A DNA stretch of 64,000 bases, from positions 124,001-188,000 of the forward strand of contig JAAERX010000051.1 of the NCBI GenBank assembly GCA_024229935.1, written 5' to 3'. Every line of letters starts with the position of its first letter. Position 1 is the first letter of the stretch. This document shows, piece after piece, positions 1-64,000 of this stretch. Source of the stretch: Gammaproteobacteria bacterium. Lineage in GTDB: Bacteria; Pseudomonadota; Gammaproteobacteria; Steroidobacterales; GCA-2729495. The notes beneath the pieces are model-generated. The model saw nothing but the letters and a program-made list of their open reading frames with translations, did not search any database and was not told the DNA's origin. Position numbers and translations under genes: made by a program.

Positions 1-1272
1 AAAGCCACAAGGGTCTATGGCATTGATGGAGAGATTACAGGTGCGATCGTTAATAATGATTTTGCTGGTGGCATCAGTGGTGATGAACAGGCCATCCTGA
101 CCTTTGGTATGCGTCGTGGTGGTGATTCTGTTTTTGCACTTGATGTGACTGATCGTAACGACCCGCAGTTACTTTGGGAGATCAATGCTGAAACAGATGG
201 CTTTGAAGATCTTGGCCAAACTTGGTCTACACCTCAGGTAACCAAGGTAAAAGTTGATGCAGACTATATTGATGTTGTTCTTTTCGGTGGTGGTTATGAT
301 GCCGGTCAGGACTCAGATTTCTACCGTGAGGATTCAGTGGGTAATGCTATCTACATGGTTAACCTGTTAACGGGTGAAAAAATATGGAGTGCAGGTGCAT
401 CTGATGATTATGATCTGGAGCTTCCAGGAATGGAGCACTCTATACCTGCGCCATTACGTGCAGTTGATATAAATGGTGATGGGTTACTTGACCGTATCTA
501 TGTAGGTGATATGGGTGGGCGTTTGTGGCGTTTTGATATATTTAATGGTGAATCTGTAAATGAGCTTGGTCAGGGGGGTGTTATAGCTACTCTGGGTGCA
601 GCGGATTTGGGTTCACCAACGGCCGCGGATGTGCGTCGTTTCTACAATCAGGTTGATGTAGTGGACTACTCTCAGGATGGCGTACGTTTTCTATCCCTTA
701 ATGTGGGTTCTGGGTACCGTGCTCATCCACTGGACCGCGAAATAGATGAGGAGTTTTATTCTGTTCGTGATTATGCTCCGATCAATCAGTTACAGAATGA
801 TGATTATGGTGACCCTGTCATACGTTCCCAGCTTACTGATATTACTGCTTTAGCAAATGCCCCGTTGGACTCGGATGATGCGGGTTGGCGTTTAAGTATG
901 GTAAGAAGTTTAGGCGAGAAAGTTCTGAGTCGTGCAATTACTTACCGGAATACTATTTATTTCACTTCCTTTTCGCCGGGTAGTACAGCTAGTGCTTGTT
1001 CAACAGCTCCAGGTACTAATCGTCTGTATAAGGTTGACTTACTGACAGGCGACCCTATTTTGAACCTTGATGAAAGTGTAGATGCAGAGAATCTTACTGA
1101 GGATGATCGTTCACGTATATTGAAACAGGGCAGTATCGCTCCGCAGGTTGAAATATTGTTTACTGCGGATAACCCAACGGTTGGTACCGAATGTGTGGGT
1201 ACTGAATGTGCGGTTTCAGATAAAAGTAGTCTGGCAACACGAACCTACTGGACGCAGGATGGAGCCCAATGA
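1..1272 (+). CDS. pilY1: PilY1-like type IV pilus tip/assembly protein, C-terminal part (5' end outside window)
   Basis: The reading frame is open from the first base, so the 423 residues seen are only the C-terminal part of a larger protein. They look like the PilY1/PilC beta-propeller domain: an ALDVT strand after a GGDSVF turn, repeated propeller-like strands ending in LWRFDI, and a calcium-loop motif DINGDGLLD followed by RIYVGDMGG, which is characteristic of PilY1. PilY1 proteins are secreted or tip-associated and control pilus extension and retraction, adhesion and surface sensing. Several C-terminal cysteines (ACST, TECVGTECA) could form disulfides. The stop overlaps the start of the downstream pilin by four bases (ATGA), so the two are co-translated, as in other pilV-W-X-Y1-E minor pilin operons. 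Confidence 0.9.
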   Translation, partial: KATRVYGIDGEITGAIVNNDFAGGISGDEQAILTFGMRRGGDSVFALDVTDRNDPQLLWEINAETDGFEDLGQTWSTPQVTKVKVDADYIDVVLFGGGYDAGQDSDFYREDSVGNAIYMVNLLTGEKIWSAGASDDYDLELPGMEHSIPAPLRAVDINGDGLLDRIYVGDMGGRLWRFDIFNGESVNELGQGGVIATLGAADLGSPTAADVRRFYNQVDVVDYSQDGVRFLSLNVGSGYRAHPLDREIDEEFYSVRDYAPINQLQNDDYGDPVIRSQLTDITALANAPLDSDDAGWRLSMVRSLGEKVLSRAITYRNTIYFTSFSPGSTASACSTAPGTNRLYKVDLLTGDPILNLDESVDAENLTEDDRSRILKQGSIAPQVEILFTADNPTVGTECVGTECAVSDKSSLATRTYWTQDGAQ

Positions 1273-1745
1273 TAGCTTCTAAACGCTTATGTATTATGGA
1301 TGAACACAGTAGAGGTATGTCTCTGCTTGAGCTACTGATTGTGGTGGCTATCATTGGAATAATTATGGTATTCGCACTGCCCTCATATCGTGATTACACC
1401 GTTCGTGCTCATAGGGTTGATGCAAAAACCATGCTAATGAGAATTGCAGCAGCACAGGAGAAGTTCTACCTGGTAAATAGTGAGTACTGTGCTAATGCTG
1501 ATATGGATGAAGCTATGCCAGATGGTTTGGGTATCGATCATTATAGTAATGAGGGTTACTATAATGTCACTATTGATGATGCTGCATTTGATTCAGCTGT
1601 TGGTTATAGCATTGTGGCAACTGCTGTGGGCGACCAGTTAGATGATGATGCCGGTTGTAAGGTTTTAAGCATCAACCATATGGGAGTACGTTTTGGTGGT
1701 CCGAGCAATGGCGGTACTGATGATCCGCGCTGCTGGGGTAAATGA
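1269..1745 (+). CDS. pilE: Type IV minor pilin, PilE-like
   Basis: Prepilin of 158 residues. A basic leader ends at G16 and is followed by MSLLELLIVVAIIGI, the class III prepilin peptidase site, with glutamate at mature position 5 and a long hydrophobic alpha-1 helix. The globular part has AAQEKFYL and ends in DPRCW, which fits the PilE family of minor pilins; cysteines at EYC, AGCK and DPRCW probably give the D-region disulfide. It acts as a pilus subunit after cleavage by PilD. The gene overlaps the pilY1-like gene and is followed by a small terminator, so it closes the operon. An internal ATG at residue 10 is an alternative start and leaves the processing site intact. Confidence 0.92.
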   Translation: MIASKRLCIMDEHSRGMSLLELLIVVAIIGIIMVFALPSYRDYTVRAHRVDAKTMLMRIAAAQEKFYLVNSEYCANADMDEAMPDGLGIDHYSNEGYYNVTIDDAAFDSAVGYSIVATAVGDQLDDDAGCKVLSINHMGVRFGGPSNGGTDDPRCWGK

Positions 1746-1772
1746 ACCTTTCCTGTTGCTATACTTATAAAC

Positions 1773-1796
1773 AGCTCCTTAACCGGGGCTTTTTTA
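1773..1796 (+). terminator. Rho-independent terminator after the pilin operon
   Basis: A six-base stem AGCTCC/GGGGCT (one G-U pair) with a six-base loop is followed directly by a run of six T. It lies 28 bases after the pilin stop. Confidence 0.65.
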
Positions 1797-1879
1797 TAGC
1801 TGGGTGTTGCTGCCAAAGTGGTTAAACTGTGGCCTTTGGGCTGAATGCTCATAAGCAGATATTGCTCCAGAGGAATTTA

Positions 1880-2482
1880 ATGGGACTTGCATCAATAAAA
1901 GCGGCTATTAGCCATCATGGGTTATCGCTTTATATAATTGCTGTGGGCTGTATTCTTCTCGGCCCATGGAATCCGGATGGTATAGCACTCTGTGAGCTCA
2001 GTAGATCCGGGTTAAAATCAGGTGAATACTGGCGTTTCTGGACCGGGCAGATGGTGCATAGCTCATGGGAGAGCCTGAGCCTGAGCCTGGTCGGGCTGAT
2101 ATTGCTACAACAGATGTTTGGTAAAGAACTGCGAACAGTAGTTTGGGTTTGGGGGTATGCGGTTATTTCACTTGTAGTTGGTGTCTGCATGCTGGCTTTC
2201 AGTCGCTATGGCAACTTTGTGGGGTTGTCAGCAATTCTGCATGGTTTATTTGCTTATGCCGCCTGCCTTGCCTTTCGCCGTGATGGGTTGCTTGCGGCAG
2301 GTTTGCTGCTGGTTCTGGGCGGTAAGGTCATCTGGGAAAAACTGCAAGGCGGTGCAAACTTTATGGAGCAACTGATAGGTATTCCTGTTGCTGTTGATGC
2401 AAATCTTTATGGTTTTGCTGCAGGTCTGGTGTTGGGTGCGGTAATGGTGGCGTCAGGAAGTCGTCTGGGGCAAAGCGCGTGA
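1880..2482 (+). CDS. Rhombosortase-like intramembrane protease family protein, catalytic His replaced
   Basis: A 200-residue polytopic membrane protein with about six hydrophobic segments. It carries GLSAILHG, the rhomboid serine motif in the form typical of rhombosortase, and a later VAVDANLYGFAAG segment that matches the second active-site helix. In the family this helix reads A-H-L-Y-G; here the histidine codon position is AAT (Asn). Rhombosortases process proteins with a GlyGly-CTERM tail at the inner membrane before export to the surface. I chose ATG 1880 because AGAGGA lies six bases upstream; the track start at 1829 has no such site. No GlyGly-CTERM substrate is visible in the window. 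Family membership is likely; activity is doubtful. Confidence 0.75.
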   Translation: MGLASIKAAISHHGLSLYIIAVGCILLGPWNPDGIALCELSRSGLKSGEYWRFWTGQMVHSSWESLSLSLVGLILLQQMFGKELRTVVWVWGYAVISLVVGVCMLAFSRYGNFVGLSAILHGLFAYAACLAFRRDGLLAAGLLLVLGGKVIWEKLQGGANFMEQLIGIPVAVDANLYGFAAGLVLGAVMVASGSRLGQSA

Positions 2483-2536
2483 TGTAAGGTGCAGTGAGCC
2501 TGTTAATAATTCACTTTTATATATTAAGGATTAGTA

Positions 2537-2788
2537 ATGACCAATAATTTAAGCAACAAAACCACCAATAATTTTGCTATTGAATGGTCAGAAGATATCT
2601 GTGACTGGATTGTTGAGCAGGCTGATGAAGAGGATATTGATCCGGAGGTGGCTGTTTATGCCGCATTAGCTGCAGCAGCAGTACTGGCTCGGTCCGTGGA
2701 TATGGATGATGCAGCCATACGGGAGCGGTTCGATAAAATTCTGAGTGACGAGTTTCCGGAAAGTATGTTGAAAGAAGGGCGGGGTTAA
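2537..2788 (+). CDS. Small acidic protein of unknown function
   Basis: An 83-residue protein that I do not recognise. It is strongly acidic, has an AALAAAAVLA helix in the middle and appears fully helical and cytoplasmic, without signal peptide or membrane segment. AAGGA lies ten bases before the ATG, a good ribosome binding site, and the codon use resembles that of its neighbours, so it is probably real. It follows the rhombosortase-like gene by 54 bases and may be transcribed with it. There are no cysteines apart from one in DICDW, and no recognisable DNA-binding motif. Confidence 0.6.
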   Translation: MTNNLSNKTTNNFAIEWSEDICDWIVEQADEEDIDPEVAVYAALAAAAVLARSVDMDDAAIRERFDKILSDEFPESMLKEGRG

Positions 2789-2860
2789 TAGGGGTTGGGG
2801 TAAGTGAGTTGGCTAACTAATTGGCATCACTGTTGTGTGAAGGTTGCGACGGGCGTTGCC

Positions 2861-2888
2861 TTGTCTCCGGCCTAAAGGCCCCCGACAA
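2861..2888. repeat. Imperfect palindrome (hairpin) in the tRNA-Glu downstream region
   Basis: TTGTC and GACAA arms enclose GGCC-TAAA-GGCC, giving a two-part stem with a four-base loop. It is one of two hairpins in the 230-base gene-free stretch between the small acidic protein and tRNA-Glu. There is no T-run on either side, so it is not an obvious terminator; it could be an RNA processing structure or part of a repeat element. Confidence 0.5.
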
Positions 2889-2927
2889 AGAGGAAGGCGT
2901 CAATTATCAGGTTTTGTAAATCTGAGT

Positions 2928-2955
2928 CGTCGAGCAAACCTGCGGTTTGCCGACG
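2928..2955. repeat. Strong hairpin: 12-bp stem with one bulge
   Basis: CGTCG + GCAAACC pairs with GGTTTGC + CGACG, with one bulged A and a three-base loop. It lies 64 bases beyond the 3' end of tRNA-Glu on the minus strand. No T-run follows in either direction. It may help 3' processing of the tRNA transcript or belong to a dispersed palindromic repeat. Confidence 0.6.
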
Positions 2956-3018
2956 TAAATTCCGAGGTAGTCTTTCAACCCTGCTGCGTGAGGGCTGAAT
3001 GCCTCTCGTCATTTAATT

Positions 3019-3093
3019 TGGTACTCCCTAGGGGAATCGAACCCCTGTTTGCGCCGTGAGAGGGCGCCGTCCTAACCGCTAGACGAAGGGAGC
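3019..3093 (-). tRNA. tRNA-Glu (anticodon CTC)
   Basis: A full cloverleaf reads on the minus strand: 7-bp acceptor stem, TCTAGCGGTTAGGA D-arm, anticodon stem GCGCC/GGCGC with loop CTCTCAC (anticodon CTC), and AGGGGTTCGAATCCCCT T-arm. CCA is encoded (3019-3021). The first acceptor pair is G1-U72 rather than the usual G-C. Confidence 0.95.
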
Positions 3094-3119
3094 ATGGTTG
3101 CCTGCTCATTGGGCGCGCA

Positions 3120-3148
3120 ATTCTAGAGCAACTCGGCCTCAAGGTAAA
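3120..3148 (-). promoter_or_regulatory. Sigma70 promoter of tRNA-Glu with GC-rich discriminator
   Basis: On the minus strand TTTACC (-35) and TAGAAT (-10) are exactly 17 bases apart, and the -10 is followed by GCGCGCCC. A GC-rich discriminator is the mark of stringently controlled rRNA and tRNA promoters. The -10 lies 27 bases upstream of the mature tRNA 5' end. Confidence 0.65.
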
Positions 3149-3223
3149 TTGCCTATTCAGGCACTTTGTGGTGCGCAGGGCTGTTATCATACGCCGCTTG
3201 AGCAGGTGCCCAAGCAGGTTGCA

Positions 3224-4549
3224 TTGACTAATAATACAAACAATAACGATGCCTCACGGCAGGTGATTCCTCGTCCTGAACACAATATCAGCCGGGCTAA
3301 TATCTCTAGTGCCGCGCTGAAGGTTCTCTACCGCCTTAAAAGCGGTGGTTACCAAGCCTATCTGGTCGGCGGTAGTGTGCGTGATTTGCTGCTTGATACT
3401 CATCCCAAGGATTTTGATATTTCTACGGATGCCACGCCGGAAGAGGTACGTGCACTGTTTAATAATTGCCGTCTTATTGGCCGTCGTTTTCGGCTGGCGC
3501 ATGTTCGGTTTGGTCGTGAAATTATTGAAGTAGCCACATTTCGCGCTCCTTCAAGTGATGCGAGTGATGATCATTCTGTTGCTGAAGGCAGTGGCCGTGT
3601 GCTGCGTGATAATGTTTGGGGTACTTTTGAAGATGATGTGTTTCGCCGGGATTTTACCTGCAACGCACTTTATTACGATATCCGTGATTTCTCTGTCCGT
3701 GATTATGTAGGCGGTGCGCAGGATATTAAGGATAAAAAAATCCGCTTGATGGGTGAACCCGAGCAGCGTTATCGTGAGGATCCTGTGCGGATGTTACGTG
3801 CGGCCCGGTTTGCTGCCAAACTAAATTTTAAAATTGAATCAAAGACGGCTGCGCCTATTCCTGAGCTTGCGTCTTTGCTGGATAATATTCCCTCTGCACG
3901 TTTGTTTGATGAATTTGGCAAGATGTTTCAGGCAGGTGCGGCATTGGCTACCTGGCATCAGTTGCAGACTTTAGGTTTGCTTGAACACTTATTTCCCTGG
4001 ACGGTTGAGTGGTTAGCAGCCAGTTCTGATGAGTTACCGGCAAATAAACGTATCAAGTTTATAGAAACAGCTTTGCGTAATACTGACGAACGCATTAAGC
4101 AGGAAAAGCCGGTAACACCTATGTTCCTATTTGCTGTTTTTCTCTGGGGGCCGGTACGTGAACGTGCCAATTACTACATGCAGCAAGAACAAATGTCAGA
4201 AGCACAGGCACTTGTTATAGCTTCTGATGAGATGGCTGTGACACAAAATTCACGTATTGCTGTACCAAAACGCTTTTCATATCCAATGCGTGAAATTATG
4301 CGTATGCAACCAAGGTTTGAGAAGCGGCGTGGGAAACGTGCGCAATCTTTGTTGGGGCACAAGCGGTTTAGAGCTGCTTATGATCTGCTCTTATTGCGCG
4401 CAGAGCTGCGTGAGGTTGATACGGAATTGGTACAGTGGTGGACTGATATTCAGGAATTGCCGGAGTATAAAAAACAACAAAAGTTAACGGCTGGTAAACC
4501 TCGTGGTAAATCAAGCCGACGCAAACGTACGGGTAACCGACAGCAATAA
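3224..4549 (+). CDS. pcnB: Poly(A) polymerase I
   Basis: Adds poly(A) tails to RNA 3' ends and so promotes RNA decay. Nucleotidyltransferase signature AYLVGGSVRDLLLD followed by PKDFDIST, the CRLIGRRFRLAHVRFG segment found in PcnB rather than in CCA-adding enzymes, RRDFTCNAL, and RYREDPVRMLRAARFAAKL. The C-terminus is lysine/arginine-rich, as usual. The track start (ATG 3098) would place coding sequence over the tRNA-Glu promoter and add residues the family lacks. I prefer TTG 3224 with GCAGG five bases upstream, giving 441 residues; GTG 3206 is an alternative. A weak start codon suits this gene, since E. coli pcnB uses an AUU start. folK follows 28 bases later, the same order as in E. coli. 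Confidence 0.93.
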   Translation: MTNNTNNNDASRQVIPRPEHNISRANISSAALKVLYRLKSGGYQAYLVGGSVRDLLLDTHPKDFDISTDATPEEVRALFNNCRLIGRRFRLAHVRFGREIIEVATFRAPSSDASDDHSVAEGSGRVLRDNVWGTFEDDVFRRDFTCNALYYDIRDFSVRDYVGGAQDIKDKKIRLMGEPEQRYREDPVRMLRAARFAAKLNFKIESKTAAPIPELASLLDNIPSARLFDEFGKMFQAGAALATWHQLQTLGLLEHLFPWTVEWLAASSDELPANKRIKFIETALRNTDERIKQEKPVTPMFLFAVFLWGPVRERANYYMQQEQMSEAQALVIASDEMAVTQNSRIAVPKRFSYPMREIMRMQPRFEKRRGKRAQSLLGHKRFRAAYDLLLLRAELREVDTELVQWWTDIQELPEYKKQQKLTAGKPRGKSSRRKRTGNRQQ

Positions 4550-4577
4550 TCTGTTCAAGATATAGGCAGAGATTAGT

Positions 4578-5150
4578 ATGAGGCAGCCTTCAGTTAGGAG
4601 TGATTTACCCAGTCAGGCTGTATCTGATCATGAGCTGTCTGATCAGGGTCTATGCCAACATTGGGTGCCCGTCTATGTGGGGCTTGGCAGCAACCTTAAT
4701 GAACCCTCCGAGCAGGTGGCTTTAGCGCTCAGAGAGCTTGAAGTATTGCCGAATACCCGGCTTGTGGCAGTGTCTGGTTTGTACGGTAACCCACCCATGG
4801 GGCCTCAGGATCAGCCTGATTACATTAATGCGGTAGCGGGTCTTCTGACGCGCAAGACAGCCATGGAATTGTTGTTATTGCTGCAATCTCTGGAACATCA
4901 GCTTGGCCGTGTTCGCAGTGAAGGTGACCGTTGGGGGCCGCGTATTATTGACCTGGACCTGCTGGTCTATGGGCAGTCACAGATATCGGTGCCGGGATTA
5001 AATTTGCCACATCCGGGCATTTTGGAGCGAAATTTTGTATTGTTCCCTCTGCGTGACATTGCTCCGTCACTCATGGTGCCAGGTCAGGGTGTTGTAAGTA
5101 CCCTGGCGCAGCAGGTGGGTGCGGTAGGGTTGCAGCAAATTAAAGAATAG
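4578..5150 (+). CDS. folK: 6-hydroxymethyl-7,8-dihydropterin pyrophosphokinase
   Basis: Transfers pyrophosphate from ATP to 6-hydroxymethyl-dihydropterin in folate synthesis. Shows YVGLGSNL near residue 33, YGNPPMGPQDQPDYINAV, and the RWGPRIIDLDLLVYG and LPHPGILERNFVL motifs. At 190 residues it is about 30 longer than the E. coli enzyme because of an N-terminal extension before the GLGSN strand; a later start is possible but no better in-frame ATG exists before the motif. It sits between pcnB and a deoxynucleoside kinase, an order common in gammaproteobacteria. Confidence 0.95.
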   Translation: MRQPSVRSDLPSQAVSDHELSDQGLCQHWVPVYVGLGSNLNEPSEQVALALRELEVLPNTRLVAVSGLYGNPPMGPQDQPDYINAVAGLLTRKTAMELLLLLQSLEHQLGRVRSEGDRWGPRIIDLDLLVYGQSQISVPGLNLPHPGILERNFVLFPLRDIAPSLMVPGQGVVSTLAQQVGAVGLQQIKE

Positions 5151-5161
5151 CTCAAACATAA

Positions 5162-5175
5162 GCCCATCAGTGGGC
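5162..5175. other. Short stem-loop after folK
   Basis: GCCCA-TCAG-TGGGC forms a five-bp stem just after folK. No T-run follows, so termination is unlikely; it may be an mRNA 3'-end or spacer structure. Confidence 0.35.
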
Positions 5176-5221
5176 ATAACAATATTAATAATAAGCACTA
5201 ACTATTAAGAGCAGGGGCTTT

Positions 5222-5869
5222 ATGACGGTATCCCGTTACATTGCAATTGAAGGGCCTATCGGTGTGGGTAAAACCAGTCTGGCACGCAAGCTAGCGGGTG
5301 AGCTTGATGGTGAGTTGGTTCTGGAAGAAGCCGACGCCAATCCGTTTCTAGACCGTTTCTATCAGGATCCTCGTGGTGCTGCATTGCCTGCGCAGTTGTT
5401 TTTTATGTTTCAGCGCGTACGTCAGCTGGAGCAACTGGTACAGGCCGATATGTTCAGTGATATGCGCGTAGCTGATTTTCTAATGGCAAAAGACCATCTG
5501 TTTGCAGAGATTACTCTCGACCGTGATGAGCTATTGTTGTATGAACAGATATACAGCACACTGGATTTTAATCCACCGGTTCCTGACCTTGTTGTCTATT
5601 TGCAGGCTCCTGTAGATACATTGTTATTTCGTATAGCCAGACGTGGTATTAGATATGAGCAGGATATCAAGCGGCGCTATCTTGAGCGTTTAACGGATGC
5701 CTACTCACAATTTTTCCATCAGTATGACGAGTCTCCGCTGCTAATTGTGAATGCAGCGACTATTGATCCTGTTAATAATGATGAACATTTTCACCTGCTG
5801 CTTGATGAGATTAATAATACTCGTGGTGGCCGTCAGTTTTTTAACCCACTGGTGTCGGCACTTGCCTGA
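5222..5869 (+). CDS. Deoxynucleoside kinase (dNK family)
   Basis: A 215-residue kinase that phosphorylates deoxynucleosides for nucleotide salvage. P-loop GPIGVGKTS starts at residue 10, LEEADANPFLDRFY follows as in the deoxyadenosine/deoxyguanosine kinase group, then FFMFQRVRQLEQL and the lid/arginine segment RIARRGIRYEQDI. Substrate preference cannot be read from sequence. AGAGCAGGGG precedes the ATG. The gene is placed between folK and panB, a recurrent arrangement in gammaproteobacteria, though its link to pantothenate or folate synthesis is unclear. Confidence 0.88.
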   Translation: MTVSRYIAIEGPIGVGKTSLARKLAGELDGELVLEEADANPFLDRFYQDPRGAALPAQLFFMFQRVRQLEQLVQADMFSDMRVADFLMAKDHLFAEITLDRDELLLYEQIYSTLDFNPPVPDLVVYLQAPVDTLLFRIARRGIRYEQDIKRRYLERLTDAYSQFFHQYDESPLLIVNAATIDPVNNDEHFHLLLDEINNTRGGRQFFNPLVSALA

Positions 5870-5907
5870 AGTCACTAGTAATTTTATTTAAAGATTTATT
5901 AAAAATA

Positions 5908-6738
5908 ATGTATACCCAATTACAACAACGTGGCATGGATCAACCGCCGGTAAATGTGTCGACATTAGCCCGAATGAAAAGTGAGAGAGAACCTATCGCA
6001 TGTCTTACTGCGTACGATGCGAGCTTTGCATCTTTGGTAGATCATGCAGGTGCAGATATTGTACTGGTGGGTGATTCACTCGGTATGGTTGTGCAGGGGT
6101 ATGACACCACTGTGCCGGTTACAGTTGATGACATGATTTATCATTCACGACTTGTTGCACGTGGTTTGTCTCGGGCTTTTTTAGTGACTGATATGCCCTT
6201 TATGAGCTACACCAGTCCTGATCAGGCGTTGGAAAACTCTGTTCGCCTTATGCAGGAAGGTGCAGCAATGATGGTCAAGCTGGAAGGCGGTTCAAGTCAG
6301 GTAAAAATTGTTGAATATCTGACACGTCATGATATTCCTGTATGTGCTCATATCGGGCTAAAGCCGCAGTCAGTACACAAGATTGGTGGTTTCAAAGTGC
6401 AGGGTCGAGATGAAGGTCAGGCCTTACAAATGACAGAGGATGCACTTGCACTGCAAGCAGCGGGAGCAGATATTGTGCTGCTTGAATGTGTGCCTAATGA
6501 GGTGGGTAAGGCCGTAACAGGGGTGCTGGATGTACCTGTTATTGGGATAGGTGCTGGCCCTGAAGTGGATGGACAAATTCTGGTGCTCTATGATGCGCTG
6601 GGTATTACTCAGGGGCGCATGCCACGCTTTGTTAAAAACTTCATGGTTGACAGTCAGTCTATCCCTGAAGCATTAGGCAACTATGTAGATGCTGTAAAGA
6701 GCAGGGCCTACCCTGGCCCGGAACATTGTTTTTCCTGA
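5908..6738 (+). CDS. panB: 3-methyl-2-oxobutanoate hydroxymethyltransferase
   Basis: Forms ketopantoate from 2-oxoisovalerate and methylene-tetrahydrofolate, the first committed step of pantothenate synthesis. Shows CLTAYDASFA, the metal-site segment VLVGDSLGMVVQGY, a VTVDDMIYH stretch, KLEGG, HIGLKPQSVHKIGGFKVQG, and PVIGIGAGPEVDGQ. 276 residues, with a few extra at the N-terminus; ATG 5935 is an alternative start. panC follows 51 bases downstream, so the two probably form an operon. The cofactor links it to the folate gene upstream. Confidence 0.96.
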   Translation: MYTQLQQRGMDQPPVNVSTLARMKSEREPIACLTAYDASFASLVDHAGADIVLVGDSLGMVVQGYDTTVPVTVDDMIYHSRLVARGLSRAFLVTDMPFMSYTSPDQALENSVRLMQEGAAMMVKLEGGSSQVKIVEYLTRHDIPVCAHIGLKPQSVHKIGGFKVQGRDEGQALQMTEDALALQAAGADIVLLECVPNEVGKAVTGVLDVPVIGIGAGPEVDGQILVLYDALGITQGRMPRFVKNFMVDSQSIPEALGNYVDAVKSRAYPGPEHCFS

Positions 6739-6789
6739 GTTCCTGTCCCTTTACTTGTCCCTCTAACTGAATAGCCCCTGGAATTAGTT

Positions 6790-7644
6790 GTGAAACGTAT
6801 CGATACGGCTGAAGAATTACGTGCATTACTAGCAGAATGGCACCCGGAGGGTGATCGCATTGCATTAGTGCCGACAATGGGCAATCTGCATAAAGGTCAC
6901 CTTAGTCTGGTAGAGCTGGCAAAAGAAAATGCCGAGCGGGTTATTGTGAGTGTATTTGTTAACCCTACACAGTTTGCTCCGGATGAAGATTATGAGCGTT
7001 ACCCACGAACCCTTGATAAGGATGCGTTAAGGCTAAGTCGTGCTGGAGCTGATGTATTGTTTGCCCCGGCAGCAGAGGTTATTTATCCAAATGGTATTGC
7101 TCAAGCCACGACAGTCACGGTGCCTGACCTTTCTGCTGAGCTTGAGGGTGAGTCACGCCCGGGACATTTTGCAGGTGTAACATCAGTTGTGTGCAGGCTC
7201 TTTAATATCTGCCATCCTAATCTTGCAGTTTTTGGGCAGAAGGATTTCCAGCAGTACGTAATCCTGAAAAGGATGGTCAAAGATCTACATTTACCTGTGC
7301 AGTTAATTGCCGGCCCAACAGCACGTGATAATAACGGGCTGGCACTGAGTTCACGAAATGGTTTTCTTAATAAAGATCAGCAAATAAATGCTGCCGTTAT
7401 TTATCAGGCCTTATGTGCTGTAACAACAATGCTTGAAGATGGGGATCGTGATTTTACGGCACTTGAACATAGTGCCGCTGAACAGATTGCTGCTGCAGGT
7501 CTTGAGCCAGACTATATTTCTGTACGTGATGCCGATGATTTAAGCCTTCCTTCTGAAGGCAGTACACACCTGGTGGTACTTGCAGCTGCATGCTGTGGCA
7601 CTGTCAGGTTGATTGATAATGTAGTGGTGGAATTGCCAGTTTAG
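6790..7644 (+). CDS. panC: Pantothenate synthetase
   Basis: Joins pantoate and beta-alanine using ATP. VPTMGNLHKGHLSLV contains the HxGH nucleotide-binding motif, FVNPTQFAPDEDYERYPRT and FGQKDFQQ follow, and LALSSRNGFL is the KMSKS-like loop. 284 residues, the standard length. The start is GTG 6790 with GGAA upstream. Its stop overlaps the stop of the convergent queG by four bases, so the two transcripts must be antisense at their ends. Confidence 0.96.
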   Translation: MKRIDTAEELRALLAEWHPEGDRIALVPTMGNLHKGHLSLVELAKENAERVIVSVFVNPTQFAPDEDYERYPRTLDKDALRLSRAGADVLFAPAAEVIYPNGIAQATTVTVPDLSAELEGESRPGHFAGVTSVVCRLFNICHPNLAVFGQKDFQQYVILKRMVKDLHLPVQLIAGPTARDNNGLALSSRNGFLNKDQQINAAVIYQALCAVTTMLEDGDRDFTALEHSAAEQIAAAGLEPDYISVRDADDLSLPSEGSTHLVVLAAACCGTVRLIDNVVVELPV

Positions 7645-8726
7645 TTTTCTTTGGCCTGTTCTGGTCTTTCATGCTGTAGTAATGCCCAGGCAACATGTTC
7701 CCTTACCAGTTCCGATTCTGCCTTTCTTCGTGTTGTTAATGTTTCTATAACTAAGGGTGTTGTAGGTGCATTACCCAGTGCTACGGCAAGATTACGCAAC
7801 CAGCATTCATAACCAATACGCCGGATAGAGCTACCGGCAGTTTTCTTGAGCCATTCATCTTCTGTCCAGGCAAACAGTTCTATTAGGCTGGCGGTATCCA
7901 GTTCATGGCGAGGTGCAAAGTCACCCTCAGCAGTGGGTTCTGCAAACTTATTCCAGGGGCAGAATAACTGGCAGTCATCACAGCCATATATTCGGTTGCC
8001 TATGGCGTTCCGAAATTCTTCAGGGATGCTGTCACGAAGTTCGATTGTCAGGTATGAAATACAGCGGCGTGCATCCAGTTTAAAAGGCGCAATGATGGCC
8101 TGGGTTGGGCATATATCCATGCAGGTAGTGCAGGTGCCGCAATGTTCGGTGGCAGGTTCATCAACAGGCAGAGGTAAATCTGTCATTAGTTCACCAAGAA
8201 AGAACCAGGAACCCGCATCTTTATTAATCAGGTTAGTGTGTTTGCCTATCCAGCCTAGCCCGGCATTACGTGCCAGTGGTTTTTCAAGTACCGGGGCACT
8301 GTCTACAAATGCACGGTAACCAAAAGGCCCTGTTTCCTGTGCAATACGGTCGGCCAGTTTTTGTAATCTTCGACGCATTAGCTTGTGGTAATCACGCCCT
8401 AATGCGTAACGAGCAACATAGGCCTGTTCTGGTTGTTCCAGTAGCGTTATGGGGTTTATACCTTCTTCTGGCAGGTAATCCATTCGTACTGAGATAACCC
8501 GGACTGTGCCAGGCACCAGTTCCTCCGGATGAGAACGTTTACTGCCATGTCGATGCATATAGTCCATTTCGCCATGCATACCCTGATTGAGCCAGCTTTG
8601 CAGCTTTACTGCCTCTTCTTCTAGGTGGGTCTCAGTAATACCCAGTTGTTGAAACCCCAGTTCACTACCCCACGTGCGTATGAGTGCTGCAAGTTGAGCT
8701 GGATTGGTAATTGAGGTTAGGGGCAT
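7641..8726 (-). CDS. queG: Epoxyqueuosine reductase
   Basis: Reduces epoxyqueuosine to queuosine in the wobble base of tRNAs, using cobalamin and two 4Fe-4S clusters. The N-terminal cobalamin domain is followed by CGTCTTCMDICPTQAI and GCDDCQLFCPWNKFA, the two ferredoxin-like cysteine sets, with ARRCISYLTIE between them. 361 residues. A HEAT-like helical tail (SSIRRIGYECWLRN, EHVAWAL) closes the protein, as usual in this family. Divergent from the NAD(P)HX repair gene, as in enteric bacteria where queG (yjeS) lies next to nnr (yjeF). Confidence 0.95.
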   Translation of the reverse strand: MPLTSITNPAQLAALIRTWGSELGFQQLGITETHLEEEAVKLQSWLNQGMHGEMDYMHRHGSKRSHPEELVPGTVRVISVRMDYLPEEGINPITLLEQPEQAYVARYALGRDYHKLMRRRLQKLADRIAQETGPFGYRAFVDSAPVLEKPLARNAGLGWIGKHTNLINKDAGSWFFLGELMTDLPLPVDEPATEHCGTCTTCMDICPTQAIIAPFKLDARRCISYLTIELRDSIPEEFRNAIGNRIYGCDDCQLFCPWNKFAEPTAEGDFAPRHELDTASLIELFAWTEDEWLKKTAGSSIRRIGYECWLRNLAVALGNAPTTPLVIETLTTRRKAESELVREHVAWALLQHERPEQAKEN

Positions 8727-8770
8727 GGTTTTGCTTGTATATTTTTACTATGTGAATGATGCAGGCTTAG

Positions 8771-8776
8771 TATAAT
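8771..8776 (+). promoter_or_regulatory. Perfect -10 box (TATAAT) directly before nnr
   Basis: TATAAT ends eight bases before ATG 8784. The -35 region is poor. A start site seven bases downstream of the -10 would fall at or next to the ATG, suggesting a leaderless or nearly leaderless mRNA. Confidence 0.5.
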
Positions 8777-8783
8777 TGTCTCT

Positions 8784-10289
8784 ATGGTTAAAATGTCACA
8801 TCGTATCTATATGCCCGGGCAGGTGCGTGAACTTGATCGTATTGCAATTGAGGAGCAGGGCATACCCGGTTATGAATTAATGACCCGTGCAGGGCAAGCC
8901 TGTTTTAATGAAATCTGTGTGCGTTTCCCAAATGCTAGACGTTGGCTGATTGTTTGTGGCAGTGGCAATAATGCAGGTGATGGGTATGTTATCGCACGGC
9001 TGGCCTACCAGCATGGTATTGAAGTACGCCTGATTGCTATGGTTGAGCCAGAGGTTTTAACAGGTGATGCAGCGAAAGCTTGGCAGGATTATCAGGGTGG
9101 TGGTGGTGAGTACGTTAGCTGGGATGAAGCACCTGATTTTAGTGGCATGGATATAGTTCTGGATGCATTGCTGGGAACTGGCTTGGAAAGGCCATTAAAA
9201 AATACCTGGCTTAATATTGTGCAGGTTATGAATGAGAGTACTTTGCCGGTTGTGGCTGTTGATATTGCTACAGGTCTCAATGGCGCCACCGGAGCCGTCA
9301 TGGGTGATGCTGTTTATGCTGACCTGACAGTAACGTTTGTGGGTTTAAAGCAGGGTTTGTTTGTTGGTGCTGGACCAGCACGTACGGGAGAACTGGTCTA
9401 TGCTGATCTTGCTATTGAACAGGTAGATGAGGAACAGATGCCGCCATCACTAAAAATATTTTCCAGAGAAAATTTTACAAATTTATTTCCTCCACGTGTT
9501 CGTACTGCCCATAAAGGTAGTAATGGCCATGTGCTGGTTATGGGTGGTAATACGGGAATGGGTGGTGCGGTATGTCTGGCTGGTGAGGCGGCACTGCGTG
9601 GTGGTGCTGGTTTGGTGAGTGTGGCAACCCGTCCGGATAATATTGCGCCACTAATCGCAAACCGTCCGGAGCTTATGGCTCATGGAATTGAAACGGGCAA
9701 TGAACTGGATGATTTGCTTGATAGGGCTGATGTCATTGCACTGGGACCGGGTCTTGGAAGTGATGATTGGGCGCAGCATATTTATGCTCGGGCATTGGCG
9801 ATGAGTAAGCCGCTGGTGTTAGATGCTGATGCATTGAACCTGTTGGCTATGCAGCCGGTGCGTCGGGATGACTGGATACTAACCCCGCATCCCGGGGAAG
9901 CTGCCCGTTTATTGCGCACTAATACGGCGGCTATTCAGGCTGATCGACCAGGTGCAGTGCAGGCATTGGTTGATAAATTCGGTGGTACAGTTTTATTAAA
10001 AGGTCATGGCACCCTGATTACATCTGATGAGTTGGCCTGCCCCTGGTTTATCCAGGTGGGTAATCCAGGTATGGCAACAGCGGGTATGGGTGATGTGCTG
10101 ACAGGCCTGGCTGCAGCATTGTTGGCACAGTCTAAAGGCAAGTCTGATGCGTCAGTGAGTTTTGCAGATATTGCTGCTGCTGCAGCCTGGGTACATGCAA
10201 CATCAGGTGATCAGGCGGCCTTACAAGGTGAACGTGGCCTTATTGCAACAGACCTCTTGGTGGAATTACGGTCGTGCCTGAATTCGTGA
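8784..10289 (+). CDS. nnr: Bifunctional NAD(P)H-hydrate epimerase / ADP-dependent NAD(P)H-hydrate dehydratase
   Basis: Repairs hydrated NADH and NADPH (NADHX, NADPHX). The N-terminal half (about 1-215) is the YjeF_N epimerase domain with GSGNNAGDGYVIARLA. The C-terminal half (about 230-500) is the ribokinase-like dehydratase with KGSNGHVLVMGGNTGMGG, LGPGLGSDDW, LDADALNLL, LTPHPGEAARLL and GNPGMATAGMGDVLTG. 501 residues, standard for the fusion. The next ATG at 8793 is a possible start. The end overlaps tsaE by 16 bases, matching the nnr-tsaE-amiB-mutL string known from E. coli. Confidence 0.95.
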   Translation: MVKMSHRIYMPGQVRELDRIAIEEQGIPGYELMTRAGQACFNEICVRFPNARRWLIVCGSGNNAGDGYVIARLAYQHGIEVRLIAMVEPEVLTGDAAKAWQDYQGGGGEYVSWDEAPDFSGMDIVLDALLGTGLERPLKNTWLNIVQVMNESTLPVVAVDIATGLNGATGAVMGDAVYADLTVTFVGLKQGLFVGAGPARTGELVYADLAIEQVDEEQMPPSLKIFSRENFTNLFPPRVRTAHKGSNGHVLVMGGNTGMGGAVCLAGEAALRGGAGLVSVATRPDNIAPLIANRPELMAHGIETGNELDDLLDRADVIALGPGLGSDDWAQHIYARALAMSKPLVLDADALNLLAMQPVRRDDWILTPHPGEAARLLRTNTAAIQADRPGAVQALVDKFGGTVLLKGHGTLITSDELACPWFIQVGNPGMATAGMGDVLTGLAAALLAQSKGKSDASVSFADIAAAAAWVHATSGDQAALQGERGLIATDLLVELRSCLNS

Positions 10290-10795
10290 GTCATGTAACT
10301 GAGGGTTCTGTATCTCTGGAATTGGCCTCTGCGGAACAAACTGAAGCAGCGGGTGCTGTTCTTGCCCGTGTTATACAGCAACTGTCACCGGATAAGCTTT
10401 GTATTTGCCTGGAAGGTGAGCTTGGTGCAGGTAAGACTACATTTGCCCGTGGTATGTTGCGCGGATTTGGGCATGCAGGTCGGGTGCCGAGCCCAACCTA
10501 TACACTTGTTGAGCCCTATGATGTTGAGTGCTATCAGATTTATCACCTGGATTTGTATCGCCTGCATGATGGTGCTGAGCTGGAGTATCTTGGTATCAGT
10601 GAAATGACTGAGTCTGGCAGTGTGCTGCTGATAGAGTGGCCAAGCCGTGCTGCAGATACTTTGCCTGCAAAAGACTTGGAGGTGGTTCTTAAAGTAAGTT
10701 CTGAGGGCCGCTTGCTGTCAATACTGCCTTCAGGTGAATTGGGAGCCAACTTGCTAGCTGCTTTTGCTTACGATGCAGCAGCGTTAAAGGCTTAA
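10274..10795 (+). CDS. tsaE: tRNA threonylcarbamoyladenosine biosynthesis ATPase TsaE
   Basis: Subunit of the TsaB-TsaD-TsaE machinery that installs t6A37 on ANN-decoding tRNAs. Walker A GELGAGKTT near residue 49, then PSPTYTLVEPY and HLDLYRL, all conserved. 173 residues, about 20 longer than the E. coli protein at the C-terminus. The start is GTG 10274 inside the end of nnr; GTG 10286 is an alternative. The overlap suggests translational coupling. Confidence 0.95.
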   Translation: MPEFVSHVTEGSVSLELASAEQTEAAGAVLARVIQQLSPDKLCICLEGELGAGKTTFARGMLRGFGHAGRVPSPTYTLVEPYDVECYQIYHLDLYRLHDGAELEYLGISEMTESGSVLLIEWPSRAADTLPAKDLEVVLKVSSEGRLLSILPSGELGANLLAAFAYDAAALKA

Positions 10796-10871
10796 ATAGT
10801 AGGCTTTTCAGGCCATTCATTTAGTAGTCATATAGCTTCATCGTGTATCTTCATGTTTGCTAAGAAATTAC

Positions 10872-10899
10872 TTGGATATTTTGTCAAATACCGTATACT
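10872..10899 (+). promoter_or_regulatory. Sigma70-type promoter before amiB
   Basis: TTGGAT and TATACT are 16 bases apart and lie about 30 bases before the amiB ATG. This would give amiB-mutL-miaA a start of their own in addition to read-through from tsaE. Confidence 0.55.
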
Positions 10900-10927
10900 C
10901 AGCCACATCGTTTAATGGAATGAACGT

Positions 10928-12250
10928 ATGTCTGGTCGCCAATACATTGCCGGGCTTAGCCTGCTAGCGCTGTCAATACCGGTACTTGCTCAGGAAGTCC
11001 GTATTGAGGATGTGCGAATTGCGCATACTGATAATCGTACGCGTATTGTTCTGGACCTGAATCGCGCTGCCGATCATCAACTTTTTACACTGACCAATCC
11101 CAATCGTGTCGTAGTGGATCTGACAGGTGGTAAGTATGGCCTGCGTTCAGGTCAGTTACCTAACGGCAAGGGGCTGGTAGCCAATCTACGGGGCGCTAAC
11201 CGGGATGATGGCAAGGCACGACTTGTGCTTGACCTGGATGCTTCCGCCCAGCCCAAAAGTTTTCTCCTGCCCCCTAGCGGTAACTATGGTTATCGTGTGG
11301 TGATAGATCTGGAGCCTGTGGGTTCAGCTCCGGTTGTGGTTAAACGGGCACCTGATCAGCTAGGTACACGTGACCTCGTAATTACTATTGATCCGGGGCA
11401 TGGTGGTAAGGACCCGGGTGCACGAGGTAAAGGTGGGCTGCGCGAGAAAGATGTGGTTTTACAAATCAGTAAGCGGCTGGCCAGCCTTATTAATGCTGAG
11501 CCGGGTATGCGAGCTGTAATGACTCGCAGTGATGATCGTTTTCTCAAGTTACGTGAGCGTATGGGACGCGCAGAAAAGGCAGGTGCTGACCTGTTTATTT
11601 CCATTCATGCGGACTCCTTTTCTGATCGCCGGGTACGAGGAGCTACCGTCTATGTGCTGTCTGAAAAAGGTGCGACCGATGAGATGGCTGATTTGCTGGC
11701 CAAGCGGGAGAATGACTCAGACCTGATTGGTGGTGTGGATATCACTGATAAAGATGATGTTCTGGCAAGTGTGCTGGTCGATTTGTCACAGAATGCTTCA
11801 CTGGATGCCAGCATACAGGTAGGTGATCTGTTTATTTCTCAAATGTCACGTGTTGGGAAAATGCGTAAGTCCGTAGTACAAAAAGCTGGTTTTAGGGTGC
11901 TAAAAGCACCTGATATTCCATCTATATTAGTTGAGACAGCCTTTATTTCTAATAAACATGATGAGAGCAATCTCAAAAGTGTGCAGTACCAGCAACGGTT
12001 GGCACAGGCTATGCATAGTGGGGTAAAAGCCTATTTTTATGCGAATCCACCCCATGGCACCCGAATTGCCAAACTGAGCCGTGACAAACATATGGCCCGG
12101 GAGCATGTCATCCGTCATGGCGATACCCTAAGTGGCATTGCCCAGCGCTATAAGATCAGTGTTGGCAGAATTCGTAGTGAAAACCAGCTTAGCAGTAACC
12201 GTATTAAGGTTGGGCAGGTGCTCAGGATTCCACCTGTCATTGAGACCTGA
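10928..12250 (+). CDS. amiB: N-acetylmuramoyl-L-alanine amidase with AMIN and LysM domains (AmiB-like)
   Basis: A periplasmic septal murein hydrolase that splits daughter cells. Signal peptide of about 21 residues ending ...PVLA-QEV, AMIN domain (about 25-135), a zinc amidase_3 domain (about 150-370) with ligands in DPGHGGKDPGA, GLREKDVVL, SIHADSF and VETAFISN, and one C-terminal LysM repeat (RHGDTLSGIAQRYKI...). A helical autoinhibitory segment (MADLLAKREND) interrupts the catalytic domain, as in amidases activated by EnvC/NlpD-type LytM factors. 440 residues, similar to E. coli AmiB, and the same position before mutL. Confidence 0.95.
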   Translation: MSGRQYIAGLSLLALSIPVLAQEVRIEDVRIAHTDNRTRIVLDLNRAADHQLFTLTNPNRVVVDLTGGKYGLRSGQLPNGKGLVANLRGANRDDGKARLVLDLDASAQPKSFLLPPSGNYGYRVVIDLEPVGSAPVVVKRAPDQLGTRDLVITIDPGHGGKDPGARGKGGLREKDVVLQISKRLASLINAEPGMRAVMTRSDDRFLKLRERMGRAEKAGADLFISIHADSFSDRRVRGATVYVLSEKGATDEMADLLAKRENDSDLIGGVDITDKDDVLASVLVDLSQNASLDASIQVGDLFISQMSRVGKMRKSVVQKAGFRVLKAPDIPSILVETAFISNKHDESNLKSVQYQQRLAQAMHSGVKAYFYANPPHGTRIAKLSRDKHMAREHVIRHGDTLSGIAQRYKISVGRIRSENQLSSNRIKVGQVLRIPPVIET

Positions 12251-12329
12251 TCTGCTTTTCTCGCTAGGTTGATTTAGTCAAAACCCCTTTAGGCCTTTGC
12301 ATAGGCGCTGCTCCATGTAGAATCAGCCT

Positions 12330-14138
12330 ATGCCGATTACCCAGTTACCATCTCAGCTTGTAAACCAGATTGCTGCCGGTGAAGTTGTCGAGCGTCCGGC
12401 ATCGGTACTGAAAGAATTACTGGAGAATAGTCTGGATGCAGGCGCGACCCGGGTTGAGGTAGATGTTGAGCAGGGTGGTATTAAGCTTTGCAGGGTGCGT
12501 GATAATGGTGTGGGTATTCCATCTGCAGAGCTATCACTGGCATTGTCCCGGCATGCTACCAGCAAGATAGCCAGTTTGGATGATCTTGAGCGGGTTGCGT
12601 CTCTTGGTTTTCGTGGTGAAGCCCTGCCAAGTATTGCATCGGTCTCCCGACTGACACTCATATCCCGTGAGAGAGGTAATGATGCGGCGTGGTCCATGAA
12701 TAGTGTGGGCAATGATAATAAACCCGATGAGCAGCCGGTTCCGGCAGCAGGTCAGGAAGGCACCTCAGTTGAAGTGCGTGATCTTTTCTATAACACACCG
12801 GCAAGGCGACGGTTCCTGCGTACTGAGCGCACTGAGTATTCACACCTGGATAGAGTTGCCAGACAGATTGCATTAAGTCGTTTTAGCGTTGCGTTTCGAC
12901 TAAACCATAATGGTAAGGCAGTTCTGAATCTTGCTGCTGCTGCTACCCAGGAGCATCAGGAGCAGCGTATTGCAGCGATATGCGGCAAGGAATTTATGCA
13001 GCATGCACTTTATATAGAGCATGGTGCAGGTGATATGCAACTGCGTGGCTGGATAGCCCGACCTACTTTTTCTCGTAGTCAGCCTGATTTGCAGCATTTT
13101 TTTCTGAATGGTCGTGCGGTACGTGACCGCGTTATTGTCAGTGCGGTTCGGCAGGCCTATAGAGATGTGTTGTTCAGTGGCCGTCACCCTGCCTATGTAT
13201 TGTACCTGGAAATGGACCCCGCGCTCGTAGATGTAAATGCGCATCCGACAAAACATGAAGTACGTTTTCGTGACAGTCGGCCGGTATATGATTTTATACG
13301 GCGCTCGGTAGAGTCTGCTGTTGCAGGGACCCATCCCAAACCGGGGCAGGATGCCAGCCAGTTTACTGTACCAGCACTGCTCAACACCCCTGGTGAGCTG
13401 GCAGCAGAGCAGTCATCATTGCGTTTCTCACTAGGCGCTACTACTGCCCCTGCCGGGCAACGTATTGCTGATCAGCTTGGTGTCTACAGTCAATTGCCAG
13501 GTCAGACTGCGCAGGAATTGGCAGCTGATGTGAGTGATGCAGAAATACCCCCATTGGGTTTTGCAATAGCACACCTGCAGGGCATTTATATACTTGCTCG
13601 AAATAGTGAAGGACTGGTAATAGTGGATGCACATGCTGCTCATGAGCGTGTGACCTATGAGGCACTGAAAAATTCTTATAGCGCAGATTCAGCTGAGGGT
13701 ATGCAACGCCAACCATTATTAATTCCCTTGCGTATGGTTTTATCATCAGTTGAAGTAGATCTTACTGAAACCCATGCTGCAGAATTGCTGCAATTGGGTT
13801 TTGTCCTTGATCGCAGTGGCCCTGATTCGCTGACTGTACGAGAGATTCCTGTGTTATTACGAGATGCTGATATTGAAGTGCTGTTGCGTGATGTATTAAG
13901 CGATATACAGGCAACCGGTGACAGTGATCGGTTAGAAAGTGCTGTTATGGATTTGCTGGCGACAATGGCCTGTCATGGTTCGGTTCGTGCTAACCGTGTG
14001 CTGACTCTTGATGAGATGAATGCGTTATTGCGGCAGATGGAACAGACCCAGCGTGCCGATCAGTGTAACCATGGCAGACCAACCTGGACTCAGCTCAGCA
14101 TGCAGGATCTTGACCGGTTGTTTCAGCGCGGTCGTTGA
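12330..14138 (+). CDS. mutL: DNA mismatch repair protein MutL, endonuclease-type
   Basis: Links MutS mismatch recognition to strand incision. The N-terminal GHKL ATPase has ENSLDAGA, DNGVGI, SLGFRGEALPSIASVS and GTSVEVRDLFYNTPARRRFL, and VDVNAHPTKHEVRF ends the transducer domain. The C-terminal dimerisation domain contains DAHAAHERVTYE, which fits the DQHA(X)2E(X)4E endonuclease motif except for Ala in place of Gln, plus ACHGSVRAN and CNHGRPT. Such MutL proteins nick DNA themselves and belong to hosts without MutH. 602 residues. miaA starts within the stop codon. Confidence 0.96.
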   Translation: MPITQLPSQLVNQIAAGEVVERPASVLKELLENSLDAGATRVEVDVEQGGIKLCRVRDNGVGIPSAELSLALSRHATSKIASLDDLERVASLGFRGEALPSIASVSRLTLISRERGNDAAWSMNSVGNDNKPDEQPVPAAGQEGTSVEVRDLFYNTPARRRFLRTERTEYSHLDRVARQIALSRFSVAFRLNHNGKAVLNLAAAATQEHQEQRIAAICGKEFMQHALYIEHGAGDMQLRGWIARPTFSRSQPDLQHFFLNGRAVRDRVIVSAVRQAYRDVLFSGRHPAYVLYLEMDPALVDVNAHPTKHEVRFRDSRPVYDFIRRSVESAVAGTHPKPGQDASQFTVPALLNTPGELAAEQSSLRFSLGATTAPAGQRIADQLGVYSQLPGQTAQELAADVSDAEIPPLGFAIAHLQGIYILARNSEGLVIVDAHAAHERVTYEALKNSYSADSAEGMQRQPLLIPLRMVLSSVEVDLTETHAAELLQLGFVLDRSGPDSLTVREIPVLLRDADIEVLLRDVLSDIQATGDSDRLESAVMDLLATMACHGSVRANRVLTLDEMNALLRQMEQTQRADQCNHGRPTWTQLSMQDLDRLFQRGR

Positions 14139-15109
14139 TGGCAGTTGCCATGACTAACTCTACCCCAAAACCTATCCGTGCTATTTGCCTGATGGGCCCT
14201 ACTGCTGCAGGTAAAACAGAGCTGGCGATTGAGTTATCTCAAGAGTTTCCTGTAGAGCTGGTCAGTGTCGATTCTGTTCAGGTATACCGTGGTATGGATA
14301 TAGGTGCAGCTAAACCATCCCGTAAAATTCTTGATGCTCACCCACATCGACTTATTAACATACGTGATCCCTGGCAGACTTATTCAGCTGGTCAGTTTTG
14401 TCGTGATGTTGTGGTGGCAATGAGTGAGATTGTGGAGGCGGGTCGTATACCTTTGCTGACGGGTGGAACCATGTTGTATTTTCAGGCCTTGCAGCGTGGT
14501 CTGGCCGAATTGCCGGAAGCTGATCCCGTTTTGCGCGCGCAGCTTAATAAACGTGCTTTGAGTGAAGGCTGGCCGGCATTGCATGCAGAACTGCATACAT
14601 TTGACCCGGTAACTGCAGAGCGCATAAAGCCAAATGACGCACAACGTATTCAACGTGCACTTGAAGTGTGTCTGAGTGCTAATGAATCCATGTCTGAACT
14701 GGTGGCGGCAACAGCACCACCAGTAGAGGCAAGTTATCTGAATATTGCTTTACTTCCTTCTGATCGACAGCTTTTACATGAACGTATAGCATGCCGACTG
14801 GAGCAAATGTTTGCTGAAGGCCTGGTGGATGAGGTGCAAGCTTTGCTGGCATTATCTGGTGTATCACTGGAGACTCCGGCTATGCGGGCAGTTGGTTATC
14901 GGCAGATTGGCTTGTATCTGACAGGAAAGCTGTCTCTGGAAGATGCGCAGTTAAAGGCAGTGATCGCAACGCGCCGGCTCGCGAAACGCCAGCTCACCTG
15001 GCTGCGTTCATGGCCTGATTTGCATGTCCTGGATTGCTTCTCACCTGATCGATTGGTCACTGTGCGGAAAATCTTGCATTCATGGCTTGATGATCGTGCA
15101 ACAAGCTAA
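14138..15109 (+). CDS. miaA: tRNA dimethylallyltransferase
   Basis: Adds the isopentenyl group to A37 of tRNAs that read UNN codons. P-loop GPTAAGKTELA, SVDSVQVYRGMDIGAAKP, DPWQTYSAGQF, LLTGGTMLYF, and AQRIQRALEV. About 323 residues. The track begins at TTG 14135; ATG 14138 overlaps the mutL stop as TGATG and is the likelier start, with ATG 14150 another option. Position between mutL and hfq is the standard gammaproteobacterial order. Confidence 0.96.
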   Translation: MAVAMTNSTPKPIRAICLMGPTAAGKTELAIELSQEFPVELVSVDSVQVYRGMDIGAAKPSRKILDAHPHRLINIRDPWQTYSAGQFCRDVVVAMSEIVEAGRIPLLTGGTMLYFQALQRGLAELPEADPVLRAQLNKRALSEGWPALHAELHTFDPVTAERIKPNDAQRIQRALEVCLSANESMSELVAATAPPVEASYLNIALLPSDRQLLHERIACRLEQMFAEGLVDEVQALLALSGVSLETPAMRAVGYRQIGLYLTGKLSLEDAQLKAVIATRRLAKRQLTWLRSWPDLHVLDCFSPDRLVTVRKILHSWLDDRATS

Positions 15110-15234
15110 ATAAGCAGCTAGAATTCAAGACTTGCGGTATGTTGTTGAGTCCGGGATTTATGGTCTGGCTCTTAATAAAACAAAAAATAATTAAAATATA
15201 AACTTCAAATAAGTTTGAGATAGGGAGTTGAAAT

Positions 15235-15471
15235 ATGGCCAAAGGGCAAACCCTTCAGGATCCGTTTCTGAATACTTTACGTAAGGAAAAAGTTCCGGTG
15301 TCCATTTATCTCGTTAATGGGATCAAGTTGCAGGGTACTGTTGATTCATTTGATCAGTTTGTTGTGCTGTTGAATAACAGTGTCAGTCAGATGGTTTATA
15401 AGCATGCAATATCAACGGTGGTGCCTTCACGCGCAGTTAAGGTGTCTGAAGATGAAGACGGAGACGATTGA
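15235..15471 (+). CDS. hfq: RNA chaperone Hfq
   Basis: Hexameric Sm-like protein that pairs small RNAs with mRNAs. 78 residues with the Sm1 region ([20 protein letters not shown]), Sm2 [10 protein letters not shown], and proximal-face residues QDPFLN near the N-terminus. The short acidic tail EDEDGDD replaces the long E. coli C-terminus and resembles the short Pseudomonas form with an acidic end. GGGAG lies eight bases before ATG. The 125 bases upstream are AT-rich and could hold its own promoter. Confidence 0.97.
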
Positions 15472-15564
15472 TTCGTTCAGTTCGTAACTGCTTCAGTACA
15501 TCCTTGATGATGTTGGGTTGCTCTATGCAGGTGCCCGCATTTATTTCAACCAGGGAGTATCTGC

Positions 15565-16878
15565 TTGTTTGAACGTCCCCGGCATGGCGAGCGCGCTGTA
15601 TTATTGTTTGTTGGCCTCGGTCAGAGAGTAACTGAGGAAGATCAGCAAGAATTCAATGCACTTGCCTTGTCTGCAGGAGCAGATATTGTTGCTACCGTGA
15701 GTTCAGCGCGGCAGGTGGCTAGTTCACGCTACCTGATTGGTTCTGGAAAGCTTGAGGAATTGCAGGCTGTTGTTGAAGAGACGGATGCTGATCTCGTGCT
15801 GGTTGATCATGAGCTGAGCCCGCGGCAGCAGAAAAACCTTGAGGCCTTCTTGAAGCGCCGGGTAGTTGATCGTGCGGGCCTCATTCTGGATATTTTTGCA
15901 TTACGTGCACGAACACATGAGGGGAAATTGCAGGTTGAACTTGCACAGCTTACGCATTTGTCTACCCGGCTAGTGCGGGGTTGGACTCACCTTGAGCGAC
16001 AAAAGGGTGGTATAGGTTTACGTGGTCCGGGTGAGACTCAGCTTGAAAGTGATCGACGTATGATTGGTCAGGCGATTAAACGTCTGCACCGGCGTTTGGA
16101 ACGAGTTGAGAAACGCAGGCAGCAAGGCCGACAGCAACGGCGTAAGCAGGAAATCCCTACAATTTCTCTTGTGGGTTATACCAATGCAGGTAAGTCCACT
16201 TTATTTAATAGAGTGTGTAATGCAGGAGTTCATGTGGCTGATCAGCTATTTGCCACTCTGGACCCAACCCTGCGTAAGCTAGATATTCCAGACAGGGGCG
16301 CAGTTATTTTGGCGGATACCGTTGGCTTTGTTAGGGATTTGCCGCATGAACTCATAGCTGCGTTTAAGTCAACGCTGGAGGAAACCCGTGATGCACGGTT
16401 ACTGCTGCATGTAACTGATTGCGCGGATCCGGCCCATATGCAGCATATTGAGCAGGTTGAGGCGGTGTTACAGAATGTTGGAGCAGATGGCTTGCCGGTC
16501 ATCCATATCTATAACAAGGCTGATATACTTGGCGTTAAGCCCAGAATAGACAGGGCAGAGACAGGTATGCCAGTACGTGTGTGGTTGTCTGCTGAGACTG
16601 GAGAAGGGGTGAATTTATTGCTGAGTGCAATTTCTGAATACCTGTTTCAGGATCGTGTACGCGGCACTATAAAGCTGGGTGTTGCAGAGGCCAGATTGAG
16701 AGCCTTGGTATACAGCACCGGCCAGATATTGGATGAACAGCCGCTTGAAGACGGGGGTTGGCAGTTACAGGTTGAATTTGAGCGGCGTGATTACGAACAG
16801 CTGCGTAGTCGAGAAGAGCTCCGGTTTTATGAAGACCCGGAGCATCAGCCGGTTGTTGCAGGAATAAATGCAGTTTAA
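15565..16878 (+). CDS. hflX: Ribosome-associated GTPase HflX
   Basis: A GTPase that splits stalled or heat-damaged ribosomes. The N-terminal HflX domain has VDHELSPRQQKNLE, DRAGLILDIFALRARTHEGK and the glycine-rich GLRGPGETQLESDRR; the G domain has GYTNAGKSTLFN (G1), DTVGFVRDLPHEL (G3) and NKAD (G4). 437 residues. The start is TTG 15565 with CAGGGAG eight bases upstream, a strong ribosome binding site for a weak codon. Lies 93 bases after hfq and leads into hflK-hflC. Confidence 0.95.
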   Translation: MFERPRHGERAVLLFVGLGQRVTEEDQQEFNALALSAGADIVATVSSARQVASSRYLIGSGKLEELQAVVEETDADLVLVDHELSPRQQKNLEAFLKRRVVDRAGLILDIFALRARTHEGKLQVELAQLTHLSTRLVRGWTHLERQKGGIGLRGPGETQLESDRRMIGQAIKRLHRRLERVEKRRQQGRQQRRKQEIPTISLVGYTNAGKSTLFNRVCNAGVHVADQLFATLDPTLRKLDIPDRGAVILADTVGFVRDLPHELIAAFKSTLEETRDARLLLHVTDCADPAHMQHIEQVEAVLQNVGADGLPVIHIYNKADILGVKPRIDRAETGMPVRVWLSAETGEGVNLLLSAISEYLFQDRVRGTIKLGVAEARLRALVYSTGQILDEQPLEDGGWQLQVEFERRDYEQLRSREELRFYEDPEHQPVVAGINAV

Positions 16879-16938
16879 AAATCACAACAACACCTTGCCT
16901 CAATGGGCAGGGTGAATTTATTTGAGGATGAGTTAAGT

Positions 16939-18081
16939 ATGGCCTGGAATGATTCCGGTAACGGTAAAAACCCATGGGACAGAGGTCCCGGGCAAGAGGG
17001 CCCACCTGATCTTGATAAGATCATTCGTGACTGGCAGAAGAAGTTTTCTGCCATGTTCGGTGGCGGTAGTAGTAAAGGGAGTTCTGGCAAAGGCGGCAAA
17101 GAGAGTAATGCGCCTTTATTTGGTCTCTTAGTTCTTGTGCTGCTGGCATGGAGTCTGACGGGTTTCTACCAGGTTGATGCAGCTGAACGGGGTATTGTGC
17201 AGCGTTTTGGTGCCTATACAGAGACAACCCAGCCTGGTTTGCGCTGGCACCTGCCATGGCCAATTGAAATGGTGGATAAAGTAAACGTGTCTGTTGTTAA
17301 CACGTTAAAGCAAACCACCAGCATGCTAACGGCAGACGAAAATATCGTCATCGTGGATATGGTGGTTCAGTATCAGAATTCTGATCCGATGGCTTATCTC
17401 TTTGATATTGATGATCCGGTTGGCACTCTGGCAGATGCTAGTGAAAGTGCGATCCGTGAGGTTATGGGCAAGAGTGTGATGGATTACGTGCTCGGTGAAG
17501 GCCGTGCTCCTATAGCCATTGAAACGCAGCAAGTTATTCAGGCAGCACTTGATGAATATAGTGCCGGCATTATGGTTACAAAAGTAAACTTGCAGGATGT
17601 CAATTTTCCCTCACAGGTTGAGGCTGCGGTGCAGGATGCCATTAAGGCTCGTGAGGATAAAGAACGGTTGAAGTTTGAGGCTGAGTCTTATGCGAATGAC
17701 ATTCTTCCTCGTGCACGTGGTAATGGTGTGCGTAAGGTTGAGGATGCAGAAGCGTATAAAGCGGGTGTAGTAGCTAATGCAGAAGGTGAGGCATCACGTT
17801 TTGTAGCCTTGCTGGCAGAATATAAAAAGGCGCCGCAGGTTACACGTGAGCGTATGTATATCGATGCCATTGAGTATGTGTATGGGAATTCGACTAAAGT
17901 CCTTTTGGATGCAGAGGGTAGCGGTAATCTCCTATACCTGCCTGTTGATGAGTTGATTAAACAACGTGCAGAAAGTTCACCCTCTGCTGGTAGCAGTAAT
18001 CAAGCGACACCAGTTCAATCAGGTGCTGCTGGTGCAGATCGGGGAAAACGCGATGATCGAAGAGCACGAGGAGCGCGCTAA
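16939..18081 (+). CDS. hflK: FtsH protease modulator HflK
   Basis: SPFH-family membrane protein that forms a large cage with HflC around FtsH and limits its activity. Begins MAWNDSGNGKNPWD, the conserved HflK N-terminus, so I start at ATG 16939 rather than the track's 16903. A Gly/Ser/Lys-rich segment precedes one transmembrane helix (LFGLLVLVLLAWSLTGFYQV); then AERGIVQRFG and the SPFH domain, a coiled-coil region with EDKERLKFEAESYANDI, and a basic C-terminus. 380 residues. The stop overlaps the hflC start (TAATG). Confidence 0.95.
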   Translation: MAWNDSGNGKNPWDRGPGQEGPPDLDKIIRDWQKKFSAMFGGGSSKGSSGKGGKESNAPLFGLLVLVLLAWSLTGFYQVDAAERGIVQRFGAYTETTQPGLRWHLPWPIEMVDKVNVSVVNTLKQTTSMLTADENIVIVDMVVQYQNSDPMAYLFDIDDPVGTLADASESAIREVMGKSVMDYVLGEGRAPIAIETQQVIQAALDEYSAGIMVTKVNLQDVNFPSQVEAAVQDAIKAREDKERLKFEAESYANDILPRARGNGVRKVEDAEAYKAGVVANAEGEASRFVALLAEYKKAPQVTRERMYIDAIEYVYGNSTKVLLDAEGSGNLLYLPVDELIKQRAESSPSAGSSNQATPVQSGAAGADRGKRDDRRARGAR

Positions 18082-18950
18082 TGAAAAATTCCAGTAACGC
18101 ATTAATTTTATTGGTCGCTATAGCCGCTTTAATTCTGTATGGCAGTGTCTTTACCGTGGGTGAACGCGATCTGGCTATTAAATTCAGGTTTAGTGAAATC
18201 GTTGCTTCCGATTATGAGCCAGGGTTGCATTGGAAGATGCCCTATATCAATAGTTATCAGCTATTTCCAAAACGATTGCAGACTATCAATAACCCGCAGG
18301 AACAATTTCTGACTAAAGAAAAGAAAAACCTCTATGTGGATTTCTTTGTGAAGTGGCGTATCGTTGATATTGAGCAGTATTACAAAGCGACTTCCGGTGA
18401 TGCAGCAATTGCGGCACAACGCCTGCTTTCCATTGTGAAGGATGGTATCAGGGGTGAGTTTGCCAAACGTACGGTGCCTGAAGTGGTTTCATCTGAGCGC
18501 CGGGAAATTATGGGAGACATGCTGGAGAATGCACGTGTTAATGCGGTGCAGTTGGGTATCCTGGTTGTGGATGTGCGGGTTAAGCGCATTGAGTTTTCTG
18601 ACACGGTTAGTGAGTCAGTGTTCAAACGTATGCGTGAGGAGCGTTTACGAGTGGCTGCAGAGCTTAGGGCTGAAGGCGCAGAGAATGCTGAACGTATTCG
18701 GGCTGAAGCAGACCGTGGGCGTACTGTAATTCTCGCTGAAGCCTACCGCGATTCAGAAATTATTCGTGGTGAGGGTGATGCATTTGCGGCAGAAATTTAT
18801 GCAAAAGCATATAAGAAAGATCCTGAGTTTTACTCTTTCTCACGCAGTATAGATGCTTATAAAAGCTCACTTGGTAATCAGAGTGACTTGTTAGTGTTGA
18901 GTCCGGACAGTGACTTTTTACGTTATCTGAATCAAGCTAAGGGTAAATAG
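18081..18950 (+). CDS. hflC: FtsH protease modulator HflC
   Basis: Partner of HflK in the HflKC cage around FtsH. One N-terminal transmembrane helix (ALILLVAIAALILYGSVF), then VGERDLAIKFRF, PGLHWKMPYI and an SPFH domain, followed by an Ala/Glu/Arg coiled coil (VAAELRAEGAENAERIRAEADR) and the conserved KDPEFYSFSRSIDAYKSS. 289 residues, a little shorter than the E. coli protein. Translationally coupled to hflK. Confidence 0.95.
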   Translation: MKNSSNALILLVAIAALILYGSVFTVGERDLAIKFRFSEIVASDYEPGLHWKMPYINSYQLFPKRLQTINNPQEQFLTKEKKNLYVDFFVKWRIVDIEQYYKATSGDAAIAAQRLLSIVKDGIRGEFAKRTVPEVVSSERREIMGDMLENARVNAVQLGILVVDVRVKRIEFSDTVSESVFKRMREERLRVAAELRAEGAENAERIRAEADRGRTVILAEAYRDSEIIRGEGDAFAAEIYAKAYKKDPEFYSFSRSIDAYKSSLGNQSDLLVLSPDSDFLRYLNQAKGK

Positions 18951-19012
18951 CGTATTTTAGGTTAGCCTGCCGGAGTAAGAATGTCCCGGACTACATTTAG
19001 AAGGTTCCTGTA

Positions 19013-19204
19013 ATGGAATGGACTGACCTGCTTGCAGCTTTTGCTTTGTATATGGTTATTGAAGGGCTGTTGCCGTTCATGAGTCCGCAAAGCTGGAAAA
19101 AGAGTCTTGAACAGATAGCAAAATTAACCGATCGACAGCTACGCATATTTGGATTAGGCAGTATGTTGGCTGGATTATTTTTACTGACAATGGTGCGAGG
19201 TTAG
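19013..19204 (+). CDS. DUF2065 family small membrane protein (YjeT-like)
   Basis: A 63-residue protein with two hydrophobic helices (about 6-24 and 46-60) flanking a polar loop with WKKSLEQIAKLTDRQLRIFGL, which matches the DUF2065/YjeT family. Its place between hflC and purA is the same as E. coli yjeT. Function unknown; the conserved linkage suggests a role near the HflKC-FtsH complex, but this is only inference. Confidence 0.88.
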   Translation: MEWTDLLAAFALYMVIEGLLPFMSPQSWKKSLEQIAKLTDRQLRIFGLGSMLAGLFLLTMVRG

Positions 19205-19232
19205 TGCGCATCTGTAACCCGGGTTAGAGTGA

Positions 19233-20525
<1,293 letters not shown>

Positions 20526-20554
20526 GGTATTTATCAATTATTAACTACCGCACA

Positions 20555-21412
20555 TTGCATAATCTTCGCAACGTGCGGCTTGCTGCTGTGGTGCTGCTGT
20601 TGCTCACAGTTTCAGCATGTAGTACCCGCTTTTTTTATAACCGTATTGACTGGTTTGTAGTCTGGAAGCTCGGAGACTATGTAACGCTGACAGATACCCA
20701 GAAAGCAGACCTGAAAAAAGACCTGAAAGATCACCTTGAATATGTGCGCATCAATGATATGCCGCGTGTTGTAGAACTGCTGAATAAAACTGCACGTGAA
20801 GTAGAGTCAGGTTATATCAGCACAGACATGATTGATTCCCGCTACAGTGAATTATTGGTGATCTATGATGATTTTATGCTGGGTATTGTGCCCCTTTCGA
20901 TGAGGTTTCTGCGTAGCCTGGACGATGAGCAGGTTCAGGAATTGTTTGAGAAGTTTGAAGAAGTGAATCAGGAGATGTACGAGGAATACTCTGGGCGTAC
21001 CCCTGAAGAGCGGGAGAAGAATCGAAATAAATCGGCAGTTAAGTCAGTTGAGAACTGGACAGGGCGATTGCATAGTGAGCAAAAACAAATACTGAAAGAT
21101 GCGCTGACTCGTATGAGCGATTCCAGTGAGCAGTGGATAACTTATCAGCGAGAATGGCAACGACGGTTTCGTATGCTTATTGTTGAGCGTCCTCCTAAAG
21201 ATGAATACCGGGCAGAGTTAACCCAGCTCTTTGTGTTCCCACGTGAGCTGCACTCAGAATTGTATAAAAATCAGGTTGATAGCAATCGTGAGATTCTGAA
21301 TGTGGCTTTAGTAGAGCTTTTAAACGGTCTTACTGATAAGCAGCGAAGGCGGACGGTTAAAAAACTGGATGGCTATGCGAAGGATTTGACCAAATTGTCC
21401 CAGTCTCCCTAG
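20555..21412 (+). CDS. DUF6279-like lipoprotein of unknown function
   Basis: A 285-residue lipoprotein: signal peptide with lipobox TVSAC and lipidated Cys22, then FYNRIDWFVVWKL and a long, highly charged helical body, which resembles the DUF6279 lipoprotein family. The residue after the cysteine is Ser, which favours outer membrane sorting. Function is unknown. The start is uncertain: TTG 20555 or GTG 20573, neither with a clear ribosome binding site. It lies 29 bases after purA and probably shares its transcript. Confidence 0.8.
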   Translation: MHNLRNVRLAAVVLLLLTVSACSTRFFYNRIDWFVVWKLGDYVTLTDTQKADLKKDLKDHLEYVRINDMPRVVELLNKTAREVESGYISTDMIDSRYSELLVIYDDFMLGIVPLSMRFLRSLDDEQVQELFEKFEEVNQEMYEEYSGRTPEEREKNRNKSAVKSVENWTGRLHSEQKQILKDALTRMSDSSEQWITYQREWQRRFRMLIVERPPKDEYRAELTQLFVFPRELHSELYKNQVDSNREILNVALVELLNGLTDKQRRRTVKKLDGYAKDLTKLSQSP

Positions 21413-21545
21413 TTTGTCCAACCGGCCCTTAGGCTGCTTCTGTTCGGGTCACTCGGTGGTATGATGCGCATCCCGCAGCTGAGAGCCTTTTAATAAGGGC
21501 CCGTGGCTTTCTGATGTAGCTCAACAGGTTTGCAACTTTTAGAAA

Positions 21546-23177
21546 ATGGCAATTATTAAGTGCAATAAGGAACTTGCAAGTGAAGTTGCGCATCGTCGTA
21601 CCTTTGCCATTATTTCGCATCCGGATGCTGGTAAGACCACACTTACTGAAAAGCTGCTGATGTATGGTGGTGCTATTCAGGAAGCTGGAGCCGTGAAGGC
21701 CCGGCGTGCGACCCGACATGCCACCTCTGACTGGCTGGAAATTGAAAAGCAAAGAGGTATCTCAGTCAGTAGTTCAGTGATGCAATTTGAATATCAGGGT
21801 CATATTATTAATTTGCTGGACACACCGGGTCATCAGGATTTTTCTGAAGATACCTATAGAGTGCTGACAGCTGTTGATGCTGCCGTCATGGTGATTGATG
21901 CTGCTAAGGGTGTTGAGGCACAGACTATCAAGTTGCTTGAGGTTTGCCGCTTACGTGATACGCCTATTATCACCTTTGTGAATAAGTTTGACAGGGAGGT
22001 GCGCGGACCCCTGGAGATACTTGAAGAAATTGAATCTACCCTGAAGATTGATTGTGCCCCTGTTAGTTGGCCAATTGGTATGGGCAAATCATTTCGAGGT
22101 GTATTTGATCTCTTAACTGATCGCTTGCTGCGGTTTAGCGGTGGTAAAGAAAAGCAGAGCAAGGATACTGAGGTAGTTCAGGGGCTAGATAATGTGCGCC
22201 TGGATGAGCTCTTCCCGGATGAGGCTGAGGTATTACGTGAGGAGGTTGATTTAATTCGTGGCGCAAGTTCGCCCTTTGATCTGGAGCTGTTCCTTGCTGG
22301 TATGCAGACACCGGTATTCTTTGGTTCTGGTATTAATAATTTTGGTGTACAGGAAGTTCTGAGAGCGCTTTTAGACTGGGCACCAAAACCCCAGTCACGT
22401 GATGCTACAGAGCGTAATGTGGAGCCTAATGAGACGTCACTCACAGGATTTGTCTTCAAGATACAGGCAAATATGGATCCAAAGCATCGGGACCGGATTG
22501 CATTTTTTCGTATTTGTTCAGGTAAATATACGCCTGGTATGAAATTGCATCATTTGCGCCTTGGCAGAGAGATGCGGATTGCGAACGCACAAACATTTAT
22601 GGCAAATGCACGTAAATCGAGTGAGGATGCCGTAGCGGGAGATATTATTGGTATACACAACCATGGCCAACTACAAATTGGTGATACGTTAACAGAGGGT
22701 GAGCAGCTTAGCTTCCGTGGAATACCCTATTTTGCTCCGGAATTATTTGTCTCTGCACGGCCTGAGGATCCTTTGAAGGCTAAGCAATTACAAAAGGGCC
22801 TTAAAGAGCTGGGTGAAGAGGGTGCTGTGCAGGTTTTTACTAACAACCTGGGGCGTAAATTATTGGGTGCAGTTGGACGGTTACAGTTTGAGATTGTGGC
22901 GCATCGGCTTAAGGGTGAGTACAACGTTGAGGCTGCTTATACACCTGCTGAAATTCATACAGCACGTTGGCTTAGTTTTCCTGATGAGATAACACGGAAT
23001 GAATTTATGAAACGAGAGTCTGCCTCAATGGCTGAGGATGTGGACGGTAACCCTGTGTATCTTGCGCCCAGTCGCTACAAATTACAGATCACGCAGGAAC
23101 GATTTGCCAAGGTTGGTTTCCACACAACTCGTGAGCATGGTGAGGTTTTGGATGGGGCTAAAGGTATTTATAGTTGA
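21546..23177 (+). CDS. prfC: Peptide chain release factor 3
   Basis: A GTPase that recycles RF1 and RF2 after termination. G domain with AIISHPDAGKTTLTEKL, EKQRGISVSSSVM, DTPGHQDFSEDTYR and NKFDRE, followed by EF-Tu-like beta-barrels and the RF3 C-terminal domain (ARWLSFPDE, APSRYKLQITQERF). 543 residues. RATRHATSDWLEIE is the RF3-specific switch segment. Stands alone between the lipoprotein gene and the convergent pckA. Confidence 0.96.
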   Translation: MAIIKCNKELASEVAHRRTFAIISHPDAGKTTLTEKLLMYGGAIQEAGAVKARRATRHATSDWLEIEKQRGISVSSSVMQFEYQGHIINLLDTPGHQDFSEDTYRVLTAVDAAVMVIDAAKGVEAQTIKLLEVCRLRDTPIITFVNKFDREVRGPLEILEEIESTLKIDCAPVSWPIGMGKSFRGVFDLLTDRLLRFSGGKEKQSKDTEVVQGLDNVRLDELFPDEAEVLREEVDLIRGASSPFDLELFLAGMQTPVFFGSGINNFGVQEVLRALLDWAPKPQSRDATERNVEPNETSLTGFVFKIQANMDPKHRDRIAFFRICSGKYTPGMKLHHLRLGREMRIANAQTFMANARKSSEDAVAGDIIGIHNHGQLQIGDTLTEGEQLSFRGIPYFAPELFVSARPEDPLKAKQLQKGLKELGEEGAVQVFTNNLGRKLLGAVGRLQFEIVAHRLKGEYNVEAAYTPAEIHTARWLSFPDEITRNEFMKRESASMAEDVDGNPVYLAPSRYKLQITQERFAKVGFHTTREHGEVLDGAKGIYS

Positions 23178-23472
23178 GAAATGCTTTGCCGGGGTGCATC
23201 TATTTATTCTTAAATATAATCGTGTATAAACTGCATTCTTTTCTAAGGGGCGTAATGTCTTTTAGTGCGCAGAGTTTCTCAAAGGTTGCTTTCTTATTTG
23301 GATTAAAGAGCAGCCCATTTTTTCATAGTGATTTCTTTATATAGAGCCCGGCAGGGTTATGGATTCCAAATCATTTAATCTTGCCATTACATGCGGGTAA
23401 TAATCCTTGAATCCGGTACTGTTTGAAAAAACTTATGCAGTTTTCAGTCTGTAGTTTCAACCAGTTAACTGC
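23178..23472. other. Gene-free gap between convergent prfC and pckA
   Basis: About 295 AT-rich bases. I see no convincing ORF. A weak A/T-rich hairpin (GAAAACT with AGTTTTTTC on the minus strand, around 23425-23445) with T's in its right arm could help end the pckA transcript, and a ten-base palindrome CAGTTAACTG lies beside it. Confidence 0.4.
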
Positions 23473-25083
23473 TCAAGTCTTTGGCCCATGTTGAACTAAT
23501 GCTTGACCTGCTTCGGTATCCGTGAATTGGGCAAAATTCTTCACAAACATCTGTGCGAGATTTACCGCTTTGGTATCCCACTGGGATGCATCCTGATAGG
23601 TCATGCGTGGGTCCAGGATGCTACTGTCAACATTGGTAAGTGCAGTGGGAATTGCTAGATCAAAATAAGGGATTAGTGTGGTCTGCTGTGAATCCAGTTC
23701 ACCGCTTAGAATTGCATCTATGATGGCACGAGTATCCTGAATTGATATTCTCTTGCCGGTACCATTCCAGCCTGTATTAACCAGGTAAGCATTTGCACTG
23801 GCTGCGTGCATACGCTGGTTAAGCACTTTAGCGTAACGGGTTGGATGCAGGCTTAAAAATGCGGCACCAAAGCAGGCGGAGAAAGTAGGTGTTGGTTCAG
23901 TGATGCCACGTTCAGTGCCAGCCAACTTGGCGGTAAACCCAGACAAGAAGTAGTATTCTGCCTGCTGCGGTGTCAGTTTGGATACGGGGGGGAGTACTCC
24001 AAAGGCATCGGCTGTCAGGAAGATAACTTTCTGTGCGTGCCCGGCCTTTGAAACTGGTTTTATAATGTTATCAATGTGATAGATCGGATAGGACACCCGG
24101 GTATTTTCAGTTTTGGATGCATCGCTGAAATCGATAACTCCGTTTTCATCTACTGCAACATTCTCAAGGAGGGCATCGCGCCTGATGGCATTGTAGATGT
24201 CAGGTTCCTGCTCTTGGCTGAGGTTGATTGTTTTGGCATAACAGCCGCCTTCAAAATTGAACACTCCATTATCATCCCAGCCATGTTCATCGTCGCCAAT
24301 CAGCTGCCGTTTTGGGTCTGTCGACAGGGTTGTTTTTCCGGTTCCTGATAGTCCGAAGAAAATAGCTACGTCACCTTTTTCTCCAACGTTTGCTGAGCAG
24401 TGCATGGAAGCTATTCCTTGTTGTGGCAGCAGGTAGTTCATGACGGAAAAAAGCCCTTTTTTCATTTCGCCGCCGTACCAGGTGCCACCGATTAATTGCA
24501 CCTGCTCAGTCATATTAAATGCTGAGAAATTTTCTGAGTTAAGGCCTTGTTCCTGCCAGTTGGGGTTGGTTGTTTTGGAGGCGTTGAACACCATAAAGTC
24601 GGGCTCAAAGTCTGCTAGCTCATCTGCTGTGGGACGAATGAACATATTTCTGACAAAGTGTGATTGCCATGCGACCTCTGTTACAAAGCGCACCCTAAGC
24701 CTGGTATGTGGATCGGCCCCGCAATACAGGTCGTCTACGTAAAGAGATTTGCCGCTCAGTTGCTGCCCGACAACGGTCTTCAGTTGTGCCCAAGTTTCTT
24801 CTGATATTGGTTTATTATCGTTGCGCCCCTGATCGCTCCACCAAATAGTATCCTTGGTGGTGTTGTCTTTTACAAAGTATTTATCCTTGGGAGAGCGTCC
24901 GGTAAATATACCGGTATCTACCGCCACGGCGCCCAGGGTGGTGAGCGTACCCACTTCAAACCCGGTTCTTTCTGGGCTGGTTTCTGCGTCAAATAATTCA
25001 TCATAGCTGGGGTTGTGGTTGACTGAAAGCGGGCCGGAAATGCCATGCTGCTTTAAGCTTGAAATCAGTTTTTCGGGTATCAC
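23473..25083 (-). CDS. pckA: Phosphoenolpyruvate carboxykinase (ATP)
   Basis: Converts oxaloacetate to phosphoenolpyruvate with ATP, the entry to gluconeogenesis. Has [30 protein letters not shown], the P-loop [37 protein letters not shown], and NTGWNGTG, all typical of the bacterial ATP enzyme. 536 residues. The start is GTG with AGGAG nine bases upstream. Single gene, not obviously in an operon. Confidence 0.97.
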
Positions 25084-25196
25084 GTCAGGTATCTCCTGAG
25101 ACTAATAAATAGAAATGCGTGTATAGAGGGCTTATTTAAATAAGCCCTATCTTAATATATGAAGCGCCTGAGTAGTGAAGTTTTATTAATAGAGAG

Positions 25197-25283
25197 TGGT
25201 GCCCAGGAGAGGACTTGAACCTCCACCTACTTACGTAGACCAGCACCTGAAGCTGGCGCGTCTACCAATTCCGCCACCTGGGC
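25197..25283 (-). tRNA. tRNA-Leu (anticodon CAG)
   Basis: Class II tRNA with a long variable arm. Minus-strand acceptor GCCCAGG pairs with CCTGGGC, D-loop AATTGGTAGA, anticodon stem CCAGC/GCTGG with loop TTCAGGT (anticodon CAG), variable arm TCTACGTAAGTAGG, T-arm GGTTCAAGTCC, discriminator A and encoded CCA. Confidence 0.96.
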
Positions 25284-25292
25284 AATCTTTAC

Positions 25293-25370
25293 ACGCATCG
25301 TCATGAAGACTGATGCGTACCCACACACTACAAAAACGATGGGGGTTAATAAACCTCAGGTCACCCATCG
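25293..25370. other. Two hairpins between the tRNA-Leu gene and its relic
   Basis: ACGCATC/TGATGCGT arms (25293-25318) and CGATGGG/CCCATCG arms (25337-25370, with an inner GGTT/AACC) lie in the transcribed leader of tRNA-Leu. They could guide processing by RNase III or RNase E, or be debris of a second tRNA unit. Confidence 0.4.
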
Positions 25371-25403
25371 TATGTAACCGCGTGATTATACGCTTAAAAT
25401 TTA

Positions 25404-25469
25404 CACCTACTCACCTTGAGCTCTAGTAGCACCTGAAGCTGGTGTGACTGCCAATTCCGCCACCTGAGC
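25404..25469 (-). pseudogene. Decayed tRNA-Leu copy (relic) upstream of tRNA-Leu
   Basis: On the minus strand the first 42 bases match the neighbouring tRNA-Leu at 37 positions, including GGTGGCGGAATTGG and the anticodon region CCAGCTTCAGGTGCT; AGTAGGTG of the variable arm is also kept. After that the T-arm and the 3' acceptor half have no match, so no cloverleaf can form. It lies in the leader between the promoter and the intact gene, as expected for a degenerated tandem duplication. Confidence 0.8.
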
Positions 25470-25516
25470 AAGGTGTGCGCCACTCATAAATATATATAGA
25501 GTGCAGCGAGGGCGAG

Positions 25517-25545
25517 AATTTACAGGCAAGCTATATGCCTGTCAA
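25517..25545 (-). promoter_or_regulatory. Strong sigma70 promoter of the tRNA-Leu unit
   Basis: A consensus -35 TTGACA and a -10 TAAATT are exactly 17 bases apart on the minus strand, followed by CTCGCCC, a GC-rich discriminator. Transcription would begin near 25510, run through the tRNA relic and then reach tRNA-Leu about 230 bases later. Confidence 0.75.
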
Positions 25546-25596
25546 CGCGCTATGCTTACTATTCTATAATTTCATCTACTATATAAGGCTCAGCCT

Positions 25597-27864
25597 ATGC
25601 CCCGTCCGGGCAGTAAAAAACCAGCTAAAACTACTTATCAGCATACGGTGCCGGATGCCGCAGGCATTCTTGCTGCACTTGAGTTGGCAGGTGTCCCGCA
25701 GTCCTTTGATGCTCTGGTAAAACACTACAAAATTAAGGATGAGAAGGGCCGTAAAGCAATACTGCGGCAGTTGAAGAAACTGATTGCGGCAGGTCGTCTC
25801 CTGAAGAATAGGCGTGATGAATATTGCCTGCTAGCCAAAATGAATGCTCTGACCGGGAAGGTGTCAGGGCATCCGGATGGTTTTGGTTTTTTTGTACCTG
25901 ATGACGGTAGTGAGGATATTTTCCTGCCCTTTCATGAGATGCGCTCTTTATTAGATGGTGATCGGATTGCCGTAAGGCTCGGGGGTACAGATCGCAAAGG
26001 TCGACGAAAAGGCGCTGTAGTTGAAATTCTGGAGCGGGCTAAAAAAAGTGTGGTTGGCACCTTTCATCGAGAACATGGCATTGCCTATGTTACTGAGACT
26101 GCTTCACGTACCCCGCATCACTTTCTGGTTGCTGATGCAGATCGTGGTGGGGCAGATAATGGCCAGTTGGTAAAACTGGAAATTATTGAATACCCCAGTG
26201 AACGGCGTGAGGCACAGGGTAAGGTGGTGGGCGTACTGGGTGCGCCTAATGACCCTGGTATGTTAACCACACTGGCAATTGAAAGTTTTGGCTTGCGTAC
26301 TGAATGGCCGGATACGGTAACTGCCGAGGTTAAGCAGTGGGGTGCAGAAGTACGTGAGGCGGATAAGGCTGGTCGGGTAGATCTGCGGGATACCCCATTA
26401 ATCACTATAGACGGTGCAGATGCCCGGGATTTTGATGATGCGGTGTTTGCCGAGTCTTCTGGTAATGGCTGGCGGTTGATTGTCGCCATTGCTGATGTTT
26501 CACATTATGTTCATGTGGGAAATGCGCTTGATGATGAGGCAGGTAAGCGTGGTACTTCCACATATTTTCCTGATCGTGTGGTACCGATGCTGCCGGAGGC
26601 ATTATCCAATGGTCTTTGCTCACTAAACCCAAATGTAGATCGTCTATGCCTGGTTTGTGAAATGAAGGTGTCAGCAAATGGCAAAGTTGATAAATCAAAG
26701 TTCTACAAAGCGGTGATGCGTTCACATGCCCGGCTAACCTACAGTGAAGTTGATCTTGTAGTGGGGCAGCGTGATGTTCAGGCCCGTAAGGCCTTTGCTG
26801 AGGTGTTGCCACATCTTGAGCAGCTCTACAAAGTCTATAAAGCATTTGAACAGGCACGTAGTCGGCGTGGTGCGCTTGATCTTGATTTGCCCGAAGTGCG
26901 GATCACGATGGGTGCAGATAATCACAGTGTTGAAACGGTTGCACCCATTGAGCGTAATGATGCTCATAGGTTGATAGAGGAATGCATGATTGCGGCGAAT
27001 GTGCAGGCTGCAAAATTTATTCGTCATCATAAGCAACCTAATCTTTATCGGGTTCACCCTCAGCCAGAGTTGGACCGCTTTGAGGAATTACGGCTGATGT
27101 TGCAGGAGCTGGGCTTTAAGGTGAGTGCTGAGGCGCGCACTCAGCCACGGGCATTAAATAAGGTGCTGGAAGCAATGCATGTGCGGCCGGATTTCCCGAT
27201 CCTTGCCACGTCGGTATTACGAACGATGTCGAAGGCGGTTTATCAACCAACCAATGAGGGGCATTTTGGCTTGGCTCTTGATGCTTATGCACATTTTACC
27301 TCGCCCATACGCCGTTACCCTGACTTATTGCTGCATCGTGGGCTCTCGCACATTATTGAAGGTGGTAAGCCGGGTGCATTTGCATACAAACTTCCGGCCA
27401 TGGAATTGTTGGGTAAAAGTTGTTCCGTACTGGAGCGTCAGGCTGAAGCGGCTAGCAGGCATGTCGAATCACGTTATAAATGCATTTATATACTTGACCA
27501 TGTTGGCAGTGAGTTTAATGGTGTTATCACTGGTGTTACACACTTTGGTTTGTTTGTGATGCTGAATGATTTTTTTGTTGAAGGTCTGGTGCATGTCACA
27601 AATCTTGCTAATGATTATTACCATGCAGAGCATGGTGGTTTGCGCCTGACCGGAGAACATAGCGGCCATAGTTTTGGGTTGGGTGATACTGTTAGGGTAA
27701 AGGTTACCAAGGTGGATGTAGAAGAAGCACGTGTTGACCTGCAAATTGTAGACAATGGAAGTCTGCCTTTTGGTGCAGGCAAGAAAAAACGCAAGAAAAC
27801 GGGTAAGAAGGACGGGCGAAAAAAGACCTCGGCTAAATCAAAAGTCCGTCGTCGGAAACGTTAA
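25597..27864 (+). CDS. rnr: Ribonuclease R
   Basis: A processive 3'-5' exoribonuclease that degrades structured RNA. N-terminal winged-helix domain (AGVPQSFDALVKHYKI), cold-shock domains (GHPDGFGFFVPDDGSEDIFLP), RNB catalytic domain with TIDGADARDFDDAVFAE and AIADVSHYV (conserved aspartates), TSPIRRYPDLLLHR, an S1 domain (EFNGVITGVTHFGLFVML), and a lysine/arginine-rich tail. 755 residues. rlmB starts five bases after the stop, the same rnr-rlmB pair as in E. coli. Confidence 0.96.
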   Translation: MPRPGSKKPAKTTYQHTVPDAAGILAALELAGVPQSFDALVKHYKIKDEKGRKAILRQLKKLIAAGRLLKNRRDEYCLLAKMNALTGKVSGHPDGFGFFVPDDGSEDIFLPFHEMRSLLDGDRIAVRLGGTDRKGRRKGAVVEILERAKKSVVGTFHREHGIAYVTETASRTPHHFLVADADRGGADNGQLVKLEIIEYPSERREAQGKVVGVLGAPNDPGMLTTLAIESFGLRTEWPDTVTAEVKQWGAEVREADKAGRVDLRDTPLITIDGADARDFDDAVFAESSGNGWRLIVAIADVSHYVHVGNALDDEAGKRGTSTYFPDRVVPMLPEALSNGLCSLNPNVDRLCLVCEMKVSANGKVDKSKFYKAVMRSHARLTYSEVDLVVGQRDVQARKAFAEVLPHLEQLYKVYKAFEQARSRRGALDLDLPEVRITMGADNHSVETVAPIERNDAHRLIEECMIAANVQAAKFIRHHKQPNLYRVHPQPELDRFEELRLMLQELGFKVSAEARTQPRALNKVLEAMHVRPDFPILATSVLRTMSKAVYQPTNEGHFGLALDAYAHFTSPIRRYPDLLLHRGLSHIIEGGKPGAFAYKLPAMELLGKSCSVLERQAEAASRHVESRYKCIYILDHVGSEFNGVITGVTHFGLFVMLNDFFVEGLVHVTNLANDYYHAEHGGLRLTGEHSGHSFGLGDTVRVKVTKVDVEEARVDLQIVDNGSLPFGAGKKKRKKTGKKDGRKKTSAKSKVRRRKR

Positions 27865-27869
27865 GCGTT

Positions 27870-28604
27870 ATGAGTGAATGCATTATTTACGGTATCAATA
27901 CGGTACGCCAGATCCTGAATAAATCACCCGGACGGTTGTTGCGTGTTTATTTGCAAAAGGGGATGGGGGCGGAGCGATTTGGCAGATTGGGTGAAGAATT
28001 ACGTAATCAGGCAGTTGTGGTTGAGAAGCGCTCGGCTGCTGAATTGCAGTCTCTGACAGGTACGGCTAAGCATCAGGGAGTTGCTGCAGCAGTTATTCGT
28101 AGTGCTCCTATGGATGAGGGTGCTGCATTGGATTATCTGGCTAATATAGCCAACCCACTTATTCTGATACTCGATAGCATCGAAGACCCACGTAACTATG
28201 GTGCATGTCTGCGAACGGCTGAAGGTGCCGGAGCTGATTTGGTGGTTAGTGGGCGCAGCCGGGGGGTCGATATTACGCCGGTGGTGACTAAGGTGGCTTC
28301 CGGTGCAGCAGAGACTCAGCCAATTGCCCGGGTGGCAAATCTGGCCAGGTTCCTAAAAGCGCTTCAGGATATGAATATTTGCATCATAGGTGCGGATGAA
28401 GGCGGTTCTGCCACGGTCTTTGAGGGTGACCTCAGTGGGCCACTCGCTGTTGTTATGGGGGCTGAGGGCCAGGGCCTCAGGCGGCTTACCCGGGAACGCT
28501 GTGATGCATTGGTTAGGCTACCCATGCACGGCGGTGTTGAGAGCCTTAATGTATCTGTGGCTGCGGGTATCTGTCTCTATGAAGCAGTGAGGCAGAGAGG
28601 TTGA
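27870..28604 (+). CDS. rlmB: 23S rRNA (guanosine-2'-O-)-methyltransferase RlmB
   Basis: SPOUT-class enzyme that methylates the 2'-O of G2251 in the peptidyl-transferase P-loop. N-terminal substrate domain starts with YGINTVRQIL; the knotted catalytic domain has LDSIEDPRNYGACLRTAEGAG, VMGAEGQGLRRLTRERCD and MHGGVESLNVSVAAGI, the three SpoU motifs. 244 residues, the E. coli length. Co-transcribed with rnr. Confidence 0.96.
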   Translation: MSECIIYGINTVRQILNKSPGRLLRVYLQKGMGAERFGRLGEELRNQAVVVEKRSAAELQSLTGTAKHQGVAAAVIRSAPMDEGAALDYLANIANPLILILDSIEDPRNYGACLRTAEGAGADLVVSGRSRGVDITPVVTKVASGAAETQPIARVANLARFLKALQDMNICIIGADEGGSATVFEGDLSGPLAVVMGAEGQGLRRLTRERCDALVRLPMHGGVESLNVSVAAGICLYEAVRQRG

Positions 28605-28643
28605 TCTATACTATTGAAATATATGAATTAATTAAAATTTATT

Positions 28644-28717
28644 TGGGGTCAGTCCGCAAATAGTTTTGTCAGTTTACGATACCTGAGATCGGCTTTAAAT
28701 TAGGGGGGTTGACCCCA
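28644..28717. repeat. Small inverted-repeat element (MITE/REP-like) upstream of rpsF
   Basis: TGGGGTCAGTCC at the left and GGGTTGACCCCA at the right form imperfect inverted ends (TGGGGTCA then CC shared) around about 50 bases. TGGGGTCAG ends of this kind are known from short elements mobilised by Y1 (IS200/REP-type) transposases. No transposase is present. It lies in the 233-base gap between rlmB and rpsF. Confidence 0.5.
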
Positions 28718-28837
28718 TTGTCTCTTCGCTTGCGCCTGCTCCCTCCCTCCGGTACGATGCGCAGCCCCGTTGGCCTCGGCCGCGGGACTCCTTGCCACAC
28801 TGCAATGTCAGGTGGCATTAATCCTTGAGGAGCTACA

Positions 28838-29365
28838 ATGAGACATTATGAAGTGGTATTTCTGATCCACCCGGATCAGAGTGAGCAGGTTCCAGCAATG
28901 GTAGAACGTTACCAGGGCATGGTAACTGCAAGTGGTGGCCAGGTTCACCGCTTTGAAGACTGGGGACGCCGTCAGCTGTCCCATATTATTAATAAAGTTC
29001 ATAAAGCACATTACGTACTCATGAATATAGAGTGCGAACAGGTTGTGCTTGATGAATTACTCAATGCATTTAAATTCAATGATGCAGTACTGCGGCACCT
29101 GGTGATTCGTCGTGATGAGGCAATTACTGAGGTTACTCCGCTGATTAAGACAGAAGACCCTGAGCCAGAAGTGCGTGCTGAGACGCCGTCGAAAGAGAGT
29201 CAAACTGAAGATGAGCAACTTGCAGAGTCAGTGAGTGCAGAAGATGCACCTGTTGTCGAAACTGCGCCTGCAGATGAAGTAAGTGCTGCAGAGGCACCTG
29301 CAGAGGAAGCAGCTAATGAAGCCGCACCTGCTGAAGATGCAAAGCCACGTGAAGCAACTGGTTAA
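28838..29365 (+). CDS. rpsF: 30S ribosomal protein S6 with long acidic tail
   Basis: Binds 16S rRNA with S18 in the central domain. The core (about 1-100) shows [43 protein letters not shown] and [12 protein letters not shown]. After it comes a 70-residue Glu/Ala/Pro-rich low-complexity tail, making 175 residues against about 130 in E. coli. E. coli S6 receives extra glutamates from RimK; here a glutamate-rich tail is encoded. GAGGAG precedes the ATG. First gene of the rpsF-rpsR-rplI block. Confidence 0.96.
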
Positions 29366-29416
29366 CCAGTTAACTTTGCAGATATTTATTAACTATAGAA
29401 TTCAGAGATAAATCTA

Positions 29417-29638
29417 ATGAGCAGATTTTTCAGACGTCGCCGGTATTGCCGGTTTACTGCAGAAGGTGTTAAGGAGATTGATTACAAAGATCTAGACACC
29501 CTGCGCAATTATATTACTGAAACGGGCAAGATTGTGCCGAGCCGGATTACCGGAACCAAAGCCAACTATCAGCGTCAGCTGGCGACAGCAATTAAGCGTG
29601 CACGCTTTTTGGCATTGCTGCCTTATACTGATAAATAG
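29417..29638 (+). CDS. rpsR: 30S ribosomal protein S18
   Basis: Small-subunit protein that pairs with S6. 73 residues with [28 protein letters not shown] and [19 protein letters not shown], close to the family consensus. Lies 51 bases after rpsF. Confidence 0.97.
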
Positions 29639-29672
29639 TAAGCCTTATCAGGGAGCATAACGCACATAGCCT

Positions 29673-30545
29673 GTGAATTTTTTTGCTACATGGCTGGCAG
29701 CACAACGTATCCGGCGAGTAGTCTTAATTGCTGCTTTGTTTCCGTTGCCGGTTCTGGGAATGATTAGTGCCGCCATTGTAGTCATGGTGGCACAGGTCAG
29801 GGGGCTGCGTGAAACACTGCTGGACTGTGTGTTGGCACTGGTTTTACTTGCAGGTATAGCCTGGTTTGCAAATATGGAAGCGCCTGTCTTGCTTGGCAGT
29901 GCTGCCATTAGCTGGTTGTTATGGGTGGTGCTGGGCACAATTGTTGTCCGTACCGGTTCATTAGCGCTTGCGGTGCAAAGTGCCGTCATTATTGCACTGG
30001 CAGGCTTAGTGGTATTTAACCTGGTCATTGGTGACCCGGTTGCCTACTGGGGTCAGGTACTGGAAGTGCTGTATGCGGACCTGGCCCAGCAGGGGTTTGA
30101 GATAACAGCAGATATTGAGCAGCAGGCACAGCTGATGAGTGGCATAGTGATTGCCGGTAGCCTGACTGGTGGCATGATTGCTTTGTTACTTGGCAGTGCC
30201 TGGGCCAGTCACTTGTCTAATGGTAACTATGCACAGCAATTTGTGGAGCTACGGCTGGGTTATGTCATAGGTGGTCTTGCTGCACTGGCCGGTATAGCAG
30301 GATTGTTTGGGTTTGGTTTGGACGGTACTTTACTAATATTTGGTGCGGCATTTGTGTTCCACGGGATTGCCGTGGTGGCTTGGTGGTCCAGATATCGTAA
30401 TTGGCCCGGAGGCTGGTGGATAGGGCTGTGTATACTGCCTATTCTGCTTCCGGATTTTTCAATTTTTATTCTCGCATTGTTATCAATGCTGGGGTTTGTT
30501 GATAATTGGTACGGCCTGCGTCGTGCTCCTGCTATGAAGGGATAG
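29673..30545 (+). CDS. DUF2232/YybS-like polytopic membrane protein
   Basis: A 290-residue membrane protein with about eight hydrophobic helices and little else; resembles the DUF2232 membrane proteins found between rpsR and rplI in Pseudomonas and relatives. No catalytic motif visible and function unknown. The start is GTG 29673. The next gene, rplI, follows 67 bases downstream, so it is part of the ribosomal operon. Confidence 0.75.
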   Translation: MNFFATWLAAQRIRRVVLIAALFPLPVLGMISAAIVVMVAQVRGLRETLLDCVLALVLLAGIAWFANMEAPVLLGSAAISWLLWVVLGTIVVRTGSLALAVQSAVIIALAGLVVFNLVIGDPVAYWGQVLEVLYADLAQQGFEITADIEQQAQLMSGIVIAGSLTGGMIALLLGSAWASHLSNGNYAQQFVELRLGYVIGGLAALAGIAGLFGFGLDGTLLIFGAAFVFHGIAVVAWWSRYRNWPGGWWIGLCILPILLPDFSIFILALLSMLGFVDNWYGLRRAPAMKG

Positions 30546-30612
30546 GAGCCTGACCCGGGTGGTTGTGGTTTAATAAGCGAACCGGCAAGGGCCGGTTGTA
30601 AGGAGAAATACA

Positions 30613-31116
30613 ATGGAAGTCATACTGCTCGAAAAGGTTGAGAACCTGGGCAATATAGGCGAAAAGGTCAGCGTTAAAGCAGGCTATGGACGTAATTTTT
30701 TGTTGCCACAAGGCAAGGCTACTGTTGCCACAGCTGAGAACCTTGCAATTTTTGAAGCCCGACGTGCGGAGCTAGAGGCCAAGCAGGCAGAAGAAATTGC
30801 CACTGCAAAAGGCAGAGCTAAGAAGCTTGAAGGTATAGAGCTGTCTGTTACTGCTAAATCCGGTGTTGAAGGAAAATTATTTGGTTCACTTGGCACAATT
30901 GATATTGCTGAAGCTGCAGCGGCTGCAGGCCATGAGATTGAGCGTAGTGAAGTTAGGCTTCCTGATGGTCCATTAAAGGCAGTGGGTGTATATGATATTG
31001 AAATTCATCTGCAGGCTGATTTGAATGTATTCATCAAGGTTCATGTTGTTGGTGATCAGGATGTTGATCCAATGGCTGAGCCTGAAGCTGAGAGCGAAGA
31101 AAAGCCAGCTGAGTAG
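30613..31116 (+). CDS. rplI: 50S ribosomal protein L9
   Basis: Two-domain L1-stalk-base protein. N-terminal domain MEVILLEKVENLGNIGEKVSVKAGYGRNFLLP, a long connecting helix, and a C-terminal RNA-binding domain. 167 residues, with an acidic extension (AEPEAESEEKPAE) beyond the usual 149. AAGGAG precedes the ATG. Confidence 0.97.
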   Translation: MEVILLEKVENLGNIGEKVSVKAGYGRNFLLPQGKATVATAENLAIFEARRAELEAKQAEEIATAKGRAKKLEGIELSVTAKSGVEGKLFGSLGTIDIAEAAAAAGHEIERSEVRLPDGPLKAVGVYDIEIHLQADLNVFIKVHVVGDQDVDPMAEPEAESEEKPAE

Positions 31117-31176
31117 TAAAGGTAATCGCTTTACGTAACAGGCCTTAATAAAGGTCAGGGGACAAGCCGGAGATTA

Positions 31177-32592
31177 ATGGTTCAGTCGGTCAGAAATGTG
31201 GACGGTGAGATGTCACTGACCGAACAGGTCAATACGCCGCCGTCTGCAATAGAGGCGGAACGACAATTGCTTGGCGGGCTGATGCTGGATAGTCATTCCT
31301 GGGAGCATATTGCCGGCAAGGTTAGTGAAGAAGATTTCTATCGATCGGACCATCGATTAGTTTTTGGTGCTATTAAAGTGCTGGCTGATAAAAATCAGCC
31401 CTGTGATGCGGTTACTTTATCTGAGCACCTCAATAGTCACGGCACACTCGCTGAAGCGGGCGGTCTTGGTTACCTTGGCTCACTGACTAAGGATTCCCCC
31501 AGTGCCGCCAATGTGGTTTCTTACGCTAATATTATCCGTGAACGTGCTTTGATGCGTGAATTGATTGAAGTTAGCAGTGATATTGCTGGCAGTGCATTCC
31601 ATCCGGAAGGCCGGTCAGGCAAGGAACTTGTTGATGAGGCAGAACAGCGTATCTTTCAGATAGCTGAAAAGGGTGCCCGGGGAAAATCTGGTTTTGCAGC
31701 ACTGCAAGAATACTGTGGTCCGTTAATGGATGAACTGGATAAGCGTCACCGTCAGGGTGAGGAAGTTACCGGTTTATCTACAGGCTACAAGAAATTTGAT
31801 GGTATTACTCAGGGTCTGCATGGCGGTGATATGATTATTGTGGCCGGCCGGCCATCTATGGGTAAAACAACACTGGCGCTTAATATTGCTGAAAATGCTG
31901 CCTTTAATCCTGCTCAGCCTATACCTGTGGCTGTATTTAGTATGGAAATGGGCGCAGAGCAACTTGCGTTACGGTTTGTTTCTTCACTTGGACAGGTCAG
32001 CCAGGGGCATTTGCGAAATGGTCGATTCTCCGATGCTGAGTGGCCAAATATCTCCTCAGCCATACAGCAGATGTCACAAGCGCCTTTGTTTATAGATGAT
32101 ACACCTGCCCTGACGCCGACTGATATACGTGCTCGTGCCAGGCGGCTAAAGCGGCAGCATAATATAGGCCTGATTGTGATCGATTACCTGCAGCTTATGC
32201 AGACAGGTCGCTCTACTGAAAACCGGGCAACTGAAATTTCTGAAATATCCCGGTCACTTAAGGCACTGGCCAGAGAATTAGAGGTGCCGGTGATTGTTTT
32301 GTCACAGTTAAATCGTAGTGTTGAACAGCGACCGGATAAAAAACCAGTGATGTCTGACCTGCGTGAGTCCGGTGCTATTGAACAGGATGCTGATCTTATT
32401 CTCTTCATATATAGAGATGAGGTGTATAACGATGAGAGTGCTCGCAAGGGCCAGGCAGATATTAGTATTGCCAAACATCGTAATGGTGAAATTGGCTCCT
32501 TTATCCTGACGTTTCGTGGGCAATACTCGCGCTTTGAAAATTATGCACCGGAATTTAATGTTGATGTGCCGCCAAATGGGGGCTTTGCGTGA
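31177..32592 (+). CDS. dnaB: Replicative DNA helicase DnaB
   Basis: Hexameric 5'-3' helicase of the replication fork. N-terminal DnaG-interacting domain (about 20-120), linker, and RecA-like motor with AGRPSMGKTTLALN (Walker A), VIDYLQLM (Walker B), SQLNRSVEQRPDKKP and the arginine-finger region RESGAIEQDADLILFIYR. 471 residues, no intein. ATG 31210 (MSLTEQ) is an alternative start. alr starts inside its stop codon. Confidence 0.96.
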   Translation: MVQSVRNVDGEMSLTEQVNTPPSAIEAERQLLGGLMLDSHSWEHIAGKVSEEDFYRSDHRLVFGAIKVLADKNQPCDAVTLSEHLNSHGTLAEAGGLGYLGSLTKDSPSAANVVSYANIIRERALMRELIEVSSDIAGSAFHPEGRSGKELVDEAEQRIFQIAEKGARGKSGFAALQEYCGPLMDELDKRHRQGEEVTGLSTGYKKFDGITQGLHGGDMIIVAGRPSMGKTTLALNIAENAAFNPAQPIPVAVFSMEMGAEQLALRFVSSLGQVSQGHLRNGRFSDAEWPNISSAIQQMSQAPLFIDDTPALTPTDIRARARRLKRQHNIGLIVIDYLQLMQTGRSTENRATEISEISRSLKALARELEVPVIVLSQLNRSVEQRPDKKPVMSDLRESGAIEQDADLILFIYRDEVYNDESARKGQADISIAKHRNGEIGSFILTFRGQYSRFENYAPEFNVDVPPNGGFA

Positions 32593-33731
32593 TAGAAACT
32601 TCGGTTGCGGTTATTCAGCCAGCAGCCATTCGTAATAATCTGCAACGGGTGCGTTCAGCAGCACCCGGCTGTCGCATCATGGCCGTAATTAAAGCTAATG
32701 CCTATGGACATGGTCTGATTGCAGTTGCCCAATTGCTTAAAGATGTGGATGCTCTGGCAGTCGCTCGTGTCTCTGAAGGTATCTACTTGCGTGAGGCAGG
32801 TATAAGCCAGCGTATTGTTGTGCTTGAGGGTTGCAGTCAACTAGTTGAAATTAATGAAGCTATTCAGCACCAACTGGAGATTGTGGTGCATGACCCGGTG
32901 CACTTTTCTATGCTGGAAGCTGTGCAAGCTGAGAATGTTCTGGATGTCTGGCTTAAGCTGGATACGGGAATGGGTCGGTTAGGGTTTCCTGTAATGGACT
33001 ACCAGGACAGTTGGAGCAGGTTAAGTGGAATTTCCTGTGTACGTCCGGTGATACGTTTGATGACTCACCTTGCTTGTGCTGATGACCCGGATAATCCTGC
33101 AACACTTGAACAGTTACGTCAGTTTGGTGGTGCCATTGGCAGTTTTGATGGAGATGTCAGTGTTGCCAATTCAGCTGGGGTTTTGCTCTGGCCTCAGACC
33201 ATGGAAACTTCACCTGAGTTTAATTACAGGGGTGATAACTGGGTACGTCCCGGGCTGGCACTGTTTGGTGTTTCACCCTTTCTTGGTAAGAGTGCTCGTG
33301 ATATGGGTCTTAAATCAGCCATGACCTTTGAGTCACGGCTTATTGCTGTCAAGACAATTAAGCGAGGCGCTGCCGTAGGGTATGGTAGTGAGTGGCGTGC
33401 AAGTCGTGACACAGTAGTTGGAGTTGCAGCTGTTGGTTACGGTGATGGGTATCCGCGCCACCTACAGTCAGGAACGCCCGTGTTGGTGAATGGCCGTCGG
33501 GTTGCACTAATTGGTCGTGTGTCTATGGATATGATCAACCTTGATCTGACAGATGTACCGGTTGCTAATGTGGGTGATAGGGTTGTTTTATGGGGCGGTC
33601 ATCTGCCTATAGAGGAAATAGCCACACGAGCGGGCACAATACCCTATGAGCTTATGTGTGGCCTAAGTAGACGCGTTGAATATCGCATGAATGAAGAACC
33701 TGTTACTGATGTCACACCAGTCTCTGGTTAG
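32589..33731 (+). CDS. alr: Alanine racemase
   Basis: PLP enzyme that makes D-alanine for peptidoglycan. PLP lysine in MAVIKANAYGHG, LKLDTGMGRLGF, the catalytic tyrosine segment VGYGDGYPR, and YELMCGLSRRVEY. 380 residues. The GTG start overlaps the dnaB stop (GTGA), giving translational coupling; dnaB-alr is a conserved pair. Ends ten bases before the convergent FHA gene. Confidence 0.96.
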   Translation: MIETSVAVIQPAAIRNNLQRVRSAAPGCRIMAVIKANAYGHGLIAVAQLLKDVDALAVARVSEGIYLREAGISQRIVVLEGCSQLVEINEAIQHQLEIVVHDPVHFSMLEAVQAENVLDVWLKLDTGMGRLGFPVMDYQDSWSRLSGISCVRPVIRLMTHLACADDPDNPATLEQLRQFGGAIGSFDGDVSVANSAGVLLWPQTMETSPEFNYRGDNWVRPGLALFGVSPFLGKSARDMGLKSAMTFESRLIAVKTIKRGAAVGYGSEWRASRDTVVGVAAVGYGDGYPRHLQSGTPVLVNGRRVALIGRVSMDMINLDLTDVPVANVGDRVVLWGGHLPIEEIATRAGTIPYELMCGLSRRVEYRMNEEPVTDVTPVSG

Positions 33732-33741
33732 GATTTTTATT

Positions 33742-34455
33742 TTAGCTGGAAAAAAATCCCATCTTGGTGCCAGTAACTTCAATAACATCATTGTCACCCA
33801 GTTTGAGGGCTTGAGAGCCGAGCGGGGTGCCATTAATTGATGGCAGGCTATTAGCTTTCTTATTTTCTAACATAACAACATAGTAGCCTTTGTTGCGTTT
33901 AGTAATAGCAATTACCTGTGCACCCGGGCTGCCTAAGGTAGTTAATGCCTTATTGAGTTCCACTTCACGTCCTGCAAATTTTCCATTTAGTACCTGTACC
34001 TTGGCATTTTGTACCTGACGATAGCCTGCCTGGTTGCCGCCAGTTTTAATGTTGACTGATGGTGCAGTGGTAGTCTCGCCATGAATAGCCATTGCTGCTT
34101 GTTGTACTGCAGCCAGGGAATCGTCAATAATCATTGTGCGGGCGAATTCGTCATCCTGTTCTTCGGCAACAGTTTCAACAAAACGTAGCTGATGATGCCC
34201 CACGGTTACTGCATCACCATGTTGTAACGCATATTTCTTGACCAGCTTGCCGTTAACGTAGGTGCCGTTTGTGCTGCTCAAATCCTCAAGGAATGAGTCA
34301 TTCAGAATGTTAATAATGAGTGAATGATGTCCGCTCACTGCTGGGTTATCTATGCGTACATCATTATCAGGCAATCGCCCGATTGTGAAGCGTTCCTTGG
34401 TCATATTGAACTCGGCCAGAATTTGACCTCCAAGGCTTAGTATCAATCGTGCCAT
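33742..34455 (-). CDS. Double FHA-domain protein
   Basis: A 237-residue cytoplasmic phosphothreonine-binding protein. The first FHA domain (about 20-95) has IGRLPDNDVRIDNPAVSGHHS and LSSTNGTYVNGKLV, with all key residues. A linker with ARTMIIDD, a possible kinase target threonine, leads to a second, degenerate FHA-like domain (about 150-237: LTTLGSPGAQVIAITKRNKGYYV, SINGTPLG). It follows the PP2C phosphatase by 12 bases and is last in the kinase-phosphatase-FHA operon, so it probably reads out kinase activity. Confidence 0.9.
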   Translation of the reverse strand: MARLILSLGGQILAEFNMTKERFTIGRLPDNDVRIDNPAVSGHHSLIINILNDSFLEDLSSTNGTYVNGKLVKKYALQHGDAVTVGHHQLRFVETVAEEQDDEFARTMIIDDSLAAVQQAAMAIHGETTTAPSVNIKTGGNQAGYRQVQNAKVQVLNGKFAGREVELNKALTTLGSPGAQVIAITKRNKGYYVVMLENKKANSLPSINGTPLGSQALKLGDNDVIEVTGTKMGFFSS

Positions 34456-34467
34456 TCGTGACCTGTC

Positions 34468-35301
34468 CTATGTGTCAATACCAAAAAGTTTCTTGATTTT
34501 CGCCAGTAGGCTAACTTTTGCTGGGAAAGGTTCAAGTGCTTGAGCAATAATTACGGATATATTGTCTTTCCCGCCGTGTTCATTGCTAAGTTGAATGAGC
34601 TGTTGACCTGCCTTTTCAAGGTTAGCACTAAAAGTGCTTACAGTTAAGCGAATGTCCTCATCCTTCACCATGTCTGATAATCCATCTGAGCACAGCATGA
34701 ATATATCACCTTTCTCCACTGGAGCATCTTGTATGTCAACTATTACGTTGGGTTCTACGCCTAGAGCCCTGGTGACATAGTTGCGGTTGGTGGAGCATTC
34801 TGCTTCCTCATGGGAGTAAAAACCACGATCAACCAGTTCTTGTAGCAAGGAGTGGTCCATTGTGATCTGCTCCAGGTGGGTATCTCTTAACCTGTAAAGC
34901 CTTGAGTCACCGACATGTGCAATGGAAATTCGGTCGTTGTAGAACAGGCAGGCCACAATTGTTGTGCCCATGCCTTCACAGCCCGAGTGGCTATGTGCAG
35001 TTTGGTAGATGATTTTATTGGCACGTACGATGGCATCACGTAAGACAATAGTCTGGCGCATGAGGCCTGTATCCGATTCAATTGCTGCCCTGTCTTCAAG
35101 CTCTATCCCAGCGTTGACAAGGTCAAGAATAGTCTTGATTGCAATACTACTGGCAACTTCACCTGCATTGTAGCCACCCATTCCATCCGCAAGCATAAAG
35201 AGGCCAGCCTCACGTAGACTGCCTATGGCATCTTCATTGTGATCTCGCACTCTACCAGTGTCAGTTAATTCCACAGCGCTAATTTTATTGCTTAGATTCA
35301 T
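34468..35301 (-). CDS. PP2C-family serine/threonine phosphatase
   Basis: Metal-dependent phosphatase of 277 residues. Motifs: VRDHNEDAIG, LADGMGGYNAGEVAS, VAHVGDSRLYRL, LCSDGLSDMV and GGKDNISVIIA, which contain the acidic residues that bind the two metals. Related to PppA/Stp-type enzymes. Lies between the CHASE2 kinase and the FHA protein with only 6- and 12-base gaps, so it should reverse the kinase. Confidence 0.95.
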   Translation of the reverse strand: MNLSNKISAVELTDTGRVRDHNEDAIGSLREAGLFMLADGMGGYNAGEVASSIAIKTILDLVNAGIELEDRAAIESDTGLMRQTIVLRDAIVRANKIIYQTAHSHSGCEGMGTTIVACLFYNDRISIAHVGDSRLYRLRDTHLEQITMDHSLLQELVDRGFYSHEEAECSTNRNYVTRALGVEPNVIVDIQDAPVEKGDIFMLCSDGLSDMVKDEDIRLTVSTFSANLEKAGQQLIQLSNEHGGKDNISVIIAQALEPFPAKVSLLAKIKKLFGIDT

Positions 35302-35307
35302 TAGTTA

Positions 35308-37833
35308 TCAGGTATTTAAGTTCTTTATGCATTCACGTAATTGTATTGCTATTTCACGTCCATTTATAAAACGTTCATTGGGGTTTTTAGCCATAATCTT
35401 ATTTATGATGCTGTCTATGCATTTTGGTAAATCATTTCTTATTTCACTGGCTGGGCGATGTTTTTCATTCATGATTTTATCCATCAGTTTAGGGATGGAG
35501 TCAGCTCTGAAGGGTGCGGTGCCTGTAAGCAGCTGATACATAGTAACGCCAAGAGAATAGAGATCAGACTGCCCTGTTACACCGCAGGCAGATAGTTGCT
35601 CAGGCGACATATATGATGGAGTTCCAAGTATGATGCCAGTTTTTGTACGGCTGCTGTCAGTCAGGCGGGCAATACCAAAATCAGTAAGTTTAAGTGTGTC
35701 AGTGGCAGCGTGATACATCAGGTTGGCAGGTTTAATGTCACGATGAACAACATTTTGTCGATGTGCGTAGTCCAGTGCTTCGGCTGCCCGTGCAACCAAT
35801 TCCATCACTCGTTTAGGCGGCATCAGGTTATCTGGCTGAATGTGCTGTAAAAGGGATGTCCCTTTAAAGTATTCCATCGCCAGATAAGACACATCGTCGT
35901 CTTCACCGGCATCATATATAGCAATAATATTTGGGTGGTTCAGGCGTCCGGCTGATTCCGCCTCACGACGAAACTGTATTCTGGCGTCCTTTAACTGTGC
36001 TTCATCAAATTCTTTTGCAAGCGCTACTGTCTTTATAGCGACTTTGCGGTTGATTTTTGGGTCCCTGCCCAGATAAACCGTAGCCATTGCGCCGCGTCCA
36101 AGTATATGATCAATTTCATAGCGCCCAAGTTTTCTGCGATCTGTTGGTAGAGATACAGCACTGGCCTTTTGCTGGGCTGTCTTTTTCTTTTCTATTTTGG
36201 CGCCAGAGAGTTTATTTAGCATCTCACTGACATTTTTAAAGTTAGGGTCTATAGCGGCTATATGTGTAAGCACTCGTTCAGCACGCGCAAACTCTTTTGC
36301 CTTAATATGTGTTTGTGCGATGTCATACATCTTCCCCTTTGTTTCGTCTGTTGAAACTTGCTGACGTAATACTGAAAACTCAAGGTCAAGTGCACTTTGT
36401 TCACTGAAATTGTGTATAGGTTTTGCCTTTGGTCTGCTTTGAGCTGCTTTCGGCTTGGGTGGAGCTGCTTTTGGCCTGGATTTTGTTGCTCGTGTTTGTC
36501 GGAGTGTTGCCATATTCCAGATATGCATAGTCCAGACACTGACGGCAGAAAATATGGCGACAGTCGCAAATTGTGCCCAAATACCTTTAGATATAATTAT
36601 CCAGGCTTCAATGCCAATGATCAGTGTTGCTAGTATAAAGCCCATTAACGTAGCACCTATGGTGGGCATGGTGGGCACCCAGAGTAGAACCAGCACTAGA
36701 ATTGCCAGTAATAAGCCATTTTCAAGCAATGGCAGCCAGTCAGGGCGTATCAGATAGTCTTGTTCCAGAATATTTGACAGGCTGCTGGCTGACATTTCCA
36801 GCGGTGACATATGTGGGTTTATAGGAGTATTAATACCAGGCATTGCCGCATCACTGGACTCGCCAATAAGTATGATGCGGTCTTTAATGACAGAGGGGCT
36901 TAACTGATCTGATAAAACAGAACTAATGCTCTCGGTTCTGAATGCTGGTTGATTGGTTGTGGAGTTGTAATAACGGTTAAGTATCTGGAAATTTTTTCCG
37001 GTATGGATAATATTTCGGCCGAACACTAGTGTATTTTTGGCGGTAGCAAAAATACTTTGATTGTTAGTATTAAGTGCAGCTGCTGTGGCCAAAGCGAGTG
37101 AAGGTAGGTATACACCATTTGCGTTAATAAGTAGGTCGGTAGACCTTACTATGCCATCTGTGTCCGCCCAGAAATTACTAAAACCTATTGTGATGGCGGC
37201 TTTACAAACTGCTGCTGTTGGTACAGTTAGATAGCGTATCAGCCGGATTGTTTTAGCAGTATTAGTGGTGATGTCCTGAAAATTTATCTCATGTTTTTTG
37301 CAATTTTGTGGAGTGCTGTTTTCACCTGCAAAGTCTGTTGAGTAGGCTGTTAGTACAACATTACCGGAGTTTTTCAATTCGGCTATAAATTTTCCGCGTT
37401 GGTCATATTGATTACGGAATCCATCCAGTTGATTAGCCTGGCTGAGTTCAGGGCCTGGGGCGTATGAACGACGCGCTTGCTCTTGTAGTTTGGTGAGCGC
37501 ACGGATTTGTTTCTCATTGGGTACATCTGGCAGGTTCAGTGGCTGTGTGGCGACTATAAGTCTGGCGCCATGTTTGTTGAGGGTCTTAGTAATCTGGTTA
37601 AAATGATCATCATTCCAGATATTTTTTTGCATTTCTGTACGTGAATCGACCGTAAGCAGGAGGATTTGATCATTTGCTGTCTTATACTGGTATTGTTGGA
37701 AGTAGTCATAAACCAGATTCTCGAGTCCATTGAGTCGGCCAATCATTGCAATTGCCATTGCGATTAGAATGAGCGTAGCAGCAGGCCAGAGTCGACTGTT
37801 GTTAGTTTGTAGGTTGTAGGCTCGGGAATTCAT
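35308..37833 (-). CDS. CHASE2-domain receptor serine/threonine protein kinase
   Basis: An 841-residue membrane kinase. N-terminal transmembrane helix, an extracytoplasmic CHASE2 sensor domain (about 30-340), a cluster of transmembrane helices (about 370-450), a Lys/Pro/Ala-rich linker with KPKAA/RPKA repeats and a TPR-like helical part, then a Hanks-type kinase domain (about 570-835). The kinase has GRGAMATVYLG, the VAIK lysine, HRDIKPANLM, DFGIARL and SPEQ, so it should be active and of the RD type. CHASE2 binds unknown ligands. First gene of a three-gene operon with PP2C and FHA partners; no type VI secretion genes are nearby. Confidence 0.93.
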   Translation of the reverse strand: MNSRAYNLQTNNSRLWPAATLILIAMAIAMIGRLNGLENLVYDYFQQYQYKTANDQILLLTVDSRTEMQKNIWNDDHFNQITKTLNKHGARLIVATQPLNLPDVPNEKQIRALTKLQEQARRSYAPGPELSQANQLDGFRNQYDQRGKFIAELKNSGNVVLTAYSTDFAGENSTPQNCKKHEINFQDITTNTAKTIRLIRYLTVPTAAVCKAAITIGFSNFWADTDGIVRSTDLLINANGVYLPSLALATAAALNTNNQSIFATAKNTLVFGRNIIHTGKNFQILNRYYNSTTNQPAFRTESISSVLSDQLSPSVIKDRIILIGESSDAAMPGINTPINPHMSPLEMSASSLSNILEQDYLIRPDWLPLLENGLLLAILVLVLLWVPTMPTIGATLMGFILATLIIGIEAWIIISKGIWAQFATVAIFSAVSVWTMHIWNMATLRQTRATKSRPKAAPPKPKAAQSRPKAKPIHNFSEQSALDLEFSVLRQQVSTDETKGKMYDIAQTHIKAKEFARAERVLTHIAAIDPNFKNVSEMLNKLSGAKIEKKKTAQQKASAVSLPTDRRKLGRYEIDHILGRGAMATVYLGRDPKINRKVAIKTVALAKEFDEAQLKDARIQFRREAESAGRLNHPNIIAIYDAGEDDDVSYLAMEYFKGTSLLQHIQPDNLMPPKRVMELVARAAEALDYAHRQNVVHRDIKPANLMYHAATDTLKLTDFGIARLTDSSRTKTGIILGTPSYMSPEQLSACGVTGQSDLYSLGVTMYQLLTGTAPFRADSIPKLMDKIMNEKHRPASEIRNDLPKCIDSIINKIMAKNPNERFINGREIAIQLRECIKNLNT

Positions 37834-37968
37834 TACGATATGGTATAGATGGTATGTGCTTTTGGATGAGAACTAATTGGCGTTTTTCCCTTTAATTATG
37901 CGGGTTTCGGTATGTTTTGGCATGTATGCTGAGACAGTGGTCACAGTTTTGATTTCGGTTTCTCAAGC

Positions 37969-39318
37969 ATGAGTAGAGAAACTGTTTCCTATGTGTGTAG
38001 TGAGTGTGGTGGGCATACCCTCAAATGGCAGGGTCAGTGCCCATCCTGTGGTGCCTGGAATACGCTGGTTGTGGGTGTATCAGCACCAGTCAAGCATAGT
38101 GGTTATGCGGCTGAAATAAAGGGTTTACGGCTTGCTGATGTTGAGCATGCTGAGGTTGAACGCGCATCAACGGGCATAGCTGAATTTGACCGGGTTTTGG
38201 GTGGTGGTCTGGTTACAGGTTCAGTTGTGTTGATTGGTGGAGACCCGGGTATAGGTAAATCAACCTTATTATTGCAGGCTGCTGGTGGTCAACCGGAGGG
38301 GCGCTCGGTTTTGTATGTGACCGGTGAAGAGTCATTGCAGCAAATAGCAATGCGTGCCAAACGCCTGAAAGTTGATGTCGGCAATCTGAATGTGCTTGCT
38401 GAAACCTGTGTAGAGCATCTTATTCAGGTGGTGAATCGTGAGCCTGTTAATTGTGTTGTTGTTGATTCGATACAGACAATGTACAGCGAGGAAATTGCCT
38501 CAGCACCGGGTTCAGTTACTCAGTTACGTGAATCTGCTTCTCAACTTGTGCGGCTGGCAAAAACTACCGGCACTACTATTTTACTTGTGGGGCATGTAAC
38601 CAAAGAAGGGAATATAGCCGGACCACGAGTGCTTGAACATATGGTTGATGCAGTGCTGTATTTTGAAAGTGAATCAGACAGCAGGTTTCGTATTCTGCGC
38701 GCAATCAAAAATCGTTTTGGTGCAGCCAATGAGTTGGGTATCTTTGCGATGACTGAAACCGGGATGCGGGAGGTTAAGAATCCATCTGCTATCTTTCTGT
38801 CCCGTCATCCGGACCCTGTTGCCGGTAGTGTGGTGACTGTATCGCGAGAGGGTAGTCGACCATTGTTAATTGAAGTACAGGCACTGGCTGATCAGTCAGG
38901 GGCGGGGTCACCTCGACGGCTTGCACTTGGGCTTGATCAGAATCGAATATCAATGTTATTGGCAACCCTGAACAGGCATGCAGGTGTTTCAGCATATGAT
39001 CATGATGTATTTCTGAATGTTGTTGGTGGTGTGCGTATTTCAGAAACGTCTGCTGATCTTGCTGCACTACTGGCGGTGGTTTCCAGTCTTAGGGATAAGC
39101 CGGTCTCGCAGAGTACAGTTGTATTTGGGGAGGTTGGGCTTGCGGGAGAAATTCGGCCTGTTTCCTATGGCGAAGAACGGCTGCGTGAAGCAGTTAAACG
39201 CGGATTTGATTATGCGGTTGTGCCACGTGCCAACATGCCTAAGGAAGCGATTAAGGGTATCAAGCTGGTTGGTGTTGATTATTTGCGTGGTGCACTTGAG
39301 GCATTGGAACTTGCTTAG
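37969..39318 (+). CDS. radA: DNA repair protein RadA
   Basis: RecA-like ATPase that helps branch migration in recombination. N-terminal zinc finger CSECGGHTLKWQGQCPSCG, Walker A GGDPGIGKST, the RadA signature KNRFGAANELG, and a C-terminal Lon-like domain (DVFLNVVGGVRI..., VFGEVGLAGEIRPV). 449 residues. Divergent from the kinase operon, with 135 bases between them. Confidence 0.96.
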   Translation: MSRETVSYVCSECGGHTLKWQGQCPSCGAWNTLVVGVSAPVKHSGYAAEIKGLRLADVEHAEVERASTGIAEFDRVLGGGLVTGSVVLIGGDPGIGKSTLLLQAAGGQPEGRSVLYVTGEESLQQIAMRAKRLKVDVGNLNVLAETCVEHLIQVVNREPVNCVVVDSIQTMYSEEIASAPGSVTQLRESASQLVRLAKTTGTTILLVGHVTKEGNIAGPRVLEHMVDAVLYFESESDSRFRILRAIKNRFGAANELGIFAMTETGMREVKNPSAIFLSRHPDPVAGSVVTVSREGSRPLLIEVQALADQSGAGSPRRLALGLDQNRISMLLATLNRHAGVSAYDHDVFLNVVGGVRISETSADLAALLAVVSSLRDKPVSQSTVVFGEVGLAGEIRPVSYGEERLREAVKRGFDYAVVPRANMPKEAIKGIKLVGVDYLRGALEALELA

Positions 39319-39326
39319 TTGATTGC

Positions 39327-40610
39327 TCAGTCGGACAGGGCTGTTGGGTCCGGTGAGCGAATACGCACTAGATTGATTGCATTATCACTGGTTTGCAAAA
39401 TTTCTACATTGTAGTCTCCCAGTTGCAGGCCGGTACCGGTTTCTGGAATATCTTCCAGTTCTTCAAGAATCAGTCCGTTAATGGTTTTGGCCTCGTCTAT
39501 AGGCAGATGCCAATTCATCATACGGTTAAGTGAGCGTATATTGGCACTGGCATCTACCAGATAGCAGTGAGGGTTTTTTTCATCAGTCGTTACATCGGCA
39601 TGGGTAGGCCCTGTATCACTGGTAAATTCACCGACAATTTCTTTAAGTATGTCTTCAAGTGTCACAAGCCCCTGAATATCACCATACTCATCTACTATCA
39701 GAGCTGCGCGTTTCTTATTGTATTGAAACTGCATGAGTTGTCGATGCAATGATGTGCCTTCAGGGATAAAGTAGGGTTCATCCATCAGCTGTTGTAACTG
39801 AGCTGATTTAAAAGATGCCAGCCCCTCTGTGCGAATCAGGTGGCGCAAATCCAGTATGCCGGCAACATTATCAATGCTGTCTCTAAAGATGGGTAAGCGT
39901 GTGTATTGACTGTTACGGATAGTGCTCAAAATAGTGTCCCAGTCATCATCCAGGTTGATACCCTTGATTTCAATGTGGGGCACCATGACGTCATCGACAG
40001 TCATGTCTTCTAGTTCGAGTATGCCCTGTAACATACGATGTCTCTTGCGTGGTATTAATGTTCCGGACTCATCAACCAGAACACGTAATTCTTCAATAGT
40101 CAGGTTATCTTTATCTGCATTGTCAGGGTCAATACCAAACAGACGTAACAGAGCATTGGAAATAAGGTTAATTGACCAAATAAGTGGAAAAGCAACTTTT
40201 AGGATTGGGTAGTAAATATATGCAGCTGGAAAAGCCAGTTTTTCAGGGTGCAATGCTGCCAGCGTTTTTGGTGTGACTTCAGCAAAGATTAAGACAACCA
40301 GTGTAAATATGAAGGTTCCTGCTGCAGCTGCTGCAGGCCCACCAATACGCAAAGTCAGGTAGCTGACCAGAGCCGCTGCAGTAAAGTTGACTAGATTATT
40401 GCCAAATAGGATGAGCGTGATCAGCCGATCAGGCCGCTTCAGTAGTTTTTCTGCTAAACGAGCGCCACGATGCCCTGAGCGTGCCTTGTGCTTCAGCCGG
40501 TAGTGATTCAGCGCCATTAGCGCTGTTTCTGTGCCCGAGAAAAAAGCTGAAAAAATAAGTAGAAAAAATAAGATTCCAAATAGAAACCCTATGGGTATAT
40601 CGTCACTCAA
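39327..40610 (-). CDS. CNNM/CorC family membrane protein (DUF21 + CBS pair + CorC_HlyC)
   Basis: 427 residues. The N-terminal DUF21 domain has about four transmembrane helices (FGILFFLLIFSAFFSGTETALMAL begins it), then a CBS pair (DVMVPHIEIKGINL, YTRLPIFRDSIDNVAGILDLRHLI, AALIVDEYGDIQGLVTLEDILKEIVGEF) and a C-terminal CorC_HlyC domain. Resembles E. coli YfjD (CorB). The family is linked to Mg2+/Co2+ transport or efflux. In several gammaproteobacteria, as here, the gene lies next to ffh on the opposite strand. Confidence 0.9.
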   Translation of the reverse strand: MSDDIPIGFLFGILFFLLIFSAFFSGTETALMALNHYRLKHKARSGHRGARLAEKLLKRPDRLITLILFGNNLVNFTAAALVSYLTLRIGGPAAAAAGTFIFTLVVLIFAEVTPKTLAALHPEKLAFPAAYIYYPILKVAFPLIWSINLISNALLRLFGIDPDNADKDNLTIEELRVLVDESGTLIPRKRHRMLQGILELEDMTVDDVMVPHIEIKGINLDDDWDTILSTIRNSQYTRLPIFRDSIDNVAGILDLRHLIRTEGLASFKSAQLQQLMDEPYFIPEGTSLHRQLMQFQYNKKRAALIVDEYGDIQGLVTLEDILKEIVGEFTSDTGPTHADVTTDEKNPHCYLVDASANIRSLNRMMNWHLPIDEAKTINGLILEELEDIPETGTGLQLGDYNVEILQTSDNAINLVRIRSPDPTALSD

Positions 40611-40789
40611 GAGAGTGAAACTCCTATGTTGCTGAACACATGATTATGTTGGCTAAGATGGGGGCATTCTGTCAAGGTTCAATGTTGCGTATCTGTACTG
40701 TTTAGAAAGCTTTTTTGGTGTGGCGATCAGGGTACAATGGCCACCAGCCTATATATGACATGAGATTGATAGCTATTTAAGGACTTTAG

Positions 40790-42154
40790 ATGTTTGGTGG
40801 ATTAAGTGCTCGTTTACGGCAGGTTTCTGACAAAGTTCGGGGCCGTGGGCGGCTGACTGAGGGAAATATCAAGGAAGCGGTGCGTGATGTGCGCATGGCA
40901 TTGCTTGAGGCTGATGTTGCTTTACCGGTAGTCAAGGGCTTTGTTGCGCGAGTAAAGCAACGAGCTATAGGTAGTGAAGTTTTACGCAGCCTGAGTCCTG
41001 GCCAGGTTTTTATAAAAATTCTGAACCAGGAGTTGACCCGTGCGTTGGGTGGAGAGTCTGCCGAGTTGCAGTTACGTCAGCAGCCACCGGTTATTATTTT
41101 GCTGGCTGGTTTGCAGGGTGCTGGTAAAACAACGACAGCAGCAAAATTGGCTGCGTATTTAAAAGGTAAGCCGGGTAAACACCCCATGCTGGTTAGCCTG
41201 GATACACGCCGCCCGGCAGCTATGTTGCAGCTTCAGCAATTGGCAGAGCGCGTTGATGTGCCGTTTGTGCCATTCAATGAGGGTGATGCACCACTTGAAA
41301 TTGCAATCAGAGCAATTGCTGAAGCACGTAAAAAACTGGTTGATGTCGTTATTCTCGATACAGCAGGTCGTACGCGACTTGAAGATGACTTGTTACAGGA
41401 GCTTAAACAACTGCATGCTGAGGTCAGTCCTGCAGAAACTTTATTTGTGGTGGATAGCATGGCCGGACAGGATGCAGTCCATGCTGCACAAGCATTTGGT
41501 GATGCGCTGCCACTGACGGGCGTCATTCTTACGAAAACAGATGGTGATGCACGTGGAGGTGCAGCGCTGTCTGTAAAGACAGTAACTGGAAAGCCCATCA
41601 AATTTATCGGTACTGGTGAGGATATAAGTGGCTTTGAAATGTTTCATCCGGAACGGATGGCGCAACGAATCCTGGGTATGGGTGATGTGCTTAGTCTTGT
41701 CGAAGAGGTTGAGCAGAAAGTTGATAGTGAGCAAGCCGCGCGACTGGTTGGGAAGATGCGTAAAGGTAAGGGATTCGATCTTGCTGATATGCGTGATCAG
41801 TTGAGTCAGATGCTGAATATGGGTGATATGAAGGGCTTGTTTGAAAAACTGCCATTGCCGGGAAATATGAACCCGGATGCACTGGCAAAAGGTATTGATA
41901 CAAAAATGCTCAAACGCCAGGTTGCTATTATTAATTCTATGACGTTATCAGAGCGACAGTTTCCAAAAACTATTAATGGCTCCCGAAAAAAACGAATCGC
42001 ATCCGGTGCTGGTTTGCAGGTTCAGGATGTAAATCGACTGTTGAAACAGCATGTACATATGCAAAAAACCATGAAAAAAATGGGTAAGGGGGGAATGCAG
42101 CAGATGATGCAGAGTCTGGGGCAAGGTGGAGGCGGCCAGTTCCCACCACGATAA
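40790..42154 (+). CDS. ffh: Signal recognition particle protein Ffh
   Basis: Targets nascent membrane proteins to FtsY/SecYEG together with 4.5S RNA. N domain, GTPase G domain with GLQGAGKTTTAAKLA, DTRRPAAMLQL, DTAGRTRLE and TKTDGDARGGAALS, and a methionine-rich M domain ending in Gly/Met-rich sequence (KKMGKGGMQQMMQSLGQ). 454 residues. Followed by the rpsP operon, as in many gammaproteobacteria. Confidence 0.97.
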   Translation: MFGGLSARLRQVSDKVRGRGRLTEGNIKEAVRDVRMALLEADVALPVVKGFVARVKQRAIGSEVLRSLSPGQVFIKILNQELTRALGGESAELQLRQQPPVIILLAGLQGAGKTTTAAKLAAYLKGKPGKHPMLVSLDTRRPAAMLQLQQLAERVDVPFVPFNEGDAPLEIAIRAIAEARKKLVDVVILDTAGRTRLEDDLLQELKQLHAEVSPAETLFVVDSMAGQDAVHAAQAFGDALPLTGVILTKTDGDARGGAALSVKTVTGKPIKFIGTGEDISGFEMFHPERMAQRILGMGDVLSLVEEVEQKVDSEQAARLVGKMRKGKGFDLADMRDQLSQMLNMGDMKGLFEKLPLPGNMNPDALAKGIDTKMLKRQVAIINSMTLSERQFPKTINGSRKKRIASGAGLQVQDVNRLLKQHVHMQKTMKKMGKGGMQQMMQSLGQGGGGQFPPR

Positions 42155-42251
42155 TGCGCTGCAATATTTATTTTTTTACTGATTTTTAGGTGGATTTTGA
42201 AAAATAGTGCGCTTCTGGGGCGTATTTCTTGTAAAACAAGCCTCTGCCGGG

Positions 42252-42279
42252 TTCACATCGCCTGAAAATCCAGTAAAAT
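42252..42279 (+). promoter_or_regulatory. Probable promoter of the rpsP-rimM-trmD-rplS operon
   Basis: TTCACA and TAAAAT are 16 bases apart and followed by a C-rich stretch (CCCCACC). The predicted start (about 42286) lies just before the strong hairpin at 42293, so the leader would open with that hairpin. Confidence 0.5.
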
Positions 42280-42292
42280 CCCCACCTTAAGA

Positions 42293-42324
42293 AACGGCGG
42301 AACTTTGGTTCCGCCGTTGTTTTG
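42293..42324 (+). terminator. Strong hairpin with T-rich tail upstream of rpsP (terminator or attenuator)
   Basis: AACGGCGGAAC and GTTCCGCCGTT are perfectly complementary over 11 bp with a TTTG loop, followed by GTTTTG. It can end transcription from ffh; because a promoter appears to lie before it, it may also act as an attenuator for the ribosomal operon. Confidence 0.8.
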
Positions 42325-42377
42325 TCGTACATCGGTAACGGCATTTTATGCATGATTAATTTGGAGCAGGACTCAAG

Positions 42378-42647
42378 ATGGTAAGCATTCGTTTATCCAG
42401 GGGCGGCGCTAAAAAGCGGCCGTTCTATCACATTGTTGTGACGGATCAGAGAAATCGTCGCGACGGTCGTTATATTGAACGCCTGGGTTATTTCAATCCG
42501 ATTGCTGCTGATGGTAAAGATCAGATTCGTGTTGATTTGCCACGTGTTGATTACTGGATCAGTCAGGGCGCACAAGCGTCTGACCGAGTCAGTGGTTTGT
42601 TAAAAGGTTATCGCAAGCAGGCAGCAACGCCTGCTGCTGAAGCCTGA
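42378..42647 (+). CDS. rpsP: 30S ribosomal protein S16
   Basis: 89 residues with [30 protein letters not shown]-type sequence ([19 protein letters not shown]) and [14 protein letters not shown]. First gene of the rpsP-rimM-trmD-rplS operon. GGAGCAGGA precedes the ATG. Confidence 0.97.
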
Positions 42648-42697
42648 GTCAGCTTAAGAAGATGCTGCGTTTTATAATGTAGTGTCGTTCAGTTGGA

Positions 42698-43216
42698 ATG
42701 GACGAAAATAAGTCCGCAATGTTGGTTGGCGGTATTTCCGGTGCTTTTGGTGTTAGAGGCTGGTTAAAAGTCAGCTCATATACCGACCCCCCGGAGAATA
42801 TTTTAAAGTATTCCCCCTGGCAATTATGTATGGCTGGTGACGGACGCCCGTCACGCACTATGCAACTGGTTCAGGGCAAACTGCATGGCAAGGGTTTGGT
42901 CGTGCAGCTGGAAGGAATAGAAGATCGTGATGAGGCTGAGAAGCTTAGAGGTTTGGAAATCCGCATTGAGCGTCAGCGGGTACCGGAGCTGGATAGCGGT
43001 CATTACTACTGGGCAGACCTTGAAGGTCTGCAAGTAATAAATAGTAGTGGAGTTGTATTGGGTCAGGTTGATCATCTGCTTGATACGGGTTCAAACGATG
43101 TACTGGTGGTAAGTGGCAAAGTTCGTCACCTTATACCATTCATATACGATGATACGGTACTTAGTGTTGATCTGGAGGCTGGTTGTATTCAGGTTGACTG
43201 GGAAGTCAATGATTGA
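42698..43216 (+). CDS. rimM: Ribosome maturation factor RimM
   Basis: Assists assembly of the 30S head together with S19. 172 residues with VGGISGAFGVRGWLKVSSYTD, RDEAEKLRGLEI and the PRC barrel (YYWADLEGLQVIN, DVLVV, LIPFIYDDTVLSVD). Starts 50 bases after rpsP. Confidence 0.95.
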   Translation: MDENKSAMLVGGISGAFGVRGWLKVSSYTDPPENILKYSPWQLCMAGDGRPSRTMQLVQGKLHGKGLVVQLEGIEDRDEAEKLRGLEIRIERQRVPELDSGHYYWADLEGLQVINSSGVVLGQVDHLLDTGSNDVLVVSGKVRHLIPFIYDDTVLSVDLEAGCIQVDWEVND

Positions 43217-43232
43217 AGATGGGGAGTAGCTG

Positions 43233-43967
43233 ATGCATATCAATGTGGTCAGTCTGTTCCCTGACCTTATCCGTGATGCTGCGGCATATGGTGTAGGTGG
43301 TAGGGCATTAAAACGTAAGTTGGTTCAACTGGATTGTACTAATCCGCGAGATTTTACGGATGATGCTTACCAGACAGTAGATGACCGTCCTTATGGTGGA
43401 GGTCCCGGCATGGTGCTCAAAGTTGAGCCTATGGCCAGTGCAATTTGTGCTGCCCGGGGAGCAATGCCGGAAGGTAGTCGGGTAGTTTTCCTGAATCCGC
43501 AGGGTAGGGTATTTAATCAGGATATCGCTCAAAAAATGAGTGAACTGCCAGGACTGGTATTGGTTGCCGGTCGCTATGAAGGTTTTGATGAGCGATTGTT
43601 GGACCGTTATGCTGATGATGAGTTATCACTGGGTGATTATGTGCTTAGTGGTGGTGAGATGGCAGCGCTGGTTGTGATGGATGCAGTAGTACGATTGTTA
43701 CCGGGCGTGCTTGGTAGTGAAGATTCAATAGAGCAGGAGTCCTTTATGGACGGGTTGTTGGATTACGCACACTACACTCGACCGGAAGAAGTTGATGGTA
43801 TGCAGGTGCCTGAAGTATTGCTTGGAGGTAATCATGCAGTAATCAGACGGTGGCGTTTGAAACAGGCATTAGGCAGAACCTGGTTGCGACGTCCGGAGTT
43901 ACTGGCTGGGCGAGAGCTGACGCCAGAAGAGCAGGAATTATTGAATGAATTTATTGCGGAACAGTGA
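43233..43967 (+). CDS. trmD: tRNA (guanine-N1)-methyltransferase TrmD
   Basis: SPOUT methylase that makes m1G37 and prevents frameshifting. Motifs DRPYGGGPGMVLKVEP, NPQGRVFNQDIAQ, AGRYEGFDERL, LSLGDYVLSGGEMAALV, and YTRPEEVDGMQVPEVL. 244 residues. Follows rimM by 16 bases. Confidence 0.97.
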   Translation: MHINVVSLFPDLIRDAAAYGVGGRALKRKLVQLDCTNPRDFTDDAYQTVDDRPYGGGPGMVLKVEPMASAICAARGAMPEGSRVVFLNPQGRVFNQDIAQKMSELPGLVLVAGRYEGFDERLLDRYADDELSLGDYVLSGGEMAALVVMDAVVRLLPGVLGSEDSIEQESFMDGLLDYAHYTRPEEVDGMQVPEVLLGGNHAVIRRWRLKQALGRTWLRRPELLAGRELTPEEQELLNEFIAEQ

Positions 43968-44044
43968 TGTTTAGCTGATAGGGAAAATAACGGGTTGAAT
44001 AGTTGTGATGGAACATCCGTCACGAAATGATAGGTGATAGAAAG

Positions 44045-44389
44045 ATGAGCAATATAATCCAGGAACTTGAACAGGAACAAATGGGCAAAGAACTGCCTGA
44101 ATTTGGTCCTGGTGATACAGTCGTTGTGCAGGTCAGAGTTCGTGAGGGTGAACGTGAACGTTTGCAAGCATATGAGGGTGTGGTTATAGCGAAACGTAAC
44201 CGCGGACTTAATTCAGCATTTACCGTGCGCAAGATATCGCATGGAGAAGGCGTTGAACGAGTTTTTCAGACATACAGCTCTGCAGTAGCAGGTATAGAAG
44301 TGAAACGACGTGGTGATGTGCGGCGTGCCAAGCTCTATTATTTGCGTGAGCGCAGCGGTAAATCAGCTCGTATTAAAGAAAAAATCTAA
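44045..44389 (+). CDS. rplS: 50S ribosomal protein L19
   Basis: 114 residues from ATG 44045 ([13 protein letters not shown], the conserved N-terminus); the track start at 44027 adds six residues not seen in the family. Includes [37 protein letters not shown] and [20 protein letters not shown]. Last gene of the trmD operon, 18 bases before the TatT lipoprotein gene. Confidence 0.97.
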
Positions 44390-44406
44390 ATTCTGGCAGC
44401 CATGCC

Positions 44407-45315
44407 GTGCATTACATGTTTAGTGAATTTTCTGCTGTAAGATACCGCCGGCATCAGTTGGCGGTTCGCGTTCCAGCTGTTATTTCTATAGCAGTAGTAA
44501 TACTGTTCGTCTGTCTTTTGAGCGGTTGTGGCTCAATTGTTTCCAGCATGTCTGATGGCTTGTCAGGGGCTATTCTCAATCAGGAAGACCCTGAGCTGGT
44601 GCGTGAAGCCTTGCCTTCTTATCTGCTGCTTCTGGATGGTTTTGCCCGGTCCAATCCTGATAATGTGGATGCACTTTCTGCTGCTGCTCAACTGTACACT
44701 GCGTATGGTGCTGCCTTAATTGATGACCCCGTACGGTCTGCAAAGTTGACTGCTCATGCCAAAGACTATGGTGAGCAGGCCTTGTGTGCATCCAATGGTG
44801 ATGCTTGTGGGCTTGATGGTATCGACTTTGATCAATATGAAGCCATCATTCGCTCAACAGGTGAGGATGATGTGCTGGCTTTGTTTAGTTATAGCCTGAG
44901 TACGCTTGCCTGGATTCGTTTTAATTCAACGAATTTTGATGCTTTAGTAGATTTGCCCAAGATGGAAGTAGCGCTTGATCATTTATATAGTCTTGACCCG
45001 GGCGAATATAAGGCAGCTACCTGTATGTACCTTGGTGTACTCAATACACTGCGTCCCCCTGCCTTGGGAGGTAAGCCGGAGCTGGCTCGTGAATGGTTTG
45101 AGCGTGGTATCAGTTTGTCTGAGGGCAGGGACCTGAGTATTAAGGTTGAGTATGCGCGTGGCTATGCAAGGCTGTTATATGACCGTGAATTGTATGATCG
45201 TTTATTGAACGAAGTCATGCAGGCAGATGTCAAACAGTCTGATCTCACGCTTTTTAACGTGCTTGCACAAGAACAGGCAGCTGCTTTGCTGGCTAGCGCG
45301 GATGATTATTTTTAA
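44407..45315 (+). CDS. tatT: TRAP transporter TatT-family lipoprotein
   Basis: A 302-residue lipoprotein with lipobox LLSGC (cysteine about residue 39) and a helical body of TPR-like repeats, matching the TatT component described for Treponema pallidum. TatT forms a trimer that docks the TRAP binding protein and may pass ligand to it. The N-terminus before the lipobox is long; ATG 44416 or a TTG at 44458 would give a more normal signal peptide. Immediately followed by DctP, DctQ and DctM genes, which supports the assignment. Confidence 0.85.
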   Translation: MHYMFSEFSAVRYRRHQLAVRVPAVISIAVVILFVCLLSGCGSIVSSMSDGLSGAILNQEDPELVREALPSYLLLLDGFARSNPDNVDALSAAAQLYTAYGAALIDDPVRSAKLTAHAKDYGEQALCASNGDACGLDGIDFDQYEAIIRSTGEDDVLALFSYSLSTLAWIRFNSTNFDALVDLPKMEVALDHLYSLDPGEYKAATCMYLGVLNTLRPPALGGKPELAREWFERGISLSEGRDLSIKVEYARGYARLLYDRELYDRLLNEVMQADVKQSDLTLFNVLAQEQAAALLASADDYF

Positions 45316-45331
45316 TGGTGAAGTTAATTTC

Positions 45332-46396
45332 ATGACACGACTAGGAAATATAAGAGTGGGGAATTTGCGGTTAGCTAAGTTCCTCTTTGTGGGCATTGCA
45401 GCTGTAATGTTTAGCCTGACTGCCCAGGCAGCCGTATTCAAAATTGCTACCGTTGTGCCTGAGGGCTCTGACTGGATGCTTGAATTTCGCACTGCTGCTG
45501 AAAAGATCAAGACGCGCACTGAAGGCCGTGTGATATTTAAGTTTTACGGCGGCGGCATTATGGGTAATGACAAGAAAGTCTTGAAAAAGATTCGTATTGG
45601 TCAGTTACAAGGCGGTGCATTTTCTACAGGTGGGCTTGTAGATAAATATCATGATATTGAGCTATATGGCCTGCCTTTTGTGTTTAATTCACAGGCTGAA
45701 GTCGACTATGTGCGTGAAAAATATGATGCTCAGTTACTAGCGGGTTTGCGTGAGGCTGGCTTCATGAGCTTTGGGTTTGCTGGCGGTGGCTTTGCAAATT
45801 TTATGAGCGGTGACCCTATTCATGGTCAGCAGGATCTTGAGGGTAGAAAACTTTGGATACCTGATGGTGATTTTAGTAGTTTTACTGCTCTGAAAATGAT
45901 GAACCTTTCTCCTGTTGTGTTGCCTTTGTCTGATGTCCTCACCGGACTACAAACTGGTTTGCTTGATGTTGTAGTTGCACCACCATCTGTTGCTTTATTG
46001 CTGCAGTGGTACACCAAGGTTAGTTATATTAATCCGCTGCCGGTTTCATTTACACTCGGCATACTTGCAATTGATAACCGGGCTTTTGATCGTATCAGTG
46101 AAGCTGACCAGGATATTGTGACGGAAGTTATGACAGATACGTATGTCCACTTTGATCAGGCTAATCGAATTGCTAATGTGAAGGCAGAAGAAACGTTATT
46201 GAAGAATGGTCTGCAGCTTGCAGAAGCTAATGATGAGATTATTTCTTACTGGCGCGGCGTTGCTAAGGAAACAAACGCAAAAATATGGACTGAAAAAGCA
46301 GTTGATAAAAACTTGCTTGCTGAGTTGGTGGCGGTATTGGCCGAATATCGTGCAATGGGTGGCAGTGATGAGGCTGTTGCTAATGCAGTTCAGTAA
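45332..46396 (+). CDS. TRAP transporter substrate-binding protein, DctP/TatP type
   Basis: Periplasmic binding protein of a TRAP transporter. Signal peptide ends about ...LTAQA; mature part starts VFKIATVVPEGSDWMLEF. The family segment DLxGxKIRVP reads DLEGRKLWIPDGD here, so the arginine that normally clamps the substrate carboxylate is Trp175. Then LSDVLTGLQTGLLDVVVAPP, typical of DctP. The ORF runs upstream into tatT, but ATG 45332 gives the proper signal peptide. 354 residues. The ligand is probably not a simple carboxylate. Confidence 0.9.
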   Translation: MTRLGNIRVGNLRLAKFLFVGIAAVMFSLTAQAAVFKIATVVPEGSDWMLEFRTAAEKIKTRTEGRVIFKFYGGGIMGNDKKVLKKIRIGQLQGGAFSTGGLVDKYHDIELYGLPFVFNSQAEVDYVREKYDAQLLAGLREAGFMSFGFAGGGFANFMSGDPIHGQQDLEGRKLWIPDGDFSSFTALKMMNLSPVVLPLSDVLTGLQTGLLDVVVAPPSVALLLQWYTKVSYINPLPVSFTLGILAIDNRAFDRISEADQDIVTEVMTDTYVHFDQANRIANVKAEETLLKNGLQLAEANDEIISYWRGVAKETNAKIWTEKAVDKNLLAELVAVLAEYRAMGGSDEAVANAVQ

Positions 46397-46419
46397 GCAA
46401 CTGGCTGGCAGTTGAAACG

Positions 46420-46911
46420 TTGTTGGATAAAGCTGACAAACTGGGTCGGTGGCTGGAAAATGCCTTATTAACAAGCTTGTTACTTGCCATGATGGGGCTT
46501 GGCGCGGCTCAGATTTTATTGCGTTGGAGTGGCGAGGGTAGTTTTATATGGAGTGATGAAGCCGTTCGATTGATGGTGCTTTGGATAGCTATGATTGCAG
46601 GGGTGGCTGCAGCTCGGGAAGACCGTCATATTGCTATAGATGTTTTGGCGCGTGGCTTGTCGCAGCGGGGTAGGGTGTATGCAGCTGCTGTTGTTAATTT
46701 GTTTACTGTAGTTGTCTGTTTTGCACTTGCCTGGTACGCATTAGAAATGGTGGGTTACACCATCGAAGATGGCGATACCCTCTTAAGTGGAATGCCATTA
46801 TGGTGGTTTCAGAGTGTTATGCCCGTTGGTTTTTTTTTGATGGGGTATCGCTATACGATTTGGTTTTATCGGCATCTGCGTGAAGCCTTGCGACCCGGAG
46901 AGGGCGCATGA
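46420..46911 (+). CDS. TRAP transporter small permease (DctQ type)
   Basis: 163 residues with four hydrophobic helices, including LLLAMMGLGAAQILLRW, SDEAVRLMVLWIAMIAGVAAAREDRHIAIDVL and MPLWWFQSVMPVGFFLMGYRY, typical of DctQ. TTG start (46420 or 46423). The stop overlaps the DctM start by four bases. Works with DctM in the inner membrane. Confidence 0.92.
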   Translation: MLDKADKLGRWLENALLTSLLLAMMGLGAAQILLRWSGEGSFIWSDEAVRLMVLWIAMIAGVAAAREDRHIAIDVLARGLSQRGRVYAAAVVNLFTVVVCFALAWYALEMVGYTIEDGDTLLSGMPLWWFQSVMPVGFFLMGYRYTIWFYRHLREALRPGEGA

Positions 46912-48167
46912 TGATTGCCAGTTTGCTGCTGATTATCCTGGCATTATTTGGCGCTCCCTTATTCGCAATAATTGCGGCAGGTGCGTTACTTAGTTTTATC
47001 GCCCTTGATCCTGCTTTCGCGGTTACAGTTCCGTTAGAAATATACAGTATTGCAGACATGCCCATTCTGCTGGCCATTCCTTTGTTTACCTTTGCCGGGT
47101 ATCTGGTGAGTGAAAGTCAGGCGCCTGCCAGACTGGTTCGCCTGACAAATGCATTATTAGGCTGGATGCCAGGTGGGTTGGCTATTGTTGCTATTGTTGC
47201 CTGCTCATTTTTCACGGCATTCACAGGTGCATCAGGTGTAACCATTATTGCGCTTGGGGCTATTCTTTATCCTGCGCTCACTCAGGCAGGTTATAAAGAG
47301 CGCTTTAATCTTGGTCTGGTGACTTCTGGTGGGAGTCTGGGTTTACTATTTGCACCATCATTACCATTGATCCTTTATGGTGTTATTGCTGAGGTCAACA
47401 TTGATGACCTGTTTCTAGCGGGTATCTTGCCTGGAACCTTAATGCTGCTTGCGCTTTCTATCTGGTCGTTATGGGTTAATAGGTCTAATCGTCTACCCTT
47501 AAAGCATTTTTCATTGCAAGAAGTATTTTCAGCTTTCCGTGATTCATTGTGGGAATTGCCATTGCCGGTGGTTGTACTTGGCGGAATATATTCCGGGTTG
47601 CTGGCCGTTTCTGAGGCGGCAGCTGTGACGGCACTGTATGTTTTTTTTGTGGAGGTGCTGATACGTCGTGAAATTTCATTCATTCGCCTTCCGGGCATTA
47701 TGCGTGAATCTATGGTGTTGGTTGGTGGCATTTTATTGATTCTGGGCGCTTCATTGGCATCTACTAATTATGTGATTGATGCCGAGGTTCCGCAGAAATT
47801 GATTGGCTTTGTGTCCCAGTTTATTGAAGGGCGGGCAAGTTTTTTGATCCTCTTGTTATTTTTTCTTCTGATCCTTGGTGCATTTCTGGATATTTTTTCT
47901 GCTTTGGTTCTGATTGTGCCGCTCATTTTGCCTGTGGCCGCACAGTTTGGTGTCGATCCGGTTCATTTGGGCATCATTTTTCTGGCGACTATGCAGCTTG
48001 GGTATCTGACGCCACCGGTAGGCCTGAACTTGTTTATTGCCAGTTATCGCTTCAATAAACCAATCCTGCAGGTTTACCGGGCAACATTTCCGTTCTTGCT
48101 TATTCTTCTGATTACAGTTGTGATGATTATATTTTGGCCAGGATTGTCCCTGATGTTACTTAACTAG
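46908..48167 (+). CDS. TRAP transporter large permease (DctM type)
   Basis: 419 residues with about twelve membrane helices. Shows ADMPILLAIPLFTFAGYLVSES, ACSFFTAFTGASGVTIIALG, SGGSLGLLFAPSLPLILYG and LATMQLGYLTPPVGLNLFIAS, the DctM signature stretches. It carries the Na+-coupled transport path. Overlaps DctQ (ATGA). Confidence 0.94.
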   Translation: MMIASLLLIILALFGAPLFAIIAAGALLSFIALDPAFAVTVPLEIYSIADMPILLAIPLFTFAGYLVSESQAPARLVRLTNALLGWMPGGLAIVAIVACSFFTAFTGASGVTIIALGAILYPALTQAGYKERFNLGLVTSGGSLGLLFAPSLPLILYGVIAEVNIDDLFLAGILPGTLMLLALSIWSLWVNRSNRLPLKHFSLQEVFSAFRDSLWELPLPVVVLGGIYSGLLAVSEAAAVTALYVFFVEVLIRREISFIRLPGIMRESMVLVGGILLILGASLASTNYVIDAEVPQKLIGFVSQFIEGRASFLILLLFFLLILGAFLDIFSALVLIVPLILPVAAQFGVDPVHLGIIFLATMQLGYLTPPVGLNLFIASYRFNKPILQVYRATFPFLLILLITVVMIIFWPGLSLMLLN

Positions 48168-48182
48168 GTTATATATTGTCTG

Positions 48183-49298
48183 ATGCGTGCACAGCTTAAT
48201 TTTAAATACTTTTTTCTTTTCTATGTGTTTTTTAGCTGCGCCCCTGTATTCGCAGACGCTGTACTAACGGTCCCGCCCGGGTTCAAAATAGAACGGATTG
48301 CAACTGTTCCTAAAGCGCGTTCTATGGTGTGGGGAGAACAGGAAACTCTGTTTGTATCGACTCAGTTTGCTGGAAAGATTTATGCGGTAACAAATATATT
48401 TTCTACTAAGCCCTTAGTACAGATTGTTGCAGAGGGATTACGTATTTCAAATGGCATCGCCTTTTATGATGGTGATCTTTATGTTGCTGAAGCTACAAGA
48501 ATAATAGTCTATCGTGATATTGAAGCTCGACTTGAAAAGCCTGGTGTGCCTGAAGTTATTATTGATAACTTACCGGCAGAAAAATTACATAGCTGGAAAT
48601 ATCTTGCTTTCGGCCCTGATAAAAAGCTTTATGTTTCAATTGGTGCACCTTGTAATATATGTGAAGTAACTAATTCTGGAATGATTGCACGTATGAATCC
48701 TGATGGTACAGATTTTGAAGCCTATGCCAGAGGTATTCGCAATTCGGTTGGCTTTGCATGGCATCCGCTGACAGCGGAGCTTTGGTTCACTGATAACAAC
48801 CGTGACCTGCTGGGTGATGATAAACCTCTTGATGAGTTAAATAAGGCAGATAGGCCAGGACTGCACTTTGGCTTCCCGTTTTGTCATGGCGCTGAGCTGG
48901 TTGAGCCCGATGCTGATCTGGCTGCATTGGGCAGCTGTAATGAGTCTGTAGGCCCGGTTCAGGAGCTGGGTCCGCACGTGGCACCTTTGGGTATAGCTTT
49001 CTATACTGGCATGATGTTCCCTCAAAGTTATAAGAAACAGGTGTTTATAGCTGAACATGGTTCATGGAACAGAAGTGAGAAAATTGGTTATCGTATAAGT
49101 CTGGTGCGTCTTGATAAGGCAGGCCAAAGTAGTTTGAGTTATGAGCCTTTTGCCGAGGGCTGGTTGCAGGATGGCAAAGTTAGCGGTCGACCGGTTGATT
49201 TACTGGTTGCCCCCGATGGCTCTTTGCTTGTCAGTGAAGATAAGCACGGGGCAATTTATCGGATTAGCTATACTGCTGGTTCAATCGAATCTGAATAA
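48183..49298 (+). CDS. PQQ-dependent sugar dehydrogenase-like protein (GSDH/sorbosone dehydrogenase family)
   Basis: A 371-residue secreted six-bladed propeller protein with a signal peptide ending about FADA. PPGFKIERIATVPKARSMVWG, SWKYLAFGPDKKLYVSIG, ARGIRNSVGFAWHPLTAELWFTDN, PGLHFGFPFCHG, and HGSWNRSEKIGYRI match the GSDH family. Cofactor and substrate cannot be read from sequence. A CNIC pair is not a heme site because no histidine follows. It lies 15 bases after the TRAP permease gene and is probably co-transcribed. Confidence 0.85.
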   Translation: MRAQLNFKYFFLFYVFFSCAPVFADAVLTVPPGFKIERIATVPKARSMVWGEQETLFVSTQFAGKIYAVTNIFSTKPLVQIVAEGLRISNGIAFYDGDLYVAEATRIIVYRDIEARLEKPGVPEVIIDNLPAEKLHSWKYLAFGPDKKLYVSIGAPCNICEVTNSGMIARMNPDGTDFEAYARGIRNSVGFAWHPLTAELWFTDNNRDLLGDDKPLDELNKADRPGLHFGFPFCHGAELVEPDADLAALGSCNESVGPVQELGPHVAPLGIAFYTGMMFPQSYKKQVFIAEHGSWNRSEKIGYRISLVRLDKAGQSSLSYEPFAEGWLQDGKVSGRPVDLLVAPDGSLLVSEDKHGAIYRISYTAGSIESE

Positions 49299-49313
49299 TG
49301 TAGGTAAGCATAA

Positions 49314-51182
49314 ATGAGTGGAAGTAATCCGATTGCCCGGGTATTTGGCTTTATCTGGCGACTTATAGAACGGCTGGTTAAGGGCATACAGATACTTGTA
49401 TTCTTATTTATTGTTGTGCTGGTTTTATCTGCATTATCCGGGTTGTCAGGTGGTGGTATTACTGTCCCTGATTCTGGTGCAATGGTGCTTGCACCTTCAG
49501 GCTACCTCGTTGAACAGCCTGAAGGAGAGCCGCTTGATCGGGCGCTATTAGAAATGGAAGGTGGGCAGTCTCAGACTATTGTACGTGAAGTAACTAAAAG
49601 TCTTGAATTTGCAGCAGATGATGATCGTATAAAGGCAGTAGTGTTGCTACCTGGGTATTTGCAGGGGGGTGGTCTGAGTAAACAGCAGGAAATTGCTGCA
49701 GCTCTTGATAAATTCCGTGCTTCAGGTAAGCGGGTTATCGCAATGTCTGATAGTTATGACCAGTCGCAGTACTATCTTGCGGCACATGCAGATGAAATTT
49801 ATATGCATGATTTTGGTTTCGTTCTGATAGAAGGCTTTGGTTATTTTAAGACCTATTTTGCAGAAGCGCTGGAAAATCTTCAGGTAGATGTGAATGTATT
49901 CAGGGTTGGTGAATATAAGTCTTTTGTAGAGCCTTACCTGAGGAACGATATGTCAGATGAGGACAAACGAGTCGCTGAACGTTGGTTGCAGGGCCTATGG
50001 TCAGTGTGGGAGCGTGATGTTGCTGCTGCAAGAGGCATTGAACCACAGCTACTGGACCGTTATATCAATGATGTAGTTTCGATACTAGAAGAGTCAGATG
50101 GTGATGCTGGAAAGGCAGCGGTAGATGCTGGTCTTGTAGATGGCCTGATGAGCCATCAGGAATTTCGTAAATACATGATTGACTATGTAGGCGTTAGTGC
50201 TGATGAGGCTGATACATTTGAGCAGATTGACTACCATAAATATCTTATTGCAGTTGAATTGGAAAATGGTACAGATGAAGTTCAATCAGCTCCAACTGTG
50301 GCAGTTATTGTTGCTTCGGGTGAAATTATTGATGGTGAAGCGCCACCTGGTACGATAGGTAGTGTCACGCTTACAAGACTGATTCGGCAGGTCACTAATG
50401 ATGATTCAGTTGCGGCAGTGGTGCTGCGAGTTGATAGCCCGGGTGGCAGTATGTTTGCATCTGAAGTTGTTTTGGATCAGTTGCAGGAATTAAAGGCTAC
50501 AGGCCGACCGCTGGTTGTCTCTATGGGCAGTGTTGCAGCCTCAGGTGGTTATTATATTTCAATGGATGCAGATGAAATATGGGCTGCTGAAACCACCATT
50601 TCAGGTTCCATAGGTGTAGGTGCAATATTTCCTACCTTCCAGCGTAGTCTCAATAAGCTTGGGCTGACGGTGGATGGTTTTGGTACTACTAATCTGTCTG
50701 GTCAGTTAAGTGCGGTAAGACCATTGGGTGATGATGCTCGTGAACTGCTGGATGTAAGTGTACGTTCAGCCTATGACGTATTTATTGGCAAGGTTGCTGC
50801 TGCTCGTGATATTGATATTAAGCGCGTTGATGAAATTGCTCAGGGTCGTGTGTGGATAGGTGAGGATGCCTATCAGATTGGTCTGGTTGATGAGCTGGGT
50901 GGAGTTGCTGCAGCTATAGATTCGGCTGCCACTCTGGCAGGTTTAACGGAAGGTGAGTATAAGACAGTCTATGTGGAGCGTGAGCTGACAGTATCAGAGA
51001 AGGTGCTGCTGCAATATGCACGCTTGCTGGGCATGTTATTTGCTACCAGTTATAACCCAACAGGCGGCATTTCCACAATGTTGCAGCGCCTGGCTGGTAG
51101 CATTGAGTCAGAGCTTGCGCTACTGAAAACATGGAATGACCCACGTGGTATTTACTATCATTGTATGTGTGAAATGCGTTAA
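49314..51182 (+). CDS. sppA: Signal peptide peptidase SppA, 67K type
   Basis: Membrane-bound serine protease that degrades cleaved signal peptides. One N-terminal membrane helix (ILVFLFIVVLVLSAL), then two tandem ClpP-like domains. The catalytic lysine is in EYKSFVEPYLRNDMSDEDK (K202) and the catalytic serine in MGSVAASGGYYISM (S410), matching K209 and S409 of E. coli. 622 residues. Fifteen bases after the propeller gene. Confidence 0.95.
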   Translation: MSGSNPIARVFGFIWRLIERLVKGIQILVFLFIVVLVLSALSGLSGGGITVPDSGAMVLAPSGYLVEQPEGEPLDRALLEMEGGQSQTIVREVTKSLEFAADDDRIKAVVLLPGYLQGGGLSKQQEIAAALDKFRASGKRVIAMSDSYDQSQYYLAAHADEIYMHDFGFVLIEGFGYFKTYFAEALENLQVDVNVFRVGEYKSFVEPYLRNDMSDEDKRVAERWLQGLWSVWERDVAAARGIEPQLLDRYINDVVSILEESDGDAGKAAVDAGLVDGLMSHQEFRKYMIDYVGVSADEADTFEQIDYHKYLIAVELENGTDEVQSAPTVAVIVASGEIIDGEAPPGTIGSVTLTRLIRQVTNDDSVAAVVLRVDSPGGSMFASEVVLDQLQELKATGRPLVVSMGSVAASGGYYISMDADEIWAAETTISGSIGVGAIFPTFQRSLNKLGLTVDGFGTTNLSGQLSAVRPLGDDARELLDVSVRSAYDVFIGKVAAARDIDIKRVDEIAQGRVWIGEDAYQIGLVDELGGVAAAIDSAATLAGLTEGEYKTVYVERELTVSEKVLLQYARLLGMLFATSYNPTGGISTMLQRLAGSIESELALLKTWNDPRGIYYHCMCEMR

Positions 51183-51241
51183 AGCATCATTTTGGTCATG
51201 GATATACAGGGCAGGTATACATAGAAAGCCCTCACAGATAC

Positions 51242-51742
51242 TTAGTTCAGGTTCTGTTTGGGGCTCAGAAATTCTACGAACGAAGCCGTTGTTTTTCTGA
51301 ATGCATTCCAGTCGGGCAGAATAGTTTTTGCTATAAAAACGCCACAGGTTGGTAAATTATCTATATGTATTTCAGTAAGATGATTTGCCAGTTCTGTTAT
51401 GCCCGGGTTATGTGCAACAAGCAGCACGTTTTCATGGTTTGAGCTGATATTGCTGATTGCATCCAGCAGGGTATCTGGCGGGGCAAGGTAGAGAGCATGG
51501 TTTGTATTTATTTGCTCTGTTGGGTAGCTAAACTGCTGCGCCAGCAGTGTTGCTGTAGTAAATGCCCTGGTCGCATCGCTGCTAATAATAAGGTTGGGGC
51601 AGATACCTTTATCATGAAGCAGTTTACCCATGCATGTCGCATCATTTATGCCGCGCTTACTTAATGGTCGGTCAAAGTCACGTATGTTGGTATCTGGCCA
51701 GTCAGATTTAGCATGGCGTAATAGTATCAGTTGCTTTGGCAT
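51242..51742 (-). CDS. SixA-like phosphohistidine phosphatase (histidine phosphatase family)
   Basis: 166 residues with LLRHAKSDW (catalytic RH motif), DFDRPLSKRG, SSDATRAFTTA, and LVAHNPGI, the short SixA form. SixA removes phosphate from histidine-containing phosphotransfer proteins such as NPr. It follows sufT by 20 bases on the same strand, so it may ride on the suf transcript; a functional link is not evident. Confidence 0.9.
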   Translation of the reverse strand: MPKQLILLRHAKSDWPDTNIRDFDRPLSKRGINDATCMGKLLHDKGICPNLIISSDATRAFTTATLLAQQFSYPTEQINTNHALYLAPPDTLLDAISNISSNHENVLLVAHNPGITELANHLTEIHIDNLPTCGVFIAKTILPDWNAFRKTTASFVEFLSPKQNLN

Positions 51743-51762
51743 AGCTTAGACTTAACTCACGC

Positions 51763-52314
51763 TTATATGAGGCCAAGTTCAAGCCTGGCTGCCTCAGTCA
51801 TCATTTCCTGATTCCAGGGCGGGTCAAAGGTAAGCTCAACTTCAGTTTTTTCAACAGTTGGAATTATGGATACTTTCTCGCGTACGTCTTCCACAAGAAT
51901 TTCACCCATACCGCAACCCGGTGCGGTAAGTGTCATATATACAGTGACTTCACGATTGTCTTCCTGGTTGCGACTGACTTCGCACTGATAGATGAGCCCA
52001 AGGTCAACAATATTGACAGGTATCTCTGGGTCGTAACAGGTGCGTATCTGGTCCCAGACAATTTTTTCCAGTTCTTCGTCGCTTGCATTTTCCGGTAATT
52101 CAGGTGGCGCTAAAGGCTCTTTGCCAAGGGCATCGGCATCGACACCTGCGACACGGAATAGATTACCTTCATGGTAAATAGTAAAGCTGCCACCCATGGC
52201 CTGAGTTAGATACACAAGAGCATCTTTTTGCAGAGTAACTTCCATACCTTCAGGCACGACAATCGTTTGGACGTCACGCTTTAATATGACTGGTTCACTA
52301 TCTTGAGAAAACAT
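51763..52314 (-). CDS. sufT: Fe-S assembly protein SufT (DUF59/MIP18 family)
   Basis: 183 residues. The C-terminal DUF59 domain has DPEIPVNIVDLGLIYQC, LTAPGCGMGEILVEDV and DPPWNQEMMTEAARLELGL; the N-terminal half is the extension seen in SufT proteins of suf operons. Helps Fe-S cluster maturation or delivery. Last gene of the suf unit apart from sixA-like. Confidence 0.93.
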   Translation of the reverse strand: MFSQDSEPVILKRDVQTIVVPEGMEVTLQKDALVYLTQAMGGSFTIYHEGNLFRVAGVDADALGKEPLAPPELPENASDEELEKIVWDQIRTCYDPEIPVNIVDLGLIYQCEVSRNQEDNREVTVYMTLTAPGCGMGEILVEDVREKVSIIPTVEKTEVELTFDPPWNQEMMTEAARLELGLI

Positions 52315-52323
52315 TTTAATCCT

Positions 52324-52782
52324 TCATTCTGTGCTAATTTGATTGTCTTGCCCGTACAATGCAGCTGCAAGTGCTGTCCAGGCGAGCGTTGCGCATTTTA
52401 TTCTTGATGGGTAGCTTCGTACACCCTCTAGGGCAGCTATTTCTGTTAGTTGTGTGTTTTTTACAGACTGGTCACTGCTAAACATCTTTTGAGTCGCTTC
52501 AATTAGAGATGCTGCTTCAGTTAGAGAGCAGCCAGTAATTGCATCTGTCATCATGGATGCAGACGCAACTGAAATAGCGCAGCCTGTGCCTTCAAACGCG
52601 ACATCAATAATTTTATCGCCCTGTAAATTTGCGTAGACAGTAAGCTTGTCACCGCATAAGGGATTAAAGCCAAGTGCTTCACAATCGGGTGCTTCCGGGT
52701 GACGCTGGTTGTGTGGGTTACGACTGTGCTCAAGAACCTGTTTTCGGTATATAGCCTGAAGGTCTTCGCCTGCACTGTTCAT
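52324..52782 (-). CDS. sufU: SufU family Fe-S assembly / sulfur relay protein
   Basis: 152 residues with YRKQVLEHSRNPHNQ, PLCGDKL, FEGTGCAISVASASMM and IKCATLAW, the three conserved cysteines of SufU, with the aspartate after the first. In Firmicutes-type SUF systems SufU binds zinc and accepts sulfur from SufS. Its presence replaces SufE here. The start overlaps the sufS end by four bases. Confidence 0.93.
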   Translation of the reverse strand: MNSAGEDLQAIYRKQVLEHSRNPHNQRHPEAPDCEALGFNPLCGDKLTVYANLQGDKIIDVAFEGTGCAISVASASMMTDAITGCSLTEAASLIEATQKMFSSDQSVKNTQLTEIAALEGVRSYPSRIKCATLAWTALAAALYGQDNQISTE

Positions 52783-54029
52783 GTGAATATATCCTTTGCT
52801 ACAGCAAGGCCTTCTATCAGCTGGTCTACATCTTCATGTGTGTTGTAAAACGCGAGTGAAGCACGAGCCGTGCCGGGCACCTCAAAAAAGTCCATTACAG
52901 GCATTGCGCAGTGATGACCGGTGCGTATTGCTATACCTTTATGGTCAAGTACAGTACCAAGATCATGTGGATGTATATCTTTAATCACAAATGACTGTAC
53001 ACCGGCTTTTCGTTTTGCAGTACCTATGAGTTGAAGGTCAGAAACGTTACTTAGCTGATCAGTCAGGTAGTCGAGCAAGGTCGCCTCATAAGCGGCAATA
53101 TTATCCATGCCAATGGCCTGCAGGTAGTCAATAGCTGCACCAAGGCCTATAGCCCCCGCTATGTTTGGGGTGCCTGCTTCAAATTTGTAAGGCAGTCGGT
53201 TATATACAGCCTCTTCAAAGTTGACGCTTAGTATCATCTCCCCACCGCCTTGCCAGGGTGGCAGGCGTTCAAGCCAGTCTTCACGACCATACAGGATGCC
53301 GATGCCGGTAGGTCCGCACATTTTATGGCCTGAAAAAACATAAAACTCGCAGCCTAGTTTTTGCACGTCAATATTAGTATGTGGTACAGCCTGAGCGCCA
53401 TCTATTAAAACCGGAATATTGCGTTCATGTGCTGCTGTGATAATTATTTCTATTGGGTTAATTGTGCCCAGGGCATTTGAAATATGAGTTAAGGCTACGA
53501 GTCGTGTGCGATCACTCATGAGTGAAATCATTTCATCAACAAGTAGTTCGCCATCTTCATTGATAGGTGCTACTCGTAATACTGCACCGGTACGTTCGCA
53601 AAGCATTTGCCAGGGCACAATATTGGAATGGTGTTCCATATGGCTGATTAGTATTTCATCATCGGCTGATATGCTCTGACCAAGTGATGAGGCAATAAGG
53701 TTAATTGCCTCAGTGGTGCCACTGGTAAAGACAATTTCACTGATAGAGGTGGCATTAATAAAACCACGTATTTTTTCACGTGCACCCTCATAAGCATCTG
53801 TGGCCCGGTGGCTTAGGGTGTGCACACCACGGTGTACATTGGCGTGATCATGTTGGTAATAGCGACTAACTGCATCAATAACGGCTGTTGGTCGTTGTGC
53901 TGAGGCAGCATTATCGAGGAATGCCAACCGACAACCATGAATCTCCTGGTTCAGTATGGGGAAATCAGCACGAATGCGATTAATATCCATCTCGGATGGT
54001 GGTTTTTCTTGCAGCTTATTATTTGACAT
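52779..54029 (-). CDS. sufS: Cysteine desulfurase SufS
   Basis: PLP enzyme that mobilises sulfur from cysteine. FLDNAASAQRP, the HANVHRGVHTLSHRAT stretch, ISHMEHHSNIVPW, the PLP lysine in FSGHKMCGPTG, and the catalytic cysteine loop RTGHHCAMPVMDFF. 416 residues. Overlaps sufD by 11 bases upstream and sufU downstream, so all three should be translationally coupled. Confidence 0.96.
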   Translation of the reverse strand: MSNNKLQEKPPSEMDINRIRADFPILNQEIHGCRLAFLDNAASAQRPTAVIDAVSRYYQHDHANVHRGVHTLSHRATDAYEGAREKIRGFINATSISEIVFTSGTTEAINLIASSLGQSISADDEILISHMEHHSNIVPWQMLCERTGAVLRVAPINEDGELLVDEMISLMSDRTRLVALTHISNALGTINPIEIIITAAHERNIPVLIDGAQAVPHTNIDVQKLGCEFYVFSGHKMCGPTGIGILYGREDWLERLPPWQGGGEMILSVNFEEAVYNRLPYKFEAGTPNIAGAIGLGAAIDYLQAIGMDNIAAYEATLLDYLTDQLSNVSDLQLIGTAKRKAGVQSFVIKDIHPHDLGTVLDHKGIAIRTGHHCAMPVMDFFEVPGTARASLAFYNTHEDVDQLIEGLAVAKDIFT

Positions 54030-55323
54030 GCCCGTGTTCCAGTTCTTCTAGCGCACTTTGTACTCGATTCCTTAGCGCCTCAATACTGATGTCGGTTAGT
54101 AATTCACCTGCGAAAGCCCTGATAAGGATATTGCGAGCTTCGTCAATATTAAGGCCACGTGAGATCAGGTAGAACATTGATGTCTCATCAAGCTGACCTG
54201 TAGTAGAGCCATGAGCACATTTCACATCATCTGCATAGATTTCAAGTTCAGGCTTGGTATTTATCTCTGCACCAGAATTGAGTAAAAGATTTTTGTTGGT
54301 TAATTCAGCAGCGGTTTTTTGGGCTTCTGCCTGTACCAGAATTCTGCCGTTAAATACGCCCCGGGCGCAGTCAGCCAGTATGCTGCGGTAGCGCTCCCTG
54401 CTGCTGGTTTCAGGTGCTGTGTGCTCAACTGTTATACGGCTGTCGACATGACGTTGTGCATCTGCCATGAGGAGCCCTTTTGCTTCAGCATGCGCACCCC
54501 GTCCGGCCAGCGTCAGGCGTAGTTCATTACGAGCAAGTCCGGCACCAATGTCAATCTGAGTGGTTTTTATGGTTGCATCCTGATCTAGATGTGCATATTG
54601 AACTGCTGTATGCCAGGCATCAATATGCTCATCCTGAAGTTTGTACCAAGTTAGTTCAGAGCCTTTGCCGCAGTTTATTTCAGTGACAGCATTAGTAATG
54701 GCGGCTACATTGCTGCTGTAATGTTCAAGTACAGTTGCTCGGCTATTAACGCCTAAATTAATAAGCAGCCGTGGCTGAATAGTGATTTCTGGTGTGCTTG
54801 AGAAGAAACTCAGATAGATAGGCTGCTCTAGGTCCTGATTATCTGGCAGTAGTAAAGCAGCGCCATCACAGGCAAAAGCGGTATTTATGGCTACAAAGCC
54901 AGAGTCGTTGTTATTAGCCAGCTTACCCAGCTTCTCTTGCAGTAAACCTGGGTAGCAATCGGCAAGATCACCCAGATTGCCAGCAATGATGCCAGGTGGT
55001 AGTTGTTTTGTACCTGAATATTCAGGGCTATAGTGACCATCAATAAATGCCAGATGAATGGAATTGTCTATATCCAGCAGGGCAGGAGTGTGGGCTATAG
55101 TCTGAGGTTGTGTCTTTAGCCATTGTGGGTAGTTCGTCGCAATATTACGTGTATCAGTATATTTCCAGTCTTCCATGCGTGTAGTTGGAAAACCTGAGCT
55201 GGAAAAAATATCAAATGCATGTTTTTGTAATTGATTCAGCCATGCGGAATTACTCTGCTCTCGTGCCTGCCAGAGAGCCTTAAGTTCATTTAGTTCAGTT
55301 GGATTATTGCTGAGCTTAGTCAT
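54019..55323 (-). CDS. sufD: Fe-S cluster assembly protein SufD
   Basis: 434 residues of the SufBD beta-helix family. FPTTRMEDWKYTD near the N-terminus, IHLAFIDGHYSPEYS, RERYRSILADCARGVFNGRILVQ, and ELEIYADDVKCAHGSTTGQLDE, which contain the conserved histidine of SufD. Partner of SufB and SufC in the SufBC2D scaffold. Confidence 0.95.
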   Translation of the reverse strand: MTKLSNNPTELNELKALWQAREQSNSAWLNQLQKHAFDIFSSSGFPTTRMEDWKYTDTRNIATNYPQWLKTQPQTIAHTPALLDIDNSIHLAFIDGHYSPEYSGTKQLPPGIIAGNLGDLADCYPGLLQEKLGKLANNNDSGFVAINTAFACDGAALLLPDNQDLEQPIYLSFFSSTPEITIQPRLLINLGVNSRATVLEHYSSNVAAITNAVTEINCGKGSELTWYKLQDEHIDAWHTAVQYAHLDQDATIKTTQIDIGAGLARNELRLTLAGRGAHAEAKGLLMADAQRHVDSRITVEHTAPETSSRERYRSILADCARGVFNGRILVQAEAQKTAAELTNKNLLLNSGAEINTKPELEIYADDVKCAHGSTTGQLDETSMFYLISRGLNIDEARNILIRAFAGELLTDISIEALRNRVQSALEELEHGHVK

Positions 55324-55346
55324 AGTGAATATCTGGCTGTTGCTGA

Positions 55347-56102
55347 TCAGGCCTTGGCGGCGGCCAAAATCTCATCATAGCCGTTAGCTTCGAGTTCCAG
55401 TGCCAGGTCTTTATCTCCTGAGCGGATTATTTGACCGTTAGCAAGCACATGGACAAAGTCAGGCTGAATATAATCAAGCAGGCGTTGATAGTGTGTTATC
55501 AGCAAAACAGAGCATTTATCATCGCGCTGTTGATTAACCCCATTGGCAACAACCTTTAACGCATCAATATCCAGGCCTGAGTCTGTTTCGTCCAGAATGG
55601 CAAATTTTGGTTCAAGAACTGCCATCTGAAATATTTCATTACGTTTCTTCTCTCCGCCAGAGAAGCCTTCATTAACACCGCGAGTAAGAAACTTTTGATC
55701 CAGTTTCATCAATGCAGCTTTTTCTTTGACAAAGCGCATAAACTCAACGGCATCTATCTCGGGCTTGCCGGCAGCTTTACGGCGTGCATTTAGTGCTGCC
55801 TTGAGCATGTATATATTGCTTACGCCAGAGATTTCGACAGGATACTGGAAGCCAAGAAAGATGCCGGCACGCGCGCGCTCATCGGCTGCCAGATCCAGTA
55901 AATTTTGTCCTGCAAATTCTACGGTACCTGCTGTTACATCATAGTTAGGATGACCTGCCAGGGTTTGTGCCAGAGTGCTCTTGCCAGAGCCATTTGGGCC
56001 CATAATAGCGTGCACCTCACCTTCACCAATAGTTAGGTTAAGTCCTTTGATAATTTCAGTTTCATTAACTGAAACGTGCAGGTTGTTTATTTTAATAAGC
56101 AT
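55347..56102 (-). CDS. sufC: Fe-S cluster assembly ATPase SufC
   Basis: ABC-type ATPase of the SufBCD scaffold. Walker A GPNGSGKSTLAQTLAG, signature FSGGEKKRNEIFQ, and Walker B FAILDETDSGLDIDAL; the EKKRNE stretch is specific to SufC. 251 residues, standard length. Confidence 0.97.
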   Translation of the reverse strand: MLIKINNLHVSVNETEIIKGLNLTIGEGEVHAIMGPNGSGKSTLAQTLAGHPNYDVTAGTVEFAGQNLLDLAADERARAGIFLGFQYPVEISGVSNIYMLKAALNARRKAAGKPEIDAVEFMRFVKEKAALMKLDQKFLTRGVNEGFSGGEKKRNEIFQMAVLEPKFAILDETDSGLDIDALKVVANGVNQQRDDKCSVLLITHYQRLLDYIQPDFVHVLANGQIIRSGDKDLALELEANGYDEILAAAKA

Positions 56103-56126
56103 GTATATATCTTGTTCTTTATCTGG

Positions 56127-57575
56127 TTAACCAACAGCCCCTTCAAGGCTGACATTCATAAGAGCCTGTGCCTCAACGGCGAACTCCATAGGTAATTCTC
56201 GAAAGACTTCTTTACAAAAGCCATTCACAATCATATTGACTGCATCTTCTTCAGATAGACCGCGTTGCTGACAGTAGAACAACTGGTCATCAGCTATTTT
56301 GGAAGTGGTTGCTTCATGCTCTACAACTGCGTTTGGGTTTTTAATTTCCATGTAGGGAAAAGTATGTGCGCCACACTGGTTACCCATAAGCAGTGAGTCA
56401 CACTGAGTGTAATTTCGTGCGTTATCGGCTGTCGGGAATATTTTCACCAGCCCACGGTAGGTATTCTGAGCGCGACCAGCAGAGATGCCCTTGGAAATAA
56501 TGGTGCTTTTTGTGTTTTTACCTATATGCACCATCTTCGTGCCTGTATCAGCTTGCTGCAGGTTGTTCGTGACGGCTACTGAATAGAATTCACCAATAGA
56601 CCCATTGCCACGCAGTATGCAACTCGGGTATTTCCAGGTGATTGCTGAGCCAGCCTCAACCTGGGTCCAGGATACTTTTGACCGGTCACCCCGGCAGTCA
56701 CCACGTTTGGTAACAAAGTTGTAGATACCGCCACGGCCTTCCTCATCGCCTGGATACCAGTTTTGTACAGTTGAGTACTTGATTTCAGCATCTTGTTCAG
56801 CCACCAGCTCTACTACAGCAGCATGTAGCTGATTTTCATCACGCATGGGTGCCGTACAGCCTTCCAGATAGCTTACATGGCTGCCTTCATCTGCGATGAT
56901 GAGCGTGCGTTCAAATTGCCCTGTGTTGGCTGCATTGATACGAAAATATGTAGATAACTCCATTGGGCAGCGAACACCCTTAGGAATATAGACAAATGAG
57001 CCGTCACTAAAGACAGCAGAATTTAGTGCAGCAAAAAAATTATCACGATAGGGCACTACCGTGCCGAGATAGCGCTCAATTAGCTCAGGATGATTTATTA
57101 CTGCTTCAGAAAATGGGCAGAAGATTACCCCGGCCTCAGCAAGCTTACCTTTAAATGTGGTTGTTACAGAGACACTGTCAAATACTGCATCTACAGCAAC
57201 ACCGGCAAGCCGGGCACGTTCATGCAAAGGGATGCCCAGTTTTTCGTATGTTTCAAGAAGCTTGGGGTCGACTTCATCAAGGCTCTGTGGTCCATCTTCA
57301 GGGCGTTTGGGTGCTGAGAAATATGAGATATCCTGATAGTTGATGGGTGCAATATTTAGTTTGGCCCAGTTTGGCTTGCTCATGGTTTGCCAGTGTTTAA
57401 AAGACTTAAGACGCCAGTCAAGCATAAACTGTGGTTCGCCTTTTTTACGCGAGATCAGGCGTATCACATCTTCATCAAGACCTGGTGGTACCGTGTCTGT
57501 TTCAATGTCTGTAATAAAGCCGTGTTCGTACTTTCGTTCGATCAGGTCTTTAACATCTGTCTGTTTGGATGACAT
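56127..57575 (-). CDS. sufB: Fe-S cluster assembly protein SufB
   Basis: 482 residues; main scaffold subunit. [19 protein letters not shown] and [15 protein letters not shown] at the N-terminus, [43 protein letters not shown], and [18 protein letters not shown] with the cluster-related cysteines. Lies 15 bases after sufR. Confidence 0.97.
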
Positions 57576-57590
57576 ATCTTCTAAGTCTGT

Positions 57591-58076
57591 TTATTTGCCT
57601 AATGCCTGTTTATGCAGGCGGGGTTTGTGGCCACTTTTGCTAAGGATTGTATGACGTAGTGGGAATTCCATAGGTGGATTTTGTAAGTCACATAGGCGTA
57701 TATCATTCATGGCAGCGCGTATAGCCAGGCTTATTTTTTGCCAGGCATTACCCACCTGACAGTTTGGCTCAAGGTCGCAGTGACCATCATCATGGCTGCA
57801 TTCAGTGATTGCGACGGGACCTTCAAGTGTGTCCAGTATCTCTGCTGCTGTAATCTGTTCAGGTGCTCGGGCAAGGCGATAGCCACCGTCTGTCCCGCGG
57901 GCTGATTCCACAAGGCCGTTTTTTGTTAATATTTTCAGTAGTTTCTGTACTGTGGGCAGAGCCAGATGTGTAGACTCTGCAACATCACTGGCAGGCAGCA
58001 GGTGCTTGTCCTTGGCGCTAGCGAGATGGACAAGAATCATGGTTCCGTAATCGGTTAGTTTACTGATGCGAAGCAT
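57591..58076 (-). CDS. sufR: Rrf2-family regulator of the SUF system
   Basis: 161-residue winged-helix regulator. LRISKLTDYGTMILVHLA and PTVQKLLKILTKNGLVESARGTDGGYRLAR form the Rrf2 DNA-binding domain; C93, C100 and C106 (TECSHDDGHCDLEPNC) resemble the three cluster cysteines of IscR-type proteins but with six residues in the first gap. Matches the SUF-operon regulator subfamily found in gammaproteobacteria. First gene of the operon, with an IscR-like palindrome 26 bases upstream, so it probably regulates itself and suf. Confidence 0.93.
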   Translation of the reverse strand: MLRISKLTDYGTMILVHLASAKDKHLLPASDVAESTHLALPTVQKLLKILTKNGLVESARGTDGGYRLARAPEQITAAEILDTLEGPVAITECSHDDGHCDLEPNCQVGNAWQKISLAIRAAMNDIRLCDLQNPPMEFPLRHTILSKSGHKPRLHKQALGK

Positions 58077-58101
58077 AGTTTAAGTCGTACAGAATAATAT
58101 A

Positions 58102-58116
58102 GGACTATATTAGTCC
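58102..58116. promoter_or_regulatory. IscR-type operator (GGACTATATTAGTCC) upstream of the suf operon
   Basis: A perfect palindrome with six-base arms and a TAT centre. Its core GACTATATTAGTC fits the IscR type 1 consensus GACTRWWWYAGTC. It lies 26 bases before the sufR start, inside the likely promoter region (TTGCTT and AATATA 17 bases apart on the minus strand overlap it). Probable target of the operon's own Rrf2 regulator. Confidence 0.75.
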
Positions 58117-58131
58117 AATATAAGCTGAAAG

Positions 58132-58151
58132 CAAGTACTTACAAGTACCTA
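58132..58151. repeat. Tandem 10-bp direct repeat beside the suf operator
   Basis: CAAGTACTTA and CAAGTACCTA are adjacent and differ at one base. They lie 16 bases from the IscR-like palindrome. They could be sites for a second regulator or chance. Confidence 0.4.
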
Positions 58152-58309
58152 GAAGACATTTATAGTTTTGCTATACCTGTATACTGGTCTGGCATTATAT
58201 GATGCTGCGGTGCAAATAAGCTATTTGGGTATTGCTGCCTTGGAACAGGCGTATCTTTAGAAAGTGACATGGATTCATTTAATACGGATCCAGGATAAGG
58301 AATCTATAA

Positions 58310-58957
58310 GTGAGGATAATCAGGCTATTTGTTTCTTGTGTGGTTTTATTTTTTTTGCAGCTGGGTGTTGTTCAGGCACAAGAGACTGCAATTGAATCAC
58401 CTATTGAAGTTATTGAGGTAACAGCCACTGCATTACAAAAGGAGCTAACCGGAAGGAAAGCTTATTTTGAAGAACATCAGGCTGAACTTTATGCTGTGAT
58501 TGATCGTGTGTTATTACCCCATTTTGATATTCAGTATGCAGGCAAACAGGTTCTGGGAAAAACTCATTGGATGGCTTCCACAGATGCGCAGCATAAAGCA
58601 TTTATAGATGTCTTTTATAATTTCCTGGTTAAGACCTATGCCAAGGGTATTCTTGAGTTTGATCAGGATCGTATGAGTATTCTGCCTGACTTAAGTTATT
58701 CAAAGAATAGACGTAAGGCGTTAGTTACTACGCGATTGTTGCTTGAAGGTGGTGATAGCGTACTAATTAAATATGCGCTTCGTGAGGTATCAACGGTCTG
58801 GAAAATCTATGATGTGCGTATAGACGGGGTGTCATATATTCAGAATTATCGGAATCAGTTTGATGCTGAAATTAACGCTCTGGGTATTGATGCCGTGATT
58901 GACAGGCTTGAAAAAGAAGCTATAGCTCCTGCTGTTGTTACACCGGCAGATACTTAA
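58310..58957 (+). CDS. mlaC: MlaC/Ttg2-type phospholipid-binding periplasmic protein
   Basis: 215-residue protein with a signal peptide ending about VVQA-QE. IDRVLLPHFDIQYAGKQVLGKTHW, FLVKTYAKGILEFDQDR and VLIKYALREVSTVWKIYDVRIDGVSYIQNYRNQF match MlaC, which carries phospholipids between MlaA-OmpC and the MlaFEDB transporter. The start is GTG 58310 with AAGGAA upstream. It is not in an mla operon here: it stands alone and converges on mlaA, overlapping it by four bases. Confidence 0.92.
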   Translation: MRIIRLFVSCVVLFFLQLGVVQAQETAIESPIEVIEVTATALQKELTGRKAYFEEHQAELYAVIDRVLLPHFDIQYAGKQVLGKTHWMASTDAQHKAFIDVFYNFLVKTYAKGILEFDQDRMSILPDLSYSKNRRKALVTTRLLLEGGDSVLIKYALREVSTVWKIYDVRIDGVSYIQNYRNQFDAEINALGIDAVIDRLEKEAIAPAVVTPADT

Positions 58958-59727
58958 AAATCGTCGTCAAAGCTGTCATCAAAGCCTTCATCTGTTTCGC
59001 CGATGATGCCATCATTTATTAGAAATGCGCGATTCTGCAGGTAGGCATCGCGAACAAAAAGATAAGGGTCAAATGCGTCGAAGATCAGCTCATCAGGACC
59101 AACGAGTGCTGCACGGGATTCAATGGCCCAAAGAATAAGTAATTTGTCACGTACACTGGTGTTGCTGTAGTAATTCAGTAAATTTACTCGCCAGTCTGCC
59201 AGCGTCCCTATGCCACTACGTACTGTGCGTGGGCCAAATAATGGCACAACAATATATGGGCCGGCTGGGATGCCCCATTTGGCAAAAGTTTGGCCAAAAT
59301 CTTCATCGTGATATTCCAGGCCCATAGGTGTGGCAACATCAAAAAGGCCGAGCAGTCCCAGGGTTGTATTAAGTGCAAATCTGCCTGTATCTGCAAAGCC
59401 TTGTTTAAACTTTCCTTGCAGGAAGTCATTTACGATGGTGACTGTGTAGGTGATGTTATCAAAGAAGTTGCTAATCCCTGTTTCTACAAAATTGGGTGTT
59501 ATGAATTGGTAGCCTTTAGCAACAGGGCGCAGGATGTAACGATCGGTCACATCATTGAACTTGTATATAGGCCGATTGATAACCTCAAGTGGGTCAGCAT
59601 TTGGCTCAGCTTTAGATGCTTTTCTGGATGCGCAGCCTGTATTAAGTAAGAGAGCTGAAACTAAAAGCAGAAATAGCGGTAAATATGTAAACAGGCGCCA
59701 CCTTTGATTACTACGCCCTACGCTCAT
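58954..59727 (-). CDS. mlaA: MlaA (VacJ) family outer membrane lipoprotein
   Basis: 257 residues with lipobox LLNTGC. DPLEVINRPIYKFNDVTDRYILRPVAKGYQFI, FFDNITYTVTIVNDFLQGKF, RFALNTTLGLLGLFDVATPMGL and FGQTFAKWGIPAGPYIVVPLFGP are standard MlaA. It removes misplaced phospholipids from the outer leaflet. Its start overlaps the bepA stop by four bases, and its C-terminus is acidic (DDSFDDDF). Confidence 0.95.
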   Translation of the reverse strand: MSVGRSNQRWRLFTYLPLFLLLVSALLLNTGCASRKASKAEPNADPLEVINRPIYKFNDVTDRYILRPVAKGYQFITPNFVETGISNFFDNITYTVTIVNDFLQGKFKQGFADTGRFALNTTLGLLGLFDVATPMGLEYHDEDFGQTFAKWGIPAGPYIVVPLFGPRTVRSGIGTLADWRVNLLNYYSNTSVRDKLLILWAIESRAALVGPDELIFDAFDPYLFVRDAYLQNRAFLINDGIIGETDEGFDDSFDDDF

Positions 59728-61238
59728 TGATTATTCTCCTTTTTTTTGTCTTTTTGTTTGTTTCTGTCTGGCAGATATGACTGAAATTCATTTAGTCGTG
59801 TAGTAAAACGAGCCCGGTCGACATTATCCAGTCCAGGTGTACTTAGTGCGAGTTTTAACTGTTCTATGGCTAACAGCAAGCTGCCACTCATTGCATGATA
59901 TTCAGCCATATAGTAATTAGCTTCTGCAGTGTCACCAGCTGTATTTGCCGCAATGGCTATTAAACGCACCTGTTCTTGTGTGGGTGGAACCTGATTTAGT
60001 AAGTCCAGAAGAATCTCATGTGCCTTTGTGGCGTGGCCGGTGTTAATTAGCATTTCACAATAATGGACGGTGAGTGGGACATTGCGGGGGAACAACTGCA
60101 TGGCAGTTTCAAATGTTGTTAAGGCTTTGTCTGTATCCCCTGTTTTTGCCTGGCTTATAGCCAGAGCTGAGTGTAAGGGTATGATTTCCTCATTATTTGA
60201 GAGTAGGGTGGTCAGCTGACCTTCAGCTGTTTTGTAGTTGCCCATTTGCATATTGGCAATGGCAACACCGTATTCAATTTCAAGCTTGCCTGCCTTATCG
60301 GGGCTATTTTGCAGTTGCTTGAATTGTTCTAGTGCGGCTTCTGGTCGGCTACTGGTTAGCAGGCGTATACGTGCACGTGCAATCTCATAACCATTAGAGT
60401 CATTTGTTTCAACAATTGGGTATTTTTGGGCCCGTGCCCTGGACTCTGCCATACGGTCAGAAGACATTGGGTGAGTAAGCAAAAACTCAGGGATGCGGTT
60501 GCCGCTGAGAGAGCCAGATGCTCGCCCCATTGTTTCGAAAAAATCGGGCATGCCCATGGGGTCAAAGCCAGCATCTGCAAGTACACCAACACCAACACGA
60601 TCGGCTTCGTATTCATTGCTGCGGGTAAAGCCTATTTGAGCTTCCATTGCCATGCCCTGAGATGCACCTACGGCACCCGATATCATTCCTGGGTCAGCAC
60701 CTGTAGCAACACCCACCAGAATAGCGCCGAGCAGGGCGGCCATAGATAGCGTGCTGTTGGCCTGATTAGCGAATACAGCTCGGGAAATATGTCGTTGAGT
60801 TACATGACTGATCTCATGCGCCAGGACACCGGCAAGTTCGCTTTCGTTGTCAGTTGCCAGTAAAAGGCCTGTATGTACACCGATATAACCTCCCGGTAAG
60901 GCAAATGCATTGATTACTGGATCGTTCATTACAAAAAACTGGAATCGCTGTCCATCTATGCCCGCATGTGCAACAAGTTCCATGCCTACAGACTGAATAT
61001 ATTCCTGTATCTCCGGATCTGTAACTACCTTGCCTGATTCAAGCAGGGTGTAATAGACCTGTCTGCCAATATGGGATTCGATCTTGCGTGAAAGGATTGC
61101 ATCAGAAGGGCTGCCAATGTCAGGTAGTTCATCAATATTTGCTGCATTTGGTGCACTTACAAAGACTGTGCTCGTAACTAACGTCATAAGCGCATATCGA
61201 AGCAGGGCAGTACCTAGCAGATGGCAGTGGGCGGTCAT
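59724..61238 (-). CDS. bepA: BepA-like M48 metalloprotease with TPR domain
   Basis: 504 residues, periplasmic, helps outer membrane protein (BAM/LptD) assembly and removes stalled substrates. N-terminal signal peptide, zinc protease domain with HEISHVTQRH and the third ligand in SNEYEADRVG, then a C-terminal TPR array (about 300-490). LPGGYIGVHTGLL is the conserved strand before the active site. Overlaps bcp upstream and mlaA downstream by four bases each, forming a coupled bcp-bepA-mlaA unit for envelope and redox care. Confidence 0.94.
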   Translation of the reverse strand: MTAHCHLLGTALLRYALMTLVTSTVFVSAPNAANIDELPDIGSPSDAILSRKIESHIGRQVYYTLLESGKVVTDPEIQEYIQSVGMELVAHAGIDGQRFQFFVMNDPVINAFALPGGYIGVHTGLLLATDNESELAGVLAHEISHVTQRHISRAVFANQANSTLSMAALLGAILVGVATGADPGMISGAVGASQGMAMEAQIGFTRSNEYEADRVGVGVLADAGFDPMGMPDFFETMGRASGSLSGNRIPEFLLTHPMSSDRMAESRARAQKYPIVETNDSNGYEIARARIRLLTSSRPEAALEQFKQLQNSPDKAGKLEIEYGVAIANMQMGNYKTAEGQLTTLLSNNEEIIPLHSALAISQAKTGDTDKALTTFETAMQLFPRNVPLTVHYCEMLINTGHATKAHEILLDLLNQVPPTQEQVRLIAIAANTAGDTAEANYYMAEYHAMSGSLLLAIEQLKLALSTPGLDNVDRARFTTRLNEFQSYLPDRNKQKDKKKENNQ

Positions 61239-61702
61239 AAAGTACCTATGGTTTCCAGTACTTCGTCGACATGCCCCTTAACTTTAACCTTGCGCCATTC
61301 ATGCTGCAATCTGCCTTTCTCGTCAATCAGGAAGGTGCTGCGTTCAATGCCCATGACTTTACGTCCATACATATTTTTTTCTTTTATGACGTTAAAGATG
61401 TTGCATGCTTTTTCATCAGAGTCAGACATCAAATCAAAAGGGAAGTTGTATTTGGCACGAAATTTTTCATGGGAAGCTATTGTGTCGCGTGAAATACCCA
61501 GTATTACGGTATTTTGATGTTTGAATTTTGCATGATTAGCAGCAAAGTCTTGCCCCTCAGTTGTGCAGCCTGGTGTGCTGTCCCTTGGGTAGAAATAGAG
61601 AACCACTTTTTTGCCACGGAGTGATTTTAGGTCGATATGCTGGTCGCCTGTGGCTGGTAGATTTAATGCTGGAATAACGTTTCCTTTTTGCACTTTGCTC
61701 AT
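61235..61702 (-). CDS. bcp: Thiol peroxidase Bcp (peroxiredoxin)
   Basis: 155 residues; thioredoxin-dependent reduction of hydroperoxides. The peroxidatic cysteine is in FYPRDSTPGCTTEGQDF; a second cysteine (KACNIF) is present later. IERSTFLIDEKGRLQHEWRKV closes the fold. Lies 48 bases after gcvR on the same strand; bcp-gcvR is the E. coli order. Confidence 0.96.
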   Translation of the reverse strand: MSKVQKGNVIPALNLPATGDQHIDLKSLRGKKVVLYFYPRDSTPGCTTEGQDFAANHAKFKHQNTVILGISRDTIASHEKFRAKYNFPFDLMSDSDEKACNIFNVIKEKNMYGRKVMGIERSTFLIDEKGRLQHEWRKVKVKGHVDEVLETIGTL

Positions 61703-61750
61703 TTAAAAAATATTTCCTCGAAGTGTCCGGACTTTTACTGTAATAACAGT

Positions 61751-62281
61751 TCAGCGTTGGATGGGTTCTATAATTGCATCAAGATTGTGTTTTTCACACA
61801 ACTCATGAAATTCTTCGCGTAAAGCAGCAAGATGGATTGTGGCTGGTATATTGACGGCCATGCCGACTGAAAACATCGCTGCACCCGTATGAGCGGCGTT
61901 GTATTGCCGTGTATTTAGGTCGACAATCTCAATATTTTGACCGGCAAAAAAGGCGGCCAGTGTGCTGACAATGCCCTCCTGATCAATACTGACAATATCG
62001 ATACTGTATGGGGCGGCTGGAGCTTGTTTTTCCCGTGGGTTGGTTGCGCGTATTGTGATTGTCAGGTCTGCTGTTTTCTGCAGTTCCTGTAGAGTTTCCT
62101 CAACTTTTTTGATGGCATGCCAGTTTGCCGATACAAGTACCAGCATGGCGAATTCCTGCCCTAGCATGGTCATCCGGCTTTGCAGGATGCTGCCACCGGA
62201 TGAGCTAATAGCATGACTTAGATCTTTAACCAGACCGGTTCTATCCGACCCTATCGCAGTTACAGCAAGTAGTTTTTCCAT
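61751..62281 (-). CDS. gcvR: Glycine cleavage system regulator GcvR-like, two ACT domains
   Basis: 176 residues with two ACT domains: LLAVTAIGSDRTGLVKDLSHAISSSGGSI and YSIDIVSIDQEGIVSTLAAFFAGQNIEI. GcvR binds glycine and controls GcvA-dependent expression in E. coli. Divergent from dapA over 159 bases, the same layout as in E. coli. Confidence 0.9.
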   Translation of the reverse strand: MEKLLAVTAIGSDRTGLVKDLSHAISSSGGSILQSRMTMLGQEFAMLVLVSANWHAIKKVEETLQELQKTADLTITIRATNPREKQAPAAPYSIDIVSIDQEGIVSTLAAFFAGQNIEIVDLNTRQYNAAHTGAAMFSVGMAVNIPATIHLAALREEFHELCEKHNLDAIIEPIQR

Positions 62282-62440
62282 AGCAGATGATTACATTTTG
62301 GTGGATTTTCAGGGTATTTGTCTGCTCAGTTTACCGGGAATACAAGGCGCTTCAAGCACCTGCGGCTAACTAACCATTTGTGGCTTGCACAGAGGTGAGC
62401 CCGTGCGTACCATCGCCCGTTCCTAAGTAGAGCCTTGTAT

Positions 62441-63322
62441 ATGTTTAGCGGTAGCCTGGTAGCTATAGTTACGCCGATGACGGCGGAAGGGGCAGTTGAT
62501 TTTACTGCCCTGGAGCAGCTTGTCGACCTGCACATTAGTGCAGGTACCGACGGCTTGGTTGTTGCTGGCACAACTGGAGAGTCAGCGACACTGACTAAGT
62601 CGGAGCATATTGCAGTTATTGAGGCAGCTGTCAGCTTTACAGCTGGCCGAGTGCCTGTTATTGCCGGTACAGGTTCTAACTCCACTGCGCAAACTGTAGA
62701 GTTATCACAGACAGTTGATGCAATGGGTGTAGATGGCTATCTGGTTGTTACCCCGTATTACAACAAGCCGCCCCAGCAGGGTCTGGTGGAACATTTTAAG
62801 ACCGTTGCGGATGCAGTTGGTAAACCGCTTATGCTTTATAACGTGCCGGGCAGGACAGGCGTGGACTTGTTGCCGGAAACGGTCGCACGGCTTGCAACAC
62901 ACCCTGGAATATTTGGTATTAAGGAAGCCACCGGCGAGCTTGATCGCGTAGCAAAGTTACGTGAGTTATGCGGTGTAGAATTTATGCTCTATAGCGGTGA
63001 TGATGAAACTTCCCGTGAGTTTATGCTTGCAGGAGGGAATGGCATTGTGTCGGTTACAGCAAATGTTGCTCCGGCTGCAATGGCCAGTATGTGTCAAGCG
63101 GCATTGGCTGGTGATGCAGATAAAGCGGCAGAACTTGATGCGCCCTTAGCTGGCTTACACCGTGACCTGTTTATCGAATCCAATCCTATTCCTGTGAAGT
63201 GGGCTCTGCAGCGTATGGGTTTAATTGGGGGTGGCTTGCGCTTACCGCTGGTTGCTCTGGCAGAAGGTAATCAGGTGGTGGTTGAAGCCGCACTTGAGCA
63301 GGCAGGGCTTTTGGATAAATGA
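62441..63322 (+). CDS. dapA: 4-hydroxy-tetrahydrodipicolinate synthase
   Basis: First committed enzyme of lysine and diaminopimelate synthesis. MFSGSLVAIVTPM, GTTGESATLT, VTPYYNKPPQQGL (catalytic tyrosine), LYNVPGRTGVDL and GIKEATGEL (Schiff-base lysine). 293 residues from ATG 62441; the track's TTG 62435 adds two residues that the conserved N-terminus does not have. The stop overlaps the next lipoprotein gene (ATGA). Confidence 0.97.
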   Translation: MFSGSLVAIVTPMTAEGAVDFTALEQLVDLHISAGTDGLVVAGTTGESATLTKSEHIAVIEAAVSFTAGRVPVIAGTGSNSTAQTVELSQTVDAMGVDGYLVVTPYYNKPPQQGLVEHFKTVADAVGKPLMLYNVPGRTGVDLLPETVARLATHPGIFGIKEATGELDRVAKLRELCGVEFMLYSGDDETSREFMLAGGNGIVSVTANVAPAAMASMCQAALAGDADKAAELDAPLAGLHRDLFIESNPIPVKWALQRMGLIGGGLRLPLVALAEGNQVVVEAALEQAGLLDK

Positions 63323-63567
63323 TGGGACGGGCTCTTTTGCTGTTTGTCACTGCTGTATTCTTAATTGGGTGCTCATCCTCTGGCGGATCGACAAAGTGCC
63401 ACAAAAAGCGTGAGTATCAGGAGGCCAGGCCGGGCCCCAGAGTTCGAGTGCCTGACAACCTGTTGCCACTGCCGCGTGAAGAACGTTTGGAGGTGCCTTA
63501 TGGGAAAACTCAGACAGAGCCTTTTCCCAAGAGTGAACCCTGTCTAGTAGACCCACCAGCCTATTAA
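63319..63567 (+). CDS. Short BamC-position lipoprotein (mini-BamC candidate)
   Basis: 82 residues with a signal peptide and lipobox FLIGC (Cys18). The mature part is short and proline-rich: YQEARPGPRVRVPDNLLPLP and EVPYGKT resemble the unstructured N-terminal segment of BamC, which in E. coli binds BamD. The two helix-grip domains of full BamC are absent and the gene ends with a normal stop. It overlaps dapA, exactly where bamC lies in E. coli. Two further cysteines (KCHKK, EPC) are present. BamC relation is inference. Confidence 0.65.
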   Translation: MMGRALLLFVTAVFLIGCSSSGGSTKCHKKREYQEARPGPRVRVPDNLLPLPREERLEVPYGKTQTEPFPKSEPCLVDPPAY

Positions 63568-63652
63568 TATCAATTACCTTCATTGAACCGAGGCGGCCCC
63601 TGCGTTAACCTTCGCTCCCCGCAGGTCATCAGGTGTATTTAATACAGATTAC

Positions 63653-63743
63653 GGAGAAGTGGCTGAGTGGCTGAAGGCGCACGCTTGGAAAGCGTGTATG
63701 CGTTAATAGCGTATCGAGGGTTCGAATCCCTCCTTCTCCGCCA
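63653..63743 (+). tRNA. tRNA-Ser (anticodon GGA)
   Basis: Class II tRNA: acceptor GGAGAAG/CTTCTCC, D-arm with GGCTGAGTGGCTGAAGGC, anticodon stem CACGC/GCGTG with loop TTGGAAA (anticodon GGA), long variable arm, T-arm AGGGTTCGAATCCCT, discriminator G and encoded CCA. Confidence 0.97.
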
Positions 63744-63787
63744 CCTAATAAAACGGGCCCCATAAAGGGGCCTTTTTATTAGGTGGT
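63741..63787. terminator. Long bidirectional terminator hairpin starting at the tRNA-Ser CCA
   Basis: GGCCCC/GGGGCC with an ATAAA loop is flanked by CCACCTAATAAAA on the left and TTTTTATTAGGTGG on the right, so the whole element can pair over nearly 20 bp. T-runs on both strands make it bidirectional. The first three bases are the CCA end of tRNA-Ser. Confidence 0.85.
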
Positions 63788-63815
63788 GGAGAAAGAGCCC
63801 TGAACAGAGGCTTAT

Positions 63816-63853
63816 ATTTATACCGGTAAACTTTCCGATTCCCCGGTATAAAT
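63816..63853. repeat. Perfect 11-bp inverted repeat after tRNA-Ser
   Basis: ATTTATACCGG and CCGGTATAAAT with a 16-base spacer. It has no T-run and lies between the tRNA-Ser terminator and the end of the minus-strand ORF. It may be an operator or the remnant of an integration or recombination site. Confidence 0.5.
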
Positions 63854-63894
63854 TCTGGGCGACCCTTACGGCGTAAGGCCTGAAGACTTGCTCA

Positions 63895-64000
63895 TCATTT
63901 AATAACCCCATCTTTGCGCAGTTGCTTGGCAATGACATTGCTCAGCACATCGATTACATCTGCTAAGCTTTCCTGCTTGGTGGCGCGTGAGACTATTGTG
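63895..64000 (-). CDS. C-terminal end of an unidentified protein (5' part outside window)
   Basis: On the minus strand a frame is open from the window edge to TGA at 63895-63897. The 34 residues (SRATKQESLADVIDVL, then NVIAKQLRKDGVIK) have the composition of a real helical C-terminus. I cannot assign a family. It points toward tRNA-Ser, converging on its terminator. Confidence 0.4.
   Translation of the reverse strand, partial: TIVSRATKQESLADVIDVLSNVIAKQLRKDGVIK

Follow-up and report, generated by a model that had tools for sequence, protein, structure and literature searches.

Within the 64,000-nucleotide stretch of gammaproteobacterial DNA analysed here (the window), four genes follow one another at short spacing on the plus strand between 44407 and 48167. 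The first, tatT (44407-45315, starting at GTG 44407 or ATG 44416), encodes a TRAP transporter T-component lipoprotein (PF16811, E 5.3e-62); it is followed by dctP (45332-46396, ATG 45332), identified by PF03480 (E 2e-31), by the NCBIfam model TRAP_S1 (NF037995, E 7e-73) and by its place in the clade tree. The small permease subunit is encoded by dctQ (46420-46911, TTG start; PF04290, E 6.4e-26) and the large subunit by dctM (46908-48167; PF06808, E 1.3e-78; TIGR00786 above cut-off); the two overlap by 4 bases and are separate genes rather than the fused QM of the Treponema-type system. An earlier note on this DNA had described a TatT lipoprotein gene ahead of complete DctP, DctQ and DctM genes, and this is borne out by the Pfam and NCBIfam matches. 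As the Pfam search places a PF16811 TatT gene directly beside a TRAP system, and every TPAT feature that was tested here is present, the locus belongs to the known group of tetratricopeptide-repeat-protein-associated TRAP transporters (TPATs). Behind dctM lies a gene for an exported β-propeller resembling glucose/sorbosone dehydrogenases (48183-49298, plus strand; PF07995, E 1.2e-12). Elsewhere in the window, a signalling set of FHA-domain protein, PP2C phosphatase and CHASE2 serine/threonine kinase occupies 33742-37833 on the minus strand; at a distance of roughly 10 kb from the TPAT set, a lone mlaC (plus strand) converges with mlaA (minus strand), their ends overlapping, at 58310-59727. This is the sole MlaC found in the genome; MlaA and MlaC act in phospholipid transport between membranes.

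The signal sequence of TatT ends in LSGC-G, with the lipobox LSGC at residues 38-41 counted from the GTG and Gly at +2. A lipobox-like Cys is detected by pattern in 91 of 110 TatT homologues, and most of the remaining ones shown also have a Cys there; among the 91 pattern-positive homologues, position +2 usually carries Ser, Ala or Thr, whereas Asp occurs there in a single case. Sorting of lipoproteins to the outer membrane (OM) follows a +2 rule known from E. coli, and a lipobox without Asp at +2 is consistent with the OM-anchored TatT that had been proposed earlier. A structural model of TatT, with a mean pLDDT of 77, matches 8g52 (titled TPAT family transporter), 3u64 (Tp0956) and 4di3_A, which is TatT in complex with TatP(T), with E-values of 8e-9 to 4e-7 and TM-scores of 0.71-0.81; compared with 3u64 (TM 0.74/0.81), it has the helical, TPR-like fold of Tp0956. 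A weak match to 7t1s, titled bacterial sterol transporter, is also seen. One homologue, at L096 of genome G362, has a weaker TatT match (80 bits) and no recognisable TRAP neighbour; it may be a stand-alone T-component.

The arginine of the carboxylate clamp is present in 96.8% of 6,142 DctP sequences (PMC4646407). In DctP from the window this canonical residue is absent: in the motif K-L-W-I-P, alignment to solved canonical DctP structures from the PDB puts a Trp, encoded by TGG at 45854-45856 on the plus strand, in the column of the conserved Arg, at the position of SiaP Arg147. With residues counted from the base after ATG 45332, this Trp is residue 174. The column was compared across 108 TatT-linked DctPs from related gammaproteobacteria, namely those beside TatTs in a 369-genome sample of the class together with the DctPs of 20 further genomes of the host order; it holds Trp in 106, Phe in 2 and Arg in none. 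Both Phe proteins fall, together with one Trp-bearing protein, into a small clade of the tree whose QM permease is a fusion or, from its length, seems to be one. In the same alignment Arg occupies the column in all 31 controls, which are HMM-selected DctPs of other TRAP systems, including the two other DctPs of the source genome; these belong mostly to one DctP subfamily, so that what they show is a contrast between close relatives, not a census. The PDB alignments and the Arg-bearing controls thus confirm the earlier note in reading the Trp of KLWIP as leaving no clamp arginine; another Arg at the clamp position, which the note had named as evidence against itself, was looked for in the alignment, and none is there. 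The note's wording that this binding protein had "lost" the arginine does not hold, as Arg is missing across the entire TatT-linked clade. From the alignment, its absence is a rule for TatT-linked DctPs and no quirk of one genome, and it should not be taken for a local oddity; that TatP(T) homologues mostly lack the arginine is already published (PMC5812351, PMC4646407).

The tree gathers the TatT-linked DctPs into a single clade (support 0.991), set off by a long branch. TatT itself is found above cut-off in 87 of the 369 genomes sampled across the class Gammaproteobacteria; a profile of the DctP clade, applied to the same genomes with a cut-off of 1e-60, gives 91 matches set off by a clear gap, the weakest at E 2.8e-98. 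A tatT gene lies within 3 kb of the clade DctP in 88 of these 91, and in the remaining three genomes TatT or part of it is found on a different contig or at the end of a contig. Among genomes of the host order, 66 of 97 have a TPAT DctP. All 25 of the loci that were compared keep the order rimM-trmD-rplS-tatT-dctP; 22 of them are known to come from the host order, two are MAG contigs, and one, L078, lies outside the order. In 24 loci dctQ and dctM come next, the exception being one truncated contig; sppA lies downstream in 22, and the glucose/sorbosone-dehydrogenase-like gene stands between dctM and sppA in 14. The β-propeller gene comes after dctM in some members of the order and not in others, and so is possibly, but not necessarily, an operon member. 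The fixed housekeeping neighbourhood suggests vertical inheritance, and the tatT-dctPQM set between rplS and sppA looks inherited in the host order, not acquired. The conserved neighbours do not name a substrate: they are housekeeping genes, joined patchily by the glucose/sorbosone-dehydrogenase-like gene. Another TPAT subclade, with a motif like WLWQGDP and members in several families, adjoins dapE-like genes, and in many cases dapD-like and ArsC/Spx-like ones as well (L041, L042, L057, L059, L080, L094, L109 and L112; gene names read from the sequences).

DctP from the window has a type-I-like signal peptide and no lipobox, and 84 of 88 such DctPs are likewise without one; the binding protein is therefore probably soluble, unlike that of Treponema. 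The published TPAT model has a hydrophobic ligand pass from the OM through TatT to DctP and on to DctQM, as given in PMC5812351, which cites Deka 2012 and Brautigam 2012 and also describes the TatT pore and the TatP(T) cleft as hydrophobic. Applied to this locus, OM-anchored TatT would hold a hydrophobic molecule in its pore and hand it over to soluble DctP, whose cleft would present an aromatic residue in place of the carboxylate clamp; DctP would then deliver the molecule to DctQM for import by cation symport. The TPAT model is the best supported mechanism. The genes present, the fold of TatT and the pattern of residues are shown directly for this locus; the identity of the ligand as a hydrophobic molecule, its hand-over and a core role in the envelope we infer. 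We give a probability of roughly 0.6 to the reading in which the locus is a TPAT that works by this hydrophobic hand-over and serves an inherited core role.

A fixed Trp without clamp Arg fits a greasy, non-acid cargo, without naming one. Of the lipid-like or aromatic substrate suggested in the earlier note, the hydrophobic character is consistent with these results; nothing found identifies the ligand as lipid-like or aromatic. In the host order the system has the look of inherited core equipment, which suits the handling of an envelope lipid or a different hydrophobic compound better than that of an optional nutrient. FadL would be the expected partner for long-chain fatty acids or hydrocarbons. 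It is not in the source genome, and within the host order it is no commoner with a TPAT DctP (15 of 66 genomes) than without (8 of 31); a FadL-fed fatty-acid or hydrocarbon route is thus not supported.

Several further positions are near-fixed in TPAT DctPs and mostly differ in the 31 controls: Trp47 (99/108), Arg127 (107/108, mostly Tyr in the controls), Asp179 (106/108) and Trp225 (105/108). Several canonical proteins have a second Arg (G-x-R-N); most TPATs carry Ala, Ile or Val there, and Tp0957 has Leu. A DctP structure predicted from three sequences reached a pLDDT of 43, too poor for any claim, and which residues line the cleft is for this reason a matter of inference; the clamp Trp would point into the cleft, judged by the place of the Arg that it substitutes. 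The missing clamp Arg argues against the usual carboxylate contact, not against every acid. Arg127 is the chief caveat, as a different ionic contact is possible and this residue could in principle touch an acid from another side. Such an acid substrate, with Arg127 or Arg87 replacing the clamp elsewhere in the cleft and the Trp doing no more than pack against aromatic or aliphatic portions of the ligand, would agree with the near-invariance of Arg127, with the Arg or Lys found at position 87 in 106 of 108 TPAT DctPs, and with the finding that SiaP without Arg147 still functions at high substrate concentration (PMC4646407); however, Arg127 appears to align with variable positions of canonical proteins and not with a known ligand contact, and the Tp0957 cleft is hydrophobic (PMC5812351); we consider an acid unlikely. 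A small neutral or cationic ligand, with TatT as a docking partner and not a lipid carrier, is quite improbable; the ethanolamine-binding Csal_0678 also lacks the Arg (PMC4646407) and the fixed Asp179 could meet a cation, but TatT-fold proteins have hydrophobic pores (PMC5812351) and the TatT relative BstC is a proposed sterol binder (PMC10942540). A chance origin of the Trp by mutation, in a transporter that is in decay or was lately altered in the source genome alone, has nothing beyond the single sequence in its favour and is ruled out by the conservation of Trp in TatT-linked DctPs, with gene order intact in relatives; retention of Trp in relatives also means that the codon is no sequencing slip.

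The reading as a TPAT with hydrophobic hand-over is tentatively extended to a possible wider one, which we hold with much reserve: the clamp Trp with Trp47, Arg127 and Asp179 would define a widespread gammaproteobacterial TPAT class, whose aromatic-walled site would take up one conserved hydrophobic compound for a core envelope function and not for nutrient scavenging. At the level of alignment, what is added to the published picture is the near-invariant Trp together with the clade-typical Trp47, Arg127 and Asp179; we do not put the Trp forward as a first description.

For the TPAT group, earlier papers already report both the lack of the arginine and a hydrophobic ligand (PMC4646407 and PMC5812351). 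The TPAT of Treponema pallidum (Tp0956 TatT, Tp0957 TatP(T), TatQM) shares with this locus the TatT fold (3u64, 4di3), the position of TatT beside DctP and the lack of a clamp arginine, and the aligned Trp47 and Asp179 of Tp0957 are also found in DctP from the window. It differs in that Tp0957 has Ala at the clamp (in our alignment and as published, PMC4646407) where the source DctP has Trp, that its QM is fused (PMC5812351) whereas Q and M are separate here, and that its TatP(T) is a lipoprotein (PMC5812351) whereas the DctP described here seems soluble. Other gammaproteobacterial TPAT systems have the same genes and the same Trp, although another subclade has dap neighbours in place of rplS and sppA. 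Canonical DctP-TRAP systems such as SiaPQM and DctPQM share the DctP, DctQ and DctM families but possess the clamp arginine and lack a TatT. BstC, the T-component homologue of the bacterial sterol transport set, belongs to the T-component superfamily and likewise has a proposed hydrophobic ligand (PMC10942540); its partners, however, are BstA and BstB, with no TRAP transporter. None of the papers cited here establishes a TPAT substrate. A search for one could conveniently use proteins of the present clade, which lies outside Treponema, has both its Trp and its gene order fixed and seems to have a soluble DctP.
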